A stretch of DNA of 64,000 nt from Nostoc sp. HK-01 (GTDB lineage Bacteria > Cyanobacteriota > Cyanobacteriia > Cyanobacteriales > Nostocaceae). The position numbers and the translations under genes are program-made. The DNA is taken from assembly GCA_003990705.1 (NCBI GenBank), contig AP018318.1:1801501-1865500 (forward strand). The letters run 5' to 3'. A model generated the notes under the pieces. It had not been told where the DNA came from and did no database searches. It saw only the letters and a program-made list of their open reading frames with translations. Of the stretch, positions 1 through 64,000 are shown piece after piece (position 1 is the first letter of the stretch; every line of letters starts with the position of its first letter).

Positions 1-320
1 TAACTATCTGTTGCTTCTCTGGGGTCACGGTTCGGCCCGCCAAAGGTATACAACTGTTCTAAATAAAGATTGTTGACTCTGATTTTCTCTGCCATGATGC
101 GATAGGCTGCATCTTCTAAAGATTCGCCTTGACGCACTAACGTCCCCGGAAGACTCCAATAATTTAAAAATGGTTCTTGCTGTCGCATGACGAGGAGAAC
201 CAAAAGTCGATTTTGAGCAGTATCTACAGAAAAAATTACATTATCAACACCTACCTTAAAATCAGCCAAAGGTTGTTGATTTAGCGGAGTTGGAATCTTT
301 TTGTGGTTGCGTCCTGGCAT
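1..320 (-). CDS. Nudix hydrolase, N-terminal part (runs off the window)
   Basis: Reading the minus strand from an ATG at 318-320 gives a continuous frame through position 1, about 106 residues. It starts MPGRNHKKIPTPLNQQPLAD and continues with a hydrophobic strand (RLLVLLVMR), then SLPGTLVRQGESLEDAAYRI, which resembles the start of a Nudix box (G-x5-E). The catalytic REUXEE part lies partly outside the window. The gene overlaps the 3' end of nadD by 40 bases in another frame, so the two are probably cotranscribed. Position after pncB and nadD suggests a hydrolase or NrtR-like regulator acting on ADP-ribose or NAD derivatives; that role is inference. Confidence 0.75.
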   Translation of the reverse strand, partial: MPGRNHKKIPTPLNQQPLADFKVGVDNVIFSVDTAQNRLLVLLVMRQQEPFLNYWSLPGTLVRQGESLEDAAYRIMAEKIRVNNLYLEQLYTFGGPNRDPREATDS

Positions 321-880
321 TTGTACAAATGCTGTTGATGAATATAAGCAACAATGGGAGCTATGAGGGCTTCAGTATCTCCATGTTCACGATAAGCTGT
401 TGAGGATACATCTAAACCTGTGAGGGTGGCGATCGCAATTTTACCTCCCAGATTTTTGATTGCCTCTAAGCTAGTTTCTGCTATTCCATATCCCGGTCTT
501 GGGACAATCAATAGTTCTACTTGCTGTAATAAATCTTCAATTCTATACCAGCGTGGTAGTTGATTGATCAAATCTGAACCAATTACTAAGGTGTATTCAG
601 CCTCTTCGCCCCAATGCTGTTTAGCTTTTTCTACTGTTTCTAGTGTCCGCCAGCTACTTAAATCTTGTGTGACTGCAACGTTATGCTTTGGCGCATCCAT
701 ATCCGCAATCAACAGTCGCAACATCGCCGCCCGATGTTCTAACTGGGTTTGATGCGACTTAAACGGATTATCTGCCGCCCAAACTGCCACCCAATCATAA
801 CGTTCTGACAACCATCTTAAAATCTCTTGATGCCCAGCGGTTGGGGGATCAGCACTTGTACCAAATAAAGCAATTCTCAT
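281..880 (-). CDS. nadD: Nicotinate-nucleotide adenylyltransferase
   Basis: This 199-residue protein transfers AMP from ATP to nicotinate mononucleotide, giving deamido-NAD. The nucleotidyltransferase signature is at residues 7-17 (GTSADPPTAGH), with GSDL at 101-104 and the C-terminal SSTAYR motif at 159-164, which matches the S-x-T-x-x-R ATP-binding motif of the family. Length is normal for NadD. It starts 4 bases after the pncB stop and overlaps the Nudix gene downstream, so these three genes form a minus-strand NAD salvage operon in which PncB makes the NadD substrate. Confidence 0.88.
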   Translation of the reverse strand: MRIALFGTSADPPTAGHQEILRWLSERYDWVAVWAADNPFKSHQTQLEHRAAMLRLLIADMDAPKHNVAVTQDLSSWRTLETVEKAKQHWGEEAEYTLVIGSDLINQLPRWYRIEDLLQQVELLIVPRPGYGIAETSLEAIKNLGGKIAIATLTGLDVSSTAYREHGDTEALIAPIVAYIHQQHLYKCQDATTKRFQLR

Positions 881-884
881 GATC

Positions 885-2282
885 TTACTTCACGCCCTTT
901 GCGTTCTTTGCGGTTAGTTCCTTAGTCTCCTCAGTCAACTTCTGCAACCCAGCAGAAATCTCCACCTGTAAAGCCACAGGATTCGTTAACCGTCGTGTCT
1001 CCTCTGGCAAACTTGCTACTGTCGCCGCAGTCCGCTGGCGAATTTCCGCCAAACTTTCTGGCAATTGCACCCGCTGACCTTCTTTCATGACCAATTGCAA
1101 TAAAGGTGTTTCTGATAACGGCGTTTCTGTAATTAACCCCAACCTATCAGCTTTGACCTTACCGCCGACAAATGACCGAAAAATCTGCTTGCGTCCTGGA
1201 TAAGTCGCCTTACCACTGGACTGTTTCATCACTGGAATGCCATCAATATCTACCAGTTTATATACGCCATTGACAGGTGTACCTGTAACGAGTCGCGTTC
1301 CTAAGCCGTAACCATCAATAGCCGCCCCAGCCGCCTTGAGTCGGGCAATTTCCCATTCATCCAAGTCACCACTCGCAACAATTGGCACATTTGGTAACAG
1401 CGATCGCACTTGTTGGGATAAACTCACCAAATCCCCAGAATCTAATCTGACACCCGATAATTCCATTTCCCCGGTTTTGACTTTTATTGCCAACTGTTCA
1501 GCCGCTGCGATGGTATCGTAAGTGTCTATCAACAATGGCGCACCGGGAAAATAGCGATGAAATGCTGTAAAAGCTTCTGCTTCACTACCTTCCATTGCTG
1601 ATAACGCCATAACTAAAGCGTGAGCCATCGTACCACTTGGCTGCTGACCTAGTTGTAGCGCTGCTAACACATTGGAGGTGGCATCTAATCCCCCCGCTAA
1701 GGCTGCCCGTGCTGCCCACAAAGCCCCTTGAGGACTGAATGCCCGCCGTGTACCGAACTCTAAAAGTTTGGCTTTTTCCCCAGCAACATCACGTAGACGC
1801 GCCGCCCTGGTGGCAATCAAAGTTTGATAATTGAGTGTATTTAATAGATAAGTTTCTATGAGTTGCGCTTGCCACAGCGGCGCTTCGATTCGCAAAAATG
1901 GCTCATTAGCAAATACGGCTGTGCCTTCGGGAACTGCCCAGACATTACCAGTAAACTTACCATCAGCAAGTAAAGACCAAAAGCGATCGCTTGCATGGGC
2001 AAAAATTCCTGTCGCCTGTAGCGCGGCAATTTGTGAATGAGTAAAACTTAACTTTTCTAAATATGCCAGAGCTTGCTCTAGTCCCATTGCAATGAGATAG
2101 CCAAAATTTTCTGGCGATCGCCTTACAAATAACTCAAAACTCGCTTGTTTTTGTTCTATTCCTTCACCTACATAACAAGCTGCCATTGTTAGCTGGTAAA
2201 GGTCTGTAAGCAAGCTGTAATCAGCCGCAGAGATTGTCAGGTCTTGGTGCTGGTAGCTGCCCAAGTCTGGGATAGTTGTCAT
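885..2282 (-). CDS. pncB: Nicotinate phosphoribosyltransferase
   Basis: The 465-residue product converts nicotinate and PRPP to nicotinate mononucleotide, the entry step of the Preiss-Handler salvage route. Family hallmarks seen are SLLTDLYQLTM near the N terminus, LEFGTRRAFSPQGA in the middle, GGLDATSNV, SGVRLDSGDL (PRPP/nicotinate site region), and YGLGTRLVTG followed by a basic KATYPGRKQIFR segment. It is the first gene of the minus-strand pncB-nadD-Nudix operon. The C-terminal tail is rich in Glu, Lys and Thr and is probably flexible. Confidence 0.9.
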   Translation of the reverse strand: MTTIPDLGSYQHQDLTISAADYSLLTDLYQLTMAACYVGEGIEQKQASFELFVRRSPENFGYLIAMGLEQALAYLEKLSFTHSQIAALQATGIFAHASDRFWSLLADGKFTGNVWAVPEGTAVFANEPFLRIEAPLWQAQLIETYLLNTLNYQTLIATRAARLRDVAGEKAKLLEFGTRRAFSPQGALWAARAALAGGLDATSNVLAALQLGQQPSGTMAHALVMALSAMEGSEAEAFTAFHRYFPGAPLLIDTYDTIAAAEQLAIKVKTGEMELSGVRLDSGDLVSLSQQVRSLLPNVPIVASGDLDEWEIARLKAAGAAIDGYGLGTRLVTGTPVNGVYKLVDIDGIPVMKQSSGKATYPGRKQIFRSFVGGKVKADRLGLITETPLSETPLLQLVMKEGQRVQLPESLAEIRQRTAATVASLPEETRRLTNPVALQVEISAGLQKLTEETKELTAKNAKGVK

Positions 2283-2690
2283 GTAAGAGCTTCCTTACAA
2301 GAATGCTGCTTTCTATTATGGTAGTTTTTACCATAAATAATGTCAACTCCTAAAAAAAATTAAGTTGTCTACTTCATCAAAACAACATAATCAGATGAGA
2401 ATAATCATAAGTTATGCCAATATTTAATCTTTTTTAATAGTTTATTTTCCATAAATCAAATTCTCTAAAACATCCATATCTATAAGAGAAACAGGTGTAA
2501 TCAAGAGTTCTGTTATAATTAGAATTGCAGCAAAAGTTTAAACTTTTTTCCCAACCTAAAGTATTGCAAAGCTATTTAAAAAAGTATTGCGTAAACTCTC
2601 AATATATTGAGAGTCTGAGCGATAGGAGAATATCGCATTAAAGTAGAAAGATAACAATTAAATTGACTCAAAAATCAGGAGTCTAAAAAT
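2283..2690. other. Intergenic region with a palindrome
   Basis: AT-rich spacer between the divergent pncB operon and the small plus-strand gene at 2691. It holds the promoters of both by position. The one clear structure is a perfect 20-base palindrome at 2595-2614 (ACTCTCAATATATTGAGAGT), annotated separately. No coding sequence was found. Confidence 0.6.
2595..2614. promoter_or_regulatory. Perfect 20-bp palindrome upstream of the 50-aa gene
   Basis: The sequence ACTCTCAATATATTGAGAGT is its own reverse complement over all 20 bases and lies about 77 bases upstream of the start at 2691. It has no following T-run, so an operator or RNA hairpin is more likely than a terminator. The binding factor is unknown. 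Confidence 0.4.
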
Positions 2691-2843
2691 ATGGGTATTT
2701 CCAATATCATCGCTAGGATAACCGAGTATATCTCTGAAGCCGCAATGCGAATTTTTGGCCCTACAGATGATCAATATCCTAATACTGGGGTGCAACCTTT
2801 TACGGGTGAACCTTATAAGAAAGGAACAGCTGATATTTGGTAG
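2691..2843 (+). CDS. Small 50-aa protein, function unknown
   Basis: The frame ATG 2691 to TAG 2841-2843 encodes 50 residues, starting MGISNIIARITEYISEAAMR and ending KKGTADIW. A Shine-Dalgarno AGGAG lies 9-10 bases before the ATG, and an intrinsic terminator follows at 2874-2906, so this looks like a complete small transcription unit. The first half could form an amphipathic helix; the second half is rich in Pro, Gly and Asp. I do not recognise a domain. Confidence 0.65.
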   Translation: MGISNIIARITEYISEAAMRIFGPTDDQYPNTGVQPFTGEPYKKGTADIW

Positions 2844-2873
2844 AACATGAAATATTTAAAGATGAGTGAGGTA

Positions 2874-2906
2874 AAGGCTTGAGCTAAAAACTTAAGCCTT
2901 TTTATT
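2874..2906 (+). terminator. Intrinsic terminator of the 50-aa gene
   Basis: AAGGCTTGAG (2874-2883) pairs with CTTAAGCCTT (2891-2900) with one G-T pair and a 7-base loop, followed by TTTATT. It lies 30 bases after the stop at 2843. Confidence 0.7.
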
Positions 2907-2947
2907 GTGTGAAAATAGGGAAAATATTAACTTTTTATTTCCCCAGA

Positions 2948-3736
2948 TTATTTCCGAAAGATTTCTGCAAAAAATTGCCGCATATCTTCCCAAGAACGTT
3001 TATCAGCAATAGGGTTATATAGCGCTCCTTTTAACTCCCCTTTATATTCTGGGTTAGTAAAAGCGTGTTCTGTACCACCATAAGAAATTAACTGCCAGTC
3101 TACATTTGCTTGGCGCATTTCGTTTTCAAAAGCTGTGACTTGTTCGGCTGGAACAAATGGGTCATTAGCACCATGTAATACTAAAACTTTGGCTTTGATA
3201 TTTTTAGCATCGTTAGGGTTTGGTGTATCGAGATTGCCATGAAAACTGACTACTCCGGCGATATTTGCACCACTACGGGCAAGTTCTAAGACTGTACCAC
3301 CGCCAAAACAATAACCGATCGCCGCAATGCGTTTAACATCAGTTAGTGGGTTGGCTTGTAATACTTTTAACCCAGCATTAGCGCGATCGCGCAACAATTG
3401 TCTATCATTCCGATAAATAGTCGCTTGCTTACCCGACTCTTCAGGATTCTTTGGTCTAATACCTTTACCATAAATATCCGCAGCAAAAGCAACATAACCC
3501 AGCTTGGCTAATTGTTCGGTGCGTTTTTTCGCATAAGCTTGCAGTCCATTCCACTCATGCACCACTAAAACCCCAGGACGTTTGCCTTTAATTGCATCAT
3601 CGTAAGCTAAATAGCCTTGTAAAACCGTATTTCCTTGCTTATACTCAACATTCTTGGTTTTAATCGCAGCTAATGTCTGTGTAGCAGCCAATAACACAGC
3701 CACAGGTGTAATCAAAACAGAAAGCAATAATTTCAT
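2948..3736 (-). CDS. Secreted dienelactone hydrolase family protein
   Basis: This 262-residue alpha/beta hydrolase has an N-terminal signal peptide (about residues 1-24, MKLLLSVLITPV...TLAA). The nucleophile elbow is GYCFGGG with Cys143. The rest of the triad is visible as D192 (HGANDPFVP) and H224 (GGTEHAF), the Cys-Asp-His arrangement of dienelactone hydrolases. The early VHEWNGL motif also fits the family. Substrate is unknown; periplasmic or extracellular location follows from the leader. Confidence 0.82.
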   Translation of the reverse strand: MKLLLSVLITPVAVLLAATQTLAAIKTKNVEYKQGNTVLQGYLAYDDAIKGKRPGVLVVHEWNGLQAYAKKRTEQLAKLGYVAFAADIYGKGIRPKNPEESGKQATIYRNDRQLLRDRANAGLKVLQANPLTDVKRIAAIGYCFGGGTVLELARSGANIAGVVSFHGNLDTPNPNDAKNIKAKVLVLHGANDPFVPAEQVTAFENEMRQANVDWQLISYGGTEHAFTNPEYKGELKGALYNPIADKRSWEDMRQFFAEIFRK

Positions 3737-4004
3737 CTGAGGACACCCAGTATCAATAGTAATCTGGGATGATTATCTCTGGAAAAAGAACAAAAACGAA
3801 TACAACTTATAGCAATTGCTTGAGATATTAGGGTAAAAACTAAAAAATATAGACAATCAGGGGCTTTCAAAGCTGTTCCCTATTGCCTGTTCCCTGTTCC
3901 CTGCTATGTATATTCGGTTATTTCGGCATTTTGGCAAAGCTAAAAATCACAGCGATCGCTACATTAGAAGATATATGGATATTTATCGGCATTAACATAA
4001 CCCT

Positions 4005-6110
4005 ATGAGTGCAGCCACTATTCCCCAAAATCCCTTGCTTAAAGGTACTGGCTTACCGCCCTTCACCGAGATACAACCAGAACAAGTAATTCCAGCCTTC
4101 ACTCAGTTGTTAAAAGAACTGGATGAGCAACTTACTACAATAGAAACTAATGTCCAGCCGACTTGGAACGGTTTAGTCGAACCATTAGAAAAACTCACAG
4201 AAAGGATGAACTGGACTTGGGGCATAGTCAGTCATTTAATGGGAGTGAAGAATAGTCCCCAGCTGCGCGAAGCTTATGAAACTGTCCAACCCGAAGTCGT
4301 ACAGTTCAGCAATAAACTGGGTCAAAGTCAAGTTATCTACAACGCCTTTAAACAACTCCGGGCTAGTGAGACCTGGGCAACCCTAGAACCAGCCCAACAG
4401 CGCATTGTTGACTCTGCCATCCGAGATGCAGAATTGTCTGGTGTAGGCTTATCAGGAGAAGCACGCGATCGCTATAATGCCATTCAAATGGAGTTAGCAG
4501 AATTATCGACAAAATTCTCTAACCATGTATTAGATGCCACCAAAGCTTATAGCTTAACCCTGACAACTCAAGCAGAAGTTGACGGCTTACCCCAAAGTTC
4601 CCTCAGTCTAGCAGCCCAAGCAGCCCGTGCCGCTGGTGAAGAAAACGCCACCCCCGAAAATGGCCCTTGGCGCATCACCTTAGATTTTCCCAGCTACGGG
4701 CCGTTTATGCAGCACAGCACCCGCCGAGACTTGCGTGAACAGCTGTACAAAGCTTATATCACCCGCGCTTCCTCTGGTGAGTTAGATAATAATCCTTTAA
4801 TTGTGCGAATTTTGGAATTACGGCAAGAACTAGCAAATTTATTAGGCTACAAAAACTTTGCCGAATTGAGCCTTGCGAGTAAAATGGCTCCTAATGTAGC
4901 AGCAGTAGAAGCACTACTCGAAGAACTGCGGAGTGCAAGTTATGATGCGGCCACCAAAGAATTAGCCGAACTTAAAGCCTTTGCTGCTGCTAAAGGCGCA
5001 CCAGAAGCCACAGATTTACAACATTGGGATATTAGCTTTTGGGCAGAACGCCAAAGAGAAGAAAAATTTGCCTTTACAACCGAAGAATTACGTCCTTATT
5101 TCCCCTTACCCCAAGTTTTAGACGGCTTATTTGGACTAGTTAAGCGGCTGTTTGGTGTCACTGTCACCCCAGATGATGGGCAAGCACCAGTTTGGCATGA
5201 GGATGTCAGATATTTCCAAATTGCCGATGAAACAGGTAAACCCATCGCCTACTTTTACCTTGATCCTTTCAGCCGTCCTGCGGAGAAGCGCGGCGGTGCA
5301 TGGATGGATGTCTGCATTAACCGCAGCAAAATTAATGATAACGGTGCAACCTCTGTCCGTTTGCCTGTAGCCTATTTGGTGTGTAACCAAACTCCACCAG
5401 TGGATGGCAAGCCTAGTTTAATGACCTTCTATGAAGTGGAGACATTATTTCACGAATTTGGTCATGGCTTACATCACATGCTTACCAAAGTTGATTACAC
5501 CAGCGCCGCCGGAATCAACAATGTTGAGTGGGATGCTGTAGAATTGCCAAGTCAATTCATGGAAAACTGGTGCTATGAAAGACCAACTTTGTTTGGTATG
5601 GCCAAGCATTATGAAACTGGCGAACCTTTACCAGAGCATTATTATCAAAAACTCTTAGCCGCCCGCAATTATATGAGTGGTAGTGCTACATTGCGGCAAG
5701 TTCACTTTAGCACTGTAGATATAGAACTACACGATCGCTATCGTCCTGGTAGTGATGAAACTCCTGCACAAGTGCGCCAGCGTATTGCCAAGACAACAAC
5801 AGTTTTACCACCCCTACCCGAAGATTCTTTCTTGTGTGCGTTTGGGCATATCTTTGAAGGTGGTTATGCAGCAGGTTATTACAGCTATAAATGGGCTGAG
5901 GTACTCAGTGCTGATGCTTTCGCCGCCTTTGAAGAAGCTGGCTTAGATGATGAAGCAGCAGTTCAAACAACAGGTAGACGCTACCGGGATACCGTACTGG
6001 CGCTTGGTGGTAGCAAGCACCCAATGGAAATATTCAAAGCTTTCCGGGGACGGGAACCCAGTACAGTTTCGTTGCTACGGCATAATGGTTTGTTAAACAC
6101 AGCAGCTTAA
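4005..6110 (+). CDS. M3 family oligopeptidase (oligopeptidase A type)
   Basis: A 701-residue cytosolic zinc metallopeptidase that degrades short peptides. The zinc motif HEFGH is at about residues 483-487 in LFHEFGHGLHHML, with the third ligand region NVEWDAVELPSQFMENW following, as in oligopeptidase A and thimet peptidases. The N-terminal NPLLKGTGLPPFTEIQPE and C-terminal GGYAAGYYSYKWAEVL segments are also typical. Length is standard and there is no signal peptide. A terminator follows at 6140-6172. prlC/opdA would be the enterobacterial name; I leave the symbol blank. Confidence 0.9.
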   Translation: MSAATIPQNPLLKGTGLPPFTEIQPEQVIPAFTQLLKELDEQLTTIETNVQPTWNGLVEPLEKLTERMNWTWGIVSHLMGVKNSPQLREAYETVQPEVVQFSNKLGQSQVIYNAFKQLRASETWATLEPAQQRIVDSAIRDAELSGVGLSGEARDRYNAIQMELAELSTKFSNHVLDATKAYSLTLTTQAEVDGLPQSSLSLAAQAARAAGEENATPENGPWRITLDFPSYGPFMQHSTRRDLREQLYKAYITRASSGELDNNPLIVRILELRQELANLLGYKNFAELSLASKMAPNVAAVEALLEELRSASYDAATKELAELKAFAAAKGAPEATDLQHWDISFWAERQREEKFAFTTEELRPYFPLPQVLDGLFGLVKRLFGVTVTPDDGQAPVWHEDVRYFQIADETGKPIAYFYLDPFSRPAEKRGGAWMDVCINRSKINDNGATSVRLPVAYLVCNQTPPVDGKPSLMTFYEVETLFHEFGHGLHHMLTKVDYTSAAGINNVEWDAVELPSQFMENWCYERPTLFGMAKHYETGEPLPEHYYQKLLAARNYMSGSATLRQVHFSTVDIELHDRYRPGSDETPAQVRQRIAKTTTVLPPLPEDSFLCAFGHIFEGGYAAGYYSYKWAEVLSADAFAAFEEAGLDDEAAVQTTGRRYRDTVLALGGSKHPMEIFKAFRGREPSTVSLLRHNGLLNTAA

Positions 6111-6139
6111 GAAAATTGGTGAATTGGTATTAGATTTAG

Positions 6140-6172
6140 ATACCCAACTTTTTTTTAAAGTTGGGTATTTTG
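6140..6172 (+). terminator. Intrinsic terminator after the M3 peptidase
   Basis: TACCCAACT and AGTTGGGTA form a 9-bp stem around a T-rich loop, followed by TTTTG, about 30 bases after the stop. Confidence 0.75.
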
Positions 6173-6362
6173 TTAATACTTTGCTGTAGGTATTACTAAT
6201 TACTATAAACATCTCCTTCAGTAGGAATAATTAGGTAGTTGTTTATATTAAGGATTTAGAATAACTGTTAAATATTGCTGCAAAATAGGAGTTTTCCTTG
6301 AATAATCTTCCTAGATTTCCCGATGATAATTTCAATCATTCACACATTCAGGAGTAAATCTA

Positions 6363-6623
6363 GTGCTGACTTCCACATTATTAGCAGCAGCAACCGCACC
6401 CCTACAATGGAGTCCTTCCATTGGCATCATCATGATTCTTGCTAACGTCATAGCTATTGCCTTTGGCAAATCTAGCATTAAGTATCCCAATTCTGAGCCA
6501 GCTTTACCTTCAGCAAATTTCTTTGGTGGCTTTGGTGTACCTGCGCTACTTGCAACTACAGCCTTTGGTCACATTTTAGGTGTAGGTATCATCTTAGGAT
6601 TGCACAACCTGGGTAGATTCTAA
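6363..6623 (+). CDS. psaK: Photosystem I reaction center subunit PsaK
   Basis: The 86-residue protein is the peripheral PSI subunit PsaK, which has two transmembrane helices and helps dock antenna proteins. The first helix (SIGIIMILANVIAIAFG) and the second (GVPALLATTAFGHILGVGII) flank a conserved loop with KYPNSEPALPSANFFGGFG. The start is GTG at 6363: no ATG precedes the conserved N terminus, and AGGAG is found just upstream. The gene appears monocistronic. Confidence 0.93.
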   Translation: MLTSTLLAAATAPLQWSPSIGIIMILANVIAIAFGKSSIKYPNSEPALPSANFFGGFGVPALLATTAFGHILGVGIILGLHNLGRF

Positions 6624-6797
6624 GTTTTATACCTCAGTTTGCACTTAGTTCAATACTGTTTTGTCTCAACAATTTGAGCTAGAAATTAACATTTCTGGCT
6701 CTTTTGTATCTGCAAGCATAGAGCGAGACCTTAGTGATATCATATCTGGTATCAAGACTTATCACTCAGCACTATATGTCTGAATGGCATATTTGTA

Positions 6798-7070
6798 TCA
6801 AAAAAAGCAATAATGCTTTTTTACGTCGCTGATAATTTCCCATATACAAGACATACCAGCAGGAAAAGTCACCAAATCTCCTTTACCCATCTGCACTGGT
6901 TGTCCGCCATCCGGCGTAACAATGACATCACCTGCCAAAAAGTAGCAAGTTTCTTCAGTATCATAAGTCCAGGGAAACTTGGAGACTTCCTTTTGCCAAA
7001 TCGCCCATTTGAACACTCCCAAATCTTGCAAATATTCTTGACTGGGTTGATGCTCAATTTTAATTTCCAT
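6798..7070 (-). CDS. Cupin domain protein
   Basis: With the start placed at ATG 7068-7070 the product is 90 residues, beginning MEIKIEHQPS. The longer frame to 7121 overlaps the upstream gene and is less likely. The body reads as a single small cupin barrel (TYDTEETCYFLAGDVIVTPDGG...VQMGKGDLVTFPAGM), close to the (S)-ureidoglycine aminohydrolase/EutQ-like cupin group. Glu residues of the first cupin motif are present, but the second motif lacks an obvious metal-binding His. It follows the Mo-nitro_C gene on the same strand with 22 bases between them. Confidence 0.75.
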   Translation of the reverse strand: MEIKIEHQPSQEYLQDLGVFKWAIWQKEVSKFPWTYDTEETCYFLAGDVIVTPDGGQPVQMGKGDLVTFPAGMSCIWEIISDVKKHYCFF

Positions 7071-7092
7071 GTTTTGTGTTCTCAGTTTGCGT

Positions 7093-7458
7093 TTAACAGT
7101 AGGACTGAATGTCTTCGCCACACTGATCTACTAAATAACACAACGCCCGAAAACGCAAGCCGACAAATTGATCATAAAGAGGATTCAGTTTGCACATAGG
7201 TGGAATGTGGGCTATTGTGCGGCCGAATAAAACAATATCACGCTCGAAAGGACACTGTGCTGGAATCAATTTAGCAATAAAGTGTGCTACTTTACGATTT
7301 TGAATTTCGAGTTCATCTAGCCGTTGACGTAATGGTTGCAGAATATCATGTTGAGATGGTGCTAAGGGATTTTTGAGAGCTAATTTTGCATTTTCCTCTA
7401 AAGTTTCAGGCTGAATGAAAGCAGTCAGAATAATAGATAGATTATTTGTTTTGAGCAT
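7093..7458 (-). CDS. Mo-dependent nitrogenase C-terminal (Mo-nitro_C) domain protein
   Basis: Start chosen at ATG 7456-7458 (MLKTNNLSII), giving 121 residues. The second half carries QCPFERDIVLFGR, HIPPMCKLNPLYDQFVGLRF and RALCYLVDQCGED, the conserved Cys-containing pattern that I recall for cyanobacterial stand-alone proteins annotated as Mo-dependent nitrogenase C-terminus. Function is not established, and the domain is not itself a nitrogenase subunit. It is followed by a cupin gene on the same strand and may be cotranscribed with it. Confidence 0.7.
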   Translation of the reverse strand: MLKTNNLSIILTAFIQPETLEENAKLALKNPLAPSQHDILQPLRQRLDELEIQNRKVAHFIAKLIPAQCPFERDIVLFGRTIAHIPPMCKLNPLYDQFVGLRFRALCYLVDQCGEDIQSYC

Positions 7459-8238
7459 GATCGTTAGTGATTTTTTCTGAGTTTGATACACTAGCCGGTT
7501 ACAGATTTAAGTCTGATCTCGCAATTGATTCCAGCAGTTTATTTCGCGCTTGCAGAGATAAGTTTCTGTAAGCACAAAATGCTTATTTGGTTTACAAAAT
7601 GCGAGTAAATGTTGACTTAATTGATATTTAAACCCACCGTATGGTGGAGAACTGTCCCGTTAACTACAAAATAACAAAGAAAATATAAAAGTGGGATTTT
7701 TTTAACTTATTGATTGCTGATACAGGAAATAGCAATTTCATATATTTAATTTAGATCACACGTTCGGAAACTATACAGTATCCAGAGAGTGACTTTTGCG
7801 AACGAAAGCGCAGCTTTATTCTGACTTCAGCTAGACTTCTCAGGAATTACCTCCGAAAGCTAAATGATTTTAGGATATTGAGTATCAAATAAATTGTTAT
7901 GTAGGCTACATAAGTAGACCCAAATATTATTTAATTAGTTCCTCAAAATCGTTTCATAAGCAGAGACTAATAATGTTGTGTAAGTAACCAAACAGAACAT
8001 CAGGGACGCAAATTAAATCTATCAAGATGGTTAATTATGAAGTAGTCAGGATAAGAGATGTTTAACAACCAGCTATGTTTGAAATAAATATCTATGCCCA
8101 ATAGTGTAAAATCTTCACGCTATCTTCACATAATACTTAAATCAATCGGCTCACTTTAGTGTAATCAATACTAAAAAATAACGTAACCTTTCTGCACTCT
8201 TCTCTATCTCTGCATTTTTGGGTGAACAAAAATAAAAA
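7459..8238. other. Long AT-rich intergenic region
   Basis: About 780 bases between the Mo-nitro_C gene start and the chlN terminator. Only very short frames occur on either strand. A small hairpin (CCACC-GTAT-GGTGG near 7634-7648) was seen. No RNA gene or clear operator was recognised. Confidence 0.5.
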
Positions 8239-8262
8239 AGGCGAACTTTGTTTAGTTCGCCT
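8239..8262 (-). terminator. Intrinsic terminator of the chlL-chlN operon
   Basis: AGGCGAACT (8239-8247) and AGTTCGCCT (8254-8262) form a perfect 9-bp stem with a 6-base loop. On the minus strand it is followed by a T-rich run (TTTTTTATTTTTG), as expected after the chlN stop at 8303. Confidence 0.85.
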
Positions 8263-8302
8263 CAAAAATCATAGTTGTAAGAAATTATTCACAAAGTCAA
8301 TC

Positions 8303-9751
<1,449 letters not shown>

Positions 9752-9819
9752 TCAGCAACAAGAAGAGTTGGGGAGTGAATAGCAGTGAGAGGATGATTAC
9801 CCACTCTCTATTCCTCACT

Positions 9820-9995
9820 CCCTAACGCCACTGGCAACAACGGAGTTTACCTCCCTTCGGGTTCGCAGTTCCTTCTCCTGGCAAAGACGCTGCGCGTAGC
9901 TTGCTTCCCCGTAGGGGTACAAGTCGGCAAAGCCTCTCAACGGACTGCTGTTCACCGCAATGCAGTGGCTCTTCCCTGCTTTTCGGCACATAGCA
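9820..9995. repeat. GC-rich Nostocales-type intergenic repeat module
   Basis: Between chlN and the DUF5331 gene the base composition changes to GC-rich text containing small palindromic modules (for example GACGCTGCGCGTAGC and CTTCCCCGTAGGGGTA). From memory, very similar modules are scattered through Nostoc and Anabaena genomes. A 69-codon minus-strand frame across it is a by-product of the repeat. It probably inserted into the operon without breaking a gene. Confidence 0.65.
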
Positions 9996-10034
9996 CCAGT
10001 GAGTAATCCCTAAATTCAACTTAAACAGCAACTT

Positions 10035-10814
10035 TTAACTGTTGGGGAAGAGACGGGCAATTTCTGAATCATCAAAAACACCAGTTGGTAATTCTTCCCC
10101 TAAAAAATCATTATTTTCTTCACCCTTTTGCAATCCGGTTTCATCACCCCAGACATCAGACAAAACATCGCTAAAAGCCGCTTCATCTGGTGTGTTTAAA
10201 TCACCAAGCATTTCTTCATCTAGCTTGGTTGTTGATGTGGGATCACTATCAAAAGAAACATCACCAAAATCATCAGTCTCTGGTGCGTTCGTGGAAGACG
10301 TTGCCAAAGGCATCGCTGCGGGAAACTCATGTTTGCCGTTCTGGCCATTGGATAAGGAAATATCACTTAATCCATTGTCGTTTTCCTGTGAATCACTGAC
10401 ATCTAAGGCAAAACCGTTAAGGTGAGAAATTGCTAAAGTTTCATCGTCAACATTGTCATCAGCATTATCATCTGCAACAACTACTGTTGACTCGTATTGG
10501 CTGGTTTCTGGTTCTACTGGAGGATTACTCAAGCGATTACCAAGGGCGATATCTGGGTCAAAATGCAACTCCAACACGTCAATTAAGGTGTCAGCGTCAG
10601 CATTCAGTTTGGAAAATGGCATCATTAACTGCGCTAGTTTTGGCTCTAGCGCGTTCACGACTCCCAGGATGAGGTAAGAAGGTGGTCGCTTCCCGCCATC
10701 AGGGGTGTACACTGACTCTACTTCCATGTGCAAGGTGATCCAGTCACGATTCGCCTGGAAGAATTGCAACCACTTTTGTCTGATCGAATCTGTAAAACTA
10801 TTAAAGAAAGCCAT
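10035..10814 (-). CDS. DUF5331 domain protein located between chlL and chlN
   Basis: Start chosen at ATG 10812-10814, because GAGGA lies about 8 bases upstream and this removes the overlap with chlL. The product has 259 residues. The first about 100 residues form a compact region (MAFFNSFTDSIRQKWLQFFQ...PPSYLILGVVNALEPKLAQL) that I recall as DUF5331. The rest is very acidic, rich in Asp, Ser and Asn, and probably disordered. A protein of this kind sits between chlL and chlN in filamentous cyanobacteria, so a role linked to the reductase or its regulation is plausible but unproven. Confidence 0.75.
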   Translation of the reverse strand: MAFFNSFTDSIRQKWLQFFQANRDWITLHMEVESVYTPDGGKRPPSYLILGVVNALEPKLAQLMMPFSKLNADADTLIDVLELHFDPDIALGNRLSNPPVEPETSQYESTVVVADDNADDNVDDETLAISHLNGFALDVSDSQENDNGLSDISLSNGQNGKHEFPAAMPLATSSTNAPETDDFGDVSFDSDPTSTTKLDEEMLGDLNTPDEAAFSDVLSDVWGDETGLQKGEENNDFLGEELPTGVFDDSEIARLFPNS

Positions 10815-10845
10815 ATTCCGTTCCTCATCCTGAGAACTTGGTGAT

Positions 10846-11712
10846 TTATACAATCATCAAGTCTAATTCCTCTTCTGGATTAGGAACCTGTGGTTTACGC
10901 GGATTTAGATAAAAATCAGATAACAAAGAGAACAATTCCCGATCTGGTGTGTCGTTTGGGACTACTCCCTCTGGCCGAGCTAAAATTTGGTCGGCAATGT
11001 TGAGGTAATACTCGCAAACGTAGTTCAGGGAAGGATCTGACTCTGCCATTTCAAATAATGTTTTGCCTTTAACGCGAGATACGCGAATATCTTCAATTAA
11101 TGGTAAAACCTCTAGAACTGGCATGGGGACTGCTTCTATGTATTTCTCGATCAGGTCGCGCTTGGAAGTCCGATTGCCAATTAACCCTGCTAAACGCAGT
11201 GGGTGAGTCCGAGCTTTTTCTCTGACGGAAGCAGCAATCCGATTCGCAGCAAATAAAGCATCAAAACCATTATCAGTAACGATCATGCAGTAATCTGCAT
11301 AGTTCAAAGGAGCCGCAAAGCCGCCGCAAACTACGTCACCCAGTACATCAAATAAAATTACGTCGTACTCATCAAAGGCGTTGAGTTCTTTCAGTAATTT
11401 TACGGTTTCGCCAACTACGTATCCACCACACCCAGCACCCGCAGGTGGGCCGCCAGCTTCTACGCAATCAACACCGCCATAGCCTTTGTAAATGACATCT
11501 TCTGGCCAAACATCTTCGTAGTGATAGTCTTTTGACTGAAGAGTATCAATAATTGTAGGAATCAAAAACCCTGTTAAGGTAAAAGTGCTGTCATGTTTGG
11601 GGTCGCAACCAATTTGCAGTACTTTTTTGCCCCGTTTGGCTAAAGCGACAGATATATTACAGCTAGTTGTTGACTTGCCAATACCGCCTTTTCCGTAGAC
11701 TGCTAGTTTCAC
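10846..11712 (-). CDS. chlL: Light-independent protochlorophyllide reductase iron-sulfur ATP-binding protein
   Basis: ChlL is the NifH-like ATPase that passes electrons to ChlN/ChlB. I place the start at GTG 11710-11712: AAGAGG lies 9 bases upstream, and the resulting 288-residue protein starts [15 protein letters not shown], the normal ChlL N terminus; the longer frame to 11742 adds an unconserved 10 residues. The P-loop is at residues 7-14 and the cluster-ligating cysteines are C95 (GAGCGGY) and C129 (DVVCGGF). It is the first gene of the operon, with DUF5331 following after 31 bases. Confidence 0.95.
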
Positions 11713-12288
11713 TGTTGTTTGCCTCTTATAGTTTTTTATCAAACTTTTGGCTCAAACATTGGCCTTCACCTAGCCGCCGATGGCAATGTGTGAGGTAGTT
11801 GAGTGTCATTATTGTCGAAATTACATAGAAAATAAAGGGGGCTAAAATATAAAAAACCTAGCTATCAAGCTTATAAGGTTACAGTTAATCATTTTATAAA
11901 TAAAATTAGTTATTAAAACCTTTATTTATTCTAAAAATATTTTTTATAAAAATTTATGTTTTAATTTATATAAAAATAGTTGCAATAAACAAAAATATGG
12001 AAACTCTCTTTCTATATGGTTTCTATAGAATCTGTTGATGATGATGCCTAATGGCGATGGGTATAGGGTTGGCAGTCAAGAGATAAATGCCTAATCTGAT
12101 ACTAAAACTGGCAATGAAAGTTTTTTAGAGACGAAATTAGCCTTACTTTGCTACTGAATGGACTATCTGAGTACTGATTTTTCAGGCTGAATAATTCATT
12201 TGTGAAAAATTATAAAATTAATGCTTTTAACTAAAATTTCTGTGTTTTGAGTATTTATGCTCAATTAGCTATGTGTCGGTTCTAGTCT
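11713..12288. other. Upstream region of chlL, AT-rich
   Basis: About 575 bases between chlL and the TIGR02450 gene, both on the minus strand. Base composition is strongly AT with several A/T runs at 11880-12000. It should contain the chlL promoter and the 3' end of the upstream unit. No hairpin terminator or known operator could be identified with confidence. Confidence 0.45.
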
Positions 12289-12576
12289 TTAGTCTTTAAG
12301 CTCAACTAAAGGTGTCTCACTAAAATTAGAATTGTGATAAATTGCTTCCATTTCTTGTAATGATTGCCAGCCAGCCAGCCACTGAGAACAGTCTTGTAAG
12401 AGTTTGGCGTTAATCCAGAAGCGAACATTGGGGTCACAGGAAGCAACCATTTCGGCATAAACCCACTTACCTTGATTTTTGCGGTTAACGACTTGAAAGT
12501 GTCGCCAACCGTCTACTTTTTGCTGTGCTGTCCATTTAGAACCTACTAGGTAAGGAAATTTTTGCTTTTTGGTCAT
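12289..12576 (-). CDS. TIGR02450 family Trp-rich protein
   Basis: A 95-residue protein beginning MTKKQKFPYLVGSKWTAQQK and containing VDGWRHFQVV, KWVYAEMVASCD and WLAGWQS. This Trp-rich pattern is that of the short TIGR02450 family found in cyanobacteria and marine bacteria. No function is known. It has no signal peptide or membrane segment. Confidence 0.75.
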   Translation of the reverse strand: MTKKQKFPYLVGSKWTAQQKVDGWRHFQVVNRKNQGKWVYAEMVASCDPNVRFWINAKLLQDCSQWLAGWQSLQEMEAIYHNSNFSETPLVELKD

Positions 12577-12954
12577 TGTTAATGGTTAATAGTCCATAGT
12601 TAAAATTATGCTTTATTTACTTGGCTTACTGATAATGTGAAGTGAATGTCAGTAAGAGATGGTGAAAGTTTAAACGCAAAGTAGCGCAAAGGTAAACGCA
12701 GAGAAGCGCAAAGTTTGTGTGGTTCTAATTGAGTGTTAAGTAGTCAAAGTCCGATCGCTCTTGGCGGAAAATTATAGATGCGATCGCTCGTTTTGATAAA
12801 GAATGCCAAGAATTAATCACAGGTATAATATGCGATCGCCTTTAGCCATCATCTCAATGAGCTATCGCTACAAAGCAATGGTATAGAATTTTGCCCTGAT
12901 CCGCTAAAATCATCTTCAACAGTCTTCTTTCCTTTTACCCTTTGGCTTGGAATT
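12577..12954. other. Intergenic region with direct repeat and HIP1 sites
   Basis: Spacer between two divergent genes. It contains a short imperfect direct repeat at about 12672-12711 (AAACGCAAAGTAGCGCAAAG followed by AAACGCAGAGAAGCGCAAAG) and several HIP1-type GCGATCGC sites between 12755 and 12842. No gene was found. Confidence 0.55.
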
Positions 12955-15900
12955 ATGACGCAGGATGAGTTGTTGGCACTGATAGAGCAAGCGGCGGCTG
13001 AGGGTTGGCGAGAGTTAGACTTGTCGGGGCAAGATTTAGCTGAGTTACCTGTGGAAATTGGTAAGTTGCAGCAGCTTGAGTCTTTGATTTTGGGAAAGGG
13101 GGTTGAAGGTTATGAATTCGTAGGATATCGCTATTTCCAAAAGGTTTCAGGCAACAATTTAAAAACGCTTCCTCTCGAACTATTGAGTTTGCGTAATTTG
13201 CGTAAGTTGGATATTAGCGGCAATCCTTTAGAGAGCATTCCCGATGTGGTCACGCAAATATTACATTTAGAGCAACTTATCTTAATTAAAGTAGAGTTAA
13301 CTGAAATACCTGATGCGATTGCTAATTTAACCAATCTGACAAAGCTTGACCTCAATAACAACCAAATAACCGAGATTCCAGAGGCGATCGCTAATTTAAC
13401 CAATTTGACTACGCTTGACCTCAGTGACAACCAAATTACAGAGATTCCAAAGGCGATCGCTAATTTAACCAATTTGACTATGCTTGTCCTCTATAACAAC
13501 CAAATAACCGAGATTCCAGAGGCGATCGCTAATTTAACTAATCTGATGGGGCTTTACCTCCGTATTAATAAAATTACTCAGATTCCAGAGGCGATTGCTA
13601 ATTTAACCAATTTGAATGCATTTGACCTCAGTAACAACCAAATTAACCAGATTCCAGAGGCAATCGCTAATTTAACTAATCTGACTACGCTTCACCTCTA
13701 TAAAAACCAAATAACCCAGATACCAGAGGCGATCGCTAATTTAACCAATCTAACTACTTTTACCCTCCTTTCCAATCAAATTACTCAGATTCCGGAAGCG
13801 ATCGCTAATTTAATCAATCTGACGGAGCTTAACCTCAATAACAACCAAATAACTGAGATTCCAGAGGCGATCGCTAATTTAACCAATTTGACTACGCTTG
13901 ACCTCAGTGACAACCAAATAACCGAGATTCCAGAGGCGATTGCTAATTTAACCAATTTGACTACGCTTGACCTCAGTGACAACCAAATAACCGAGATTCC
14001 AGAGGCGATCAAAAGTTTGCCGAAATTGGAAAAACTAGATTTACGGAGAAATCCGCTTCCTATTTCACCAGAGATTTTAGGATCTTCTGATGAGGTTGGT
14101 TCAGTTGAAGACATTTTCAATTACTTGCGATTACTCCGTAGCGGTGAAGTGCGTCCACTCAACGAAGCCAAACTCTTGCTCATCGGACAAGGCAGCGTCG
14201 GCAAAACATCCCTTATCGAGCGACTAATCCGTAATCAATATGATAAAAATCAACCCCAAACCGACGGACTGAATGTCCAAACTTGGAACGTACATATTAA
14301 CAGCAAAGACATCCGTCTGAATGTTTGGGACTTTGGCGGACAGGAAATTTATCACGCCACCCATCAGTTTTTTCTGACTAAGCGCAGCCTTTATCTCTTA
14401 GTTTGTAATTGTCGCACTAGCGAAGAAGAAAACCGCATTGAATATTGGCTGAAACTAATCGAAAGCTTCGGTGGACAGTCCCCCGTAATTATTGTTGGCA
14501 ACAAAAAAGACGAACAACCCCTCGACATCAACCGCAAAGCATTACGCGAAAAATATCCCAATATCCAAGCCATTATCGAAACTTCTTGCCAAGACAATAT
14601 CGGCATTGATGAACTTCGCACCGCTATTTTTCAGCAAATTGCCAACCTCAAAGAAGTCTACGACCTTTTACCCCTCTCATGGTTTGAGGTGAAACAACAA
14701 CTCGAATCAATGTCCCAAGACTTCATCAGCTACAACAACTATATTGGCATCTGCTACGAAAACAAAATTCCTGAAGAACAAAACCAAGAACAACTCATCG
14801 ACTTGCTGCATCGACTCGGCTTAGTTCTCAACTTCCGCGAGCATCCCATCCTCAAAGATACCAACGTCCTCAAACCCAACTGGGTGACAGAAGGTATTTA
14901 CGCACTTCTCAGCGATGAAATTCTCAAAACTCAAACCAAAGGCATTTTCACCCCCGCAGACCTCAGCCGCATTCTCAATCCAGAACGTTACCCCATCCAG
15001 CGCCACCATTATCTGATTGGGCTGATGAAAGAATTTGAGCTTTGCTTTGCCCTAGAATGTCACTCGCCACAATTTTTGATTGCTGGACTTCTACCCAAAG
15101 ACCAACCAGAAAAAACAGAATTAGAAGGGGAAACCCTGGAATTTCAATACCATTACAAAGTTCTCCCGGAAAGCATTATCTCTCGTTTTATCGTCAACAC
15201 CCACGAAAAAATCTATAACCACATCTATTGGCGCAGTGGCGTAATGCTGCAATATCAAGAAAATAACGAAATTTATAACATTGCGCGGATAAAAGCCGAC
15301 CCCGAAGACAAAAAAATCTTCATCGCCATTAGCAGACGTAACGAAACCCGCCGCTTATTTCTCGGTATCCTCCGCGATGTGTTTAACAAAATCCACAAAA
15401 GTCTCCCCAACCTCGAAATAACTGAATGGGTTCCCGTCCCCGGCTATTCAAATCATCCGCCCCTCGACTATCAAGAACTCTTGGGACTTGAGGCAATGGG
15501 TGAAAGTACAATCACTATTGGCAAATTAAAATTAAAACTCAATTTACGTCAACTTTTAGACGGCTATGAATCATTAGAATCGCGCCAGAAATTACAAAGA
15601 GATGAGTTAGAGCGCGATCTGGTTAGAATCAATATTTACAATAACAATAATAACCAACAAGGAGATTTTAAACCCATGACAGAAAATACAAACAACTTTC
15701 AAGGCGCACAAGTAGGCATCGTCAATATTGACAACGAAGTTAAAGAAAACGCCCGTCAGCAAGTCGGTGACTTAACTCAAACCAGTGGCGCAAACATCAC
15801 CGAAATTCTGCAACTAATCAGCAACCTACGCCAAACCGCCGCCCAATTTCCGCCAGAAATCCACGACGATATTATTGTTGATATTGATGATGTAGAAGCA

Positions 15901-16080
15901 GAAATTCATAAGCCAGAACCAGAACGCAATAAAACCAAACTCAAAAAGCGTCTCATTGCTTTACTCACTGCTGCTGGTTTAATTGCTGCTCCCATTGCAG
16001 GTATGACAGATTTTACAAACAATGTTCTGGAAATAGGCAACAAATTAGGGATAGAACTACAACTTCCCGCCGGAAAATAG
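12955..16080 (+). CDS. LRR-Roc-COR (ROCO) GTPase with a fused C-terminal module
   Basis: A 1041-residue protein of the ROCO family. Residues about 1-370 are leucine-rich repeats, including ten consecutive 23-residue units built on IPEAIANLTNLTTLDLSDNQ. The Roc GTPase follows, with P-loop GQGSVGKTS at about 410, WDFGGQE at about 459 and NKKD at about 516, so all nucleotide motifs look intact. COR spans roughly 570-870. The last 134 residues (from M908) are a separate module: N/Q-rich start, a predicted helix, and a hydrophobic LIALLTAAGLIAAPIAG segment. That module has its own ribosome site and ATG at 15676. Function is unknown; ROCO proteins are dimeric molecular switches, and a signalling or defence role is inference. 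Confidence 0.88.
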   Translation: MTQDELLALIEQAAAEGWRELDLSGQDLAELPVEIGKLQQLESLILGKGVEGYEFVGYRYFQKVSGNNLKTLPLELLSLRNLRKLDISGNPLESIPDVVTQILHLEQLILIKVELTEIPDAIANLTNLTKLDLNNNQITEIPEAIANLTNLTTLDLSDNQITEIPKAIANLTNLTMLVLYNNQITEIPEAIANLTNLMGLYLRINKITQIPEAIANLTNLNAFDLSNNQINQIPEAIANLTNLTTLHLYKNQITQIPEAIANLTNLTTFTLLSNQITQIPEAIANLINLTELNLNNNQITEIPEAIANLTNLTTLDLSDNQITEIPEAIANLTNLTTLDLSDNQITEIPEAIKSLPKLEKLDLRRNPLPISPEILGSSDEVGSVEDIFNYLRLLRSGEVRPLNEAKLLLIGQGSVGKTSLIERLIRNQYDKNQPQTDGLNVQTWNVHINSKDIRLNVWDFGGQEIYHATHQFFLTKRSLYLLVCNCRTSEEENRIEYWLKLIESFGGQSPVIIVGNKKDEQPLDINRKALREKYPNIQAIIETSCQDNIGIDELRTAIFQQIANLKEVYDLLPLSWFEVKQQLESMSQDFISYNNYIGICYENKIPEEQNQEQLIDLLHRLGLVLNFREHPILKDTNVLKPNWVTEGIYALLSDEILKTQTKGIFTPADLSRILNPERYPIQRHHYLIGLMKEFELCFALECHSPQFLIAGLLPKDQPEKTELEGETLEFQYHYKVLPESIISRFIVNTHEKIYNHIYWRSGVMLQYQENNEIYNIARIKADPEDKKIFIAISRRNETRRLFLGILRDVFNKIHKSLPNLEITEWVPVPGYSNHPPLDYQELLGLEAMGESTITIGKLKLKLNLRQLLDGYESLESRQKLQRDELERDLVRINIYNNNNNQQGDFKPMTENTNNFQGAQVGIVNIDNEVKENARQQVGDLTQTSGANITEILQLISNLRQTAAQFPPEIHDDIIVDIDDVEAEIHKPEPERNKTKLKKRLIALLTAAGLIAAPIAGMTDFTNNVLEIGNKLGIELQLPAGK
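13311..14000 (+). repeat. 69-bp tandem repeats encoding LRR units
   Basis: Ten in-frame units of 69 bases (23 codons) run from about 13311 to 14000. Each encodes AIANL, most often as GCGATCGCTAAT, so a HIP1 octamer is built into most units; some carry one-base variants (GCGATTGC, GCAATCGC). The last two units are almost identical in DNA, which points to recent expansion. Confidence 0.85.
15661..15678 (+). promoter_or_regulatory. Internal Shine-Dalgarno and ATG inside the ROCO gene
   Basis: AAGGAG (about 15659-15664) lies 11 bases before an in-frame ATG at 15676-15678. Translation from here would give the 134-residue C-terminal module alone. The residues encoded just before it (NNNNNQQGDFKP) look like translated untranslated-region sequence, suggesting that two adjacent genes became fused. 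Confidence 0.5.
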
Positions 16081-16200
16081 ACTTTTCTAACTTCAACGGT
16101 AACAGAAAGCAGTTATGCTGGAGGAAAAGTCTTACTATTCCTGACATTCAAGCTTCAAGTTGTCTTAACATATCTGACTACTGCCATAAATATGAAATTT

Positions 16201-16452
16201 AGGTACTGCAATACGATATTTGAGTACTGTAATCTGATATTTGGGTACTGTAATACGATATTTGGGTACTGCAATACGAGATTTGGGTACTGCAATACGA
16301 GATTTGGGTACTGCAATACGAGATTTGGGTACTGCAATACGAGATTTAGGTACTGTAATACGAGATTTAGGTACTGTAATACGAGATTTAGGTACTGTAA
16401 TACGAGATTTAGGTACTGTAATACGATATTTGGGTACTCCAATACGATTCTA
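16201..16452. repeat. 21-bp tandem array, 12 units
   Basis: Twelve head-to-tail units of 21 bases with consensus RGGTACTGYAATACGAKATTT. Units 4-7 (16264-16347) are identical, units 8-10 (16348-16410) are identical to each other, and the outer units are more diverged, the usual picture of array growth from the middle. Each unit contains GTACTGCAATAC or GTACTGTAATAC, a 12-mer that is nearly palindromic in the CA form. Because 21 is a multiple of 3, several frames stay open (heptapeptides such as GTAIRDL), but none looks like a gene. It lies between the ROCO gene and the insertion sequence. Confidence 0.9.
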
Positions 16453-16476
16453 TCCAAGTACTCAAAGCCAAACTTA

Positions 16477-16485
16477 CCCTTAAAC
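16477..16485. repeat. Target-site duplication, left copy
   Basis: CCCTTAAAC directly abuts the left inverted repeat of the insertion sequence and recurs at 18129-18137. Confidence 0.85.
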
Positions 16486-16523
16486 TAGGGTGTTGATTTT
16501 GTTGGAGAAACCCTCAAAATTTA

Positions 16524-17768
16524 TCATGCAATTTCTGTGTCGCCAGTTGAGACAGAAAACAAAATTCTTCTTTTCGAGAGCATGGATTGACCAAAAACTT
16601 GAGCCGCCCAGTCTTCAACATCTAAAAAACGGACTGTTTCTAATGCTTCTTTCACAAGAGTAGTTGTTAAATTCATAGTTGATAAACAAATACTCAAAAA
16701 CATTTGACCTATTTGTTTAAAAGGAGAACGAGAAGAAAATTGCTTGTATTTTCCAAATAGCGATTCCAAGACATCCGTTGTAGCTAATAATGTTTGTCCT
16801 GGTTGAATAAAAGAAAGTTCCTGTGTTAAATAGCTCAGAATTTTTTGTGCAAACTCTTCTGAATAATTCACAAGCGTTGTTAAGTGTTGTTGTATTATGC
16901 TGAAAGTTTCTTGATTTAGCCCACACAATTTAATTTGAGTTTCTACAAAGCGTGTTATTTGAACCATTTGCTTCCAATTTATTAGTGAGTCTTGGTAAGC
17001 AGCCAACCATGTAAATTTCTCTTTCAATTTACTATATAAAATATCTGGTTCTGTATTTGGTACTAAATCTCTTAAAATATCTAATGGTGAATTTAGCAGA
17101 TATAAAGCCCAATTTACGAGTTTTTCTAAGTTAAAGTAACGGCATTGTGAGCGTTGAGAGGGCGGAGATAAGAAAGATAGTTCAGTTTGTTGCAGTTGTT
17201 TTCGACATTGACTACATTGCTGTATAAAAGACTGGTATTTATCCGACCTATGTAATTCATGCTTGAGTAATAAAGCCATTGCATGAGTTACATCATAGGT
17301 ATAAATTACATCAGGATGATTTTGTTGATATAGTTTAATTCCTTTTTGAATATCACTTCCGTGGTCAGCAATTATTTGTCGAGGACAACCACATTTGAGG
17401 CTAACTTCCGTCAATTTCTCTTGGATGAGTTCACCTCTGGTTGAATGCATAATTTCTAATGCCAGAATTTGAACATCCTGATGCTGTAATCCTCTTCTTA
17501 GCGGCAAGATTTCTTCTTCTAGCTTTTGTTGTGAAACTCCTAAAATTACCAGTCCTTTTTCAGTTCCTAATTCTACAGTTAAATCAACAATAAAAATCCA
17601 GTCATCTCTTATTTCTTTCTTTCTGGTTAGTTCAAAAAAACCAATTCTCCCTAACCATTTCCTAATACTACTAAAGCTGGGAGTCTCCTGTGTAAACAAT
17701 TCTTTGTACAAATCAAAGGTCTTCTCGACTCCTCTATAACTATTGCCACACTCTATAACCTGTTGCAC
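16524..17768 (-). CDS. Transposase, main catalytic part (second frame)
   Basis: This 414-residue frame begins at a GTG, but it is open further upstream to the A9 run at 17838-17846, so it is most likely the downstream part of a single about 510-residue transposase. Likely DDE residues are D in FIVDLTVELG, D in IIADHGSDIQKG and E in TTDVLESLFGKYK, with a long insertion between the second D and the E. A helix-turn-helix-like segment precedes the catalytic core. The family is not certain. Confidence 0.8.
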   Translation of the reverse strand: MQQVIECGNSYRGVEKTFDLYKELFTQETPSFSSIRKWLGRIGFFELTRKKEIRDDWIFIVDLTVELGTEKGLVILGVSQQKLEEEILPLRRGLQHQDVQILALEIMHSTRGELIQEKLTEVSLKCGCPRQIIADHGSDIQKGIKLYQQNHPDVIYTYDVTHAMALLLKHELHRSDKYQSFIQQCSQCRKQLQQTELSFLSPPSQRSQCRYFNLEKLVNWALYLLNSPLDILRDLVPNTEPDILYSKLKEKFTWLAAYQDSLINWKQMVQITRFVETQIKLCGLNQETFSIIQQHLTTLVNYSEEFAQKILSYLTQELSFIQPGQTLLATTDVLESLFGKYKQFSSRSPFKQIGQMFLSICLSTMNLTTTLVKEALETVRFLDVEDWAAQVFGQSMLSKRRILFSVSTGDTEIA

Positions 17769-17829
17769 TGAAATCTGAATAGTTTCGACTGAATAATGAT
17801 GCCCCTTGGCGACTAATTCTTCTTTTGAG

Positions 17830-18057
17830 TCAATCTCTTTTTTTTTCCTGGACTGTTTCTATGTTTGCTTTTTGTAGTTTTTCTTCAGCAATTTTGGCTC
17901 GATTCTTCCAATAATCTCTTGATGCGGATAAATCTCTCACTTTTATTTCTAATGCTCTCAGTTTTTTTTGCTTTTCCAAGGCTCTCTGTTTCCAATTGTC
18001 TCGACCCTTGTGAAATAGCCTTGCCAACCGACTACTTGGGCTTTTAAACTCTTGCAT
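17830..18057 (-). CDS. Transposase N-terminal frame, joined by slippage at A9
   Basis: A 75-residue frame starting MQEFKSPSSRLARLF, rich in Lys, Arg and Glu and predicted to be coiled-coil. It ends just after a run of nine A (17838-17846 on the coding strand). Removing one A joins it to the second frame without a stop (QEKKEIDSKEELVAKGHHYS...VQQVIECGN), giving one continuous protein. This can be programmed transcriptional slippage or ribosomal frameshifting, or an inactivating mutation. Confidence 0.7.
   Translation of the reverse strand: MQEFKSPSSRLARLFHKGRDNWKQRALEKQKKLRALEIKVRDLSASRDYWKNRAKIAEEKLQKANIETVQEKKRD
17838..17846 (-). promoter_or_regulatory. A9 slippery run in the transposase
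   Basis: Nine consecutive A on the coding strand (T9 on plus) exactly where the two transposase frames must be joined. Runs of this length are known sites of RNA polymerase slippage in insertion-sequence transposases. Confidence 0.6.
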
Positions 18058-18128
18058 TGACTTTGAGTTCGTTACATAGTTCTTGCATGAGAAGCTACCA
18101 TCATCAAGCTCTCAAAGTCAACACCCTA

Positions 18129-18137
18129 CCCTTAAAC
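18129..18137. repeat. Target-site duplication, right copy
   Basis: CCCTTAAAC immediately after the right inverted repeat, identical to 16477-16485. Confidence 0.85.
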
Positions 18138-18335
18138 CAACTTGTGCTAATTCAGTAACCTTTTTACAAGGGTTTGGTGAGGGTGTACTTCGACTGCGCG
18201 CAGTAACCAGAGTATAAAGCAATATGGTTTAGTTAAAGTTTTGATGCCCCCAAGCCCTCTTAAAAAGCAGGGTGCTTTCATACGAAAAAATAAAAATCTA
18301 TAAGTTTTGATTTTTTGTTGTGTAACCGAGATTTT

Positions 18336-18373
18336 GACCCCTCTCCAAACCTCTCCCCCACGGTGGGAGAGGC
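18336..18373. repeat. Palindromic intergenic repeat with CCTCTCCC arms
   Basis: CCTCTCCC (18350-18357) and GGGAGAGG (18365-18372) form a stem around CCACGGT. The surrounding text (GACCCCTCTCCAAACC) is, from memory, a very common dispersed repeat in filamentous cyanobacteria. Confidence 0.65.
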
Positions 18374-18552
18374 TTTGAAAGCTGTAGGTTTTTAAAACCT
18401 TTACACTCATTCTTCACAGACAACCTTTGTGCGTAAGTCCTGAAAGTATTCAAGGTGCGATCGCAAATTAACAAAGACAAGATAACACCACTTAATTCCG
18501 ATGTATGGGAATAAACACCACTTCAGAATTTTCTATCGCCGCAGCTGACGCG

Positions 18553-18585
18553 GGAAAATACCCGCCATCAAGGGCGGGTATTTCC
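18553..18585. repeat. Stem-loop with AAATACCCGCC arms
   Basis: AAATACCCGCC (18556-18566) pairs perfectly with GGCGGGTATTT (18573-18583), loop ATCAAG; GGA/TCC extend the stem across one bulged A. No T-run follows, so this is a repeat hairpin rather than a clear terminator. Confidence 0.6.
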
Positions 18586-19148
18586 GCAAAGTGTTCTTCT
18601 TGTCAGAAAAATACAATCTCAAACTGATTACTACTCCAGCACAAGATTTAGCCGCTTGTCTTGTATCTTGAATCTTCCCGAAGCAAACTGATGTTTTACC
18701 TATATTAAGTTTGCTTCTTCGGTTTAGGGCGTTTAAATATATTCCATCAGCAGCGATCGCTATACTCACATAACTTGGTCAAAACTTTAAGTAATGTTCC
18801 TATATTCCGTAACTAAAGTATATTTACTAACTTCGTAATTCCTTTTAAGTATCAACTACTAATTTTCTGTAATTACGCTTAATATCAATCATATCAACAT
18901 GAGCAATTCCGTAAAATTCACTAGAAGCTCACTGTTAAATCTTGAAACTATTCATTAGTGATACTAGAGGTTTTGCTTGCACCATATAATTCAACTAAAT
19001 AAATTATAAGAAGCTGGCTAAATCCAAGAAACTCTCTTGAAAATCATCAGTATTATCACTGCTTTATTGAATCTTTAAATGTAGTATTATCTTTGTTAAG
19101 AAATGCTGAAAATATTGATTGATACTTATAACCTAGAGTAAAACTTGC

Positions 19149-20330
19149 GTGAACTCAAAATATAAACAATCAGAAAATATGTTAGATACTGTGAGCAAGG
19201 AGTTAGCAATTTTTTGGCAGCAAATAGAAGAGCTATCGCAGTTCCACGCAGGTTATCCATATAATTTAAGTTGTGACTTTAGTCGTATAAATAAGTTTTT
19301 TAATTTTTTATTAAATAATGCTGGAGACCCATATATTGAACCAAACTTTGGTCTTCATTCTCGCAAATTTGAACAAGAAGTTTTATCATTTTTTGCCCAA
19401 TTATATAAAATTCCCGAAAATGAGTTTTGGGGCTATGTGACTGCTGGTGGAACTGAAGGAAACTTATATGGAATCTTATTAGCCAGAGAAATTTATCCTG
19501 ATGGAATTCTCTATTCATCTCAAGACTCGCATTACTCAATTGCTAAAGCGGCTAGACTGTTTGGTGTTCAACATCAAGTAATTAATTCTCAAATTAATGG
19601 GGAGATTAGTTATGAACATTTATCCCAAGCAATTCAACAAAATTCTCACAAGCCAGTCATTATTAACCTAAATATTGGCACTACCGTCAAAGGTGCAATT
19701 GATGACCTAGACAAAATTTTAGAAATTTTAAAATATCATCAAATTAAAGATTACTACATTCATTGTGATGCCGCACTTTCAGGGATGATTTTACCCTTTT
19801 TAGATCATGCGCCCCAAATCAATTTTCAAAAGCCTATAGATAGTGTAGCTATCTCTGGTAAATTTATTGGCTCTCCCATCCCTTGTGGTGTAGTTTTAAC
19901 TAAGAAGAAGTGGGTAGAAAAAGTTGAAACCATGATTGAATACATCGGTTCAAAAGATACCACTATTCTTGGTTCTCGCAATGGTCACACGCCTCTGATT
20001 CTTTGGTATGCTCTCAAAACCAAAGGTTATGAAGGATTTGCCAAAGAGGCCAAGACATGTATTCAGAATGCTCAATATTTATTTCAGCAACTGCAATTGC
20101 GAGAATATCCTTGTATGCTGAATAAATTCTCTAATACAGTCGTGTTTCAAAAGCCGAACCAAGTGTTAATTAAAAAATGGCAATTAGCGACTCTTGATAA
20201 TTTTGCCCATCTCATAGTTATGCAAAATATAGATCGGCAAAAAATTGATACTTTTGTGAATGAGCTTGTCTTACAAGAAGGAATATTACCGGAATCGGAA
20301 TATTTACATCTACAACCAGTATTCTCTTAA
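19149..20330 (+). CDS. PLP-dependent histidine decarboxylase-like protein
   Basis: A 393-residue group II pyridoxal-phosphate decarboxylase resembling bacterial histidine decarboxylase, which makes histamine. Visible motifs: GGTEGNLYGI (100-109), SQDSHYSIAKAARL with His128 that should stack on PLP, CDAALSG with D207 for the pyridine nitrogen, and VAISGKFIGSPIPCGVV with Lys238 for the Schiff base. The family normally has S-G-H-K-F here; the His before the Lys is missing, an apparent one-codon deletion. ATG 19188 (MLDTVSK) is an alternative start. The SDR gene follows after 37 bases. Confidence 0.8.
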   Translation: MNSKYKQSENMLDTVSKELAIFWQQIEELSQFHAGYPYNLSCDFSRINKFFNFLLNNAGDPYIEPNFGLHSRKFEQEVLSFFAQLYKIPENEFWGYVTAGGTEGNLYGILLAREIYPDGILYSSQDSHYSIAKAARLFGVQHQVINSQINGEISYEHLSQAIQQNSHKPVIINLNIGTTVKGAIDDLDKILEILKYHQIKDYYIHCDAALSGMILPFLDHAPQINFQKPIDSVAISGKFIGSPIPCGVVLTKKKWVEKVETMIEYIGSKDTTILGSRNGHTPLILWYALKTKGYEGFAKEAKTCIQNAQYLFQQLQLREYPCMLNKFSNTVVFQKPNQVLIKKWQLATLDNFAHLIVMQNIDRQKIDTFVNELVLQEGILPESEYLHLQPVFS

Positions 20331-20367
20331 TTAAAAGGCTATCTACTTTTAAAAGGATTGTGAATTT

Positions 20368-21132
20368 ATGGAGCTAGTAAATAAAGTAGCCTTAGTTACT
20401 GGGGGTAGTTCTGGTATTGGGCGAGAAACAGCTAAACTTTTTGCCTCTGAAGGTGCTAAAGTGGCGATCGCTGATATTGATACTACAGGTGGTTTATCAC
20501 TGCTGGAAGAAATAAAAAATAGTGGTGGAGATGCAATGTTTTGCACCTGCGATGTTAGTAATGAAAGTCAGGTGCAAGATTGGATAACAAATGTTGTGAA
20601 TCAATGGCAACATATAGATATTTTGGTTGCTAATGCGGGAATTTTAGCGATTGGTTCTGTGGAAGAAGCTTCCAATTTGGATTGGGATAAAGTTTTAGGA
20701 ACAAATGTTAAAGGCTATGCTTTCTGTGCTAAATATGCTATTCCACATATCCGTAAGCGTGGTGGTGGAGCTATTGTCAACGTAGCATCTATAGCTGCTT
20801 TGATTGCCTTTCCCGGTTTTGCATTATATAACACAACCAAAGGAGCCGTTCTGCAATTAACCCGAAGTCTAGCTCATGACCTAGCAACTGAAAACATCAG
20901 AGTAAATTGTGTTTGTCCAGGTGTAATTGAGACATTCCAAACCCAACAATTCGCCGACTGGCAAGGTCTGACAAAAGAAGAGGTAATTAATCAACTTGCG
21001 GCTACAGTTCCCATGAAACGTATAGGAAAACCACAAGAAGTAGCTCAAGCTATTCTATTTCTTGCCTCTGAAAAAGCTTCATATATTACAGCAACATCAC
21101 TTGTGATTGATGGGGGATATACAGTGCAGTAA
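20368..21132 (+). CDS. Short-chain dehydrogenase/reductase
   Basis: A 254-residue classical SDR. The cofactor loop is TGGSSGIG (11-18), with NAG at 89-91 and the catalytic S141, Y154 and K158 (YNTTK). D36 or D38 after the second strand (IADIDTT) favours NAD over NADP. Close spacing to the upstream decarboxylase suggests one transcript, so the pair may convert one amine-related metabolite; the substrate cannot be told from sequence. Confidence 0.85.
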   Translation: MELVNKVALVTGGSSGIGRETAKLFASEGAKVAIADIDTTGGLSLLEEIKNSGGDAMFCTCDVSNESQVQDWITNVVNQWQHIDILVANAGILAIGSVEEASNLDWDKVLGTNVKGYAFCAKYAIPHIRKRGGGAIVNVASIAALIAFPGFALYNTTKGAVLQLTRSLAHDLATENIRVNCVCPGVIETFQTQQFADWQGLTKEEVINQLAATVPMKRIGKPQEVAQAILFLASEKASYITATSLVIDGGYTVQ

Positions 21133-21188
21133 TCAGATTTGACGTAGGGAATGTTTGGGAAAAAACTAAAGCAGAACAAATTGCTATA

Positions 21189-24100
21189 TTACACCTCTAA
21201 AAAGTTCATATCAGATAAATTACTAGCAAGTAGTAATTCTACCGCCGAACCTTCTAAAGCTGGAAAAAAGAAATACCCTTGTCCTTGATCGCATTGTAAT
21301 GCTTTGAGTTGGGCTAACTGTTGTAATGTTTCTATCCCTTCAGCGGTGACTGACATATTTAAATTGTGAGCCAATGTCACAATAGCTCGGACAATTTCTA
21401 AATTTTCCCCTCGACTGCCAATATTACTAATAAAAGAGCGATCAATCTTAATAGTTTTTAGTGGTAAGCGGTGCAAATAACTTAAGGATGAATAACCTGT
21501 GCCAAAATCATCCATGTGCAATTCTATATTCAGGGTTGTCAGCGGGGAAAGCATAGCGGTTGCCAATTCAAAGTTATCCATCAGCAAGCTTTCTGTAATT
21601 TCCAACTTTAAAGTACCTGCTTCCAAACCAGTGTCTTGCAAAACTTGTTTAACCTGTTTGACAATATCAGGCTGCATAACTTGTTTGCCAGAAAAATTGA
21701 CACTAATTGTTAGAGGTGGGTAAATGGGAAATTGTTGATGCCATGCTTGCAATTGACGACAGGCTTCATAAAGCACCCATTGACCAATAGAAGCAATCAT
21801 GCCTGTTTCTTCTGCCAGGGGAATAAAATCTTCTGGGGAAATGATACCTCGTTCTGGATGATGCCACCTAATCAGCGCTTCAAATCCGATAATTTTGCCC
21901 GTCAGCAGCGAAACAATGGGCTGATAGTGGAGGCGAAATTCTTCTTGCTGGATGAGTGCATGGCGCATAGCAGTTTCTAACTGCAACAGCAGAGATGCGC
22001 TTTCGTGCATTTTGGGATGAAATACCTCATAACGTGCTTTACCAAGGGATTTGGCACAATACATTGCCACATCAGCATCCCGTAAAATATTTGCAGCTTG
22101 CTCATAGTTATGGGTACTCACAGCGATTCCCATACTTGCGTTGGTAAAAACTTTATGCTCATTTAATTGAAACGGTAAAGCTAGTAACTTTTGAATTCGG
22201 TCGGCTACGTATATCGCACCATCAATCCCATCAATTTCGTCTAGTAAAATTGTGAACTCGTCCCCGCCAAACCGCGCAATCATATCTCCTGCACGTAGAA
22301 CTGACTGGAGTCGATGGGAAATAGCAATTAACAGTTGATTTCCGAGTAAATGTCCCAAGCTGTCATTAATGACCTTAAAACGGTCTAAATCTAAGAAGAG
22401 TACGGCAAATACATAATCTTTTTGTTTTTTAGTGCGTTCTAGAGCTTGTTTCACGCGCTCCATAAACAACGATTGATTGGGTAGTCCGGTGAGAGCATCA
22501 TGTAAACTGTTGTGTAGCAATAGTTCTTGTGCGCGTTGTCGTTCGATAATATCTTGTTGCAGTTGTTGATTAACTCTCATGAGTTCAATAGTACGTTCTG
22601 CTACCAACTGCTCCAGCTGATAACGGTATTGTTTGAGTTCTTCTTCGGCTAGTTTGCGCTGAGTGATATCTCGCAGAATGACAACATATTGTCGTAGTTG
22701 GAGATTAGATGGCTGGGAAACAGTAGACTCAACAATGTATGAGCCTTGGTTAATTTTAAGCGTTTGTTCACTCCTCATAGCCCATTGTTCTGGTTTGCCG
22801 TAATGGTCTATGAGGAATTGATTCAAGTTCTGCCCGACTAATTGTTGGGTGCTAATTTGAAATAGTTCTTCAGCCGCTACATTGGTTTGAAGAATGATAC
22901 CTTGTTCATCAAGGACTAAAACTGTATCAGGAACAGTATTGAGGGTAGTAATAAATAGGTTTTTTGCCTGTTGGCGTGCCTCATCAATAGCCGCAATTTG
23001 TGGTAGGGTAGTCCAGCAAGCGATCGCTACTCCAACAAACGAAAGCATGACTAAAGTGATCGCTAGTAAAGAGTTACGCGAGGTATTATGGTCTCCATCC
23101 AATAAATTACGCAGAACCCAACTGCCAATAGCAGAACTACAAATAAGAGAAACTAAAACAATTACCTGAAGTACAACAAAGTCTGGATTATAACTACTAG
23201 ACTTCCCTTCGTCACGCTGTGTCCACCATTGAGAGTGAAATGGTGCAAAGTTACAGCGACGCAGTACCGCATCTCCTATCATCAGTGCAAAGGGTACAAA
23301 TAGCCCAATTAATAACTCATACCAACTCCAAGCTAAACCGCCGACTACTAAAACTACGGCTTCTACTAAAAAAAAACCCAATGACCACCAAGGCCATAAC
23401 ACTTCTGGTTGATGGCGACATAACCACAATCCTAGATGCAGCCCCATAATCGATAACAAATAGCATGTGCCTGCTACGGTGACAAGTTGAGACACACTGC
23501 CTAAATTCAAACAAAGCAGACTGAGTAAAAAAGTAATGAAGATAGCAGGCCCCAAGATACCTTGACGAGAAACTACCGTAAATACAGGAGACAACTGACT
23601 ATCTAAGGCAAGTTGGTAAAGAATGCGGGGAGAATTGGTAACGGCTGTAGCACAACTCAACAGACATGAGAAAGTAATGAGTAGTGTGACTAAAAAAGGG
23701 GCAAATTGACCCCAAAAAGGTTGCGATGCTGCCAATAAATTTAAGAATGTATCTTCACCAATGTCTGGTTTAGTAGAGGCACACATTAAAACCCAAGAAC
23801 CACCGAGAAATACTGGCGGAATTAACCACGTAGCTGTAGTTAAAAACTTCAAAGTTTTATGCGGAGAACGACTATCAGCAACAAAAGAAGATGTGGTTTC
23901 ACAAGCATAAACTGAATAACTAGCTAGGAAAAAAGACTTAGCCCATTCTCCAAAACTGAGGCTATGGGTACTCGGTGGAAACAAATTAATACCCTTTGAG
24001 AAAACTAACCAAATTCCGCCTTGAGTACAAAACAAAAGTACTAATGAAATAGCGGGAATAACAAAAAATAGGTGCAGTAGGGCGACAGCACGAGTACCAC

Positions 24101-24569
24101 TAAATGCCAAAATAAAAGGAACTACCGTAAATGCAATTTTTAAGAAAGTTTCTGGACAGGAAATGCCCAAAGGTTGAAAATTAACCTTAATTAAGTCTGT
24201 GAGAATAATTGCATACAAAGCTGGTGCTGCTGCCCAGCTAAAATAATAGCCTAAAGCAACGTAGCGACCTAAATTCGGAAAGTTTTTCAGCAGCCGCGCC
24301 GTATAATTAGGCGTTCCTCCTGTTACATCTAACCAATGTTTACCTAAACTTTGGATTTGCAAGTTTAAAATGCAGGAGACAATGACCCCAAACAACCACA
24401 CTAAAATTGCTTTAGATCCCAATGCTGCATGGATAACAGGTGCAGTGCCAATCCATCCTACATGACCCGTCAGCCCAAAACCCCAGGTTTCTAGATAACT
24501 CAATGTGCGTGGCAGGCGCATTACCAAACGCGGGTTTTTATCTGCCTGCACAGAACTATTACTGACCAT
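21189..24569 (-). CDS. Amino-acid-permease-like membrane domain fused to PAS-GGDEF-EAL
   Basis: A 1126-residue protein. Residues about 15-520 have 12 or more hydrophobic segments with the APC permease pattern (ETWGFGLTGHVGWIG at the start, GGTPNYTARLLKNFP following). A PAS domain comes next (TVPDTVLVLDEQGIILQTN). GGDEF at about 766-770 is intact (RFGGDEF) and is preceded by RAGD, the inhibitory I-site pattern. EAL at about 895 (GFEALIRWHH) is intact, with DDFGTGYSSLSYL. It could therefore make and break cyclic di-GMP. The transporter-like part may be the sensor. Confidence 0.88.
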   Translation of the reverse strand: MVSNSSVQADKNPRLVMRLPRTLSYLETWGFGLTGHVGWIGTAPVIHAALGSKAILVWLFGVIVSCILNLQIQSLGKHWLDVTGGTPNYTARLLKNFPNLGRYVALGYYFSWAAAPALYAIILTDLIKVNFQPLGISCPETFLKIAFTVVPFILAFSGTRAVALLHLFFVIPAISLVLLFCTQGGIWLVFSKGINLFPPSTHSLSFGEWAKSFFLASYSVYACETTSSFVADSRSPHKTLKFLTTATWLIPPVFLGGSWVLMCASTKPDIGEDTFLNLLAASQPFWGQFAPFLVTLLITFSCLLSCATAVTNSPRILYQLALDSQLSPVFTVVSRQGILGPAIFITFLLSLLCLNLGSVSQLVTVAGTCYLLSIMGLHLGLWLCRHQPEVLWPWWSLGFFLVEAVVLVVGGLAWSWYELLIGLFVPFALMIGDAVLRRCNFAPFHSQWWTQRDEGKSSSYNPDFVVLQVIVLVSLICSSAIGSWVLRNLLDGDHNTSRNSLLAITLVMLSFVGVAIACWTTLPQIAAIDEARQQAKNLFITTLNTVPDTVLVLDEQGIILQTNVAAEELFQISTQQLVGQNLNQFLIDHYGKPEQWAMRSEQTLKINQGSYIVESTVSQPSNLQLRQYVVILRDITQRKLAEEELKQYRYQLEQLVAERTIELMRVNQQLQQDIIERQRAQELLLHNSLHDALTGLPNQSLFMERVKQALERTKKQKDYVFAVLFLDLDRFKVINDSLGHLLGNQLLIAISHRLQSVLRAGDMIARFGGDEFTILLDEIDGIDGAIYVADRIQKLLALPFQLNEHKVFTNASMGIAVSTHNYEQAANILRDADVAMYCAKSLGKARYEVFHPKMHESASLLLQLETAMRHALIQQEEFRLHYQPIVSLLTGKIIGFEALIRWHHPERGIISPEDFIPLAEETGMIASIGQWVLYEACRQLQAWHQQFPIYPPLTISVNFSGKQVMQPDIVKQVKQVLQDTGLEAGTLKLEITESLLMDNFELATAMLSPLTTLNIELHMDDFGTGYSSLSYLHRLPLKTIKIDRSFISNIGSRGENLEIVRAIVTLAHNLNMSVTAEGIETLQQLAQLKALQCDQGQGYFFFPALEGSAVELLLASNLSDMNFLEV

Positions 24570-24776
24570 TGTTTTCTAGCTAGATGTACTGACTATCTTT
24601 CTGAATAACTGATCTGATGTTTTATAGCTTCCGTGTAACTGCTGAATTTCCCTGAAAAGTATGAAGTATGAAGTGTGAAGTATGAAGTCGTAAATTGCTT
24701 TTGACTTCTATCTTCTAGCACTTCAATTTTGGATTTTTAATGCTGAAATTCCAAATCTAAAATTATTCTGTTTTTT

Positions 24777-26093
24777 CTAAGCAACTCTTTCTATTTCATC
24801 GATTTCTTTGGGAACTCCAGCTGTTAATACTTCATGTCCTGTAGGTGTAACTAACACATCATCTTCAATGCGAATGCCAATACCAATCCAACGTGGGTCT
24901 GTTTCTGGTTGGTCTTCGGCTAGTTTGGTATCTGGTACGATGTAAAGTCCTGGTTCTACTGTTAGCACTTGACCAGGTTGTAAAATCTGTGGTTTGTCGT
25001 CACCGTGTTGGTAAACGCCAACATCATGCACATCCAAGCCTAACCAATGGCTAGTGCGGTGCATATAGTATGGTTTGTATTTTTCTTCTTCGATGATTTT
25101 GTCAATTTCGCCTTTGAGAATGCCAAGGTCAATTAAGCCTGCGGTAAGGACGCGCACAGCGGTATCATGAACTGCTTTAAAGGTATTACCTGGTTGCACT
25201 TGGGCGATCGCTTGTTTTTGGGCTTCTAGTACAATTTCATATAATGCCTTTTGTTCGGGCGTAAATTTGCCACCGACAGGAAATGTACGGGTAATATCTG
25301 AGTTGTAATAACTGTATGCACAACCCGCATCAATTAATAGCAATTCTCTATCTTGCATCTGGCGATGATTCTCAATGTAGTGGAGAACGCAAGCATTCAC
25401 ACCAGAAGCCACAATCGACGGATAAGCTGGCCCCATTCCGCCTCTGAGTCGAAATATCCGTTCGATTTCGGCTTGAATTTCGTATTCATAACGTCCTGGT
25501 TTAGCGATCGCCATTGCTTGATTATGTGCTTCCACGGCGATCGCCGCTGCTTGACGCATCATTTCTAATTCGGCTTCTGTTTTAATCAGCCGCATACTGT
25601 GAAGTACTGCACAGGTATCTTCAATAGCAATTGGCCCTGTACCTCGTTTGGGATAAGTCCGCAGTAAACTTTGATAGTGTTCTAAAATCTTTTCATTAAA
25701 ATGGCGATCGCGCCCCAAGTGATAATAAATGCGATCGGCTTTTTCCAGATATTGGGGCAATTTTTCATCTAATTCGTTAATCGGATAAGCTGCATCTGCA
25801 CCATAAATTTCTTTGGCTGCATCTACACCACAACGATAACCAGACCATACTTCTTTTTCTCGGTCTTTTGGTTGGACAAACAAAACAAAACGATGTTCGG
25901 GATGATTTGGTGCTAACACTGCTACGGCTTGCGCTTCATTAAAGCCTGTTAAGTAAAAAAAATCACTATCTTGCCGATAAGCATATTCCACATCGTTGTG
26001 CATAACGGCCATTGGCGCACTCCGAAAAATCGCAGTCCCATTCCCAATTTTTGCTATTAACTGCTCCCGACGCTGCCGATATTCTAATTGCAT
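24777..26093 (-). CDS. pepP: Xaa-Pro aminopeptidase (M24B)
   Basis: The 438-residue enzyme removes N-terminal residues next to proline. The N-terminal aminopeptidase-P domain (about 1-170) and creatinase-fold catalytic domain are both present. Metal ligands appear in order: DAGCAYSYYNSDITRTF (two Asp), HRTSHWLGLDVHD (His), TVEPGLY (Glu) and GIRIEDD (Glu). No signal peptide, so cytosolic. Monocistronic by position. Confidence 0.9.
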   Translation of the reverse strand: MQLEYRQRREQLIAKIGNGTAIFRSAPMAVMHNDVEYAYRQDSDFFYLTGFNEAQAVAVLAPNHPEHRFVLFVQPKDREKEVWSGYRCGVDAAKEIYGADAAYPINELDEKLPQYLEKADRIYYHLGRDRHFNEKILEHYQSLLRTYPKRGTGPIAIEDTCAVLHSMRLIKTEAELEMMRQAAAIAVEAHNQAMAIAKPGRYEYEIQAEIERIFRLRGGMGPAYPSIVASGVNACVLHYIENHRQMQDRELLLIDAGCAYSYYNSDITRTFPVGGKFTPEQKALYEIVLEAQKQAIAQVQPGNTFKAVHDTAVRVLTAGLIDLGILKGEIDKIIEEEKYKPYYMHRTSHWLGLDVHDVGVYQHGDDKPQILQPGQVLTVEPGLYIVPDTKLAEDQPETDPRWIGIGIRIEDDVLVTPTGHEVLTAGVPKEIDEIERVA

Positions 26094-26570
26094 AGCTGTT
26101 CAATTTGTCAGTTAAATTACAGTGTTATTTTACACTTTTCGCAACGTGGCTATACAGATAAAGCCTCTTAGTAGTTGCTTGTTTCAGTTATTTTAACTAA
26201 TATTTTCTACTTCTTTAGATACTGTTCGTTCTTTTATGACCAACAGATTAAACTTTTTGATGAGTTCAGTTTTGTTTTTGTTGGGCATTTTTATTTTCTC
26301 TTACTGATAAGTAGATAACAGACTTATTTTATATATTTAAAACCTGACATAAATAAAATTTGCTGACAAACTAAATGATTGATTATTCACGACTTGCAAA
26401 TTTTATGCAAATGATTTATGACAAGTTTTTTATGTATATAAACCTTGATATTTGAATTAAAAAAATGTTTATTTAAAAAACCAAAAAAAACAATAATTGT
26501 TCTTAGAATACAGAAATGACTATGATTCATCGGTTAAAACTTTGAAGACAACCAGTGATTAGAAAGCACT
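26094..26570. other. AT-rich intergenic region
   Basis: About 475 bases between the divergent pepP and repeat-protein genes. Long A/T runs occur near 26450-26490. Promoters for both should be here. No hairpin, repeat or RNA gene recognised. Confidence 0.45.
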
Positions 26571-27815
26571 ATGTCTTCAACTTCAAAATCCTCACCATTA
26601 CAAACAAATCTGTTTTCTCAATCTTTGAAAAAATCAAGTGCATTGTTAGAAACTCTAGATAATGCACAAGGAATTGGCAAGAACTTTTCCAGCAGTAGTG
26701 CATCTTCATTAGAAATAAATTCTTTAGCAACACAAAAAAGTTCAACATCAGAATTCACAACAAGTGCGAACCCCAACCCTTATTTAAGAAGTGCTGCAAT
26801 TGCCCCCGATTTCAACGGTGATGGCAAAGTAGACAAAATGTGGGTGAATGCTCAAACAGGTGAGATTGTGATTCGCCTGATGGATGGTGGACAAGTTCTC
26901 TCACAAGGTTCTGTAGGTAAGTTTGATATCAACGCTTGGACTTACAAAATTGCCGATTTTAATAATGATGGCAAAACCGACTTTTTATTGCGGAATAAAC
27001 AGACAGGAGAGAACAGAGTTGCTCTCATGGATGGCACAAAAGTTGCAAGTACAGCAGCTTTAGAAAAAGTAGATGCTAACTGGAATCCTTTAATTGGTGA
27101 TTTCAATGGCGATCGCAAAACAGATATTTTCTGGAATAACTCTAAAACTGGTCAAAATGCCGTTTGGTTGATGGACGGCACAAAAGTTTCCAGTGCCAAT
27201 GTTCTAGAAACTACGGCAGCAGGCTTAACTCCAACTGTGGTTGATTTTGACGGTAACGGCAAGAGTGATATCTTTTGGCGCAATGCCAATACTGGTGCCA
27301 ACAATGCCTGGTTTATGGATGGCACAAAAGTCAGTAAGTTTAGTTTACAATCTCAATCTTCCTCTTTAACTCCTATCCTTGGTGATTTTAACGGTGACTT
27401 GAAGACAGATATTCTGTGGCGAAATACTTCCACTGGTCAAAATAAAATTTGGACAATGAACGGTATCGTCGTCACTGAAGCTGCTGCTAAGACACTTGAT
27501 TCATCTTGGCAAGCTAACATTGGTGATTTCGACGGCGATGGCAAAACTGATATCTTCTGGCACAATCAGAAGACTGGCGAGAACACCGCTTGGTTAATGA
27601 ATGGTACAGCAGTTAAATCTGAAGCATTTCTCCCCAGCAATAGCGCATCTTTGACACCATCCTTTGGTGATTTCAATGGTGATGGCAAAACTGATGTTTA
27701 CTGGCGCGATCAAGCATCAGGTGCAGATAAGATTTGGACAATGAATGGCACAAAAGCCACAGAATCTACTCTAGCTACTAAAGACAGACTTGGTGCTGCT
27801 TGGTATACAGGCTAA
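26571..27815 (+). CDS. FG-GAP/VCBS repeat protein
   Basis: A 414-residue protein. After a Ser/Thr-rich N-terminal about 75 residues it consists of seven repeats of 45-48 residues. Each starts with a calcium-loop-like DFNGDGKTDIFW motif and ends with a W-x-M-D/N-G-T motif. Such repeats build beta-propeller blades and bind calcium. No standard signal peptide is seen, so export, if any, would need another route. A terminator follows at 27871. Confidence 0.85.
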   Translation: MSSTSKSSPLQTNLFSQSLKKSSALLETLDNAQGIGKNFSSSSASSLEINSLATQKSSTSEFTTSANPNPYLRSAAIAPDFNGDGKVDKMWVNAQTGEIVIRLMDGGQVLSQGSVGKFDINAWTYKIADFNNDGKTDFLLRNKQTGENRVALMDGTKVASTAALEKVDANWNPLIGDFNGDRKTDIFWNNSKTGQNAVWLMDGTKVSSANVLETTAAGLTPTVVDFDGNGKSDIFWRNANTGANNAWFMDGTKVSKFSLQSQSSSLTPILGDFNGDLKTDILWRNTSTGQNKIWTMNGIVVTEAAAKTLDSSWQANIGDFDGDGKTDIFWHNQKTGENTAWLMNGTAVKSEAFLPSNSASLTPSFGDFNGDGKTDVYWRDQASGADKIWTMNGTKATESTLATKDRLGAAWYTG

Positions 27816-28284
27816 AGTTTACAGGACTGATGCACAAAGGTTAGTTATTGAGATGGGGTTTAAGGGTGTGGGGTGTAAGAGTTTTAAATACCTAAAACTC
27901 CTACACCCTTTTATCCTTCTCTAAACCCTTGATTTTTTGTTGCAGTGCAAGTCATAACTTAAGTTATTTAGGCGGTGATTCTCACAACAAAAAGTAATGG
28001 TTATTGCTACAATTTCATCCAAGCTTTTGTTGTGGCAGTAAGCTCTAAGGTGAAAGCATACTGCTTATTTAAACTTAAACGTGTTTAGCAACGTCTTGTA
28101 AAAGCGATACCTATTGCTTGCTGCATCTAAGTTCTGTCAATCCATCTGGCATAGTTATTATGCACAAGTTCTGATGGTGATACATCACCTGGCTATTTCA
28201 CCATTTAGTTGATAAATGCTCTCTAAGTGGGAATACTAAGTTTAACCAGTCTAATGGGTTAAGAAATTTGTGAGGTTTATACCC
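27816..28284. other. Intergenic region with terminator
   Basis: Contains the terminator at 27871-27914 and otherwise unremarkable AT-rich sequence leading to the start at 28285. No additional gene found. Confidence 0.5.
27871..27914 (+). terminator. Intrinsic terminator after the VCBS repeat gene
   Basis: GGGTGTAAGAGTTTTA (27871-27886) pairs with TAAAACTCCTACACCC (27893-27908) with one mismatch, followed by TTTTATCC. Confidence 0.7.
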
Positions 28285-28698
28285 ATGTCCGAAATTAATA
28301 TCGGTGATTATTTAGCTCACCCTTTAGTCAGATATCGTAATCATTTAGAATTCAATGGATATCAGGTTGACGAAGAAGATGAGTTACTTTTATGTCGTCA
28401 TCCCAGAAAGCATGGTTTGATAGTTAAAAATGTACCAAATCGAGGTGTATTAATTAGAATTCTTTATTCTTGTAACTTCAATGTACATAGACCTAATCTC
28501 TTAGAATATGTGAATGAACTGAATTTATTGTTTATGTTTATGAAAGCATATATTGATAATTCAGCTAGTAACTTGTATATGGAAACTTTTTGTGAGGGCG
28601 AATACGACAGAACTAATTTTTCTATTGTCTTAGACAATATTGACTATGACATGGAAATGTTTATCAATCATCATCAAACTAGAGAATGTTTATTATAA
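28285..28698 (+). CDS. Conserved-looking hypothetical protein, 137 aa
   Basis: Start placed at ATG 28285 because GAGG lies 9 bases before it; the frame can be extended to a GTG at 28270. The product begins MSEINIGDYLAHPLVRYRNH and contains a beta-rich middle (LLLCRHPRKHGLIVKNVPNR) and an amphipathic helix. The layout resembles YbjN/T3SS-chaperone-like folds, but I do not recognise a family with confidence. No leader or membrane segment. Confidence 0.6.
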   Translation: MSEINIGDYLAHPLVRYRNHLEFNGYQVDEEDELLLCRHPRKHGLIVKNVPNRGVLIRILYSCNFNVHRPNLLEYVNELNLLFMFMKAYIDNSASNLYMETFCEGEYDRTNFSIVLDNIDYDMEMFINHHQTRECLL

Positions 28699-30007
<1,309 letters not shown>

Positions 30008-30039
30008 AGGAGAGATTCACCCACACAGATGATCTTTTG

Positions 30040-30116
30040 AGATTGGGTGTAAGGGTATAAGGGTATGAGGATGTAAGGGTTTTGAACATCTATACCCTGA
30101 TACCCCTACACTCTGT
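30040..30116. repeat. Degenerate GGGTGTAAGGGT-type repeat hairpin
   Basis: The stretch after por is built of GGGTGTAAGGGTATAAGGGT-like units followed by the complementary CTATACCCTGATACCCCTACAC, so it folds back on itself. It resembles the stem at 27871 and may act as a por terminator. Confidence 0.5.
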
Positions 30117-30134
30117 AGTATTATCTAACTACCA

Positions 30135-30626
30135 ATGATAATTCTGATTATGGGAGTGGCTGGCTCCGGTAAAACCACCATTGGTCAAGCACTTGCAGCA
30201 GCAACAGAGTGGGAATTTGACGATGCAGACACCTTTCATTCCGTCGCTGCTAAGGCAAAAATGAGTAAAGGGGAACCACTAACTGATGCCGATCGCCAAC
30301 CTTGGTTAAAATCATTGCAAACAGCGATCGCCCAATGGTTACAAGCCGAAAAAAATGTCATCTTGGCTTGTTCAGCCCTAAAAGCTAGTTATCGTCAAAT
30401 TCTTTGTGGTGATGATTCACGGGTAAAGCTAGTGTACCTCACAGGCAGTTATGAGTTGATTGAACAAAGATTGCGCGATCGCCACGGTCATTTTATGCAA
30501 GCCAATCTTTTACAAAGCCAGTTTGATACCCTAGAAGCGCCAACCACATCTGAAGCAACTTATATTGATATCTCTCAAGATTTAGGTGCGATCGTGCAGC
30601 AAATCAGAAATAGCCTGAATATCTAA
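30135..30626 (+). CDS. gntK: Gluconokinase
   Basis: A 163-residue P-loop kinase that phosphorylates D-gluconate to 6-phosphogluconate, feeding the oxidative pentose phosphate and Entner-Doudoroff routes. P-loop GVAGSGKT at 7-14, then DDADTFHS, LTDADRQPWL and ACSALKASYRQIL, all typical of the GntK family. No partner gene nearby. Confidence 0.88.
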   Translation: MIILIMGVAGSGKTTIGQALAAATEWEFDDADTFHSVAAKAKMSKGEPLTDADRQPWLKSLQTAIAQWLQAEKNVILACSALKASYRQILCGDDSRVKLVYLTGSYELIEQRLRDRHGHFMQANLLQSQFDTLEAPTTSEATYIDISQDLGAIVQQIRNSLNI

Positions 30627-31334
30627 TCAGTAGCCATCATGAACTGCATCCACCAATAATATCGTGTTCGGTGAATTAATTATCATTAAGACCGCAGAGG
30701 GAGCAGAGGAAGCAGGGGAGCAGAGAAGTGGGTTTTTACATTTCTGCACAGATTTCTGGAATTATCACTAATTACCCGAACTTGACATAACGGATAAAAC
30801 AGGATGAGAGGCGAGAAATGAGTATTTTTATACCAATTCTCTAAATCCAGCCTCTAGATAATTCTCCCCCTGCCCCTCTGCTGCATATATGTAGCCATAT
30901 TTCGGGGAATTGGTATTACTCGCCCAGTCCAACGCACTGCCTCCTAAATTTATTTATGGGGTCTTTTCCCTTACACCCTGGTGTTTTTCCTCTTCAGTAA
31001 CAAACTCAATGGTAAACTTAGGTTGCTCCTGAGTAATTTACCCTATCAATATGAATCATCCTTTTTTAAAGCTTAATTACACCAGACAATAATTAAAATT
31101 TACATTTTTTTGTGTTCAATGTGTAGATCAGTCTGTCTTAATTTCATCTGAGTTGATATAATCTCCATGCCCAATCAAATCAAAGTGCAGACTATACATA
31201 CAATTTTTTAATTTTTAAATCTAACTATTGAAAAAAATTTTACTAAATCATAACCTATTAATTTAACTCACTAAACAGCTAAAAACCTATCCTGAAACTC
31301 AGCCTAATTACTAAAAATATTTTATAAATAACAC
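30627..31334. other. 700-bp intergenic region with purine-rich repeat
   Basis: A GA-rich tract at 30691-30727 (GCAGAGGGAGCAGAGGAAG and on) faces a roughly complementary CT-rich tract at 30861-30884, as in dispersed cyanobacterial hairpin repeats. From 31070 the sequence is AT-rich and probably contains the glycosyltransferase promoter. No gene found. Confidence 0.5.
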
Positions 31335-32627
31335 ATGCAGATTTTGATTTATTCCTATAACTACCATCCAGAACCAATTGGAATTGCACCTTTAATGACT
31401 GAACTAGCAGAAGGACTAGTCAAACAAGGTCATGAAGTGCGGGTAATTACAGGAATGCCCAACTATCCCCAACGAGAAATTTATCAAGGCTATCAGGGTA
31501 AGTGGTATGTTACAGAAAAAATTAATGGGGTAACTATTCAACGCAGTTATTTGCGAATTAAGTCAAAACCCAATTTGCTAGATAGATTACTGTTGGAGTT
31601 AAGTTTTATCGTGACTAGTTTGCCGCAAGCCTTGAGAGGTAAACGACCGGATATAATTTTGCTGACGATACCACCGTTATTAGTGACATTGCCAGCTGCT
31701 TTATTAGGCAAACTATACAATTGCCCAGTAGTGTTAAATGTGCAAGATATTCTACCAGAAGCAGCAGTGCGTGTTGGGTTAATGACTAATAAGAGGATGA
31801 TTCGATTTTGTGAGTTATTAGAGAAATTTGCTTATCGAAATGCTCAAACCATCAGCGTGATTGCTGATGGTTTTTTAGAAAATTTAGTGAATAAAGGTAT
31901 ATCTGCTAAAAAAATTATTTGTATTCCGAACTGGGTAAATGTCAATTTCATTTATCCACTGCCAAAAGAGCATAATCCCTGGAAAATGACCCATCAATTA
32001 GATGGAAAATTTGTGGTGATGTATTCTGGGAATATTGCCTTGACTCAAGGTTTAGAAACAGTCGTCGCAGCGGCGGCGAAGTTAGGTCATATTCCAGAAA
32101 TTACCTTTGTGATTGCTGGGGAAGCGATCGCATTAAGAAGATTACAACAATATTGTTTATCTTGCGGCGCAGATAATGTATTACTCTTACCGTTGCAGCC
32201 GCGCGAACAACTCCCGCAAATGTTAGCTGCTGCTGATGTTGGGTTAATTGTGCAGAAACGCAATGTCATTTCCTTTAATATGCCTTCTAAGATTCCTCTG
32301 CTGTTGGCGAGTGGTCGCCCAATTGTGGGTTCAGTACCAGCAACAGGTACGGCGGCTAAAGCAATTCAAGAAAGTGGCGGAGGTGTAGTTATCGAGCCAG
32401 AATCCCCAGATGCCTTAGCAGATGCCATCTTAGAGTTGTATGATCATCCACAGCGCCGAGAGCATTTAGGCAAGCAAGGCCGACAGTTTGCCGTTGAAAA
32501 TTATGCTTGTGAACAAGCAATTGCAAAGTATGAAGAGCTATTTATGGATGCGATCGCTAAACGCACATCAAATGTGGATAATGTTCTAAAATTGAATTCC
32601 CCAGAATCAATTATTGATATTCAGTAA
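31335..32627 (+). CDS. Glycosyltransferase family 4, WcaI-like
   Basis: A 430-residue GT-B fold glycosyltransferase. The acceptor domain starts MQILIYSYNYHPEPIGIAP and contains GHEVRVITGMPNYP; the donor domain has MYSGNIALTQGLETV, FVIAGEA and the nucleotide-sugar EX7E-like region near GGGVVIEPESPDALADAI. This pattern matches WcaI-type enzymes of exopolysaccharide synthesis. No other polysaccharide genes are adjacent, so substrate and polymer are unknown. Confidence 0.82.
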   Translation: MQILIYSYNYHPEPIGIAPLMTELAEGLVKQGHEVRVITGMPNYPQREIYQGYQGKWYVTEKINGVTIQRSYLRIKSKPNLLDRLLLELSFIVTSLPQALRGKRPDIILLTIPPLLVTLPAALLGKLYNCPVVLNVQDILPEAAVRVGLMTNKRMIRFCELLEKFAYRNAQTISVIADGFLENLVNKGISAKKIICIPNWVNVNFIYPLPKEHNPWKMTHQLDGKFVVMYSGNIALTQGLETVVAAAAKLGHIPEITFVIAGEAIALRRLQQYCLSCGADNVLLLPLQPREQLPQMLAAADVGLIVQKRNVISFNMPSKIPLLLASGRPIVGSVPATGTAAKAIQESGGGVVIEPESPDALADAILELYDHPQRREHLGKQGRQFAVENYACEQAIAKYEELFMDAIAKRTSNVDNVLKLNSPESIIDIQ

Positions 32628-32673
32628 ACTCAAAAATGGGGCGATATATTATGTTGGGTGTAGCGGAGGTTTT

Positions 32674-33204
32674 ATGCCAGAACTACCTTTAGAGAATTTA
32701 TCCACACCAATATATATTCAAATTGTCAGTCAGACTCCAGGGCGGTTACGGCTGAGAATTTCCCCTCAGCACCAAGAAAAAGCAGAAATTCAGCTAATTG
32801 CTAATTACCTCAAAGTCTTTTTTCCGCAGATTGATCAAGTTAAGGTGAATTCTCAAACAGGTAGCATTACAATATATACACCAGCCGAAAATAGCAATTT
32901 TGCCGAAATCATAGATAAATTACAGGCGCAAGGGCTAGTCATCATAATCAATCCAGGCGAAAAATCCCAGCCTGCAAAGTTAACTCAAACGCTATTTAAA
33001 TTTAATCAGCAAGTCACAAATATTACTAAAGAGAGCGTAGACTTGCGAGTAATTATCCCATTTACTGTAGTGGCGATCGTGCTGAAAAGATTGCTTCCGC
33101 CCTTAGCTCGATGGAAAACAACCACTTTATATCTTTTGCTGTGGTATGGCTTAGAAAGCTTGGTTAAACTTAGCGACAAAGAGCAACCACCAACTGACGA
33201 ATAG
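32674..33204 (+). CDS. HMA_2-like domain protein with membrane anchor
   Basis: I place the start at ATG 32674, preceded by GGAGG; the longer frame from 32614 overlaps the glycosyltransferase. The 176-residue product has VSQTPGRLRLRISPQHQEK near the start, the Pro-Gly-Arg-Leu-Arg pattern of HMA_2 proteins, which lack the Cys pair of true metal chaperones. A hydrophobic stretch (LRVIIPFTVVAIVLKRLLPPL) and LYLLLWYGLESL suggest membrane anchoring. Confidence 0.65.
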   Translation: MPELPLENLSTPIYIQIVSQTPGRLRLRISPQHQEKAEIQLIANYLKVFFPQIDQVKVNSQTGSITIYTPAENSNFAEIIDKLQAQGLVIIINPGEKSQPAKLTQTLFKFNQQVTNITKESVDLRVIIPFTVVAIVLKRLLPPLARWKTTTLYLLLWYGLESLVKLSDKEQPPTDE

Positions 33205-33277
33205 AAGTAAATCAATTTTAGATTGAAGATGCAAAATCTAAAATTCAATTACATAATGCTGTTAATTCTGAAAAATT

Positions 33278-33308
33278 AAGCCAAGGCAAAAAATACCTTG
33301 GCTTTACT
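33278..33308. terminator. Bidirectional terminator between converging genes
   Basis: AAGCCAAGG (33278-33286) and CCTTGGCTT (33296-33304) form a perfect stem. T-rich sequence follows on both strands, and the flanking genes converge here. Confidence 0.7.
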
Positions 33309-33331
33309 TTACTGAGGCTGAAGTTAGAGGC

Positions 33332-33628
33332 TTATGATTCTTCAGATTGAGACTCTTCAGAGACTTGCTCCGCGTCAGTTTCAGGCTCCGATTTAACAAT
33401 AACTGGAGCTTTAACAGGTTTTGGCCCACGCGCTAAAGCAGGATTAACCTGCTGTTTAATTTCATCCTTAGCAGAGTCTTTTTTTCTTTTACCAGAGGAG
33501 CGATTATCTCTAGAATTTGAGCGTTTAGGATGAGATTCAATAGAAGGCGCAGAATCAGAATTTTCTGAATTATTGTCAGTATTTGCTTGAGCCTGACGTT
33601 CCGATTTCTTAATTGGGCGTTCTACCAT
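33332..33628 (-). CDS. Low-complexity charged hypothetical protein, 98 aa
   Basis: Starts MVERPIKKSERQAQANTDNN; the N-terminal two thirds are rich in Ser, Asn, Lys and Arg (GKRKKDSAKDE), the C terminus is acidic. Probably disordered. The PALARGPKPVKAPVIVK segment is the only part that looks ordered or conserved. Function unknown; the terminator at 33278 supports expression. Confidence 0.6.
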   Translation of the reverse strand: MVERPIKKSERQAQANTDNNSENSDSAPSIESHPKRSNSRDNRSSGKRKKDSAKDEIKQQVNPALARGPKPVKAPVIVKSEPETDAEQVSEESQSEES

Positions 33629-33848
33629 TGTTAATTGTTAAAAATTTACTTGTATAGTACATCGGTTTGATGATTCTCAAACTGATGAGTAGGATTTTTC
33701 TGGGGATTTTGTTGTGGCTTAAAATCAAAGCAAGTATAAATACTTAAATATTTCTACTTTTTGAAGACACTTTCCAATATTAGCGTATATGTGCAGGGTG
33801 TGTTAACCAAGTAACCCACCCTGCAAAACCGATATTGAAAATTAATTT

Positions 33849-34160
33849 TTATTTCTTTCCAACATCACGAGCCATGTTGAGGTAATAATCCTCTACTTTG
33901 GACTGAGAGCGACGACGTGTAAATGTAGGCTTTTCCGAATTAGTCTTTTGCTCTGTTTTTATGGGTTCTTTATCTGCGACTCGCTGGATAGTTTGCGCCG
34001 CATCAGATTCCAAATAGTAACCAGAGTTAGTAAATCCGAAAATTTTAGCAAAAAAGCCAAAAATATTGCCAAAAACACTCAAAAAACCCTTGAAAACAAT
34101 AGAAAAATAGCCTTCAAGGCGAATAAAAAAGTTCCGAATGATTTGAATTAGACGATCCAT
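33849..34160 (-). CDS. Hypothetical protein with hydrophobic N-terminus, 103 aa
   Basis: The first about 45 residues are amphipathic to hydrophobic and Phe-rich (FFIRLEGYFSIVFKGFL, GNIFGFFAKIFGF), the rest is polar with TFTRRRSQSKVEDYYLNMAR. It may bind the membrane through the N-terminal half. A GCAGGGTG/CACCCTGC hairpin lies downstream at 33793-33824. No recognised family. Confidence 0.6.
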   Translation of the reverse strand: MDRLIQIIRNFFIRLEGYFSIVFKGFLSVFGNIFGFFAKIFGFTNSGYYLESDAAQTIQRVADKEPIKTEQKTNSEKPTFTRRRSQSKVEDYYLNMARDVGKK

Positions 34161-34367
34161 AGCAGCACCCTCTATGATTGCCTACTACCATTGTGACTTA
34201 ATTTCATCATAATGAGGTTTTCAGTAGCAGGACTTAGGGAGAAAGTCACGGTTTATAACCTACTTCCATAGATAAGGCTACCAAAGGTTAATTGTCAGCA
34301 TCCTTAGATGTATCTTTAGGTAGTTTAGTCAACACTATGAAATATTTATTAATATAGTTATAGATCA

Positions 34368-34649
34368 GTGTCGGAAGTTCAAAAGCTCTCATTTGCAGAT
34401 ACTAGATTTTCCACCATCGGAGTAGAAGACATGAAAGACCAAAAAAAATCCGACTCTAAAGAGTTCGTAGGCAATCTCAAGAATGGGATTTGGCTATTTG
34501 GACTCTCATCTTGGGTATTTGGCATTACCGATCGCAGCATTGCTTCTTTTGCAGATGGTTATCTCTCTGCTTTGGATTTAACGCAACTATTTACAGCAGC
34601 GACATTTTTTGTTGCATGGCTATTTTTAAAACCCACATCTAGAGTTTAA
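34368..34649 (+). CDS. Small membrane-associated hypothetical protein
   Basis: From the GTG at 34368 the frame gives 93 residues; an ATG at 34431 preceded by GGAG at a long spacing is an alternative (72 residues). Two hydrophobic segments are visible (GIWLFGLSSWVFGI and LFTAATFFVAWLFL). No recognised family. The start is uncertain. Confidence 0.5.
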   Translation: MSEVQKLSFADTRFSTIGVEDMKDQKKSDSKEFVGNLKNGIWLFGLSSWVFGITDRSIASFADGYLSALDLTQLFTAATFFVAWLFLKPTSRV

Positions 34650-34799
34650 GAAGTGGATTTGTAAAACGTTGATTTAATTGGTCGCTCATTTTGTCAAGCT
34701 GATAAATACTTCCGAGGTAGAACGTTTTTTATAACAAAGTGCCGAATCTTAACCTATCTGAGAGCAAGAGTGAAAAATCTCTATGTAAGACAAATTTGA

Positions 34800-36254
34800 T
34801 TATGCTACGGGTAAAGTGAGAATAAACCCTGTTTGACCAGAAGTTAGAGAATCCAGCGCGAGTTCGCCTTGATGCGCCCGCACAATTTCGCGGGCGAGGC
34901 TGAGTCCCAGCCCGATTCCTTCTACTTTACGGGTACGAGCCGGATCACCGCGATAAAAGCGCTCAAATAATCGATCGCGATCGCTGGCTAAAATATCTTT
35001 TGATGAATTGGCAATTGTAACTTTAAGAGTTTTTTGTGTTTGATACGCCTGAATCTTAATCCAGCCATCAGCAAAATTATATTTGATTGCATTACTCAGC
35101 AGATTTTGGAGAACTTGTATGAGTAAATCGCGATCGCCCTTCACCTGCAAATTATCAGGAATATCAGTTTGCACACTCAAGTGAGGAGCCAGCAATTCTA
35201 CATCTTCGACAATCTCCAGTAGTAACTCAGACATATTCACATCAGCCAGATACAAACCCATTTTTCCTGCATCTGCTAAAGATAACAGCAAGAGTTTTCG
35301 CATAATTCCACTCAAGCGATGCACTTCATCTAATAAATTGCTTAAGCGTTGCTGCACTTCACTTCCCGGCTCAACTTGTTGGAGCGATCGCTCCAATTCA
35401 CCTTGCAAAATAGTTAATGGGGTTTTTAGTTCATGGGCTGCATCTGCACTAAAGCGTGAAGCTTGGGTAAAACTGCGTTCCAGACGTTCTAACATTTGGT
35501 TAAACACCCGAATCAGTTCCACAAATTCCACATCTGTAGTCTCACTGGGAATCCGCTGATCTAGCCCTTGGACTGTCACCTGTTGAATTACCCCGGTTAA
35601 CTGGCGGATAGGATGTAACGCACCACCAGAAACAAACCAAGCCCCAACCGCAACCAGAACTAAAGCTCCCGGAATTGATATAAGGAAGATGTTGCGAATA
35701 CTCGCCATTTCTTGATTGACGGCTTGTAGACTAACGGCGAAAGCCACTTGAGCATTCGGAAATTTAGCCGCACCAATCCGCCAAGTTGCTTTTGCGGTGT
35801 GTTCCGTAACCAATTGTGGTGGAATTGGGCGAGGTGGTGGTTTTACAGGCTGATTTGTGCCGAAAATTACAGGCGGTCGTTGTCGGGGAATAGACGGTGG
35901 CGCAGGTGCTAACTCCAGACGCTGAATTAGTAAACCTTTCACCTCGGTATCCGCAGATAAGGAGTTAAATTCACGGATTGTCTGACCGTTAGTATCCAGT
36001 ATCAGTAAGGCGATGGGGGTTTTTGAATTCGTACCAAAGTCAGAAGGTAATAGTTCTGGACGCGGAGGTAATTTTCCTGTCTCTGGGGGACGGTTGGCGC
36101 GGAGTAACTGATTTAACAGTTCTGCATCTAAGCGGCTAATTTTGGCATTGTAAATCTGAAACCAGGATACTGCACCAAAACCGACTAATGTAGTGCCAGC
36201 TAGAGTCGCAGATAACAGCGCAATGCGGAGTCGAAACGATCGCAGTTGTTTCAC
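34800..36254 (-). CDS. Sensor histidine kinase with Pro-rich periplasmic loop
   Basis: A 484-residue kinase: membrane helix at about 10-30, a periplasmic loop of about 150 residues, second helix (FLISIPGALVLVAVGAWFV), HAMP, HisKA with AAHELKTPLT, and an HATPase with intact N box (LLSNAIKYN) and GIGLGLSLAREI. The loop is notably Pro-rich (GKLPPRPELLP, PPSIPRQRPP, KPPPRPIPPQ). It overlaps the response regulator stop by 4 bases, so translation is coupled. The signal is unknown; general layout resembles metal-stress sensors of the CusS/RppB type. Confidence 0.88.
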   Translation of the reverse strand: MKQLRSFRLRIALLSATLAGTTLVGFGAVSWFQIYNAKISRLDAELLNQLLRANRPPETGKLPPRPELLPSDFGTNSKTPIALLILDTNGQTIREFNSLSADTEVKGLLIQRLELAPAPPSIPRQRPPVIFGTNQPVKPPPRPIPPQLVTEHTAKATWRIGAAKFPNAQVAFAVSLQAVNQEMASIRNIFLISIPGALVLVAVGAWFVSGGALHPIRQLTGVIQQVTVQGLDQRIPSETTDVEFVELIRVFNQMLERLERSFTQASRFSADAAHELKTPLTILQGELERSLQQVEPGSEVQQRLSNLLDEVHRLSGIMRKLLLLSLADAGKMGLYLADVNMSELLLEIVEDVELLAPHLSVQTDIPDNLQVKGDRDLLIQVLQNLLSNAIKYNFADGWIKIQAYQTQKTLKVTIANSSKDILASDRDRLFERFYRGDPARTRKVEGIGLGLSLAREIVRAHQGELALDSLTSGQTGFILTLPVA

Positions 36255-36934
36255 GATTGATTGTCTGGTTTGCGAAACCGATAGCCAACGCCGCGAATGC
36301 TTTCAATCCAATTTGTTTCGTCAATCGGGTCAATTTTTTTGCGAATGCGCTGAATGCAGACATCCACAACGTTAGTATTAGGGTTAAAATCATAGCCCCA
36401 AATATGTTCTAAGATTTGGGTACGGGTGAAAACTCGACCGGGAGAGCGCATCAGATATTCCAGTAAATTAAACTCACGGCTAGTAAGTTCTATAACGCGT
36501 TGATTGCAAGTAACTTCCCGTGTGATGCGATCAAGTTTGATTGACCCAACCGCCAGCAAATTTTGGCGATCGCCTACACTCCGACGCACCACCGCATGAA
36601 TCCGCGCCGCTAATTCTTCCACAAAAAAGGGTTTAGCAATGTAATCATCGGCTCCCAAGTTTAAACCAGCGAGGCGATCGTCTAGTTCATTACGAGCCGT
36701 TAACAAAATTACCGGAGCATTCCGCCCTTCCCGACGCAGTTGTTTGAGAATCGATAAACCATCTTTTCCCGGCACCATAATGTCCAGAATAATGGCATCA
36801 TATTCGTTATCCATTGCTCGCAGATATCCATCATCACCGTTGTCGCAATAGTCTACGACAAATCCCTGTTCCTTCAGTCCAGCCCGGACGAAGTTAGCAA
36901 TTTTTGCTTCATCTTCGACAAACAGAACATTCAC
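36251..36934 (-). CDS. OmpR-family response regulator
   Basis: A 227-residue regulator with receiver domain (D51 in IILDIMVPGKDG, Lys near 100 in YIAKPF) and a winged-helix DNA-binding domain ending IRGVGYRFRKPD. It is the first gene of the two-component operon and has a near-palindromic ATTACA-N4-TGTAAT site 57 bases upstream, which also occurs before two downstream secreted-protein genes. It may therefore regulate itself and those genes. Confidence 0.92.
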   Translation of the reverse strand: MNVLFVEDEAKIANFVRAGLKEQGFVVDYCDNGDDGYLRAMDNEYDAIILDIMVPGKDGLSILKQLRREGRNAPVILLTARNELDDRLAGLNLGADDYIAKPFFVEELAARIHAVVRRSVGDRQNLLAVGSIKLDRITREVTCNQRVIELTSREFNLLEYLMRSPGRVFTRTQILEHIWGYDFNPNTNVVDVCIQRIRKKIDPIDETNWIESIRGVGYRFRKPDNQS

Positions 36935-36980
36935 AAGCTTTCACTAGTTCACTGATTGTTTCATTATAGATTTGTTATCT

Positions 36981-37006
36981 TGTAACTTAAATTACAAATC
37001 TGTAAT
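36981..37006. promoter_or_regulatory. Operator-like site, copy 1 (response regulator promoter)
   Basis: ATTACAaatcTGTAAT at 36991-37006, with a further half-site TGTAAC at 36981-36986, so half-sites occur every 10 bases. It lies upstream of the response regulator. Confidence 0.6.
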
Positions 37007-37078
37007 TTAGAGCATTTTTTCATAGTCAAGAATTGCGATCGCTCTTTTTCAATAACCTCTTGTGTATTCTTTGATCAA

Positions 37079-37117
37079 ATTACAAAAATGTAATTTATAA
37101 AATAGGCTATCTGTAAT
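37079..37117 (+). promoter_or_regulatory. Operator-like site, copy 2 (upstream of 37173 gene)
   Basis: ATTACAaaaaTGTAAT at 37079-37094 followed by another TGTAAT at 37112-37117, 23 bases from the previous TGTAAT. The same three-half-site layout with the same spacing occurs at 38332-38370. Confidence 0.65.
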
Positions 37118-37172
37118 TTTAAAGTGGCTTAATCATCAATGTCAGCAACATAAATTTTCGAGGTTAACTGTG

Positions 37173-37445
37173 ATGAATATCCGTAGATTATTAACTGTCG
37201 CAGCAATTCCCTTTATGATTGGTACATTTGGTTTTGTGGGAACTAATCAAGCAAATGCCGAGGCTCCTTCTCATCGCCACACACAAATTGCCGAGCAACT
37301 AAGTCCTAATAAAAAACCACAAATTAAACATCAACAAGCCCGTCCACAGCAGAAAAAGCGTCCTCCTCAAGTGAATCCTCAGAACACAAATCATAATCAT
37401 CAAGACTTAAATAGCCAGAAGAAAAATCAAGGAATTAGATTTTAG
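37173..37445 (+). CDS. Small secreted basic, His-containing protein
   Basis: Start at ATG 37173, preceded by GAGG. The 90-residue product has a signal peptide (MNIRRLLTVAAIPFMIGTFG, cleavage after NQANA). The mature part is rich in Lys, Gln, Asn, Pro and His (SHRHTQ, NHNHQD), which may bind metal. Its leader resembles that of the protein at 38424 (TGTFG...NQANA versus IGTFG...NQANA), so the two share ancestry or an export route. It is under operator copy 2. Confidence 0.7.
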   Translation: MNIRRLLTVAAIPFMIGTFGFVGTNQANAEAPSHRHTQIAEQLSPNKKPQIKHQQARPQQKKRPPQVNPQNTNHNHQDLNSQKKNQGIRF

Positions 37446-37538
37446 GTGTTAGGTTACACAACTGCTAATACCCAATGTGAACAACAAATATTTGTATGTA
37501 AATCTGACTGATTAAGTAACACCAAATAATTAGACCTG

Positions 37539-38306
37539 ATGAACATCAATAATCGCCTATTAAGTCGCAGAGAATCACTGGGTTTATTTAGGGCAGGTGG
37601 AACTGCAATATTTGTAGTGGGATGTATGCCGAAAAAGTCTATCTCTCCACAGCAACAAGTAAGTGTAGCTACTCCCATATCATCTACGGTTAATTCTGCT
37701 AACGTGCCTGGATGTGTCGTTAGTCCACAGCAAACTGAAGGGCCTTATTTTGTCGATGAAAAGCTCAATCGCGCTGATATTCGCGCTGATCCGGCGGATG
37801 GTTCGGTCAAAGCAGGCGTACCCCTCCAATTAAAGCTGCATATTTCTCAAATTGGAGGTAGTAGCTGTATACCCCTTGCAGGTGCGATTGTGGATATTTG
37901 GCACTGTGACGCATTAGGTGTCTATTCAGATGTAACAGACCAAAGTTTTAATACTGTGGGCAAAAAGTTTTTACGCGGTTATCAAGTTACCGACGCACAG
38001 GGAAATGTTCAGTTCACAACTATTTACCCTGGTTGGTATCCAGGTAGAACCGTCCATATCCACTTTAAGGTGCGTACAGAGGGGAAATCGGCACAGGGTT
38101 ATGAGTTTACATCGCAACTATATTTTGATGATGCCATGAGCGATCGCATTTACACCCAAGCACCTTACGCCAGCAAAGGACAACGCACGCTCAAGAATGC
38201 TGATGACGGCATTTTTCAAGATGGTGGCGAGCAAATGTTACTCAAACTAACAAGTAATGGACAAGGTTACACCGCCACTTTTGATGTAGGGCTTCAGATG
38301 GTGTGA
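37539..38306 (+). CDS. Intradiol ring-cleavage dioxygenase, Tat lipoprotein
   Basis: A 255-residue non-haem iron dioxygenase. The C-terminal domain shows the Fe ligands: Tyr in GPYFVDE, and Tyr-His-His in GWYPGRTVHIHFKV. The N terminus has SRRESLGLF, a twin-arginine motif, followed by a hydrophobic stretch and the lipobox VVGC with Cys29, so it is probably exported folded and lipid-anchored. It follows the His-containing secreted protein by 93 bases and is probably cotranscribed. Extracytoplasmic aromatic-ring cleavage is suggested; the substrate is unknown. Confidence 0.82.
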   Translation: MNINNRLLSRRESLGLFRAGGTAIFVVGCMPKKSISPQQQVSVATPISSTVNSANVPGCVVSPQQTEGPYFVDEKLNRADIRADPADGSVKAGVPLQLKLHISQIGGSSCIPLAGAIVDIWHCDALGVYSDVTDQSFNTVGKKFLRGYQVTDAQGNVQFTTIYPGWYPGRTVHIHFKVRTEGKSAQGYEFTSQLYFDDAMSDRIYTQAPYASKGQRTLKNADDGIFQDGGEQMLLKLTSNGQGYTATFDVGLQMV

Positions 38307-38331
38307 TTTTGGCAAAATACTATGCACAAAA

Positions 38332-38370
38332 ATTACAAAACTGTAATCCACAATCAGGGCGAACTGTAAT
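38332..38370 (+). promoter_or_regulatory. Operator-like site, copy 3 (upstream of 38424 gene)
   Basis: ATTACAaaacTGTAAT at 38332-38347 and TGTAAT at 38365-38370, again 23 bases between the two TGTAAT starts, the same geometry as copy 2. Confidence 0.65.
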
Positions 38371-38423
38371 TTTGATTCGGTTAAATAAAAAACATAAGCC
38401 ACTTAACTTTCTAGAGGATGATC

Positions 38424-38807
38424 ATGAAACTGAACAAAGCCATAGTCGTAACAGCAATTTCAATTCTCACTGGTACATTTGGCGTAATTTCACTCAATCA
38501 AGCAAATGCAGCTAATCCAGTGTATAAAATTGCCCAAGCTTCACAACCTTCCGACCAACCACCAGAAGGACAACGCCCACCCCGCCCAGATTTTGCCGCC
38601 GCCGCCCAGAAGTTGGGTGTCAGTGAACAAAAATTAAAAGATGCCTTGGGTGTTCCTGCTCATCCTCCTGGTCAAGGTCAACGCCCACCCCGCCCAGATT
38701 TCGCCGCCGCCGCCCAGAAGTTAGGTGTTAGTGAACAAAAATTAAAAGATGCCTTGGGTGTTCCTGCTCATCCTCCTGAAGGGAACCGCTCTAATACCAG
38801 AAGATAG
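38424..38807 (+). CDS. Secreted protein with duplicated 36-residue unit
   Basis: Start placed at ATG 38424 (AGAGG 6 bases before); an ATG at 38418 is also possible. The 127-residue product has a signal peptide ending NQANA and a tandem duplication in which each unit reads QRPPRPDFAAAAQKLGVSEQ, then KLKDALGVPAHPP. The helical part resembles short AAAxKLGVSExxLxxAL motifs seen in other secreted proteins. The PPRP motif also occurs in the sensor loop of the nearby kinase. A strong hairpin follows at 38837. Confidence 0.72.
   Translation: MKLNKAIVVTAISILTGTFGVISLNQANAANPVYKIAQASQPSDQPPEGQRPPRPDFAAAAQKLGVSEQKLKDALGVPAHPPGQGQRPPRPDFAAAAQKLGVSEQKLKDALGVPAHPPEGNRSNTRR
38571..38777 (+). repeat. 108-bp in-frame duplication
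   Basis: Copy 1 starts at 38571 and copy 2 at 38679. The two share almost every base; I count about three substitutions in the core, mostly silent (TTG/TTA, GTC/GTT). This points to a recent duplication. Confidence 0.85.
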
Positions 38808-38836
38808 TTCAATTGAATTCATTACAAGTATGAGGC

Positions 38837-38874
38837 TATCGAGCTTGTTCTAGTTTTTAAGAACAAGCTCGATA
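38837..38874 (+). terminator. Hairpin after the 36-residue-repeat protein
   Basis: A 15-bp perfect stem, TATCGAGCTTGTTCT (38837-38851) with AGAACAAGCTCGATA (38860-38874), loop AGTTTTTA. The T-run after it is weak, so it may be a terminator or a processed hairpin. Confidence 0.55.
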
Positions 38875-39328
38875 AGTTTGTGTGCATTCAAGTTGCAAAT
38901 TCTCTGGTTGATACCATTTCACGAAAATCTTGATGCAAATTCATTGGTTTTTAATTCTTTCCCCCTGCTTCCTGCTACCCTGCGGCCTATTTGTATCAAA
39001 TTTAAAGTGAAATGGTATGAGACTGTCATTAGTTATTTGTCCCTTGTCATCTATACCTTCTCTTCACAAATTTATCCGTATAAATTTTAGTATTACTAAA
39101 CACTTTATTGACAGTAGTTGTAAATTTTATTTGGGGCTACCTAGGGTTATTACTTAAGTAATATTGTATAAATATTACGAAAGATTGATTAATATTATTA
39201 TCTTCACAACTTTCTCATATTCCCTAACTATCCTCGTAAGTATAGACAGTTTTTGAATGACAACAGGTTGCTCAACTAGCTGACTTAATTTTTAAAACCT
39301 CTTTATATCAATTTAATTGTAGAAAAAT
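38875..39328. other. Intergenic region including a MITE-like element
   Basis: Contains the 108-bp inverted-repeat element at 38911-39018, then AT-rich sequence from 39050 that should hold the promoter of the zinc-ribbon gene at 39329. No other feature seen. Confidence 0.5.
38911..39018. mobile_element. MITE-like inverted-repeat element, 108 bp
   Basis: The ends are ATACCATTTCAC (38911-38922) and GTGAAATGGTAT (39007-39018). The inverted match continues inward with lower identity, about 24 of 30 positions in total. The interior is C-rich on one side (CCCCCTGCTTCCTGC). No coding capacity and no clear target duplication, so this could be a MITE or a folded repeat. Confidence 0.5.
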
Positions 39329-39580
39329 ATGAATTACTGTCCTTGTTGCTCTGATGTACTTTTAAGACATGTACACGGTTCTGAAATTACTTGGTTTTGC
39401 CGCCACTGCTGGCAAGATATGCCTGTATTCAGTGGTGAGTATTCGAGTTGGTTTGCAGAAGTTATCAGAGAAGAAGTACCTAATAAACCTGAGCTTCAAG
39501 AAAATATTCAAGTTAGAAGTTATATCAGTCAACGCAGAAAAATAACTGGGTGGATAGGAGTTAAAGATGTGATAGGTTGA
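39329..39580 (+). CDS. Zinc-ribbon-like small protein, 83 aa
   Basis: Begins MNYCPCCSDVLLRHVHGS and has CRHCWQDMP after it, giving a CxxC-x(n)-CxxC zinc-binding knuckle near residues 4-27. The C-terminal half is polar and basic. Such short proteins are common in cyanobacteria with no known function. A perfect palindrome at 39716 may terminate it. Confidence 0.65.
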   Translation: MNYCPCCSDVLLRHVHGSEITWFCRHCWQDMPVFSGEYSSWFAEVIREEVPNKPELQENIQVRSYISQRRKITGWIGVKDVIG

Positions 39581-39715
39581 AGCGTAGCAATTTTTTCTAA
39601 TAGAATGCCTTTGGGTAAGTAAACTTACAGCAGAAAACCTTTTGGTATATTGCTTTGTTCTCAAAATCTGTACCTCCTTCACCTAGAATCTGCTGTATAA
39701 CAATACTAATTAATC

Positions 39716-39751
39716 GCAGGCTGATGATACACATGTGTATCATCAGCCTGC
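39716..39751 (+). terminator. Perfect 36-bp palindrome, possible terminator
   Basis: Eighteen bases (GCAGGCTGATGATACACA, 39716-39733) are followed directly by their exact complement, with no loop bases, then TTCACTTTTTGC. It could end transcription of the zinc-ribbon gene or be a cruciform or protein site. Confidence 0.5.
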
Positions 39752-39855
39752 TTCACTTTTTGCAGATTAAGTTTTAAATTTTCAACTCACTGTATCAAGT
39801 TTGCTAATCTTGTCAGAATATAAAGATTGTTTAAGATAATGACGTACTGATAAAT

Positions 39856-41100
39856 ATGATCAAGATGTTAGCCCAAAGCTGGATGGGAATTGAAGCTAAT
39901 ATACAAATAAATTGGCCGCTGGTAAATACTTGTTTGCAGTTCGTGGCTTGGGGAGTTTTTTCGCTGTTGCTGGCTGAGGTAATCAGGGATATTTACCATG
40001 CTTTGTGTCACCAAGTTAGTTGGTTGGCTAAATGGCATAACAAACATCATGCGGCATATCGCCGAGATTTATCGGTAGTTTCTCTCAAACTTTATCAAGA
40101 GTCCCAGCTTTATCACGACATTGTAGAGTCGATTCTTTTAGTAGTCATCTTGACGATCGCTGCTTTATTAGGCCACCAATGGGGGTTATGGTTAGGGGTA
40201 GCGTATGCTTACACCTTTTTGTATGGTGCATCGTTGCGGTATTTCCAAGGAAAAATTGATACCGACTACAACCATTTACCCGGCCCTTTAGAAATAATTC
40301 CTTCAACTTTGTGGGTGAATCGTGCTTACCATTGGCGACATCATTTTGATGATGTTAACGCCTATTACAGCGGGGTGTTTCCGCTTGTAGATAAAATTCT
40401 CGGTACTGGACTTTCTCTCAAAGGTAAAACTATCGCCATCACTGGTGCGTCTGGGACTTTAGGACAAGCATTAACAGGGGAACTTCTCAAACGCAATGCA
40501 AAAGTTCTAGCCATCACGACAAATCCAGAGAAGTTAGCCACCCAGACAGGGGTAATGGCGCTGACTTGGGAATTGGGGAATGAAGTACAACTGCGAGATA
40601 CTTTAGCAAAAGCAGATATTTTGATTATCAATCATGGTGTGAATGTCTATGGCGATCGCACACCCCAAGCCATCAATTCATCTTATGAGGTTAATACCTT
40701 TTCGGCGTTACGCTTAATGGATGTATTTTTGACAACGGTGACAGGGCCACAAGACAAAGCCACAAAAGAAATTTGGGTGAATACTTCTGAGGCGGAGGTA
40801 TCACCAGCGCTGAGTCCACTTTATGAACTGAGTAAACGCACCTTGGGTAATATCGTGACTCTTAAACGCCTAGAAGGTAATTGCATTATTCGCAAGTTAA
40901 TTCTCGGCCCGTTTAAAAGTCAACTTAATCCCTATGGCGTGATGTCAGCTAACCAAGTGGCGCAATTCATTCTATTTTTGGCAGTCCGAGATTTCCGCAA
41001 TATTGTTGTGACAATTAATCCTCTGACTTATTTGCTATTTCCCTTCAAAGAAACTAGTACATGGCTGTACTATCGAGTTTTTAGTAAAGCAAATAGGTAG
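39856..41100 (+). CDS. Bifunctional fatty acid hydroxylase/sterol desaturase-SDR fusion
   Basis: A 414-residue protein. The N-terminal about 190 residues contain two or three membrane helices and di-iron His motifs (LCHQ, WHNKHH, HWRHHFDD), as in the sterol desaturase/fatty acid hydroxylase superfamily. From about 193 an SDR-like NAD domain begins (GKTIAITGASGTLGQALTG), with NHGVN and a degenerate active site (YELSK). Cyanobacterial genomes carry this fusion. A role in membrane lipid or carotenoid modification is inference. Confidence 0.8.
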   Translation: MIKMLAQSWMGIEANIQINWPLVNTCLQFVAWGVFSLLLAEVIRDIYHALCHQVSWLAKWHNKHHAAYRRDLSVVSLKLYQESQLYHDIVESILLVVILTIAALLGHQWGLWLGVAYAYTFLYGASLRYFQGKIDTDYNHLPGPLEIIPSTLWVNRAYHWRHHFDDVNAYYSGVFPLVDKILGTGLSLKGKTIAITGASGTLGQALTGELLKRNAKVLAITTNPEKLATQTGVMALTWELGNEVQLRDTLAKADILIINHGVNVYGDRTPQAINSSYEVNTFSALRLMDVFLTTVTGPQDKATKEIWVNTSEAEVSPALSPLYELSKRTLGNIVTLKRLEGNCIIRKLILGPFKSQLNPYGVMSANQVAQFILFLAVRDFRNIVVTINPLTYLLFPFKETSTWLYYRVFSKANR

Positions 41101-41106
41101 AACTGG

Positions 41107-41145
41107 TGCGATCGCCTTTCAGGAGAATTTAGGATGGCGATCGCA
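41107..41145. repeat. HIP1-armed inverted repeat
   Basis: TGCGATCGCC (41107-41116) and GGCGATCGCA (41136-41145) are exact inverted copies, 19 bases apart, directly after the desaturase-SDR stop. Could be a weak terminator or two HIP1 sites. Confidence 0.5.
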
Positions 41146-41197
41146 TATATAATTCTTAGGGCGTAAAGTGAATTAAAGTTTATTTTTCTGAAAGAAG

Positions 41198-41854
41198 TTG
41201 TTTAAAAATTTTGATGCTCGACCCCGACTGCTAATTTCTGCTGGGATTGCTGTAGTGATCTCATTATTACTCCCAAGTTTGCTACATCTAGCTACTCGAA
41301 TTCTTTGCGCCTGGAATGTGGGAACTGGTTGTTTCTTAAGCTTAACTTTAGGCAAAATGGTCAAAGCGACTCCCGATAAGATGCGGCGTTATGCCCAGTA
41401 TGAATACGAAGGCCGCGTAGGAATTTTTACACTGATCATTATTGCTGCTTGTGTTAGTGTTTTAGCTATAGGATTTTTGCTCAGTGACAAAAAAGGCATT
41501 TCCGCAATTATATTAACGTTACATATTGTCCTTTCAGTAATCACAATTTTTAGTTCTTGGCTACTAGTGCATACACTATTTGCGCTGCAATATGCACATA
41601 ATTATTATCACAATGTTAGCCATGATAGTAGTTATGAAGAAGCTGGAGGATTGGATTTTCCTGATGACCGTGACCCTGACTACTGGGATTTTTTATATTT
41701 TTCCTTTGTAATTGGGATGACTAGCCAAGTTTCTGATATTCAGACAACTTCACGTTATATGAGACGCTTGGCTTTGATACATGGAGTGATATCCTTCTTT
41801 TTTAATACTAGTATTCTGGCTATGGGCATCAACATCATTGCATCATTAATTTAA
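41198..41854 (+). CDS. DUF1345 membrane protein
   Basis: A 218-residue protein with five or six membrane helices. It carries the DUF1345 pattern: DARPRLLISAGIAVVISLLLP at the start, YEYEGRVGIFTLI after the first pair, HYYHNVSHDSSYEEAGGLDFPD with PDYWDFLYFSFVIGMTSQVSD near the end. The start is TTG at 41198, because a stop lies three codons upstream and no ATG precedes the conserved N terminus. Function unknown. Confidence 0.8.
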   Translation: MFKNFDARPRLLISAGIAVVISLLLPSLLHLATRILCAWNVGTGCFLSLTLGKMVKATPDKMRRYAQYEYEGRVGIFTLIIIAACVSVLAIGFLLSDKKGISAIILTLHIVLSVITIFSSWLLVHTLFALQYAHNYYHNVSHDSSYEEAGGLDFPDDRDPDYWDFLYFSFVIGMTSQVSDIQTTSRYMRRLALIHGVISFFFNTSILAMGINIIASLI

Positions 41855-41858
41855 ATAA

Positions 41859-44033
41859 TCAGCTAATTGGTAGTGTAAACCAAAATGTTGAGCCTGTTGC
41901 CAATGAGCTTTGTACGCCGATTTCGCCACCATGAGCCTGAACAATTTGTTTACACAGATATAATCCCAAGCCTAAACCTAAAGAATAAGAGTTATTCTTA
42001 CCTCGGAAATATAAATCAAACATTCTTTGGCTTTGTTCGGGGCTAATGCCAACACCGTTATCATTGACGGTACAATAAATTTTTTCACCCTCAACTATGG
42101 CGTTGATTGTAATTTGTAATCCTGGTAGATTATGTTTGATGGCATTGCCAATTAAGTTAGAAAACACCCGCCATAGTTGCGTTGAGTCGGCGTTGATTAA
42201 TGGTAAGTCTGCGGTAACAAGATTGATCAGATTGGTTTGATTTTTTTGCAGCATAGGTTCTAAATCGGCGATCGCATCGACAACAACCATATATAATTGC
42301 AGGGGTTTTCGTTGCAACACTAACCCTTGGACTTCATTTACATGGGCTTCCATTAACGAATTAATCAAATTCAATTGGCGATCGCTACTTTGCACCATCC
42401 GTTCTAAAGTGGAACGTGGCATAGAAATAAAATCATTCCCGACTCCCTGATTCTCTAGCAAATTCCGCAGCACCATCAAACTACCTAACACTGGGTTACG
42501 TAAGTCGTGAGAAACTGCATGGAAAAAGACTCGCAATGCTTCTTCGGTACGCTGGCGATCGCGCAGTGCAGCTTGGAGTTCGCTAATATCTAAAATTACG
42601 CCTACCAAACCACCCAAGGAACCATCTACTTTAGAAAAAGTTGCTTTATAAAATATGACATCATGTTTGGTTTGATCAGCAAACACTAAAAAGCTTTCGT
42701 AAGTTTGCACTTGTTGCTGCTCTAACAGTGTCATATCTGCGTGATAGTATTGGTCAGCAAGTTCTTTTGGTGCAAGGTCATAATCCGACTTACCGAGAAT
42801 TTGTTCTTTACCTAAACCAAGAACTGTTTCAAAAGCTTTGTTACAACCCAGATACAACCCTTGAGGATTTTTATAAAAAACCGGAGTGGGAATTGTATCA
42901 ATTAAAACTTGTAAAAAATCTAATTGTTCTTGTAGTGCTTCCTCGGCTTTTTTGCGTTGGGTAATATCTTCAATTAGTCCTTCATAATAAAGTAGTTTTC
43001 CGGCTGAGTCACGCACCGCATAAGCTTTTTCAGAAATCCAAACAATACTCCCATCTTGGCGATAAATTTGTGATTCAAACTCCGAGATAATTCCGTATTT
43101 TTCAATTAAACGGACAAAATCAGCCCGACGGGTGGGATCAACATATAATTGATTTTCAATATCTGTAAAATTTGCTGTGACTTCTTCTGACGATGAATAG
43201 CCATAAATTTTGGCGAGTGCTGGATTAGCTGTAATATAACGACCATCAGGACTGCTTTGAAAAATCCCTTCAATGGCATTTTCAAAAATACTGCGATACT
43301 TCGCTTCTGCTACCACTAATTTTCTATTAGCTGATTCTAATTCTTTGCGGGTATAAAACTCAGAACGTTGGAGGCGATCGTATAAATAAACTCCTAAATC
43401 GCAGATAACACAAAACCAAAATATATATAAAATAAATGTCACATTATATAGTTCTGGATGTTCTGGTTTAAGTGTTTTTAAACCCAAGGCAGTATTCACA
43501 ATAAAATAATAAGCTAGAATACTTACCTGAGATATTAAGTGGAGAGGCCAGCGGACTGGCATAAATATCGCTTGACTGAGAAATAGTAGCGACCAACCAA
43601 TAATATCAGGTAAGGCAAAACCTTTAATGGTGGCAAATAATTGAGTCGCAAAGCTAACCGACCAAGATGTGCCTAAAAATAATCTTCCTGGGTGACGATG
43701 ACCGAAGCGAGTTTTATGTAAACTAAAGCAAGTAAATAAACTCAGCAACATAGAAACGTTAATCGCCAGTCCCTGAATTCTCAGGATTCTTGGTAGCTGC
43801 GCCAACTCCTTTAAAGAAAAGAATAAGTCATAAATATCGCGGACTGTAAAAGTTAATAAACAAATAAATGCCAGCCATAACCATAAGCGTAGTCTTTGCC
43901 ATAAAAATTGACTGCGCCAAGATTGATATTCAGCAGTGATTATATCTATTTTTGGTGTAGAAAAAGCTTGTTTCCACCAGGTTCCGAATTTTTGCAATAA
44001 GTTAGCCATTAGTGTCTTACCAACTTTGACCAT
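41859..44033 (-). CDS. Membrane PAS-PAS histidine kinase
   Basis: A 724-residue kinase with a hydrophobic N-terminal region of about six helices (residues 30-225), a coiled-coil, PAS with PAC (FENAIEGIFQSSPDGRYITA), a second PAS (IDTIPTPVFYKNPQGLYLGC), HisKA (AVSHDLRNPVLGS) and an intact HATPase (NLIGNAIKHN, DNGVGI, GLGLGLYLC). It lies tail to head with another kinase at 44116 and the two have closely similar C termini, so they are tandem paralogues. No response regulator is adjacent. Confidence 0.88.
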   Translation of the reverse strand: MVKVGKTLMANLLQKFGTWWKQAFSTPKIDIITAEYQSWRSQFLWQRLRLWLWLAFICLLTFTVRDIYDLFFSLKELAQLPRILRIQGLAINVSMLLSLFTCFSLHKTRFGHRHPGRLFLGTSWSVSFATQLFATIKGFALPDIIGWSLLFLSQAIFMPVRWPLHLISQVSILAYYFIVNTALGLKTLKPEHPELYNVTFILYIFWFCVICDLGVYLYDRLQRSEFYTRKELESANRKLVVAEAKYRSIFENAIEGIFQSSPDGRYITANPALAKIYGYSSSEEVTANFTDIENQLYVDPTRRADFVRLIEKYGIISEFESQIYRQDGSIVWISEKAYAVRDSAGKLLYYEGLIEDITQRKKAEEALQEQLDFLQVLIDTIPTPVFYKNPQGLYLGCNKAFETVLGLGKEQILGKSDYDLAPKELADQYYHADMTLLEQQQVQTYESFLVFADQTKHDVIFYKATFSKVDGSLGGLVGVILDISELQAALRDRQRTEEALRVFFHAVSHDLRNPVLGSLMVLRNLLENQGVGNDFISMPRSTLERMVQSSDRQLNLINSLMEAHVNEVQGLVLQRKPLQLYMVVVDAIADLEPMLQKNQTNLINLVTADLPLINADSTQLWRVFSNLIGNAIKHNLPGLQITINAIVEGEKIYCTVNDNGVGISPEQSQRMFDLYFRGKNNSYSLGLGLGLYLCKQIVQAHGGEIGVQSSLATGSTFWFTLPIS

Positions 44034-44115
44034 ACCATCGCAGGTGTTTTTCTATTTTCCAGATGTCAGCACACCCTCGTAATTATTATGGTGAATTATG
44101 GGTACATTTTGACGA

Positions 44116-46644
44116 CTAATTGGCTACAGACAATGTAAACCAAAATGTTAATCCGCGTTTGCGGTTACTAATCACACCAATCTCACCACCGTGGGCTTGA
44201 ATAATTTGCCGACATAGATACATTTTCAAACCTAAAATTGTGGAACAAGGTGCTTGGGGTTCTCGCACGTATAAATCAAAGAGGCGATCGCCATCTAATT
44301 TACTCATTGTGACACCGTTATGTTCAAGTTGAATCCGCATCATTTTTTCCACAACGGTGGCTGTAAGCGAAAATTTCAATCCTGGAGGATTATGTTGCAA
44401 GCTATAAATCAGTAAAGTGAACAACACTGTTTGTAACTGCATAGGATCTGCCATAACTAATGGCAAATCTTCGTTGACTAAGTTCTCTAGTGTTGCCTGA
44501 TTTTGCCACAACAGTGGTTGTAAGTTAGGAATGATTTGTTCTAAAAGTGTGTTTAACTTTACCTGCTGAGGATTTAGGGTAACACCTTGTTCCATACAGC
44601 AGTGAATTTCTAACAAAGAGTTAATCATTGCGAGTTGGCGATCGTTCCCTTGAATCATCCTCTCCATGATCGAACTAGGTACAGGGATAGAGGAAGAGGA
44701 ACCGGAACAAGGAGAAATCTCCCCTGCTTCTTGACTTTCTACTCCGCTATTCTCCCGTAAATTCTTCAGTACCATCAAGTTACCCATAACTGTAGTGCGT
44801 AAATCATGGGCGACTGTATGCAGTACCACATCTTTGACTTGTTGCAGTTTTTCTAATTCCTGCATTTTTTGTTGCAGTTGGGCGGTACGTTCTTCTACTT
44901 GGCGTTCTAGATTGGTGTTGAGTTGGGCGAGTTCTTGGTAGAGTTGAGCTTGCTGAATGGCGATCGCTAACTGTTCTGATAATTGCTGGAGTAAATCTAT
45001 TTCTATAGCTTGCCATTGACGGGGCGCAGAACATTGATTGGCGACTAATGCACCAAATAATTCTTCGCCTAACATAATGGGTACAGCCAAAGTCGCCCTG
45101 GTCTGAAATTGTTGATAATGTGCTTGTAATTTCGGTGATACGCTTATTTGACTGACATCTTCCACTACACGCACGCGGTGAGTGGAAAAAATAGTTTTCA
45201 ATTCTTGCAGATAACTTTTATCCTCTGGTGTCCAACCTAGTACTGATGGATATTGAGGATCTACTGATTCAGCTACCGTTTTGACTTTTAACTCGTAATT
45301 ATTCAACCCAATAAAAACGCGATCAGCTTGCAAAAATTGCCGGACTTCCGATACAGTCGTTTGCAGAATTTGTTCTAAATCTAGGGAAGACCGAATTCGG
45401 ACTAGAGTTTCTGTCAACAAGCGATCACGCTGTGCAGTCAAGCGGATTTGCGCTTCTGCTTGCTTACGGGCGGTTATATCGTGGTTAATGGCTAAAATAC
45501 ACGGTACGCCATCTAAATCAATCACATCGGCGGAAAGCAGGGTTGTGAGTACCTCCCCAGACTTGCGCCGAAAAGCAAATTCTAAGTTGCGAATTGCGCC
45601 CTTGGTCTGTAAATCTTGTAATAATTGAGTGCGATCGCCTTCATTTACCCAAATTTTTAATTCAAAAGCAGTATTATTAATTACTTCATCCTGTTTATAA
45701 CCTGATAGCTGCATAAAACTATCATTAACTTCAATGAAGCGTCCTTCTTTGAGGGTAGTAATACTAATTGGGTCAGGACTACAACTAAAAGCTTTAGCAA
45801 ACTTTTGTGCTAAATTGCGTAGCGAAGTTTCTGCTTGTTTACGTTCTGTAATATCCCTGACAATAGCTAATACTTCATCAGCACCGCTGACTACTAACCG
45901 CGCCTCATAATCTCGGATTCCCAGAGGCGTGGGTAATTGATATTCGCAAGTTTGCAACGTTCCTGCATCTAAAGTTTTCGCAATGGTTTCTTGACCAATT
46001 AAAGCTAAGTCACTTGGTAATAAATCGCGCATATTTTTACCAACTATCTCTTCTTTTGTCAGCGTGAGGTTGATACCATCACCTTTCAAATCAAGATATT
46101 CACCATCACGGCTCAAGCGAAACATTAAATCAGGAATAGCCGCCAAAATTGCTTGATACCTCGCCTCACTAGCTCGTAAATTTGCTTCTGTTTGTTTTCT
46201 ATTAGTAATATCTATAACTAAACCGTTACACAGAATATCGCCATTGGCCTGTGCTTCTAATTGGCAAGCGCCTTGAATCCACTTGAGTTTCCCACTGGGT
46301 GTGATGATGCGACCTTCCCAATGCCAATGGTTAAGCGTATCAAAAGCAATCAGTAGAGATTTGGTAAACTTGCTTCTGTCCTGGGGATGGATTAATTGGT
46401 ATAAAATTTGCCAGTCTGCTTGGATTACTTCTGGTTCTAACTCCGACAAAGCTCGACAACCGGAACTGACGTATAAAACAACCGGGGAACCATCCGCCTG
46501 TTGTCGGAATTGAAAAATCATCCCTGGTAAAATGGCTGCAATTTTTTCCAACAAAGTAATAGTCTCGGACGGAAATTCTAGTTTACGTAGTAATTTTAAG
46601 GCTTCATCCACTCTTTCACCCTTTGATACCCAAGCAACTGGCAT
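44116..46644 (-). CDS. PAS-PAS-PAS-GAF histidine kinase with degenerate ATPase
   Basis: An 842-residue soluble protein: three PAS segments (around 40-150, 160-270, 285-395), a GAF domain at about 410-580, a coiled-coil, and a HisKA-like region with VAHDLRTTVMGN. The ATPase boxes look damaged compared with the paralogue: EHNGVTM replaces DNGVGI, and ILGLKMYLC replaces GLGLGLYLC. It may bind ATP poorly and act as a sensor or partner for the kinase downstream of it. Confidence 0.85.
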   Translation of the reverse strand: MPVAWVSKGERVDEALKLLRKLEFPSETITLLEKIAAILPGMIFQFRQQADGSPVVLYVSSGCRALSELEPEVIQADWQILYQLIHPQDRSKFTKSLLIAFDTLNHWHWEGRIITPSGKLKWIQGACQLEAQANGDILCNGLVIDITNRKQTEANLRASEARYQAILAAIPDLMFRLSRDGEYLDLKGDGINLTLTKEEIVGKNMRDLLPSDLALIGQETIAKTLDAGTLQTCEYQLPTPLGIRDYEARLVVSGADEVLAIVRDITERKQAETSLRNLAQKFAKAFSCSPDPISITTLKEGRFIEVNDSFMQLSGYKQDEVINNTAFELKIWVNEGDRTQLLQDLQTKGAIRNLEFAFRRKSGEVLTTLLSADVIDLDGVPCILAINHDITARKQAEAQIRLTAQRDRLLTETLVRIRSSLDLEQILQTTVSEVRQFLQADRVFIGLNNYELKVKTVAESVDPQYPSVLGWTPEDKSYLQELKTIFSTHRVRVVEDVSQISVSPKLQAHYQQFQTRATLAVPIMLGEELFGALVANQCSAPRQWQAIEIDLLQQLSEQLAIAIQQAQLYQELAQLNTNLERQVEERTAQLQQKMQELEKLQQVKDVVLHTVAHDLRTTVMGNLMVLKNLRENSGVESQEAGEISPCSGSSSSIPVPSSIMERMIQGNDRQLAMINSLLEIHCCMEQGVTLNPQQVKLNTLLEQIIPNLQPLLWQNQATLENLVNEDLPLVMADPMQLQTVLFTLLIYSLQHNPPGLKFSLTATVVEKMMRIQLEHNGVTMSKLDGDRLFDLYVREPQAPCSTILGLKMYLCRQIIQAHGGEIGVISNRKRGLTFWFTLSVAN

Positions 46645-46808
46645 AATTTTGCAAGAGATGGTAACTATAGCAACAATTTCGCTTCTGTAAACATGAGTGC
46701 TAACAGACGCAAAACATAGTCTTATTTCAGGTTAGTTCTTGATGGGGCGATCGCATTCACCCAATCGGGTGAACCATTTGCTTACACCATTTTAGATTTG
46801 AGATTTTG

Positions 46809-46845
46809 TTGACTCTCCAGTTCAATGGAGATTTTAAGATAAGAT
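46809..46845 (+). promoter_or_regulatory. MerR-type promoter with internal dyad
   Basis: -35-like TTGACT (46809-46814), then the dyad CTCCA-N6-TGGAG (46815-46830), then TTAAGAT at 46834-46840, giving a 19-20 base spacer. An over-long spacer with a dyad inside is the classic MerR-family promoter layout. Confidence 0.65.
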
Positions 46846-46878
46846 TATTAACTATATCTCACAAAAAGTTTGGTAATT

Positions 46879-47292
46879 ATGTTAGCCCAAGCAGAAGCAA
46901 AACAAATTGGTGTAATTGCCAAAGAAAGTGGCGTACCAATAAAAACTATTCGCTATTATGAAGAACTTGGTCTACTTAAATCTTCTGGTAGAACAGAAGG
47001 TGGATTTAGATTATTTAACTCTGATGTTTTGGAGCGACTGCACTTTATTAAACGCGCTCAAAGCTTAGGCTTAAGTTTGTCAGAAATTAAAGAATTTTTA
47101 AATGTTCATGATAGCGGTAAATTACCTTGTGAACATATCAAAGTTAAATTAGAAGACAAAGTAAAAGCTATTGATGAACAAATTCGACAACTACTAATTT
47201 TAAGACAAGAATTATCAGGCTTATTATCAGGTTGGGAAATCAAACCTGATAGTTCTCATTCAACGATTTGCCCCATCATTGAAAATGATTAA
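46879..47292 (+). CDS. MerR family regulator
   Basis: Start at ATG 46879 (MLAQAEAKQIGV); the frame opens from a TTG at 46870. The 137-residue product has a MerR helix-turn-helix and wing (IGVIAKESGVPIKTIRYYEE, GFRLFNSDVLERL), a long dimerisation helix and two cysteines (LPCEHIK and the C-terminal STICPII), placed as in metal-sensing members. The dyad promoter just upstream indicates autoregulation. No metal exporter is adjacent, so the effector is unknown. Confidence 0.83.
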   Translation: MLAQAEAKQIGVIAKESGVPIKTIRYYEELGLLKSSGRTEGGFRLFNSDVLERLHFIKRAQSLGLSLSEIKEFLNVHDSGKLPCEHIKVKLEDKVKAIDEQIRQLLILRQELSGLLSGWEIKPDSSHSTICPIIEND

Positions 47293-47310
47293 AGCATAAT
47301 TCTCAAAAAA

Positions 47311-47383
47311 CGAGCGTGGAGGGATTTGAACCCCCGACCCACAGAACCGGAATCTGTTGCTCTATCCACTGAGCCACACGCCC
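47311..47383 (-). tRNA. tRNA-Arg (anticodon CCG)
   Basis: On the minus strand a 73-base cloverleaf reads 5' GGGCGTG...CACGCTC 3' with discriminator G. The 7-bp acceptor stem, D arm GGCTC/AGTGGATAGAGC, anticodon arm ACAGA-TTCCGGT-TCTGT (CCG, decoding CGG) and T arm with GGTTCAAATCC are all present. CCA is not encoded. Confidence 0.93.
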
Positions 47384-47430
47384 TTAGTCTTTTGCATTAT
47401 AGCATAGCTGTGATCAAATTTGCCGATCAC

Positions 47431-48609
47431 TTAAAGATAATCAGCCGGATTAACGGGTGTACCATGACGACGTACTTCAAAATGCAGGTGCGGCCCGGTA
47501 GAGAAGCCAGTAGAACCAACAGCCGCGATCGCTTGTCCTCGTTGTACCCCTTGTCCCTCCGAAACAAATAATTCGCTGGTGTGTCCGTAGAGTGTCGTCA
47601 ATCCGTTACCGTGATCGATAATTACGGCTCTACCATAGCCACCATACCACCCAGCAAAAATTACAGTTCCCGAATCGGCGGCGCGAATGGTACTACCATA
47701 ACTAGCTGCAAAATCCAAGCCTGCATGAAAGCGCCGATAGCCCAGAATCGGGTGTACTCGCCAGCCAAAGCGGCTGCTAGTGGGTGCATTGCTAGGATAA
47801 GCAAACATTCCCGTACCGCGAATGATAATGCTGTTGCGGCTGTTAGTTTTGCTGCGTCCTTCTAAAGCGGCGACTTTTTCTTCAATCAAGCTTTCCAGAT
47901 TATGGGAATCTCGTTCTAATTGATTTTCTGCTGCTTCTAAGGCGAGGCGATCGCTATTTAAGCGTTGAATTAATTCTGATTGCGACTGCGCCTGAGTTTG
48001 ATAATCAGCTTTTTGGGCAAGTAATTGCTGGCGAATCAAAGCAATTTCATTTTTTTGTTGTTCTACGTCTGTTTTCTGCTGAGTGATTTGCAGTGCTTGG
48101 TCGTTGAGTTTGGCTAGAATTTTTTGGTCTGCCTGATACACTAACTTTAATTGATGACGGCGGCTAATAAAGTCACTAATATTTTGGCTTTGCATTAAAA
48201 CCGCCCATCCTAGACTAGCGTGCGATCGCTGGAGATAGCGCAACCTCGCTACTGTGGCGACTTGTCGTTCTTCATAAGTACGTTGCGCTATGGCTAAATC
48301 AGCTTCTAGCTTTTGCAAGCGTTGGGTGGCTTGGGTTAACCGCGATTCACTATCTTGAATTTGATTATTTGTGGTGTTGAGATTTTGCTTGATGCCAGTT
48401 AAGCGATTTTGGGCAGCATTTTGCAAATTAGTCAAGCGATCGCGTTCCTGAATCACATTCTGGCGTTCTTGATTAATTTGTTGCTGCTGTTGTCGTAAAG
48501 TATCAACTGATGCTGATGTTGTTGCATATCCTGTCGATACTGAAATCAATACCAAACAAACACACAAAACATAACCAAGTCCCAGAAAAATGATCTTTAA
48601 TGCTCTCAT
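47431..48609 (-). CDS. Coiled-coil M23 (LytM) murein peptidase, EnvC-like
   Basis: A 392-residue secreted protein: signal peptide (residues 1-30), long coiled-coil (about 35-240, Gln-rich), then an M23 domain with HPILGYRRFHAGLDFAASYG and HLHFEVRRHG, so the His-x3-Asp and His-x-His zinc ligands are present. The layout matches EnvC-type proteins that activate amidases or cleave peptidoglycan at division. In a filamentous organism it may act at septa. Confidence 0.88.
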   Translation of the reverse strand: MRALKIIFLGLGYVLCVCLVLISVSTGYATTSASVDTLRQQQQQINQERQNVIQERDRLTNLQNAAQNRLTGIKQNLNTTNNQIQDSESRLTQATQRLQKLEADLAIAQRTYEERQVATVARLRYLQRSHASLGWAVLMQSQNISDFISRRHQLKLVYQADQKILAKLNDQALQITQQKTDVEQQKNEIALIRQQLLAQKADYQTQAQSQSELIQRLNSDRLALEAAENQLERDSHNLESLIEEKVAALEGRSKTNSRNSIIIRGTGMFAYPSNAPTSSRFGWRVHPILGYRRFHAGLDFAASYGSTIRAADSGTVIFAGWYGGYGRAVIIDHGNGLTTLYGHTSELFVSEGQGVQRGQAIAAVGSTGFSTGPHLHFEVRRHGTPVNPADYL

Positions 48610-48753
48610 AGCGTGAGCCTAACCAAAGCAATCGGTGCGAAACACTATGAGTATTCCCAAATTTATCTTGTTTTGCTCAATGTATGATTTATTGCCGACT
48701 TTCTGAAATTATTGTCTAGCGATCACCTTGAAAGCACACTATAAAACTTATCT

Positions 48754-49950
48754 ATGAATTCTAACCTAGCGTTGTGTGGGGTCATTAGCGATCGCATTAC
48801 TAATACCCCCCAAAAGCGAATCACCTTTGCCGAATATATGAACACGGTGTTATATCACCCTGAACACGGCTATTATTCCAGCAAAGTTGTAAATATTGGG
48901 TTTAAAGGCGGTGATTTTTTCACATCTGCTAGTCTCGGCGCTGACTTTGGTGAGTTACTAGCAGAACAATTTGTGCAAATGTGGAAAATTTTAGGACAAC
49001 CACAACCATTTTCTTTGGTAGAAATGGGAGCAGGTCAAGGATTACTCGCTTTGCATATCCTCAATTATTATCAACTACATTATCCTGATTTTTTCCCAGC
49101 ATTAGATTATGTAATTATTGAAAAATCTCCCGAATTGCAGCGAGAACAACAGCAACGTTTACAAAATTACTCGGTGCGTTGGTGCAATTTAGCAGATATA
49201 CCCAGCAACTCCATAAATGGCTGTTTTTTTTCTAACGAATTAGTAGATGCTTTCCCAGTAAATCAGTTTATTTTACAAGCTGGAGAACTGCGGGAAATTT
49301 ATGTCACCTTCACATCTTTGGCAGAAAAAGATGAAAATTACCTGCTTCTTGAAAAAGAGTTTGCAGAAGTAATTGGGGAAATTTCTACACCCCATTTCAT
49401 CAAATATTTTGATTTGATAAATATCGATTTATCTGCAAATATCTACCCAGATGGCTACCGCAGCGAAATTAACCTAGCCGCTTTAGATTGGTTGAGTATA
49501 GTAGCAGACCGCTTGCAGCGCGGGTATGTGGTAACAGTTGATTATGGCTATCCTGCCCATCGCTACTATAACCCCAGGCGATCGCAAGGAACCCTACAGT
49601 GCTACTACCAGCATCGCTACCATAACAACCCCTATATCAATATTGGGCGACAAGATATCACCGCCCATGTTGACTTTACCGCCTTGGAACTTTGGGGTGA
49701 GCAGTGTGGTTTAACCAAAGTTGGCTTTACCCAACAAGGTTTATTTTTGATGGCGTTGGGTTTGGGAGAAAGAATAGCCTCTCTTTCTCATCAAGACATA
49801 TCCATTGCTCAATTGTTGTCAAGACGAGAATCACTGCATAAACTTATCGATCCCACAGGATTAGGCGGCTTTGGGGTTTTAGTCCAAAGTAAAGGACTCC
49901 AAGATCATGAAAATTATCAACCCCTAAAAGGATTAATTGTGCCAAAGTAA
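48754..49950 (+). CDS. MidA/NDUFAF7-family SAM-dependent methyltransferase
   Basis: The 398-residue protein has the family pattern RITFAEYMNTVLYHPEHGYYSS, DFFTSASLGADFGELLAEQF, VEMGAGQGLLALHIL (SAM motif I), FFSNELVDAFPVNQF and VTVDYGYPAHRYYNPRRSQGTL. Eukaryotic members methylate complex I subunit NDUFS2; the bacterial role, perhaps on NDH-1, is unproven. Monocistronic. Confidence 0.87.
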   Translation: MNSNLALCGVISDRITNTPQKRITFAEYMNTVLYHPEHGYYSSKVVNIGFKGGDFFTSASLGADFGELLAEQFVQMWKILGQPQPFSLVEMGAGQGLLALHILNYYQLHYPDFFPALDYVIIEKSPELQREQQQRLQNYSVRWCNLADIPSNSINGCFFSNELVDAFPVNQFILQAGELREIYVTFTSLAEKDENYLLLEKEFAEVIGEISTPHFIKYFDLINIDLSANIYPDGYRSEINLAALDWLSIVADRLQRGYVVTVDYGYPAHRYYNPRRSQGTLQCYYQHRYHNNPYINIGRQDITAHVDFTALELWGEQCGLTKVGFTQQGLFLMALGLGERIASLSHQDISIAQLLSRRESLHKLIDPTGLGGFGVLVQSKGLQDHENYQPLKGLIVPK

Positions 49951-50063
49951 AAGTAAAGGTAAAAAGTTAAAACTCTCTGTAAGTCGGCAGCATCACTGTT
50001 ATATGGACTAGCATTACTATTGATTACTGCGAAATCCTGTGTTTAGAAAAGCAACAAATACCT

Positions 50064-50159
50064 ATGAATACTCATGACCTGTTGATGCTAATTATGCTAC
50101 TTACACCCGGTATATTACTTTCTGTTGTCATTATGGTAACTTTTGCTGCTGGCGGCTGA
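50064..50159 (+). CDS. Possible 31-aa single-helix membrane peptide
   Basis: The frame from ATG 50064 to TGA 50157-50159 encodes 31 residues, starting MNTHDLLMLIML and then a hydrophobic helix, ending FAAGG. It resembles the small single-helix subunits of photosynthetic and respiratory complexes in size, but I do not recognise it. No strong Shine-Dalgarno is seen, and two further ATGs lie inside. Confidence 0.45.
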   Translation: MNTHDLLMLIMLLTPGILLSVVIMVTFAAGG

Positions 50160-50244
50160 TTCCTCAGCAGTCTTGGGTGAATTTGAGATTTAGGATGGCA
50201 TCTTAAGTCTCAAATGACAACTCGCCAGCCAATTACAATCAAAC

Positions 50245-50300
50245 GATGAAAACGCGATGTCTACGACAGGCTTCTCTACGAGAGGCTACGCCAACGCCTA
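50245..50300. repeat. Nostocales-type GC-rich repeat module
   Basis: AACGCGATGTCTACGACAGG followed by CTTCTCTACGAGAGGCTACG and CCAACGCC is a short palindromic module of a kind dispersed through Nostoc-type genomes; it lies just upstream of the next gene. Confidence 0.6.
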
Positions 50301-50324
50301 AGCTTTATCAAAGGAACGTGAAAA

Positions 50325-51203
50325 ATGAAGGTGGCATTTCTGGGAACTGGACTGATGGGACAACCAATGGCTCAAAGGTTGTTAGCAGCCGATATACAAG
50401 TAGTTGCTTACAATCGCACCCCAGAAAAATTAGCACCATTACAAGCCGCTGGCGCAGAAATTGTCACACAACCCCGTCACGCCATTCGTGCGGCTGATTG
50501 CATTATTTTGATGCTTACCAATGCCGCAGCCATTTATCAAGTCTTGCTTTCAGATACTGCTTGGCGCACCCTAGAAGGACGCACCATCATCCAAATGGGG
50601 ACAATTACACCCACAGAAAGTCAAGAAATTCGAGATACTGTAGTTGGTGGTGGCGGGGAATATTTAGAAGCACCCGTATTAGGAAGCATCCCAGAAGCAA
50701 AAAGCGGTCAGTTAATTGTTATGGTAGGCGCAACACAATCACAATACCAAAACCATTTACAATTACTCAAAAATTTTGGTTCAGAACCTTTACTTGTAGG
50801 GCCAGTAGGGACGGCGGCGGCGTTAAAATTATCCCTCAATCAATTAATTGCTTCTATGACTACCAGCTTTGCTCTGAGTCTGGCTTTTTTGCAGCGTCAA
50901 GGGGTCAATATCGAGTCTTTTATGCAAGTTTTACGCGCAAGTTCTCTTTATGCGCCTACCTTTGATAAAAAGCTGCAACGAATGTTAGAGGAAAATTATG
51001 CTAACCCTAATTTTCCCACCAAACATTTACTCAAAGATACAGATTTGTTCATCTCAGAAGCCAAAGCTTTAGGTTTAGATCTTGGCAGCATTGAGTCTGT
51101 ACGACACATTTTGTATACAGCCATGAAAATGTCATTTGCTAATGATGATTATTCATCAGTATTTTCAGCTATTAAAGAATGGGGAGATTCCAGCGCTGAG
51201 TAA
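50325..51203 (+). CDS. NAD(P)-dependent beta-hydroxyacid dehydrogenase
   Basis: A 292-residue 6-phosphogluconate/3-hydroxyisobutyrate dehydrogenase-like protein. Residues 6-15 (LGTGLMGQPM) form the dinucleotide loop and NRTPEKL suggests NADP. The APVLGSIPEAKSGQL substrate motif and catalytic Lys region (TAAALKLSLNQLIASM) are in place. Preceded by AAAGGAA. Related enzymes reduce glyoxylate or succinic semialdehyde; the exact substrate is unknown. Confidence 0.85.
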   Translation: MKVAFLGTGLMGQPMAQRLLAADIQVVAYNRTPEKLAPLQAAGAEIVTQPRHAIRAADCIILMLTNAAAIYQVLLSDTAWRTLEGRTIIQMGTITPTESQEIRDTVVGGGGEYLEAPVLGSIPEAKSGQLIVMVGATQSQYQNHLQLLKNFGSEPLLVGPVGTAAALKLSLNQLIASMTTSFALSLAFLQRQGVNIESFMQVLRASSLYAPTFDKKLQRMLEENYANPNFPTKHLLKDTDLFISEAKALGLDLGSIESVRHILYTAMKMSFANDDYSSVFSAIKEWGDSSAE

Positions 51204-51314
51204 ATAGGGAGTAGGAAAGAAATAACTGACTCAGCACTCATCACTTTATCAAGTAAGCACTGAAAAAGATAATATGGTATGGTAGCTCGTTTTGCTTTCC
51301 GAGGGTACTACTGC

Positions 51315-52079
51315 GTGCTATCTACTTTACGTGCCGATTTTCGCATCATTTTTGAACGTGACCCAGCCGCCCGTAACTGGCTAGAGGTCTTGGTTTGTTA
51401 CCCTGGCTTGCAAGCCCTACTTTTCCATCGACTGGCGCATTGGCTACATCATTTTGGTCTTCCCTTTTTCCCCCGCTTTATTTCTCACCTATCTCGATTT
51501 TTAACTGGTATCGAAATTCACCCAGGCGCAACTATTGGTCAAGGCGTATTTATTGACCACGGGATGGGTGTGGTAATTGGTGAGACTGCAATCATAGGTG
51601 ATTATGCTTTGATTTATCAAGGTGTCACTTTGGGCGGGACGGGGAAACAAAGCGGTAAACGCCATCCTACAGTCGGTGAAAATGTTGTAGTCGGTGCTGG
51701 TGCAAAGGTACTAGGTAATATTCAAGTTGGGAATAACGTCCGTATTGGCGCTGGTTCAGTCGTTCTCAGGGATGTGCCTTCTGATTGTACAGTGGTTGGC
51801 ATTCCCGGTCGGATTGTCTATCGTTCTGGAGTGCGAGTTGCACCTCTAGAACACAACAACTTACCCGACTCGGAGGCCGAAGTAATTCGCGCTTTAGTCG
51901 ATCGCATTGAAGCCTTAGAACAACAAATCCAAACTATACAACAACTACAACCTGCGGCTAAAACTCCTGTATTGGTAGGTGTAGGAGCCACCCAAGAGCC
52001 TGAACCAAAACCAGAAGCTCCTTTATGTAGTCTCAGAGATAAAGCAATTCAAGAATTTCTCGATGGTGCGGGGATTTAA
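51315..52079 (+). CDS. cysE: Serine O-acetyltransferase
   Basis: CysE makes O-acetylserine for cysteine synthesis. I place the start at GTG 51315 because GAGGG lies 9 bases upstream and it gives the typical [21 protein letters not shown] terminus (254 residues); ATG 51279 would add 12 residues. The left-handed beta-helix repeats run from about 70 to 170, with catalytic His in [12 protein letters not shown] and the [14 protein letters not shown] acetyl-CoA loop. The C-terminal extension ends with [13 protein letters not shown]. Confidence 0.92.
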
Positions 52080-52200
52080 ATTATCCAACTGAAGTGATGA
52101 AGCAAGAGCCGCTGAAAAAAATCTTCCGCATCGTCAGCCGATGATAAATATTCTATGATTACTAATCAGTGGCTCTTTACTTTTCGTCTAACAGTTACGG

Positions 52201-52854
52201 TCAAGGCTTTTGCAATTTTCTAATTTCGGCTTGCACATCAAGAGCAATCTGCAATGATTGATTGAGTAGTTGAGCATATTCGCCAGCTTGTGTACTGACT
52301 TGTAATGCTTGCAGATTTGCTAAATTATTCACAAATAATTCTTGATTATTTGCCAACAGTTTTTTATTATCCCGCAAAATTCGTTCTGTTTTTAAAGCCC
52401 GCACTAAATCTTCTCGAATGAGTTGTAAGGCAGAAATTACTTGTTCTCTATCGTTGATGGAGTTATTTGAAGTGGCTAACTGGTCGTGAATATCTATGGC
52501 GTTAATTACGGCATGATATTGATCAACTTCATCTAAAAGCATGGTTAAGGCTTGGGGACAAGTGAACCTGCGCCAGAGCGATCGCCCAACTAATACCGCC
52601 AGTGGTACTAAAATTAGTAAAATAATGCCTAATTTAATAGAAGAACCAATAGTTGGCAAAATAATAAACGCATAAATAAAACCAACAATAATTGGTGTGA
52701 GTGCTAAGGCTACCAGCAATTCATTCACCAAAAAGCCGAGTCGCTTTTCTTTGTCCTTCATTACCGAAGGCCGGAAAACATCTTCTGGGTCAAACCCAGT
52801 CAAACGCCTCAGTTCTCCCTTGCTAATTTCTAAGCCTAGTAAATCCGGCTGCAC
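52201..52854 (-). CDS. Hypothetical membrane protein with coiled-coil, 217 aa
   Basis: Two membrane helices (LVALALTPIIVGFIYAFIIL and LGIILLILVPLAVLV) around residues 47-90 follow a polar N terminus; the C-terminal about 120 residues are helical and probably coiled-coil (LIREDLVRALKTERILRDNK). No recognised family. The gene is isolated on the minus strand between cysE and the DUF72 gene. Confidence 0.6.
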   Translation of the reverse strand: MQPDLLGLEISKGELRRLTGFDPEDVFRPSVMKDKEKRLGFLVNELLVALALTPIIVGFIYAFIILPTIGSSIKLGIILLILVPLAVLVGRSLWRRFTCPQALTMLLDEVDQYHAVINAIDIHDQLATSNNSINDREQVISALQLIREDLVRALKTERILRDNKKLLANNQELFVNNLANLQALQVSTQAGEYAQLLNQSLQIALDVQAEIRKLQKP

Positions 52855-53012
52855 TGCTGCATACTCCTGTAGAAAGTGCGATCATCGCGTATTCATTGTA
52901 ATCGGCTATAGGCAAGGTCGTACATCTACTTCGGCAGAGCGATATCTATGGAAGGAGCGATCGCACCATCCACAAGCCTTTACAATTAAGTAAGAACACT
53001 CAAGGCTAGTCA

Positions 53013-53867
53013 GTGAACTTTTTTATTGGTTGTGCAGTTTGGTCGTATAAAGGTTGGATGGGTGAATTTTATCCCCCAGGTACTCGCGCTACCGATTTTT
53101 TGAGCCTTTACAGTCGTCGCTTGACTACGGTTGAAGGCAATACTACCTTTTATGCTGTACCTAACCAAGAAACTATCAGCCGTTGGGTAGCCCAAACACC
53201 CCCAGGTTTTGAATTTTGTCTCAAATTACCGCGAGACATCACCCATACAGGTTTACTTCAGCCGAATATTCCCGCAGCGTTGAAATTTTTAGCAGGAATG
53301 CAGCCTTTAGGAAAACGCTTAGGGCCGATGTTTGTCCAGTTACCACCCAGTTATTCGCCTACATTAATTGATGATTTAACTAATTTTTTGGTAGCTTGGC
53401 CGCGAGAAACTGCACCTCTAGCTTTAGAAGTGAGACATTTTGATTGGTTCAAAGAACCTTATAGTAGTCAATTAACAGCGTTGCTCGAAAATCTCGGTGT
53501 AGGACGAGTACTCTTAGATTCGCGTCCGATTTACAATGGCGAAGATGACCCCCAGCTACACTCAGAACGACGTAAACCTAAATTACCTGTACAATTTAGC
53601 GTTACAGCACCCTTTAGCTTAATTCGGTTCATTTCTCATCCCATATTGTCTGAGAATCAGCTGTTTATGGCAGAATGGGTCACTCAGATTCAACAATGGT
53701 TGCAAACGGGAACAAAAATCTACTTCTTTGTCCATTGTCCTCTAGAAGAGCGATCGCCATACACTGCCCGTCATTTTCAAAAGCTATTAGAACAAAGTGG
53801 TGTTTCTGTTCCGCCTTTACCTTGGAATCAGCTAGAACAGCCACCCAGTCAGCTAAGTTTGTGGTAA
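53013..53867 (+). CDS. DUF72 family protein
   Basis: A 284-residue TIM-barrel-like protein with family marks: FFIGCAVWSYKGWMGEFYPP at the start, YSRRLTTVEGNTTFYAVP, FCLKLPRDITH, QLPPSYSP and EVRHFDWF. GTG start at 53013. The biochemical role of DUF72 proteins is unknown. Confidence 0.88.
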   Translation: MNFFIGCAVWSYKGWMGEFYPPGTRATDFLSLYSRRLTTVEGNTTFYAVPNQETISRWVAQTPPGFEFCLKLPRDITHTGLLQPNIPAALKFLAGMQPLGKRLGPMFVQLPPSYSPTLIDDLTNFLVAWPRETAPLALEVRHFDWFKEPYSSQLTALLENLGVGRVLLDSRPIYNGEDDPQLHSERRKPKLPVQFSVTAPFSLIRFISHPILSENQLFMAEWVTQIQQWLQTGTKIYFFVHCPLEERSPYTARHFQKLLEQSGVSVPPLPWNQLEQPPSQLSLW

Positions 53868-54137
53868 GCCTTCTAGGAATATTTTGATAATTTTTTGATT
53901 TTCACAAAATATCCAACTCATACTCACTTCAAAAAGAGTAATAATAGTTATTGCAAGACATTTTTAATAAAGCTAAAGCAATTCTCTTCTTTCGCAAGAG
54001 TATTATATACCTCTGAGTAAATCTGCCAAGAGGATATTAACAATGCTTAAAAATAGCTAACAGAAATGGCTTAATTTTTAATGTGAATTGTGATTGGGGC
54101 AATCGTTGTGTAAGCAGTTTAATCAAAGGAGGTTCAG

Positions 54138-54578
54138 ATGAGTCGTCTTCTTTATGAAAACTCAGTTTCATATCAAGGATATCTCATCATTCCGTTTGTT
54201 TACGGCAGTGCTGATGCTTACGAAATCTATTCCTATAAGCTGTTGTCAGAAATTGGTAACAAAAGTAGATTTCACAAAACAGAAAATCCAGCGGGTATCT
54301 ACGGTAATAGCATTAAGAATATTATTGATATTGCCCAAGAACATCTTGATGAAAATTTAGAATTTATCAGTCAGCAAGATTGTTTTAAGTCTCGTTATAT
54401 TTTCCGCAACAATTTAATTATCATCTTTCAAGAAGAGGGCAAATTTTTCTACGATCATTATCCACCAGAAATATTGAATAATATTGCCGCCCCCAAATTA
54501 TTCAATTCGGAATATGAATGCTTGAGTTGGATTCAAGCTGGACTGAATGGTCAATATGTCCGACAGCAAACAAGCTAA
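54138..54578 (+). CDS. Hypothetical protein with strong ribosome site, 146 aa
   Basis: AAAGGAGGT, a near-perfect anti-Shine-Dalgarno match, lies 5-6 bases before the ATG, suggesting high translation. The product begins MSRLLYENSVSYQGYLIIPF and is rich in Tyr, Ile, Asn and Phe, with a beta-rich layout. No leader, no recognised domain. Confidence 0.65.
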   Translation: MSRLLYENSVSYQGYLIIPFVYGSADAYEIYSYKLLSEIGNKSRFHKTENPAGIYGNSIKNIIDIAQEHLDENLEFISQQDCFKSRYIFRNNLIIIFQEEGKFFYDHYPPEILNNIAAPKLFNSEYECLSWIQAGLNGQYVRQQTS

Positions 54579-54753
54579 ATAAAGGTCATAGTCGACTTAA
54601 CCTTATGATGGCTTGGTTGGTAAGGGTGTTACTTTTATCAATCAAGTTATCCCATTAAAAGAAGTTATTTCATTATTACTCACAAATGTTCACCTAGGCG
54701 CAAAGCATTAGCCATAATCGTGAGAGATGGATTAACAGGTAATAATTAAATGC

Positions 54754-55005
54754 TTAAGATTCCAGTGCTTTACGTAATTTTCTTTCTAATTGTGCTATTA
54801 AAAATTTACCGTCAATTTTTTCTAACTCTGCAATAGAAACATCACCATGATCACGGGCTGCTTGCAACCACTGTTCATATTTTTTATCATGTTCTTCTAA
54901 GAGTTCTAATGCTTCGACAATTATTTCCTCAATAGTGTGATATCTACCACTACTGAGTTTCTCTTGAATAAAGATTTCGTGCTTTTGGTTGAATTTGGAG
55001 TTCAT
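54754..55005 (-). CDS. ParD-like antitoxin without partner
   Basis: Start at ATG 55005 (MNSKFNQKHE), 83 residues. KLSSGRYHTIEEIIVEALEL matches the ribbon-helix-helix ParD/CopG pattern (x-SGRY-x-S/T-x-x-E-V/I). Normally a ParE/RelE toxin follows; here only 170 bases of non-coding sequence follow before the next gene. It lies 33 bases after the GTPase gene on the same strand. Confidence 0.65.
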   Translation of the reverse strand: MNSKFNQKHEIFIQEKLSSGRYHTIEEIIVEALELLEEHDKKYEQWLQAARDHGDVSIAELEKIDGKFLIAQLERKLRKALES

Positions 55006-55038
55006 TATTAATAGCTCAAATATCAATAACCTAATGGG

Positions 55039-56952
55039 TCAAATTTGTTGCAAATAATACTCAAATCGCTGCCGTAGTTGTTCCACTGCTAAATTCTGAG
55101 TCCAGTATTCCACAAGGGAATGACCAAACGCCCAAGCATTACGATCAGGTGTAGCAGAATTCTCTAACAATAATGGCCAGAGAGCCATTAAATCAAAGTT
55201 AATTTTATTGGCATCGTCGGTTTTTAATAGTGAGAAAAGTTCATACGCGATTTGCAGTTTACCAATGACAATCGGTAATTGTTCTACAGGAATTTGCTCT
55301 GCTAGTAAATATGCCAAGGTGGGCGAACCAGTTGACATAGTAGCAATAAATTGCAGTACTGGACTTTTTAGCAGTGAAGTTAGTCCTTGAGTTGTCGCCA
55401 TCTGGAAGGTATAGTGATCAATAATTTTAGCGGCGGCGACGGTGCGGGAGTCTAAGTCACGCAAAAACCGAGCGAGTCGTAATTGTTTAGCAGGTGCGAT
55501 CGCCTCAATCAATCCTAAAGATAAAGTATCTATATTCCAAGCTGTGCGTTTGGTTTTGCTATCACTTGTGACCACCGGGACAACTAAATTAGAAAATTCT
55601 CCCAGCTTTTCAGCACGATATTGGGTAGCTTCACGGATAGAAATTTCCTTTGGCTTTTCTCCCCATTCCCAATTGTATGGCGGTTCCCATTCGCGGATAG
55701 GACGCAATTTATCTACTTGGGTGACAACTGCGATCGCAGGTAAATCATCAATTTCCCCTTTCATATCTGCTAAAAAGTCCACATCCATTTGTAAAGCCGG
55801 ATCAAGGGCGGGTGTCACCAGCAATAACAAATCTGCGTTAGTTGCATAGTCTAATACTAATTGGCGGAGTTCTCCCCGCTTCACTTGTTCATAACCAGGG
55901 GTATCCCAAAGAGTGAGACTTTCGCCGCTGGGAGTTTCCCAATGATAATTTTGAATTTCGTCGGTACTGGGTAACACATCAACCGCCACCAGATCAGCTT
56001 GAAATAACGTGTTAATTAAACTGCTTTTGCCTGCGCCTGTCCGCCCTACTAGTAAAATACTGATGGGTTTTTGTTCTACTTCTTCGACTGGTTCAGCTTG
56101 GGTGAGGATTTCTCGCAGAGTTTGGGTTTTAGTTTGTGGGATAGCTGGTGGAGAAATAGCTGCTGTTGTATTTGCTAGTGTAATACCTCCGTAAAGAGCG
56201 ATCGCTTGTCGGCATAAATTTCTCAAAGCTGCTTCGCGCAAGAGTTGACCTAAATTCACCAACAACTGCTGATTAGCCCGGTTACTGGAACCCTTAGTTG
56301 CACGGTTCGCCACCGCCGCCACAGGATTTAACAACCATTGCGCCCAGCCCCAAGCCCGCAAAAGTTTACGGGCTGATGGTTCTAGCTTGCGATATACTTC
56401 ATAAGCTTGATAAGCTTGCCCGACTGTTGCTTGATTTAAAGCAGGTGATAATCTCTGCATCCACTGGTCTAAATCGTCTACGGTTCCCCGAATCAGTCCG
56501 TAAGCTTGGGGGACATAGATATTGAGGAGGGGATACTGCACTTGGGGATGGTAGATATTCGCCACAGCCACCACTACATCTTGACAGCGTTGCCAAAAAG
56601 TTTGCCAATCTTCCCAAATTGGGCGATCGTTAATTGATGCTTCTAAGATTTTGTGTAATGCTGCTTCGGCTTGCTGCGTAGCATCACTTCCTACTTTTGA
56701 TGCAGTTGTATCTATCGCCGATTCAAGTTCTTCTTTAAATCCGGCTAACGCCGCTTCCACCTGCACAATCGCTGGTTGCGTCCACTTCACCAGCAACCAA
56801 CGCCAACCAACAAACACCACGGTAAACACAGCCCAAATCCAGTTAATTCCCCAGACATTGATTTGTATACCTGCGGCAACCAGTAAGAAAATAATAATAG
56901 CTGCGATCGGTGTTGCTAAAATAATCAACTGCCACAGTTTTAAGCGCACCAT
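55039..56952 (-). CDS. Membrane-anchored GTPase
   Basis: A 637-residue protein with two N-terminal membrane helices (residues about 8-50), a helical region, then a GTPase domain: P-loop GRTGAGKSS at about 307-315, DTPG at about 355, and TQVDK at about 414. A helical C-terminal domain follows (AAKIIDHYTFQMATTQGLTS). Similar proteins are annotated as YcjF/dynamin-like or MMR_HSR1 GTPases. The function is unknown, possibly membrane or envelope related. Confidence 0.8.
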   Translation of the reverse strand: MVRLKLWQLIILATPIAAIIIFLLVAAGIQINVWGINWIWAVFTVVFVGWRWLLVKWTQPAIVQVEAALAGFKEELESAIDTTASKVGSDATQQAEAALHKILEASINDRPIWEDWQTFWQRCQDVVVAVANIYHPQVQYPLLNIYVPQAYGLIRGTVDDLDQWMQRLSPALNQATVGQAYQAYEVYRKLEPSARKLLRAWGWAQWLLNPVAAVANRATKGSSNRANQQLLVNLGQLLREAALRNLCRQAIALYGGITLANTTAAISPPAIPQTKTQTLREILTQAEPVEEVEQKPISILLVGRTGAGKSSLINTLFQADLVAVDVLPSTDEIQNYHWETPSGESLTLWDTPGYEQVKRGELRQLVLDYATNADLLLLVTPALDPALQMDVDFLADMKGEIDDLPAIAVVTQVDKLRPIREWEPPYNWEWGEKPKEISIREATQYRAEKLGEFSNLVVPVVTSDSKTKRTAWNIDTLSLGLIEAIAPAKQLRLARFLRDLDSRTVAAAKIIDHYTFQMATTQGLTSLLKSPVLQFIATMSTGSPTLAYLLAEQIPVEQLPIVIGKLQIAYELFSLLKTDDANKINFDLMALWPLLLENSATPDRNAWAFGHSLVEYWTQNLAVEQLRQRFEYYLQQI

Positions 56953-57420
56953 TCCCCCCTACCTACCTTGATAGACCTCTTATAGTATTGTTAATCTAAT
57001 ATTCCTGCTATGGATACTAACTGTTGGTGTAATATCCAGGCTCTTTTGGAAAGAAATTTTATCCTAGCTGTTCAATAATATCTATATAAAAAGTGCTGTA
57101 TTCATCAGAAAATTAACATAAATTTTCTGAAATTCATATTTAAAAAAACTAAAAATTTAAATGAGATTTTACAGCGTTCGGACATGAGCAATGCAGAATT
57201 TATTCATAAGCTGCAATTGTCTGATGAATTAGCACTCAAATTTTTAATAATTTGGCAGGCGAAGAACTCAACTTTGTCAAAGAACTTGCCAAATATTACG
57301 ATTTTTAGTTACAAATTGATTTGTAAGCTGGAGATTTAATCAGCACAATAAGTTTAGTAAACAATTTTTTGGAATATCCCCTTTTTTTGTTGTATTATTT
57401 CTGGTTTATCAGCCAGTTTT
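56953..57420. other. Intergenic region with a broken small gene
   Basis: AT-rich. It contains the frameshifted Nif11-like frame at 57184-57308 (annotated separately) and, from 57309, the probable promoter of the beta-lactamase gene. No other feature. Confidence 0.5.
57184..57308 (+). pseudogene. Frameshifted Nif11-like leader peptide remnant
   Basis: From ATG 57184 the frame reads MSNAEFIHKLQLSDELALKF, then goes out of frame in a T5 run at 57241-57245. The other frame continues NNLAGEELNFVKELAKYYDF to a TAG at 57306-57308. Together they match the Nif11/NHLP leader pattern (MSx(n)FLxKLxxDxELxxKF...AKxxGF), with one base missing. No core peptide or maturation enzyme is nearby. Confidence 0.5.
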
Positions 57421-58290
57421 ATGAGCATAAAAGTTATGATACGAAGTGGGCGATCGCTATTCATCATCTCTATTACAATTATCAGTATCATCACACTGCT
57501 AACTCTTACAAATTTTCCAGGTATCTCTGCAAACTCAAAAGTTAATCAACACCCCTCAGTGATTGCTCAAAGTATTAATTTTGAGACTTATTTCAAAGAA
57601 TTAGGCATTGAAGGATCAATTTTAATTTACGACCAAAATAACCAGAAATTTTACCAACATAATGCCTCTCGCAATTCTACAGCCTTTCTTCCTGCTTCGA
57701 CTTTCAAAATCTTAAATTCTCTAATTTCATTAGAAACTGGAGTGATTAAAGATGAAATTGCTATTTTGACTTGGGATGGAATTGTGCGAGAATTCCCGAC
57801 TTGGAACCGAGATACTAATATGCGACAAGCATATAAAGACTCAACCGTGTGGTTTTATCAAGTCTTAGCACGGCGAATTAGTCATGAGAGAATGCAGCAA
57901 TTCATCAATCAAGTTGGTTACGGAAACCGTCAAATTGGCACACCAGAACAAATAGATAAATTTTGGCTATCTGGCCCTTTACAAATTACCCCCAAACAAC
58001 AAATTGAATTCCTCCAACGGCTTTATCGTAGAGAATTACCTTTTTCTCAACGCACATTCGATTTAGTGCAAGACATCATGATATTGGAGAAAACACCTAA
58101 TTATATTCTGCGAGCTAAGACAGGTTGGGCAACTAGTGTAAAACCTAACATTGGCTGGTTTGTGGGATATTTAGAACAAAATAATAACGTTTATTTCTTC
58201 GCGACTAATATCTATATGAAAGATGCTGCGGATGCGCCTAAACGAATTGAATTAACTCGGCGTAGTTTCAAAGCTTTAGGATTACTCTAA
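57421..58290 (+). CDS. Class D beta-lactamase (OXA-like)
   Basis: A 289-residue exported serine beta-lactamase. All family motifs are present: S93-T-F-K96 (PASTFK), S141-T-V143, Y167-G-N169 with Trp182 (FWLSGPL) and K233-T-G-W236. A hydrophobic N-terminal segment (FIISITIISIITLLTLT) serves as leader or anchor. These signatures predict an acyl-enzyme that hydrolyses penicillins; some related cyanobacterial proteins may instead act in cell-wall metabolism. Intrinsic chromosomal gene; no resistance context. Confidence 0.88.
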   Translation: MSIKVMIRSGRSLFIISITIISIITLLTLTNFPGISANSKVNQHPSVIAQSINFETYFKELGIEGSILIYDQNNQKFYQHNASRNSTAFLPASTFKILNSLISLETGVIKDEIAILTWDGIVREFPTWNRDTNMRQAYKDSTVWFYQVLARRISHERMQQFINQVGYGNRQIGTPEQIDKFWLSGPLQITPKQQIEFLQRLYRRELPFSQRTFDLVQDIMILEKTPNYILRAKTGWATSVKPNIGWFVGYLEQNNNVYFFATNIYMKDAADAPKRIELTRRSFKALGLL

Positions 58291-58324
58291 ACTTGCCTAC
58301 TCTACATAAAGTACAGATTTAGCT

Positions 58325-58726
58325 GTGATTAATTTTATGCTTTCACTTCTAACTATTGGATTCTTCTTCATAGTAGGCTTGATTGTTGTCGAAACAATCC
58401 AAAAATTACATCCCGCTAATCCAATAATCAATCCAATTTGGGAAGCGATTTGTCTAGGAATTACTAGTATATTTTGGGTGTTGCTGCAAAGCTGGCTTTT
58501 TCGTGAAGTAAAAATTAATTTAGGATGGGTGATTTTTTTGGCTATTTTTGGTTCTGTGCTGGCGATGACATTATCTCTCATCTTTTGGTATTTTCAAGAT
58601 TCAACTGGTAAGAGTAAATATACTTTGCGTAATGCTCATATATTAATAGGAATGTATCGGTTTGTACTCTACGGTATTAGCATTATCTTTGGAGTATTTT
58701 TATCCCAGATTACAAGCTCAAATTAA
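58325..58726 (+). CDS. Four-helix membrane protein, hypothetical
   Basis: From GTG 58325 (or ATG 58337) about 133 residues with four hydrophobic helices: MLSLLTIGFFFIVGLIVVE, AICLGITSIFWVLLQSWLF, LGWVIFLAIFGSVLAMTLSL, and FVLYGISIIFGVFLS. No recognised family. It follows the beta-lactamase by 34 bases and may share its transcript. Confidence 0.65.
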   Translation: MINFMLSLLTIGFFFIVGLIVVETIQKLHPANPIINPIWEAICLGITSIFWVLLQSWLFREVKINLGWVIFLAIFGSVLAMTLSLIFWYFQDSTGKSKYTLRNAHILIGMYRFVLYGISIIFGVFLSQITSSN

Positions 58727-59018
58727 AGTCAGATAAATATCAACGAACTATCATTTTTTATCGGCATTTATCTATTGATTTCCAAAAACATAATTTTGTC
58801 TAATCCTTACTCAAGCTTGTTTTAAGCTACAAACAAACATCAATAATTAAATTATGTTTAATATTTTTTTGTAAAAAAAACAGCATTTTACCATTTAATT
58901 TCATAGTAATTATTGGCAAGGACGGTAAATTTACTGCTTAAAACCTGAGAGTCAAGGTTTTAACAGTTAATGCTGTCAAAAATAGGGAATTTTAAATTTA
59001 TTTGTGGAGAAAATACTT

Positions 59019-60503
59019 ATGCCCATTAATGATACTAGTAAAGCATTACTTTCTCATAACGGGCTAAACTCACATCTACTCTCCTCAGCAGATACTTTTC
59101 ATACTGAAAATAAATCTAATTCGTATCTTAGTAGCAGTAGTTATTACCAAACTAGCAATGCAAAAACAAGTACAGCAACTACTAAAAACTATAGTTCCAC
59201 TACTGGATCTGGGTTAGTAAATGCAGCGGCGGCTGTGGCTAAAGCTGCGGGTAAAAGTACCTTTGCAGATGTTCCCAATTCAGGAGGTAATAACTGGGGG
59301 GCTGACCTTGTAAACGCTCCAGAAGCTTGGAATAATGGGTATACAGGAAAGGGTGTTGTTGTTGCGGTTATAGATACTGGGGTTGATTACAATCACGATG
59401 ATCTAAAAAATAATATTTGGACTAATACTAAAGAAATTGCTGGTAATGGCATAGATGATGATGGCAATGGTTATATTGATGATGTTCGTGGTTGGAATTT
59501 TAACGATAACAATAACAACACCTTAGACAAAAACGGCCACGGTACTCATGTATCTGGAACTATTGCAGGAGAAAAAAATAATTATGGTGTAACTGGTATT
59601 GCTTATAATGCCAAAATTATGCCAGTAAAAGTTTTAAATGACTCTGGTTCTGGTTCTTATAGTGCGATCGCAAATGGCATTTATTATGCAGCGAATAATG
59701 GCGCTAATGTGATCAACCTCAGCCTAGGTGGTAGTTTTTCTAACAAGACTCTGCAAAATGCAATTGAGTATGCCAATCGTAAAGGCGTAGTGGTGGTGAT
59801 GGCGGCTGGTAATGATGGCAGTTCTCAACCAAATTATCCGGCTCGTTACGCCAAAAATACAGGAATTGCTGTGGGTGCAGTGGATAGAAACAATAACTTG
59901 GCTAATTTTTCTAATCGCTCTGGAACAAATCAACTTGCTTATGTTACAGCCCCAGGAGTTGATGTCTATTCCACAGTGCCAAATAATCAGTATGCTTCTT
60001 ACAGTGGTACATCTATGGCAAGTCCTCACGTAGCTGGAGTAGTTGCGTTGATGTTGAGTGCTAACCGTAGCTTAACTCCTGCACAGGTTCGGCAAATCAT
60101 TACAGATACCGCCGGAAATAATACCCAAGCTGCAACTACTAGTTCTAAGAATGCTGCAATTAGCACTAGCTCAATAAAACAGCAAGCGATCGCATCATCT
60201 AATTATCAACTATCAAATTCCACTTTCAAGGTTGACAATAGCTCTTTGTCAGATATCCACGCTTCTGCTAAACTTACTAACCACGCTGCTGCAACTAGTT
60301 CTGCGACTCAGTTCCACTACTACAACAACGGTATCAGTATTAAGAGTTACAACAGTACCGATGAAGAAACTCCAAATGATAGCCCAACTGATAGTCCTAC
60401 CAATGGTAATAATGGTGATCTGGGCAAATTTTTAGATCGGCTAGATCAACTGCAAAAACAACTAGACGAATACCGCCGATTTTTGGGCTTATCTAATAGC
60501 TAA
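59019..60503 (+). CDS. Subtilisin-like (S8) serine protease
   Basis: Start at ATG 59019, with GGAG 8-9 bases upstream, rather than the GTG at 59004. The 494-residue protein has a Ser-rich N-terminal about 85 residues without classical signal peptide, then the S8 domain with D119 (VIDTGVD), H174 (GHGTHVSG) and S332 (GTSMASPHVAG). The C-terminal about 115 residues are Ser/Thr/Asn-rich and end in a helical tail. A terminator follows at 60527. Secretion may use another export route. Confidence 0.87.
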   Translation: MPINDTSKALLSHNGLNSHLLSSADTFHTENKSNSYLSSSSYYQTSNAKTSTATTKNYSSTTGSGLVNAAAAVAKAAGKSTFADVPNSGGNNWGADLVNAPEAWNNGYTGKGVVVAVIDTGVDYNHDDLKNNIWTNTKEIAGNGIDDDGNGYIDDVRGWNFNDNNNNTLDKNGHGTHVSGTIAGEKNNYGVTGIAYNAKIMPVKVLNDSGSGSYSAIANGIYYAANNGANVINLSLGGSFSNKTLQNAIEYANRKGVVVVMAAGNDGSSQPNYPARYAKNTGIAVGAVDRNNNLANFSNRSGTNQLAYVTAPGVDVYSTVPNNQYASYSGTSMASPHVAGVVALMLSANRSLTPAQVRQIITDTAGNNTQAATTSSKNAAISTSSIKQQAIASSNYQLSNSTFKVDNSSLSDIHASAKLTNHAAATSSATQFHYYNNGISIKSYNSTDEETPNDSPTDSPTNGNNGDLGKFLDRLDQLQKQLDEYRRFLGLSNS

Positions 60504-60526
60504 TATGAGAAAATCTAGCTTGACTT

Positions 60527-60566
60527 AAAAAGTAATTGAGAATAACTTTCTCATTTACTTTTTTGT
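60527..60566 (+). terminator. Intrinsic terminator of the protease gene
   Basis: AAAAAGTAA-T-TGAGA pairs with TCTCA-T-TTACTTTTT around a short loop, ending in a T-run (60558-60564). Confidence 0.8.
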
Positions 60567-60726
60567 TATTAGCATAATATTAAAAAAACCTTGCGGGAAA
60601 GTTAGAAGTAATTTTTATGACTTATTATTTTTGCCAAGCCTAAAATCAAAAAAACAATATCTAAAAGCAATCTTATAAATTGGCAAAGGTGTTGGGAAAG
60701 GTTATACCAATTATCTATATTTGTGC

Positions 60727-61293
60727 ATGAATAGCGCTCAATTTAATGTTGAATACCATGTTACGGCCGTGATTACTCATTTAATCAAAGTAGGTCGAGA
60801 GGAAGAATATGAGGAATGGATGCGCGGTATTATTCCCGTAGCGAGGACTTTTCCAGGACACTTGGGAGTGAATGTTCTCAGACCCCAAAAAGGTGTGCAT
60901 TCAGAGTACATCATTGTCCTCCATTTTGATCACCACAAGAATCTACAAGCATGGTTAGAGTCAGATGTGCGCCAGGAGTTGATTGAACGGGCTAAACCCT
61001 TGATTCAAGCACCGGAGGATGTACAAATTCTCACTGGTTTAGAAACTTGGTTTGAATTGCCTAGACGCTCTCAAAAATCTCCACCAAAGCGTTACAAAAT
61101 GGTGTTATTGACTTGGTTAGGAGTGTTTGTAACAATCTCAATTGTCAGTCGTTTACTCAGTCCTTTATTGACACCTTTACCCATGTTGCTGGCACAAGTG
61201 ATTACTATCGGTGTTGTGGTTTGGATATTAACTTATCTGTTAATGCCTCAGTTAACAAGATTTTTTTACAAGTGGCTATATCCCACTACCTAA
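60727..61293 (+). CDS. Antibiotic biosynthesis monooxygenase-domain membrane protein
   Basis: Start at ATG 60727, 188 residues. The ABM-type domain spans about 8-110 (AVITHLIKVGREEEYEEWMRG, FPGHLGVNVLRPQ, LHFDHHKNLQAWLES). Two membrane helices follow (LLTWLGVFVTISIVSRLL and VITIGVVVWILTYLLM). The ABM-plus-two-helix architecture is common in bacteria, function unknown. First of three closely spaced plus-strand genes. Confidence 0.8.
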   Translation: MNSAQFNVEYHVTAVITHLIKVGREEEYEEWMRGIIPVARTFPGHLGVNVLRPQKGVHSEYIIVLHFDHHKNLQAWLESDVRQELIERAKPLIQAPEDVQILTGLETWFELPRRSQKSPPKRYKMVLLTWLGVFVTISIVSRLLSPLLTPLPMLLAQVITIGVVVWILTYLLMPQLTRFFYKWLYPTT

Positions 61294-61338
61294 ATCAAGG
61301 CCTTCGCAATTAATAATGTCATAATTAATAAAAAGGTC

Positions 61339-61824
61339 ATGCCATCTGAACAAAACAAATCTATTGTACTGCAAATGTATAAGTTCTTTGACGAAGGTGA
61401 TTTAGCAGCAGTACAGGAATTTCTTGCACCAAATTTTGTGGCTCATATCCCAGGTGCTACCGAATCACTCAATCGGAAAGCATTCATACAGTCTGTACTA
61501 GGAGTTTTTCGTTCTGCTTTCCCTGATGGAATTCATCAGTTTGAAGATGTGATTGCTGAAGGCGATAGAGTAGTCACGCGTGGAATTTTTAGTGGTACTC
61601 ATCGTGGTGAATTACAAGGTATTCCTCCCACAAACAAACAAATAATCATCCCCTTCTTTCATATTGATCGCATCGTGGATGATCAACTCGTAGAACACTG
61701 GGGTCAAAGTGACTTGCTCGGTTTAATGCAGCAAGTGGGCATAATTTATCTACCAAGTGCAGGCTTAATCTTCCGAAAATTATCTTGGGCGATCGCTACT
61801 AGCATCAACAAGCGCCTGGGATAA
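61339..61824 (+). CDS. SnoaL-like ester cyclase family protein
   Basis: A 161-residue NTF2-like protein. It has VLQMYKFFDEGDLAAVQEFL, DVIAEGDRVVTRGIFSGTH, IIIPFFHIDRIVDDQLVEHW, the usual SnoaL pattern with the conserved H and D in the active-site cone. The family includes polyketide cyclases but most members are uncharacterised. 45 bases after the ABM gene. Confidence 0.82.
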   Translation: MPSEQNKSIVLQMYKFFDEGDLAAVQEFLAPNFVAHIPGATESLNRKAFIQSVLGVFRSAFPDGIHQFEDVIAEGDRVVTRGIFSGTHRGELQGIPPTNKQIIIPFFHIDRIVDDQLVEHWGQSDLLGLMQQVGIIYLPSAGLIFRKLSWAIATSINKRLG

Positions 61825-61860
61825 AAAGATATCATTAAGTGTGCATTGTGAATTGTTGAT

Positions 61861-62913
61861 ATGCTTACTCTGTCTCCTAGCCTGCAAGCTAGACTCTCCC
61901 AACCTTTAAAAATCGGCTCTTTTGAAGTTAAAAGCCGGGTTCTGCAATCGCCTTTATCTGGGGTGACAGATTTGGTGTTTCGTCGTCTGGTGCGTCGCTA
62001 TGCACCAGATTCGATGATGTATACCGAAATGGTCAACGCCACGGGACTGCACTATGTGAAGCAGTTACCTAAAATCATGGAAGTTGACCCCAACGAACGC
62101 CCAATTAGCATTCAGTTATTTGACTGTCGCCCTGATTTTTTAGCCGAAGCTGCTATTAAAGCTGTGGCTGAAGGGGCTGATACTGTTGATATTAATATGG
62201 GATGTCCGGTAAATAAAATTACCAAAAATGGTGGTGGTTCTTCGCTGTTGCGTCAGCCGGAAGTTGCTGAAGCAATTGTGCGGGAAGTGGTGAAAGCTGT
62301 GGATGTACCAGTCACAGTCAAAACCCGGATTGGCTGGAATGACAAGGAAATCACTATTCTCGACTTTGCCAAGCGGATGGAAGATGCTGGGGCGAAAATG
62401 ATTACTGTGCATGGACGCACCCGCGCTCAAGGTTACAATGGTAACGCCCGTTGGGAATGGATAGCGCGTGTGAAAGAGGTGCTGTCGATACCTGTAATTG
62501 GCAATGGCGATATATTTTCTGTGGAAGCAGCGGTGAGATGCTTAGAAGAAACTGGCGCTGATGGTGTGATGTGTTCGCGCGGAACTTTGGGTTATCCCTT
62601 TTTGGTAGGCGAAGTTGACCACTTTTTGAAAACAGGGGAACTTTTAGCGCCACCAACGCCCATTCAGCGCTTAGAATGCGCCAGAGATCATTTACAAGCT
62701 TTATGGGAATATAAAGGCGATCGCGGTGTCCGTCAAGCCCGTAAACACATGACTTGGTACGCTAAAGGATTCGTCGGTGCAGCCGAGTTGCGCGGACAGT
62801 TAAGTTTAATTGAAACAGTCCAGCAAGGTTTAGATTTAATTGACCGCGCCACTGACAAATTAGCATCCGGCTATGAACTGCTAGAAGAAGCCACTAATTT
62901 TCAAATGGCATAA
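61861..62913 (+). CDS. tRNA-dihydrouridine synthase (DusB type)
   Basis: The 350-residue flavoenzyme reduces uridines in tRNA. It shows the FMN barrel marks: LQSPLSGVTDLVFRRLVRRY, YTEMVNATGL, INMGCPVNKITKNGGGSSLL with the catalytic Cys of GCP, VTVKTRIGWND, TVHGRTRAQGY and PVIGNGDIFSVEAA. It is the last gene of the ABM-SnoaL-dus group, starting 36 bases after the SnoaL stop. Confidence 0.9.
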   Translation: MLTLSPSLQARLSQPLKIGSFEVKSRVLQSPLSGVTDLVFRRLVRRYAPDSMMYTEMVNATGLHYVKQLPKIMEVDPNERPISIQLFDCRPDFLAEAAIKAVAEGADTVDINMGCPVNKITKNGGGSSLLRQPEVAEAIVREVVKAVDVPVTVKTRIGWNDKEITILDFAKRMEDAGAKMITVHGRTRAQGYNGNARWEWIARVKEVLSIPVIGNGDIFSVEAAVRCLEETGADGVMCSRGTLGYPFLVGEVDHFLKTGELLAPPTPIQRLECARDHLQALWEYKGDRGVRQARKHMTWYAKGFVGAAELRGQLSLIETVQQGLDLIDRATDKLASGYELLEEATNFQMA

Positions 62914-63558
<645 letters not shown>

Positions 63559-63633
63559 GGAATTGAGAAATTTATCGCAAATTTCTCATCAGACTCAAAA
63601 TTAACTGTCTCCATAGCAAGCTTTTTTAGCATC

Positions 63634-63658
63634 GTAGGGTGGGTACTGCCCACCTTAC
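63634..63658. repeat. GGTGGG/CCCACC hairpin repeat
   Basis: GTAGGGTGGG (63634-63643) pairs with CCCACCTTAC (63649-63658) with one G-T pair. It is of the same type as the hairpin at 28723 and lies between psaC and its terminator. Confidence 0.6.
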
Positions 63659-63713
63659 TAGGTGACTTTTAAGCGTACAACTTCAAAAACCATAAAAATA
63701 CCTTAGTGGCAGA

Positions 63714-63739
63714 AGGAGCATCTTGCTCCTTTTTTTTTG
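63714..63739 (+). terminator. Strong intrinsic terminator after psaC
   Basis: AGGAGCA (63714-63720), loop TCT, TGCTCCT (63724-63730), then an unbroken T-run to 63738. Confidence 0.88.
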
Positions 63740-63854
63740 AGGAAATAGCCCAGAAATTCCCTATTTCCCACCTGCAAAACTTGTGACAAAACCCCAGCTT
63801 TGTGCTAAACACTATACTGGATCTAATAATCCTAAAACCAGAATGGTGTGAGCA

Positions 63855-64000
63855 ATGTGTGGAATCGTTGGGTATATAGGCACTCAAGCAGCAACAGAAA
63901 TTTTACTGTCTGGTCTGGAAAAACTAGAGTATAGAGGCTACGATTCCGCAGGAATAGCCACAATTTGGGAAGGTGAAGTTAATTGCATCAAAGCAAAAGG
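63855..64000 (+). CDS. glmS: Glutamine-fructose-6-phosphate aminotransferase, N-terminal start only
   Basis: From ATG 63855 the frame runs to the window end: [20 protein letters not shown] and [13 protein letters not shown]. This is the class II glutamine amidotransferase start with catalytic Cys2, as in GlmS, the first enzyme of hexosamine synthesis. The 48 codons seen are not enough to show the isomerase half. Confidence 0.9.

Follow-up and report, generated by a model that had tools for sequence, protein, structure and literature searches.

The locus and the question that it raises

The recurrence of one near-palindrome, ATTACA-N4-TGTAAT, among the genes that flank a two-component system of Nostoc sp. 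HK-01 raised a question: is this sequence the operator of the adjacent response regulator and, if so, what does that regulator control? The locus occupies 34.8–38.8 kb of the window (the whole stretch of 64,000 nucleotides from contig AP018318.1 that was analyzed). Genes for a sensor histidine kinase (484 aa; 34800–36254) and an OmpR/PhoB-type response regulator (227 aa; 36251–36934) lie on the minus strand. Divergent from them, on the plus strand, are the genes for HisP (37170–37445), a small, basic, proline-rich protein of the secreted type (91 aa; no family); an intradiol ring-cleavage dioxygenase (255 aa; 37539–38306), in which a twin-arginine signal and a lipobox-like VVGC were recognized by eye; and DUP (129 aa; 38418–38807), also of the secreted type, with two proline-rich, helix-hairpin-like units and no family above the cut-off. 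A terminator-like hairpin of 15 pairs stands 3' of DUP (38837–38874, plus strand); the whole scan found two such hairpins vs. 4.1 in shuffled sequences.

Occurrence of the palindrome in the window and the genome

The earlier note described three copies of the palindrome, and we confirmed all three as exact matches: palindrome 1 at 36991–37006 (minus strand, on the regulator side), palindrome 2 at 37079–37094 (plus strand, facing HisP and the dioxygenase) and palindrome 3 at 38332–38347 (plus strand, facing DUP). They are the only matches without a mismatch in the window; when two mismatches were allowed, there were 12 matches vs. 6.1 expected, a number reached in one of 100 shuffles. The extra TGTAAT that the note placed at an equal distance after palindromes 2 and 3 is likewise present, at 37112–37117 and 38365–38370 (plus strand), in both cases 23 bp from start to start, i.e. 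with 17 bp between. We refer to a palindrome with this third element as the composite. A genome-wide search, which the note had proposed for the composite, located the 16-mer at three places in the 7.52-Mb genome, all in this locus (a reversed control pattern: one place), and the composite at two, both of them the target promoters described here (control: none). A tolerant scan (up to three mismatches) gave 36 composites vs. 26 for the reversed control, with none at zero or one mismatch beyond the two already named; because of this, the weaker matches must be regarded mostly as noise.

How surprising are these counts? Estimates from base composition (window G+C) predict about 1.8 chance 16-mers per genome, and a single copy of the palindrome therefore means little. 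The probability that three would fall within a single specified 1.39-kb stretch is about 6e-12, and only about 0.0017 composites are expected per genome. The note's argument from equal spacing at two promoters is weak when taken alone: the N-terminal leaders of HisP and DUP are related (33% identity, E 3e-6), the two promoters may be duplicates of each other, and, given this shared leader, their equal spacing cannot count as an independent line of evidence. Stronger evidence comes from conservation in other genera and in front of genes that are unrelated.

Conservation in the family and the phylum

The composite with TGTAAT was found in 38 of 145 family genomes, and the reversed control in none. 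The bare palindrome is common (94 of 140 family genomes) and, with the chance expectation given above, is not evidence by itself. A regulator ortholog (E 1e-100) was present in 47 of 140 family genomes, in 51 copies; 42 of 145 gave a match to the dioxygenase (E 0.001). Among the 140 genomes, 30 had both the composite and the regulator, and 88 had neither; five of the 35 genomes with the composite had no regulator match at E 1e-100, and 17 of the 47 with the regulator were without the TGTAAT form (Fisher p 1.2e-13, a nominal value since the genomes are related). Thirty of 43 composite sites lay within 8 kb of the regulator, while the other 13 did not on the same contig, some of them being on short contigs.

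We fetched 60 stretches, comprising 51 regulator loci and nine composite sites away from a matched regulator. With up to one mismatch per part and TGTMAT accepted as the third element, the composite occurred within 700 bp upstream of the regulator ortholog in 41 of the 51 loci, and it pointed away from the regulator, in the divergent direction, in all 41. Among the ten loci without it in that interval, one has the third element shifted by one base (L110), another is truncated where its contig ends (L114), and several have no site in the vicinity.

Nostoc, Planktothrix, Microcoleus and Nodosilinea are among the named relatives that have the regulator. The third element reads TGTAAT twice in Nostoc calcicola; Microcoleus has one site with TGTCAT and one with GGTAAT, and Planktothrix has GGTAAT. 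Nodosilinea has a variant palindrome lacking a third element, and no site was found at the Phormidesmis locus. In two genomes of another genus (L122, 6578–6737; L130, 2569–2728), palindromes occur in pairs at a distance of 144 bp and with no exact third half-site.

A phylum sample yielded the composite in 20 of 386 genomes (control: none), ten in the family, nine outside it in the same order and one more distant. Outside the family, with the regulator nearby, the composite faces a Spy-like gene in L274 (by eye) and DUP-like genes in L275 and L276. L278–L280 have both the regulator and DUP nearby, yet their composite faces another protein. By eye, the protein that the composite of L291 faces is Spy-like; in L277, L281, L285, L286 and L287 the composite faces other ORFs or none. 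In these stretches of 3 kb (1.9 kb for L281), L291 included, there was no regulator match. Some composite matches, such as that of L286 with no ORF downstream, look like chance.

The adjacent regulator as the proposed binder

Which protein would bind this sequence? The regulator scored above the cut-off for both Response_reg (91.5 bits) and Trans_reg_C (100.4 bits), the domain pair of the OmpR/PhoB type. The best of the models listed was that for heavy-metal response regulators (TIGR01387; 242.2 bits, below the curated cut-off of 279.2), followed by PhoB, RppA, CusR and HprR; the curated HprR model was not reached. In a midpoint-rooted tree of 36 rows, in which HprR and CusR were the only E. 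coli regulators (BaeR and CpxR were left out), the regulator fell in a clade of 16 rows (96/85) with its orthologs, HprR, CusR, two alphaproteobacterial sequences and one from Nonomuraea, and 19 of 19 paralogs from its own genome fell outside. The inner fork of 15 rows that joins the cyanobacterial clade directly with HprR and CusR is weak (83/54). The regulator is 41% identical to HprR and 43% identical to CusR, and the three have in common a helix region, TNx(V/I)DVx(I/V)xR(L/I)R.

The DNA sites correspond as well. The divergent hprR-hiuH promoter of E. coli, which we fetched, contains the identical core ATTACAAAATTGTAAT, and cusR-cusC carries TGACAATTTTGTCA, which has the same layout as the box here. 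A box printed for both CusR and HprR, CATTACAAAATTGTAATG (PMC9302797), has a 16-letter core that is present in the hprR-hiuH region. As here, boxes of the TGACA-N4-TGTCA or a related GTAAT type lie in divergent promoters of CusRS and of the Pseudomonas CopRS, CusRS and CzcRS systems; similar half-sites, GTAAT among them, are given for the Pseudomonas relatives (PMC11195947), and footprints of P. putida CopR span several half-sites (PMC12428095). Branching with HprR and CusR, in combination with an N4-centered palindromic box in the divergent promoter, places the regulator in an HprR/CusR-like subgroup. The earlier note had professed not to know this system. That stands insofar as the open-access literature, which excludes most subscription papers, yielded no description of this two-component system; the palindrome itself, though, is a known box of the HprR/CusR subgroup.

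Operators of one-component regulators can likewise contain inverted repeats of such a type, and the 13 composite sites that do not lie within 8 kb of a regulator would be in keeping with a different transcription factor at the palindrome. We deem this very unlikely: the composite and the regulator strongly co-occur, the E. coli box matches, and the regulator supplied the only DNA-binding family among the five proteins scanned (from the list of ORFs ≥90 aa at 34.8–38.8 kb). The note's choice of the adjacent OmpR-type regulator as the best candidate binder is thus favored by its co-occurrence with the composite in 30 of 140 genomes, its position in 41 of 51 loci, its clade and the matching box, and the palindrome is very probably the regulator's own DNA-binding site.

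The third element at +23

The spacing of the third element was scanned in 184 unique directed palindrome contexts from 64 loci. TGTMAT stood at +23 in 72 of them; the next most frequent offset had nine. Fifty-six palindromes have HisP or DUP within 260 nt downstream, and 46 of these have an exact element at +23 (TGTAAT in 30, TGTCAT in 16). Three more have one mismatch, two have the element one base nearer, and the remaining five are the regulator-side copies of the genus discussed below. The same two hexamers form the right halves of boxes in E. coli, TGTAAT that of the HprR box and TGTCAT that of the CusR box. At +11, counted from the right half, each of these boxes (L155, 3371–3397; L156, 2514–2538) has another TGTAA or TGTCA, in HprR as TGTAAG, vs. 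+23 here. From this identity and the additional E. coli half-sites, we therefore interpret the third element as a half-site that lies about one further helical turn away.

Two other readings of the element were rejected. TGTAAT at +23 is not a -10 box, as the 30 TGTAAT and 16 TGTCAT among the 56 palindromes form no TATAAT-like series. Nor is a second full palindrome seen around it: by eye, the upstream half in the aligned columns is not ATTACA-like.

A further alternative is that the element is a -35 hexamer (C/T-TGTMA, cf. TTGACA) and that the regulator binds only the upstream palindrome. Its position suits a -35 region, E. coli promoters of this type likewise have their box near -35, and an A-rich block (columns 55–60) starts 17 bp past the hexamer if the latter occupies columns 32–37. 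We hold this to be rather unlikely, in view of the 46 of 56 target-facing palindromes with exactly TGTAAT or TGTCAT, which are half-sites of the HprR and CusR types and have T where -35 boxes have A. The half-site and -35 roles may, moreover, coincide. A clear -10 element could not be assigned at the target promoters, where columns 49–67 hold conserved A/T blocks but no good -10 fit, and a consensus promoter scan was not above shuffles (seven sites vs. 8.8).

Promoter geometry and a proposed operator duplication

On the regulator side the arrangement is different. Palindrome 1, a putative operator without a third half-site, is followed at 22 nt by TATAAT (36963–36968, minus strand), the likely -10 of the regulator promoter. 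An exact palindrome lies within 160 nt in 36 of the 51 regulator loci, which could thus be scored; the other 15 have none that close. Toward the regulator, TANAAT follows the palindrome at 22 nt in 27 and at 21 nt in two of these (29 of 36), while five have no TANAAT and two have it further off. Twenty-four palindromes serve both directions: TANAAT lies to one side of them, and TGTMAT (at +22 or +23) to the opposite side.

In the genus to which the window belongs, all five of the fetched regulator loci (L095–L099; 36991–37094 in the window) have two palindromes. The regulator-side copy keeps TATAAT and has no third half-site, and the far copy keeps the third half-site and has no TANAAT. We take this as a duplication of the shared operator, with a division of labor between the copies.

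Could the third element be an inherited relic, copied with promoter and leader from one ancestral gene and devoid of any function of its own? The related leaders of HisP and DUP speak for this account, which we nevertheless regard as exceedingly improbable. The spacer letters diverge while the element stays, a comparison limited to the columns outside the element since the 74 aligned contexts were selected on it; it also precedes genes for unrelated proteins (membrane-fusion and Spy-like); and it is missing from the regulator-side copy in the genus just described.

In the regulator's own promoter, the box would abut the -35 region, with its center near -42 if TATAAT is the -10 element. A box next to -35 with TATAAT 22 nt on fits positive autoregulation. 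The annotation of HprR in E. coli is that of a dual regulator, and the protein here might act mainly by repression, holding the locus silent until a signal arrives; the placement of the box just upstream of the regulator-side -35, with TANAAT at 21–22 nt in 29 of 36 loci, makes this unlikely. Such a position is the usual one for activators.

Candidate targets

The first ORF after 78 composite sites (64 loci) was DUP-like in 35 cases, HisP-like in 17, the dioxygenase in seven and another in 16; three sites had none. Eight of the 16 other ORFs were scanned, and these proved to encode an HlyD/CusB-type membrane-fusion protein, an ABC ATPase, two LTXXQ (Spy-like) proteins, a cytochrome b561, an LGFP-repeat protein and two proteins without a family above the cut-off. 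Four more membrane-fusion proteins and two more Spy-like proteins were recognized among the 16 by eye.

The dioxygenase scored 56.4 bits against Dioxygenase_C (cut-off 27.3), as an intradiol ring-cleavage enzyme should. Its Tyr and His-X-His positions, which we take to be ligands, align by eye with those of the nearest solved chain, 6bdj (Tetur07g02040). The latter, an enzyme of a spider mite, cleaves catechol and methylcatechol; procyanidins and caffeic acid are substrates of certain relatives that are secreted (PMC9167512). In one Nostoc relative (L097, 4757–5184) the dioxygenase gene matches in two pieces with the middle missing, and the operators and neighbors persist. Metal binding by HisP was considered and rejected, as its His residues are not conserved among 20 relatives (unaligned sequences, by eye). 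A structure prediction for DUP alone (mean pLDDT 62.5) was too weak to build on. The target set, i.e. small secreted proteins and an exported dioxygenase, with HlyD-type and Spy-like proteins in relatives, suggests envelope defense, possibly directed against phenolics.

The kinase and its possible signal

The nearest NCBIfam model for the kinase is that of heavy-metal sensor kinases (TIGR01386), with 247.8 bits, below the curated cut-off of 292.55. Residues 30–190 hold no Cys and a single His, present in 3% of 38 orthologs; Met183 is conserved. The periplasmic region is the least conserved part (0.48 vs. 0.74 in the catalytic part, 38 orthologs). A set of metal ligands is thus not apparent, and the sensor sequence of the kinase lends no support to metal sensing. 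Its structure prediction with five rows (mean pLDDT 60.4) was too weak to build on. A periplasmic stretch of the kinase, ANRPPETGKLPPRPELL (residues ~53–70), resembles the DUP unit EGQRPPRPDF; the likeness could reflect a sensor-ligand relation or mere proline-rich composition. A phenolic or general envelope signal is our leading guess, offered with low confidence.

Comparison with known systems and proposed mechanism

The known relatives differ in what they control. E. coli HprR targets hiuH-msrPQ, unlike the targets here. CusRS, CopRS and CzcRS respond to metals and control metal resistance, and CusS has a His- and Met-rich stretch; in the periplasmic stretch of the present kinase Cys is absent and the only His is not conserved, and the locus has a third half-site at +23. 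Synechocystis CopRS (copMRS, copBAC), like the present system a cyanobacterial two-component system, activates its own operon (PMC13421787); its targets, that operon and an RND copper exporter, are unlike those here. BaeSR and CpxAR of E. coli are envelope-stress systems associated with Spy, which is induced by tannin, butanol and ethanol (PMC8144458). Spy-like proteins and exporter parts are also among the candidate targets in some relatives, but there is no Spy-like gene at the window locus.

We propose that an envelope signal would lead the kinase to phosphorylate the regulator, which would then bind ATTACA-N4-TGTAAT as a dimer. At the secreted-protein and dioxygenase promoters, the box would be extended by the third half-site, TGT(A/C)AT, some two helical turns downstream, and this would let additional regulator bind beside RNA polymerase. 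We consider it quite probable, from the sequence comparisons above, that the palindrome is the operator of an envelope-defense regulon activated by the adjacent HprR/CusR-type regulator. Judged in this manner, the operator is a real and conserved one, the regulator is of a known kind, and the arrangement of half-sites is a conserved variation.

These results yield a putative operator, a regulator and a compact regulon for a two-component system of which we found no description in the open-access literature, and the handle ATTACA-N4-TGTAAT-N17-TGTMAT finds candidate targets in related cyanobacteria. They point to a common operator grammar, in which the additional half-site stands at +11 in E. 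coli and at +23 in this system, and to a naturally occurring operator duplication with a division of labor. A broader picture, which we find rather doubtful, is that an HprR/CusR-type regulator responds to catecholic or phenolic stress in a cyanobacterial pathway of envelope defense that is separate from metal resistance. The targets would carry the three-half-site operator (the palindrome with TGTMAT at +23), and the promoter of the regulator would have the palindrome alone, so that targets and autoregulation would respond at different regulator levels; and in the genus of the window, an ancestral shared operator would have been duplicated and divided between both jobs.
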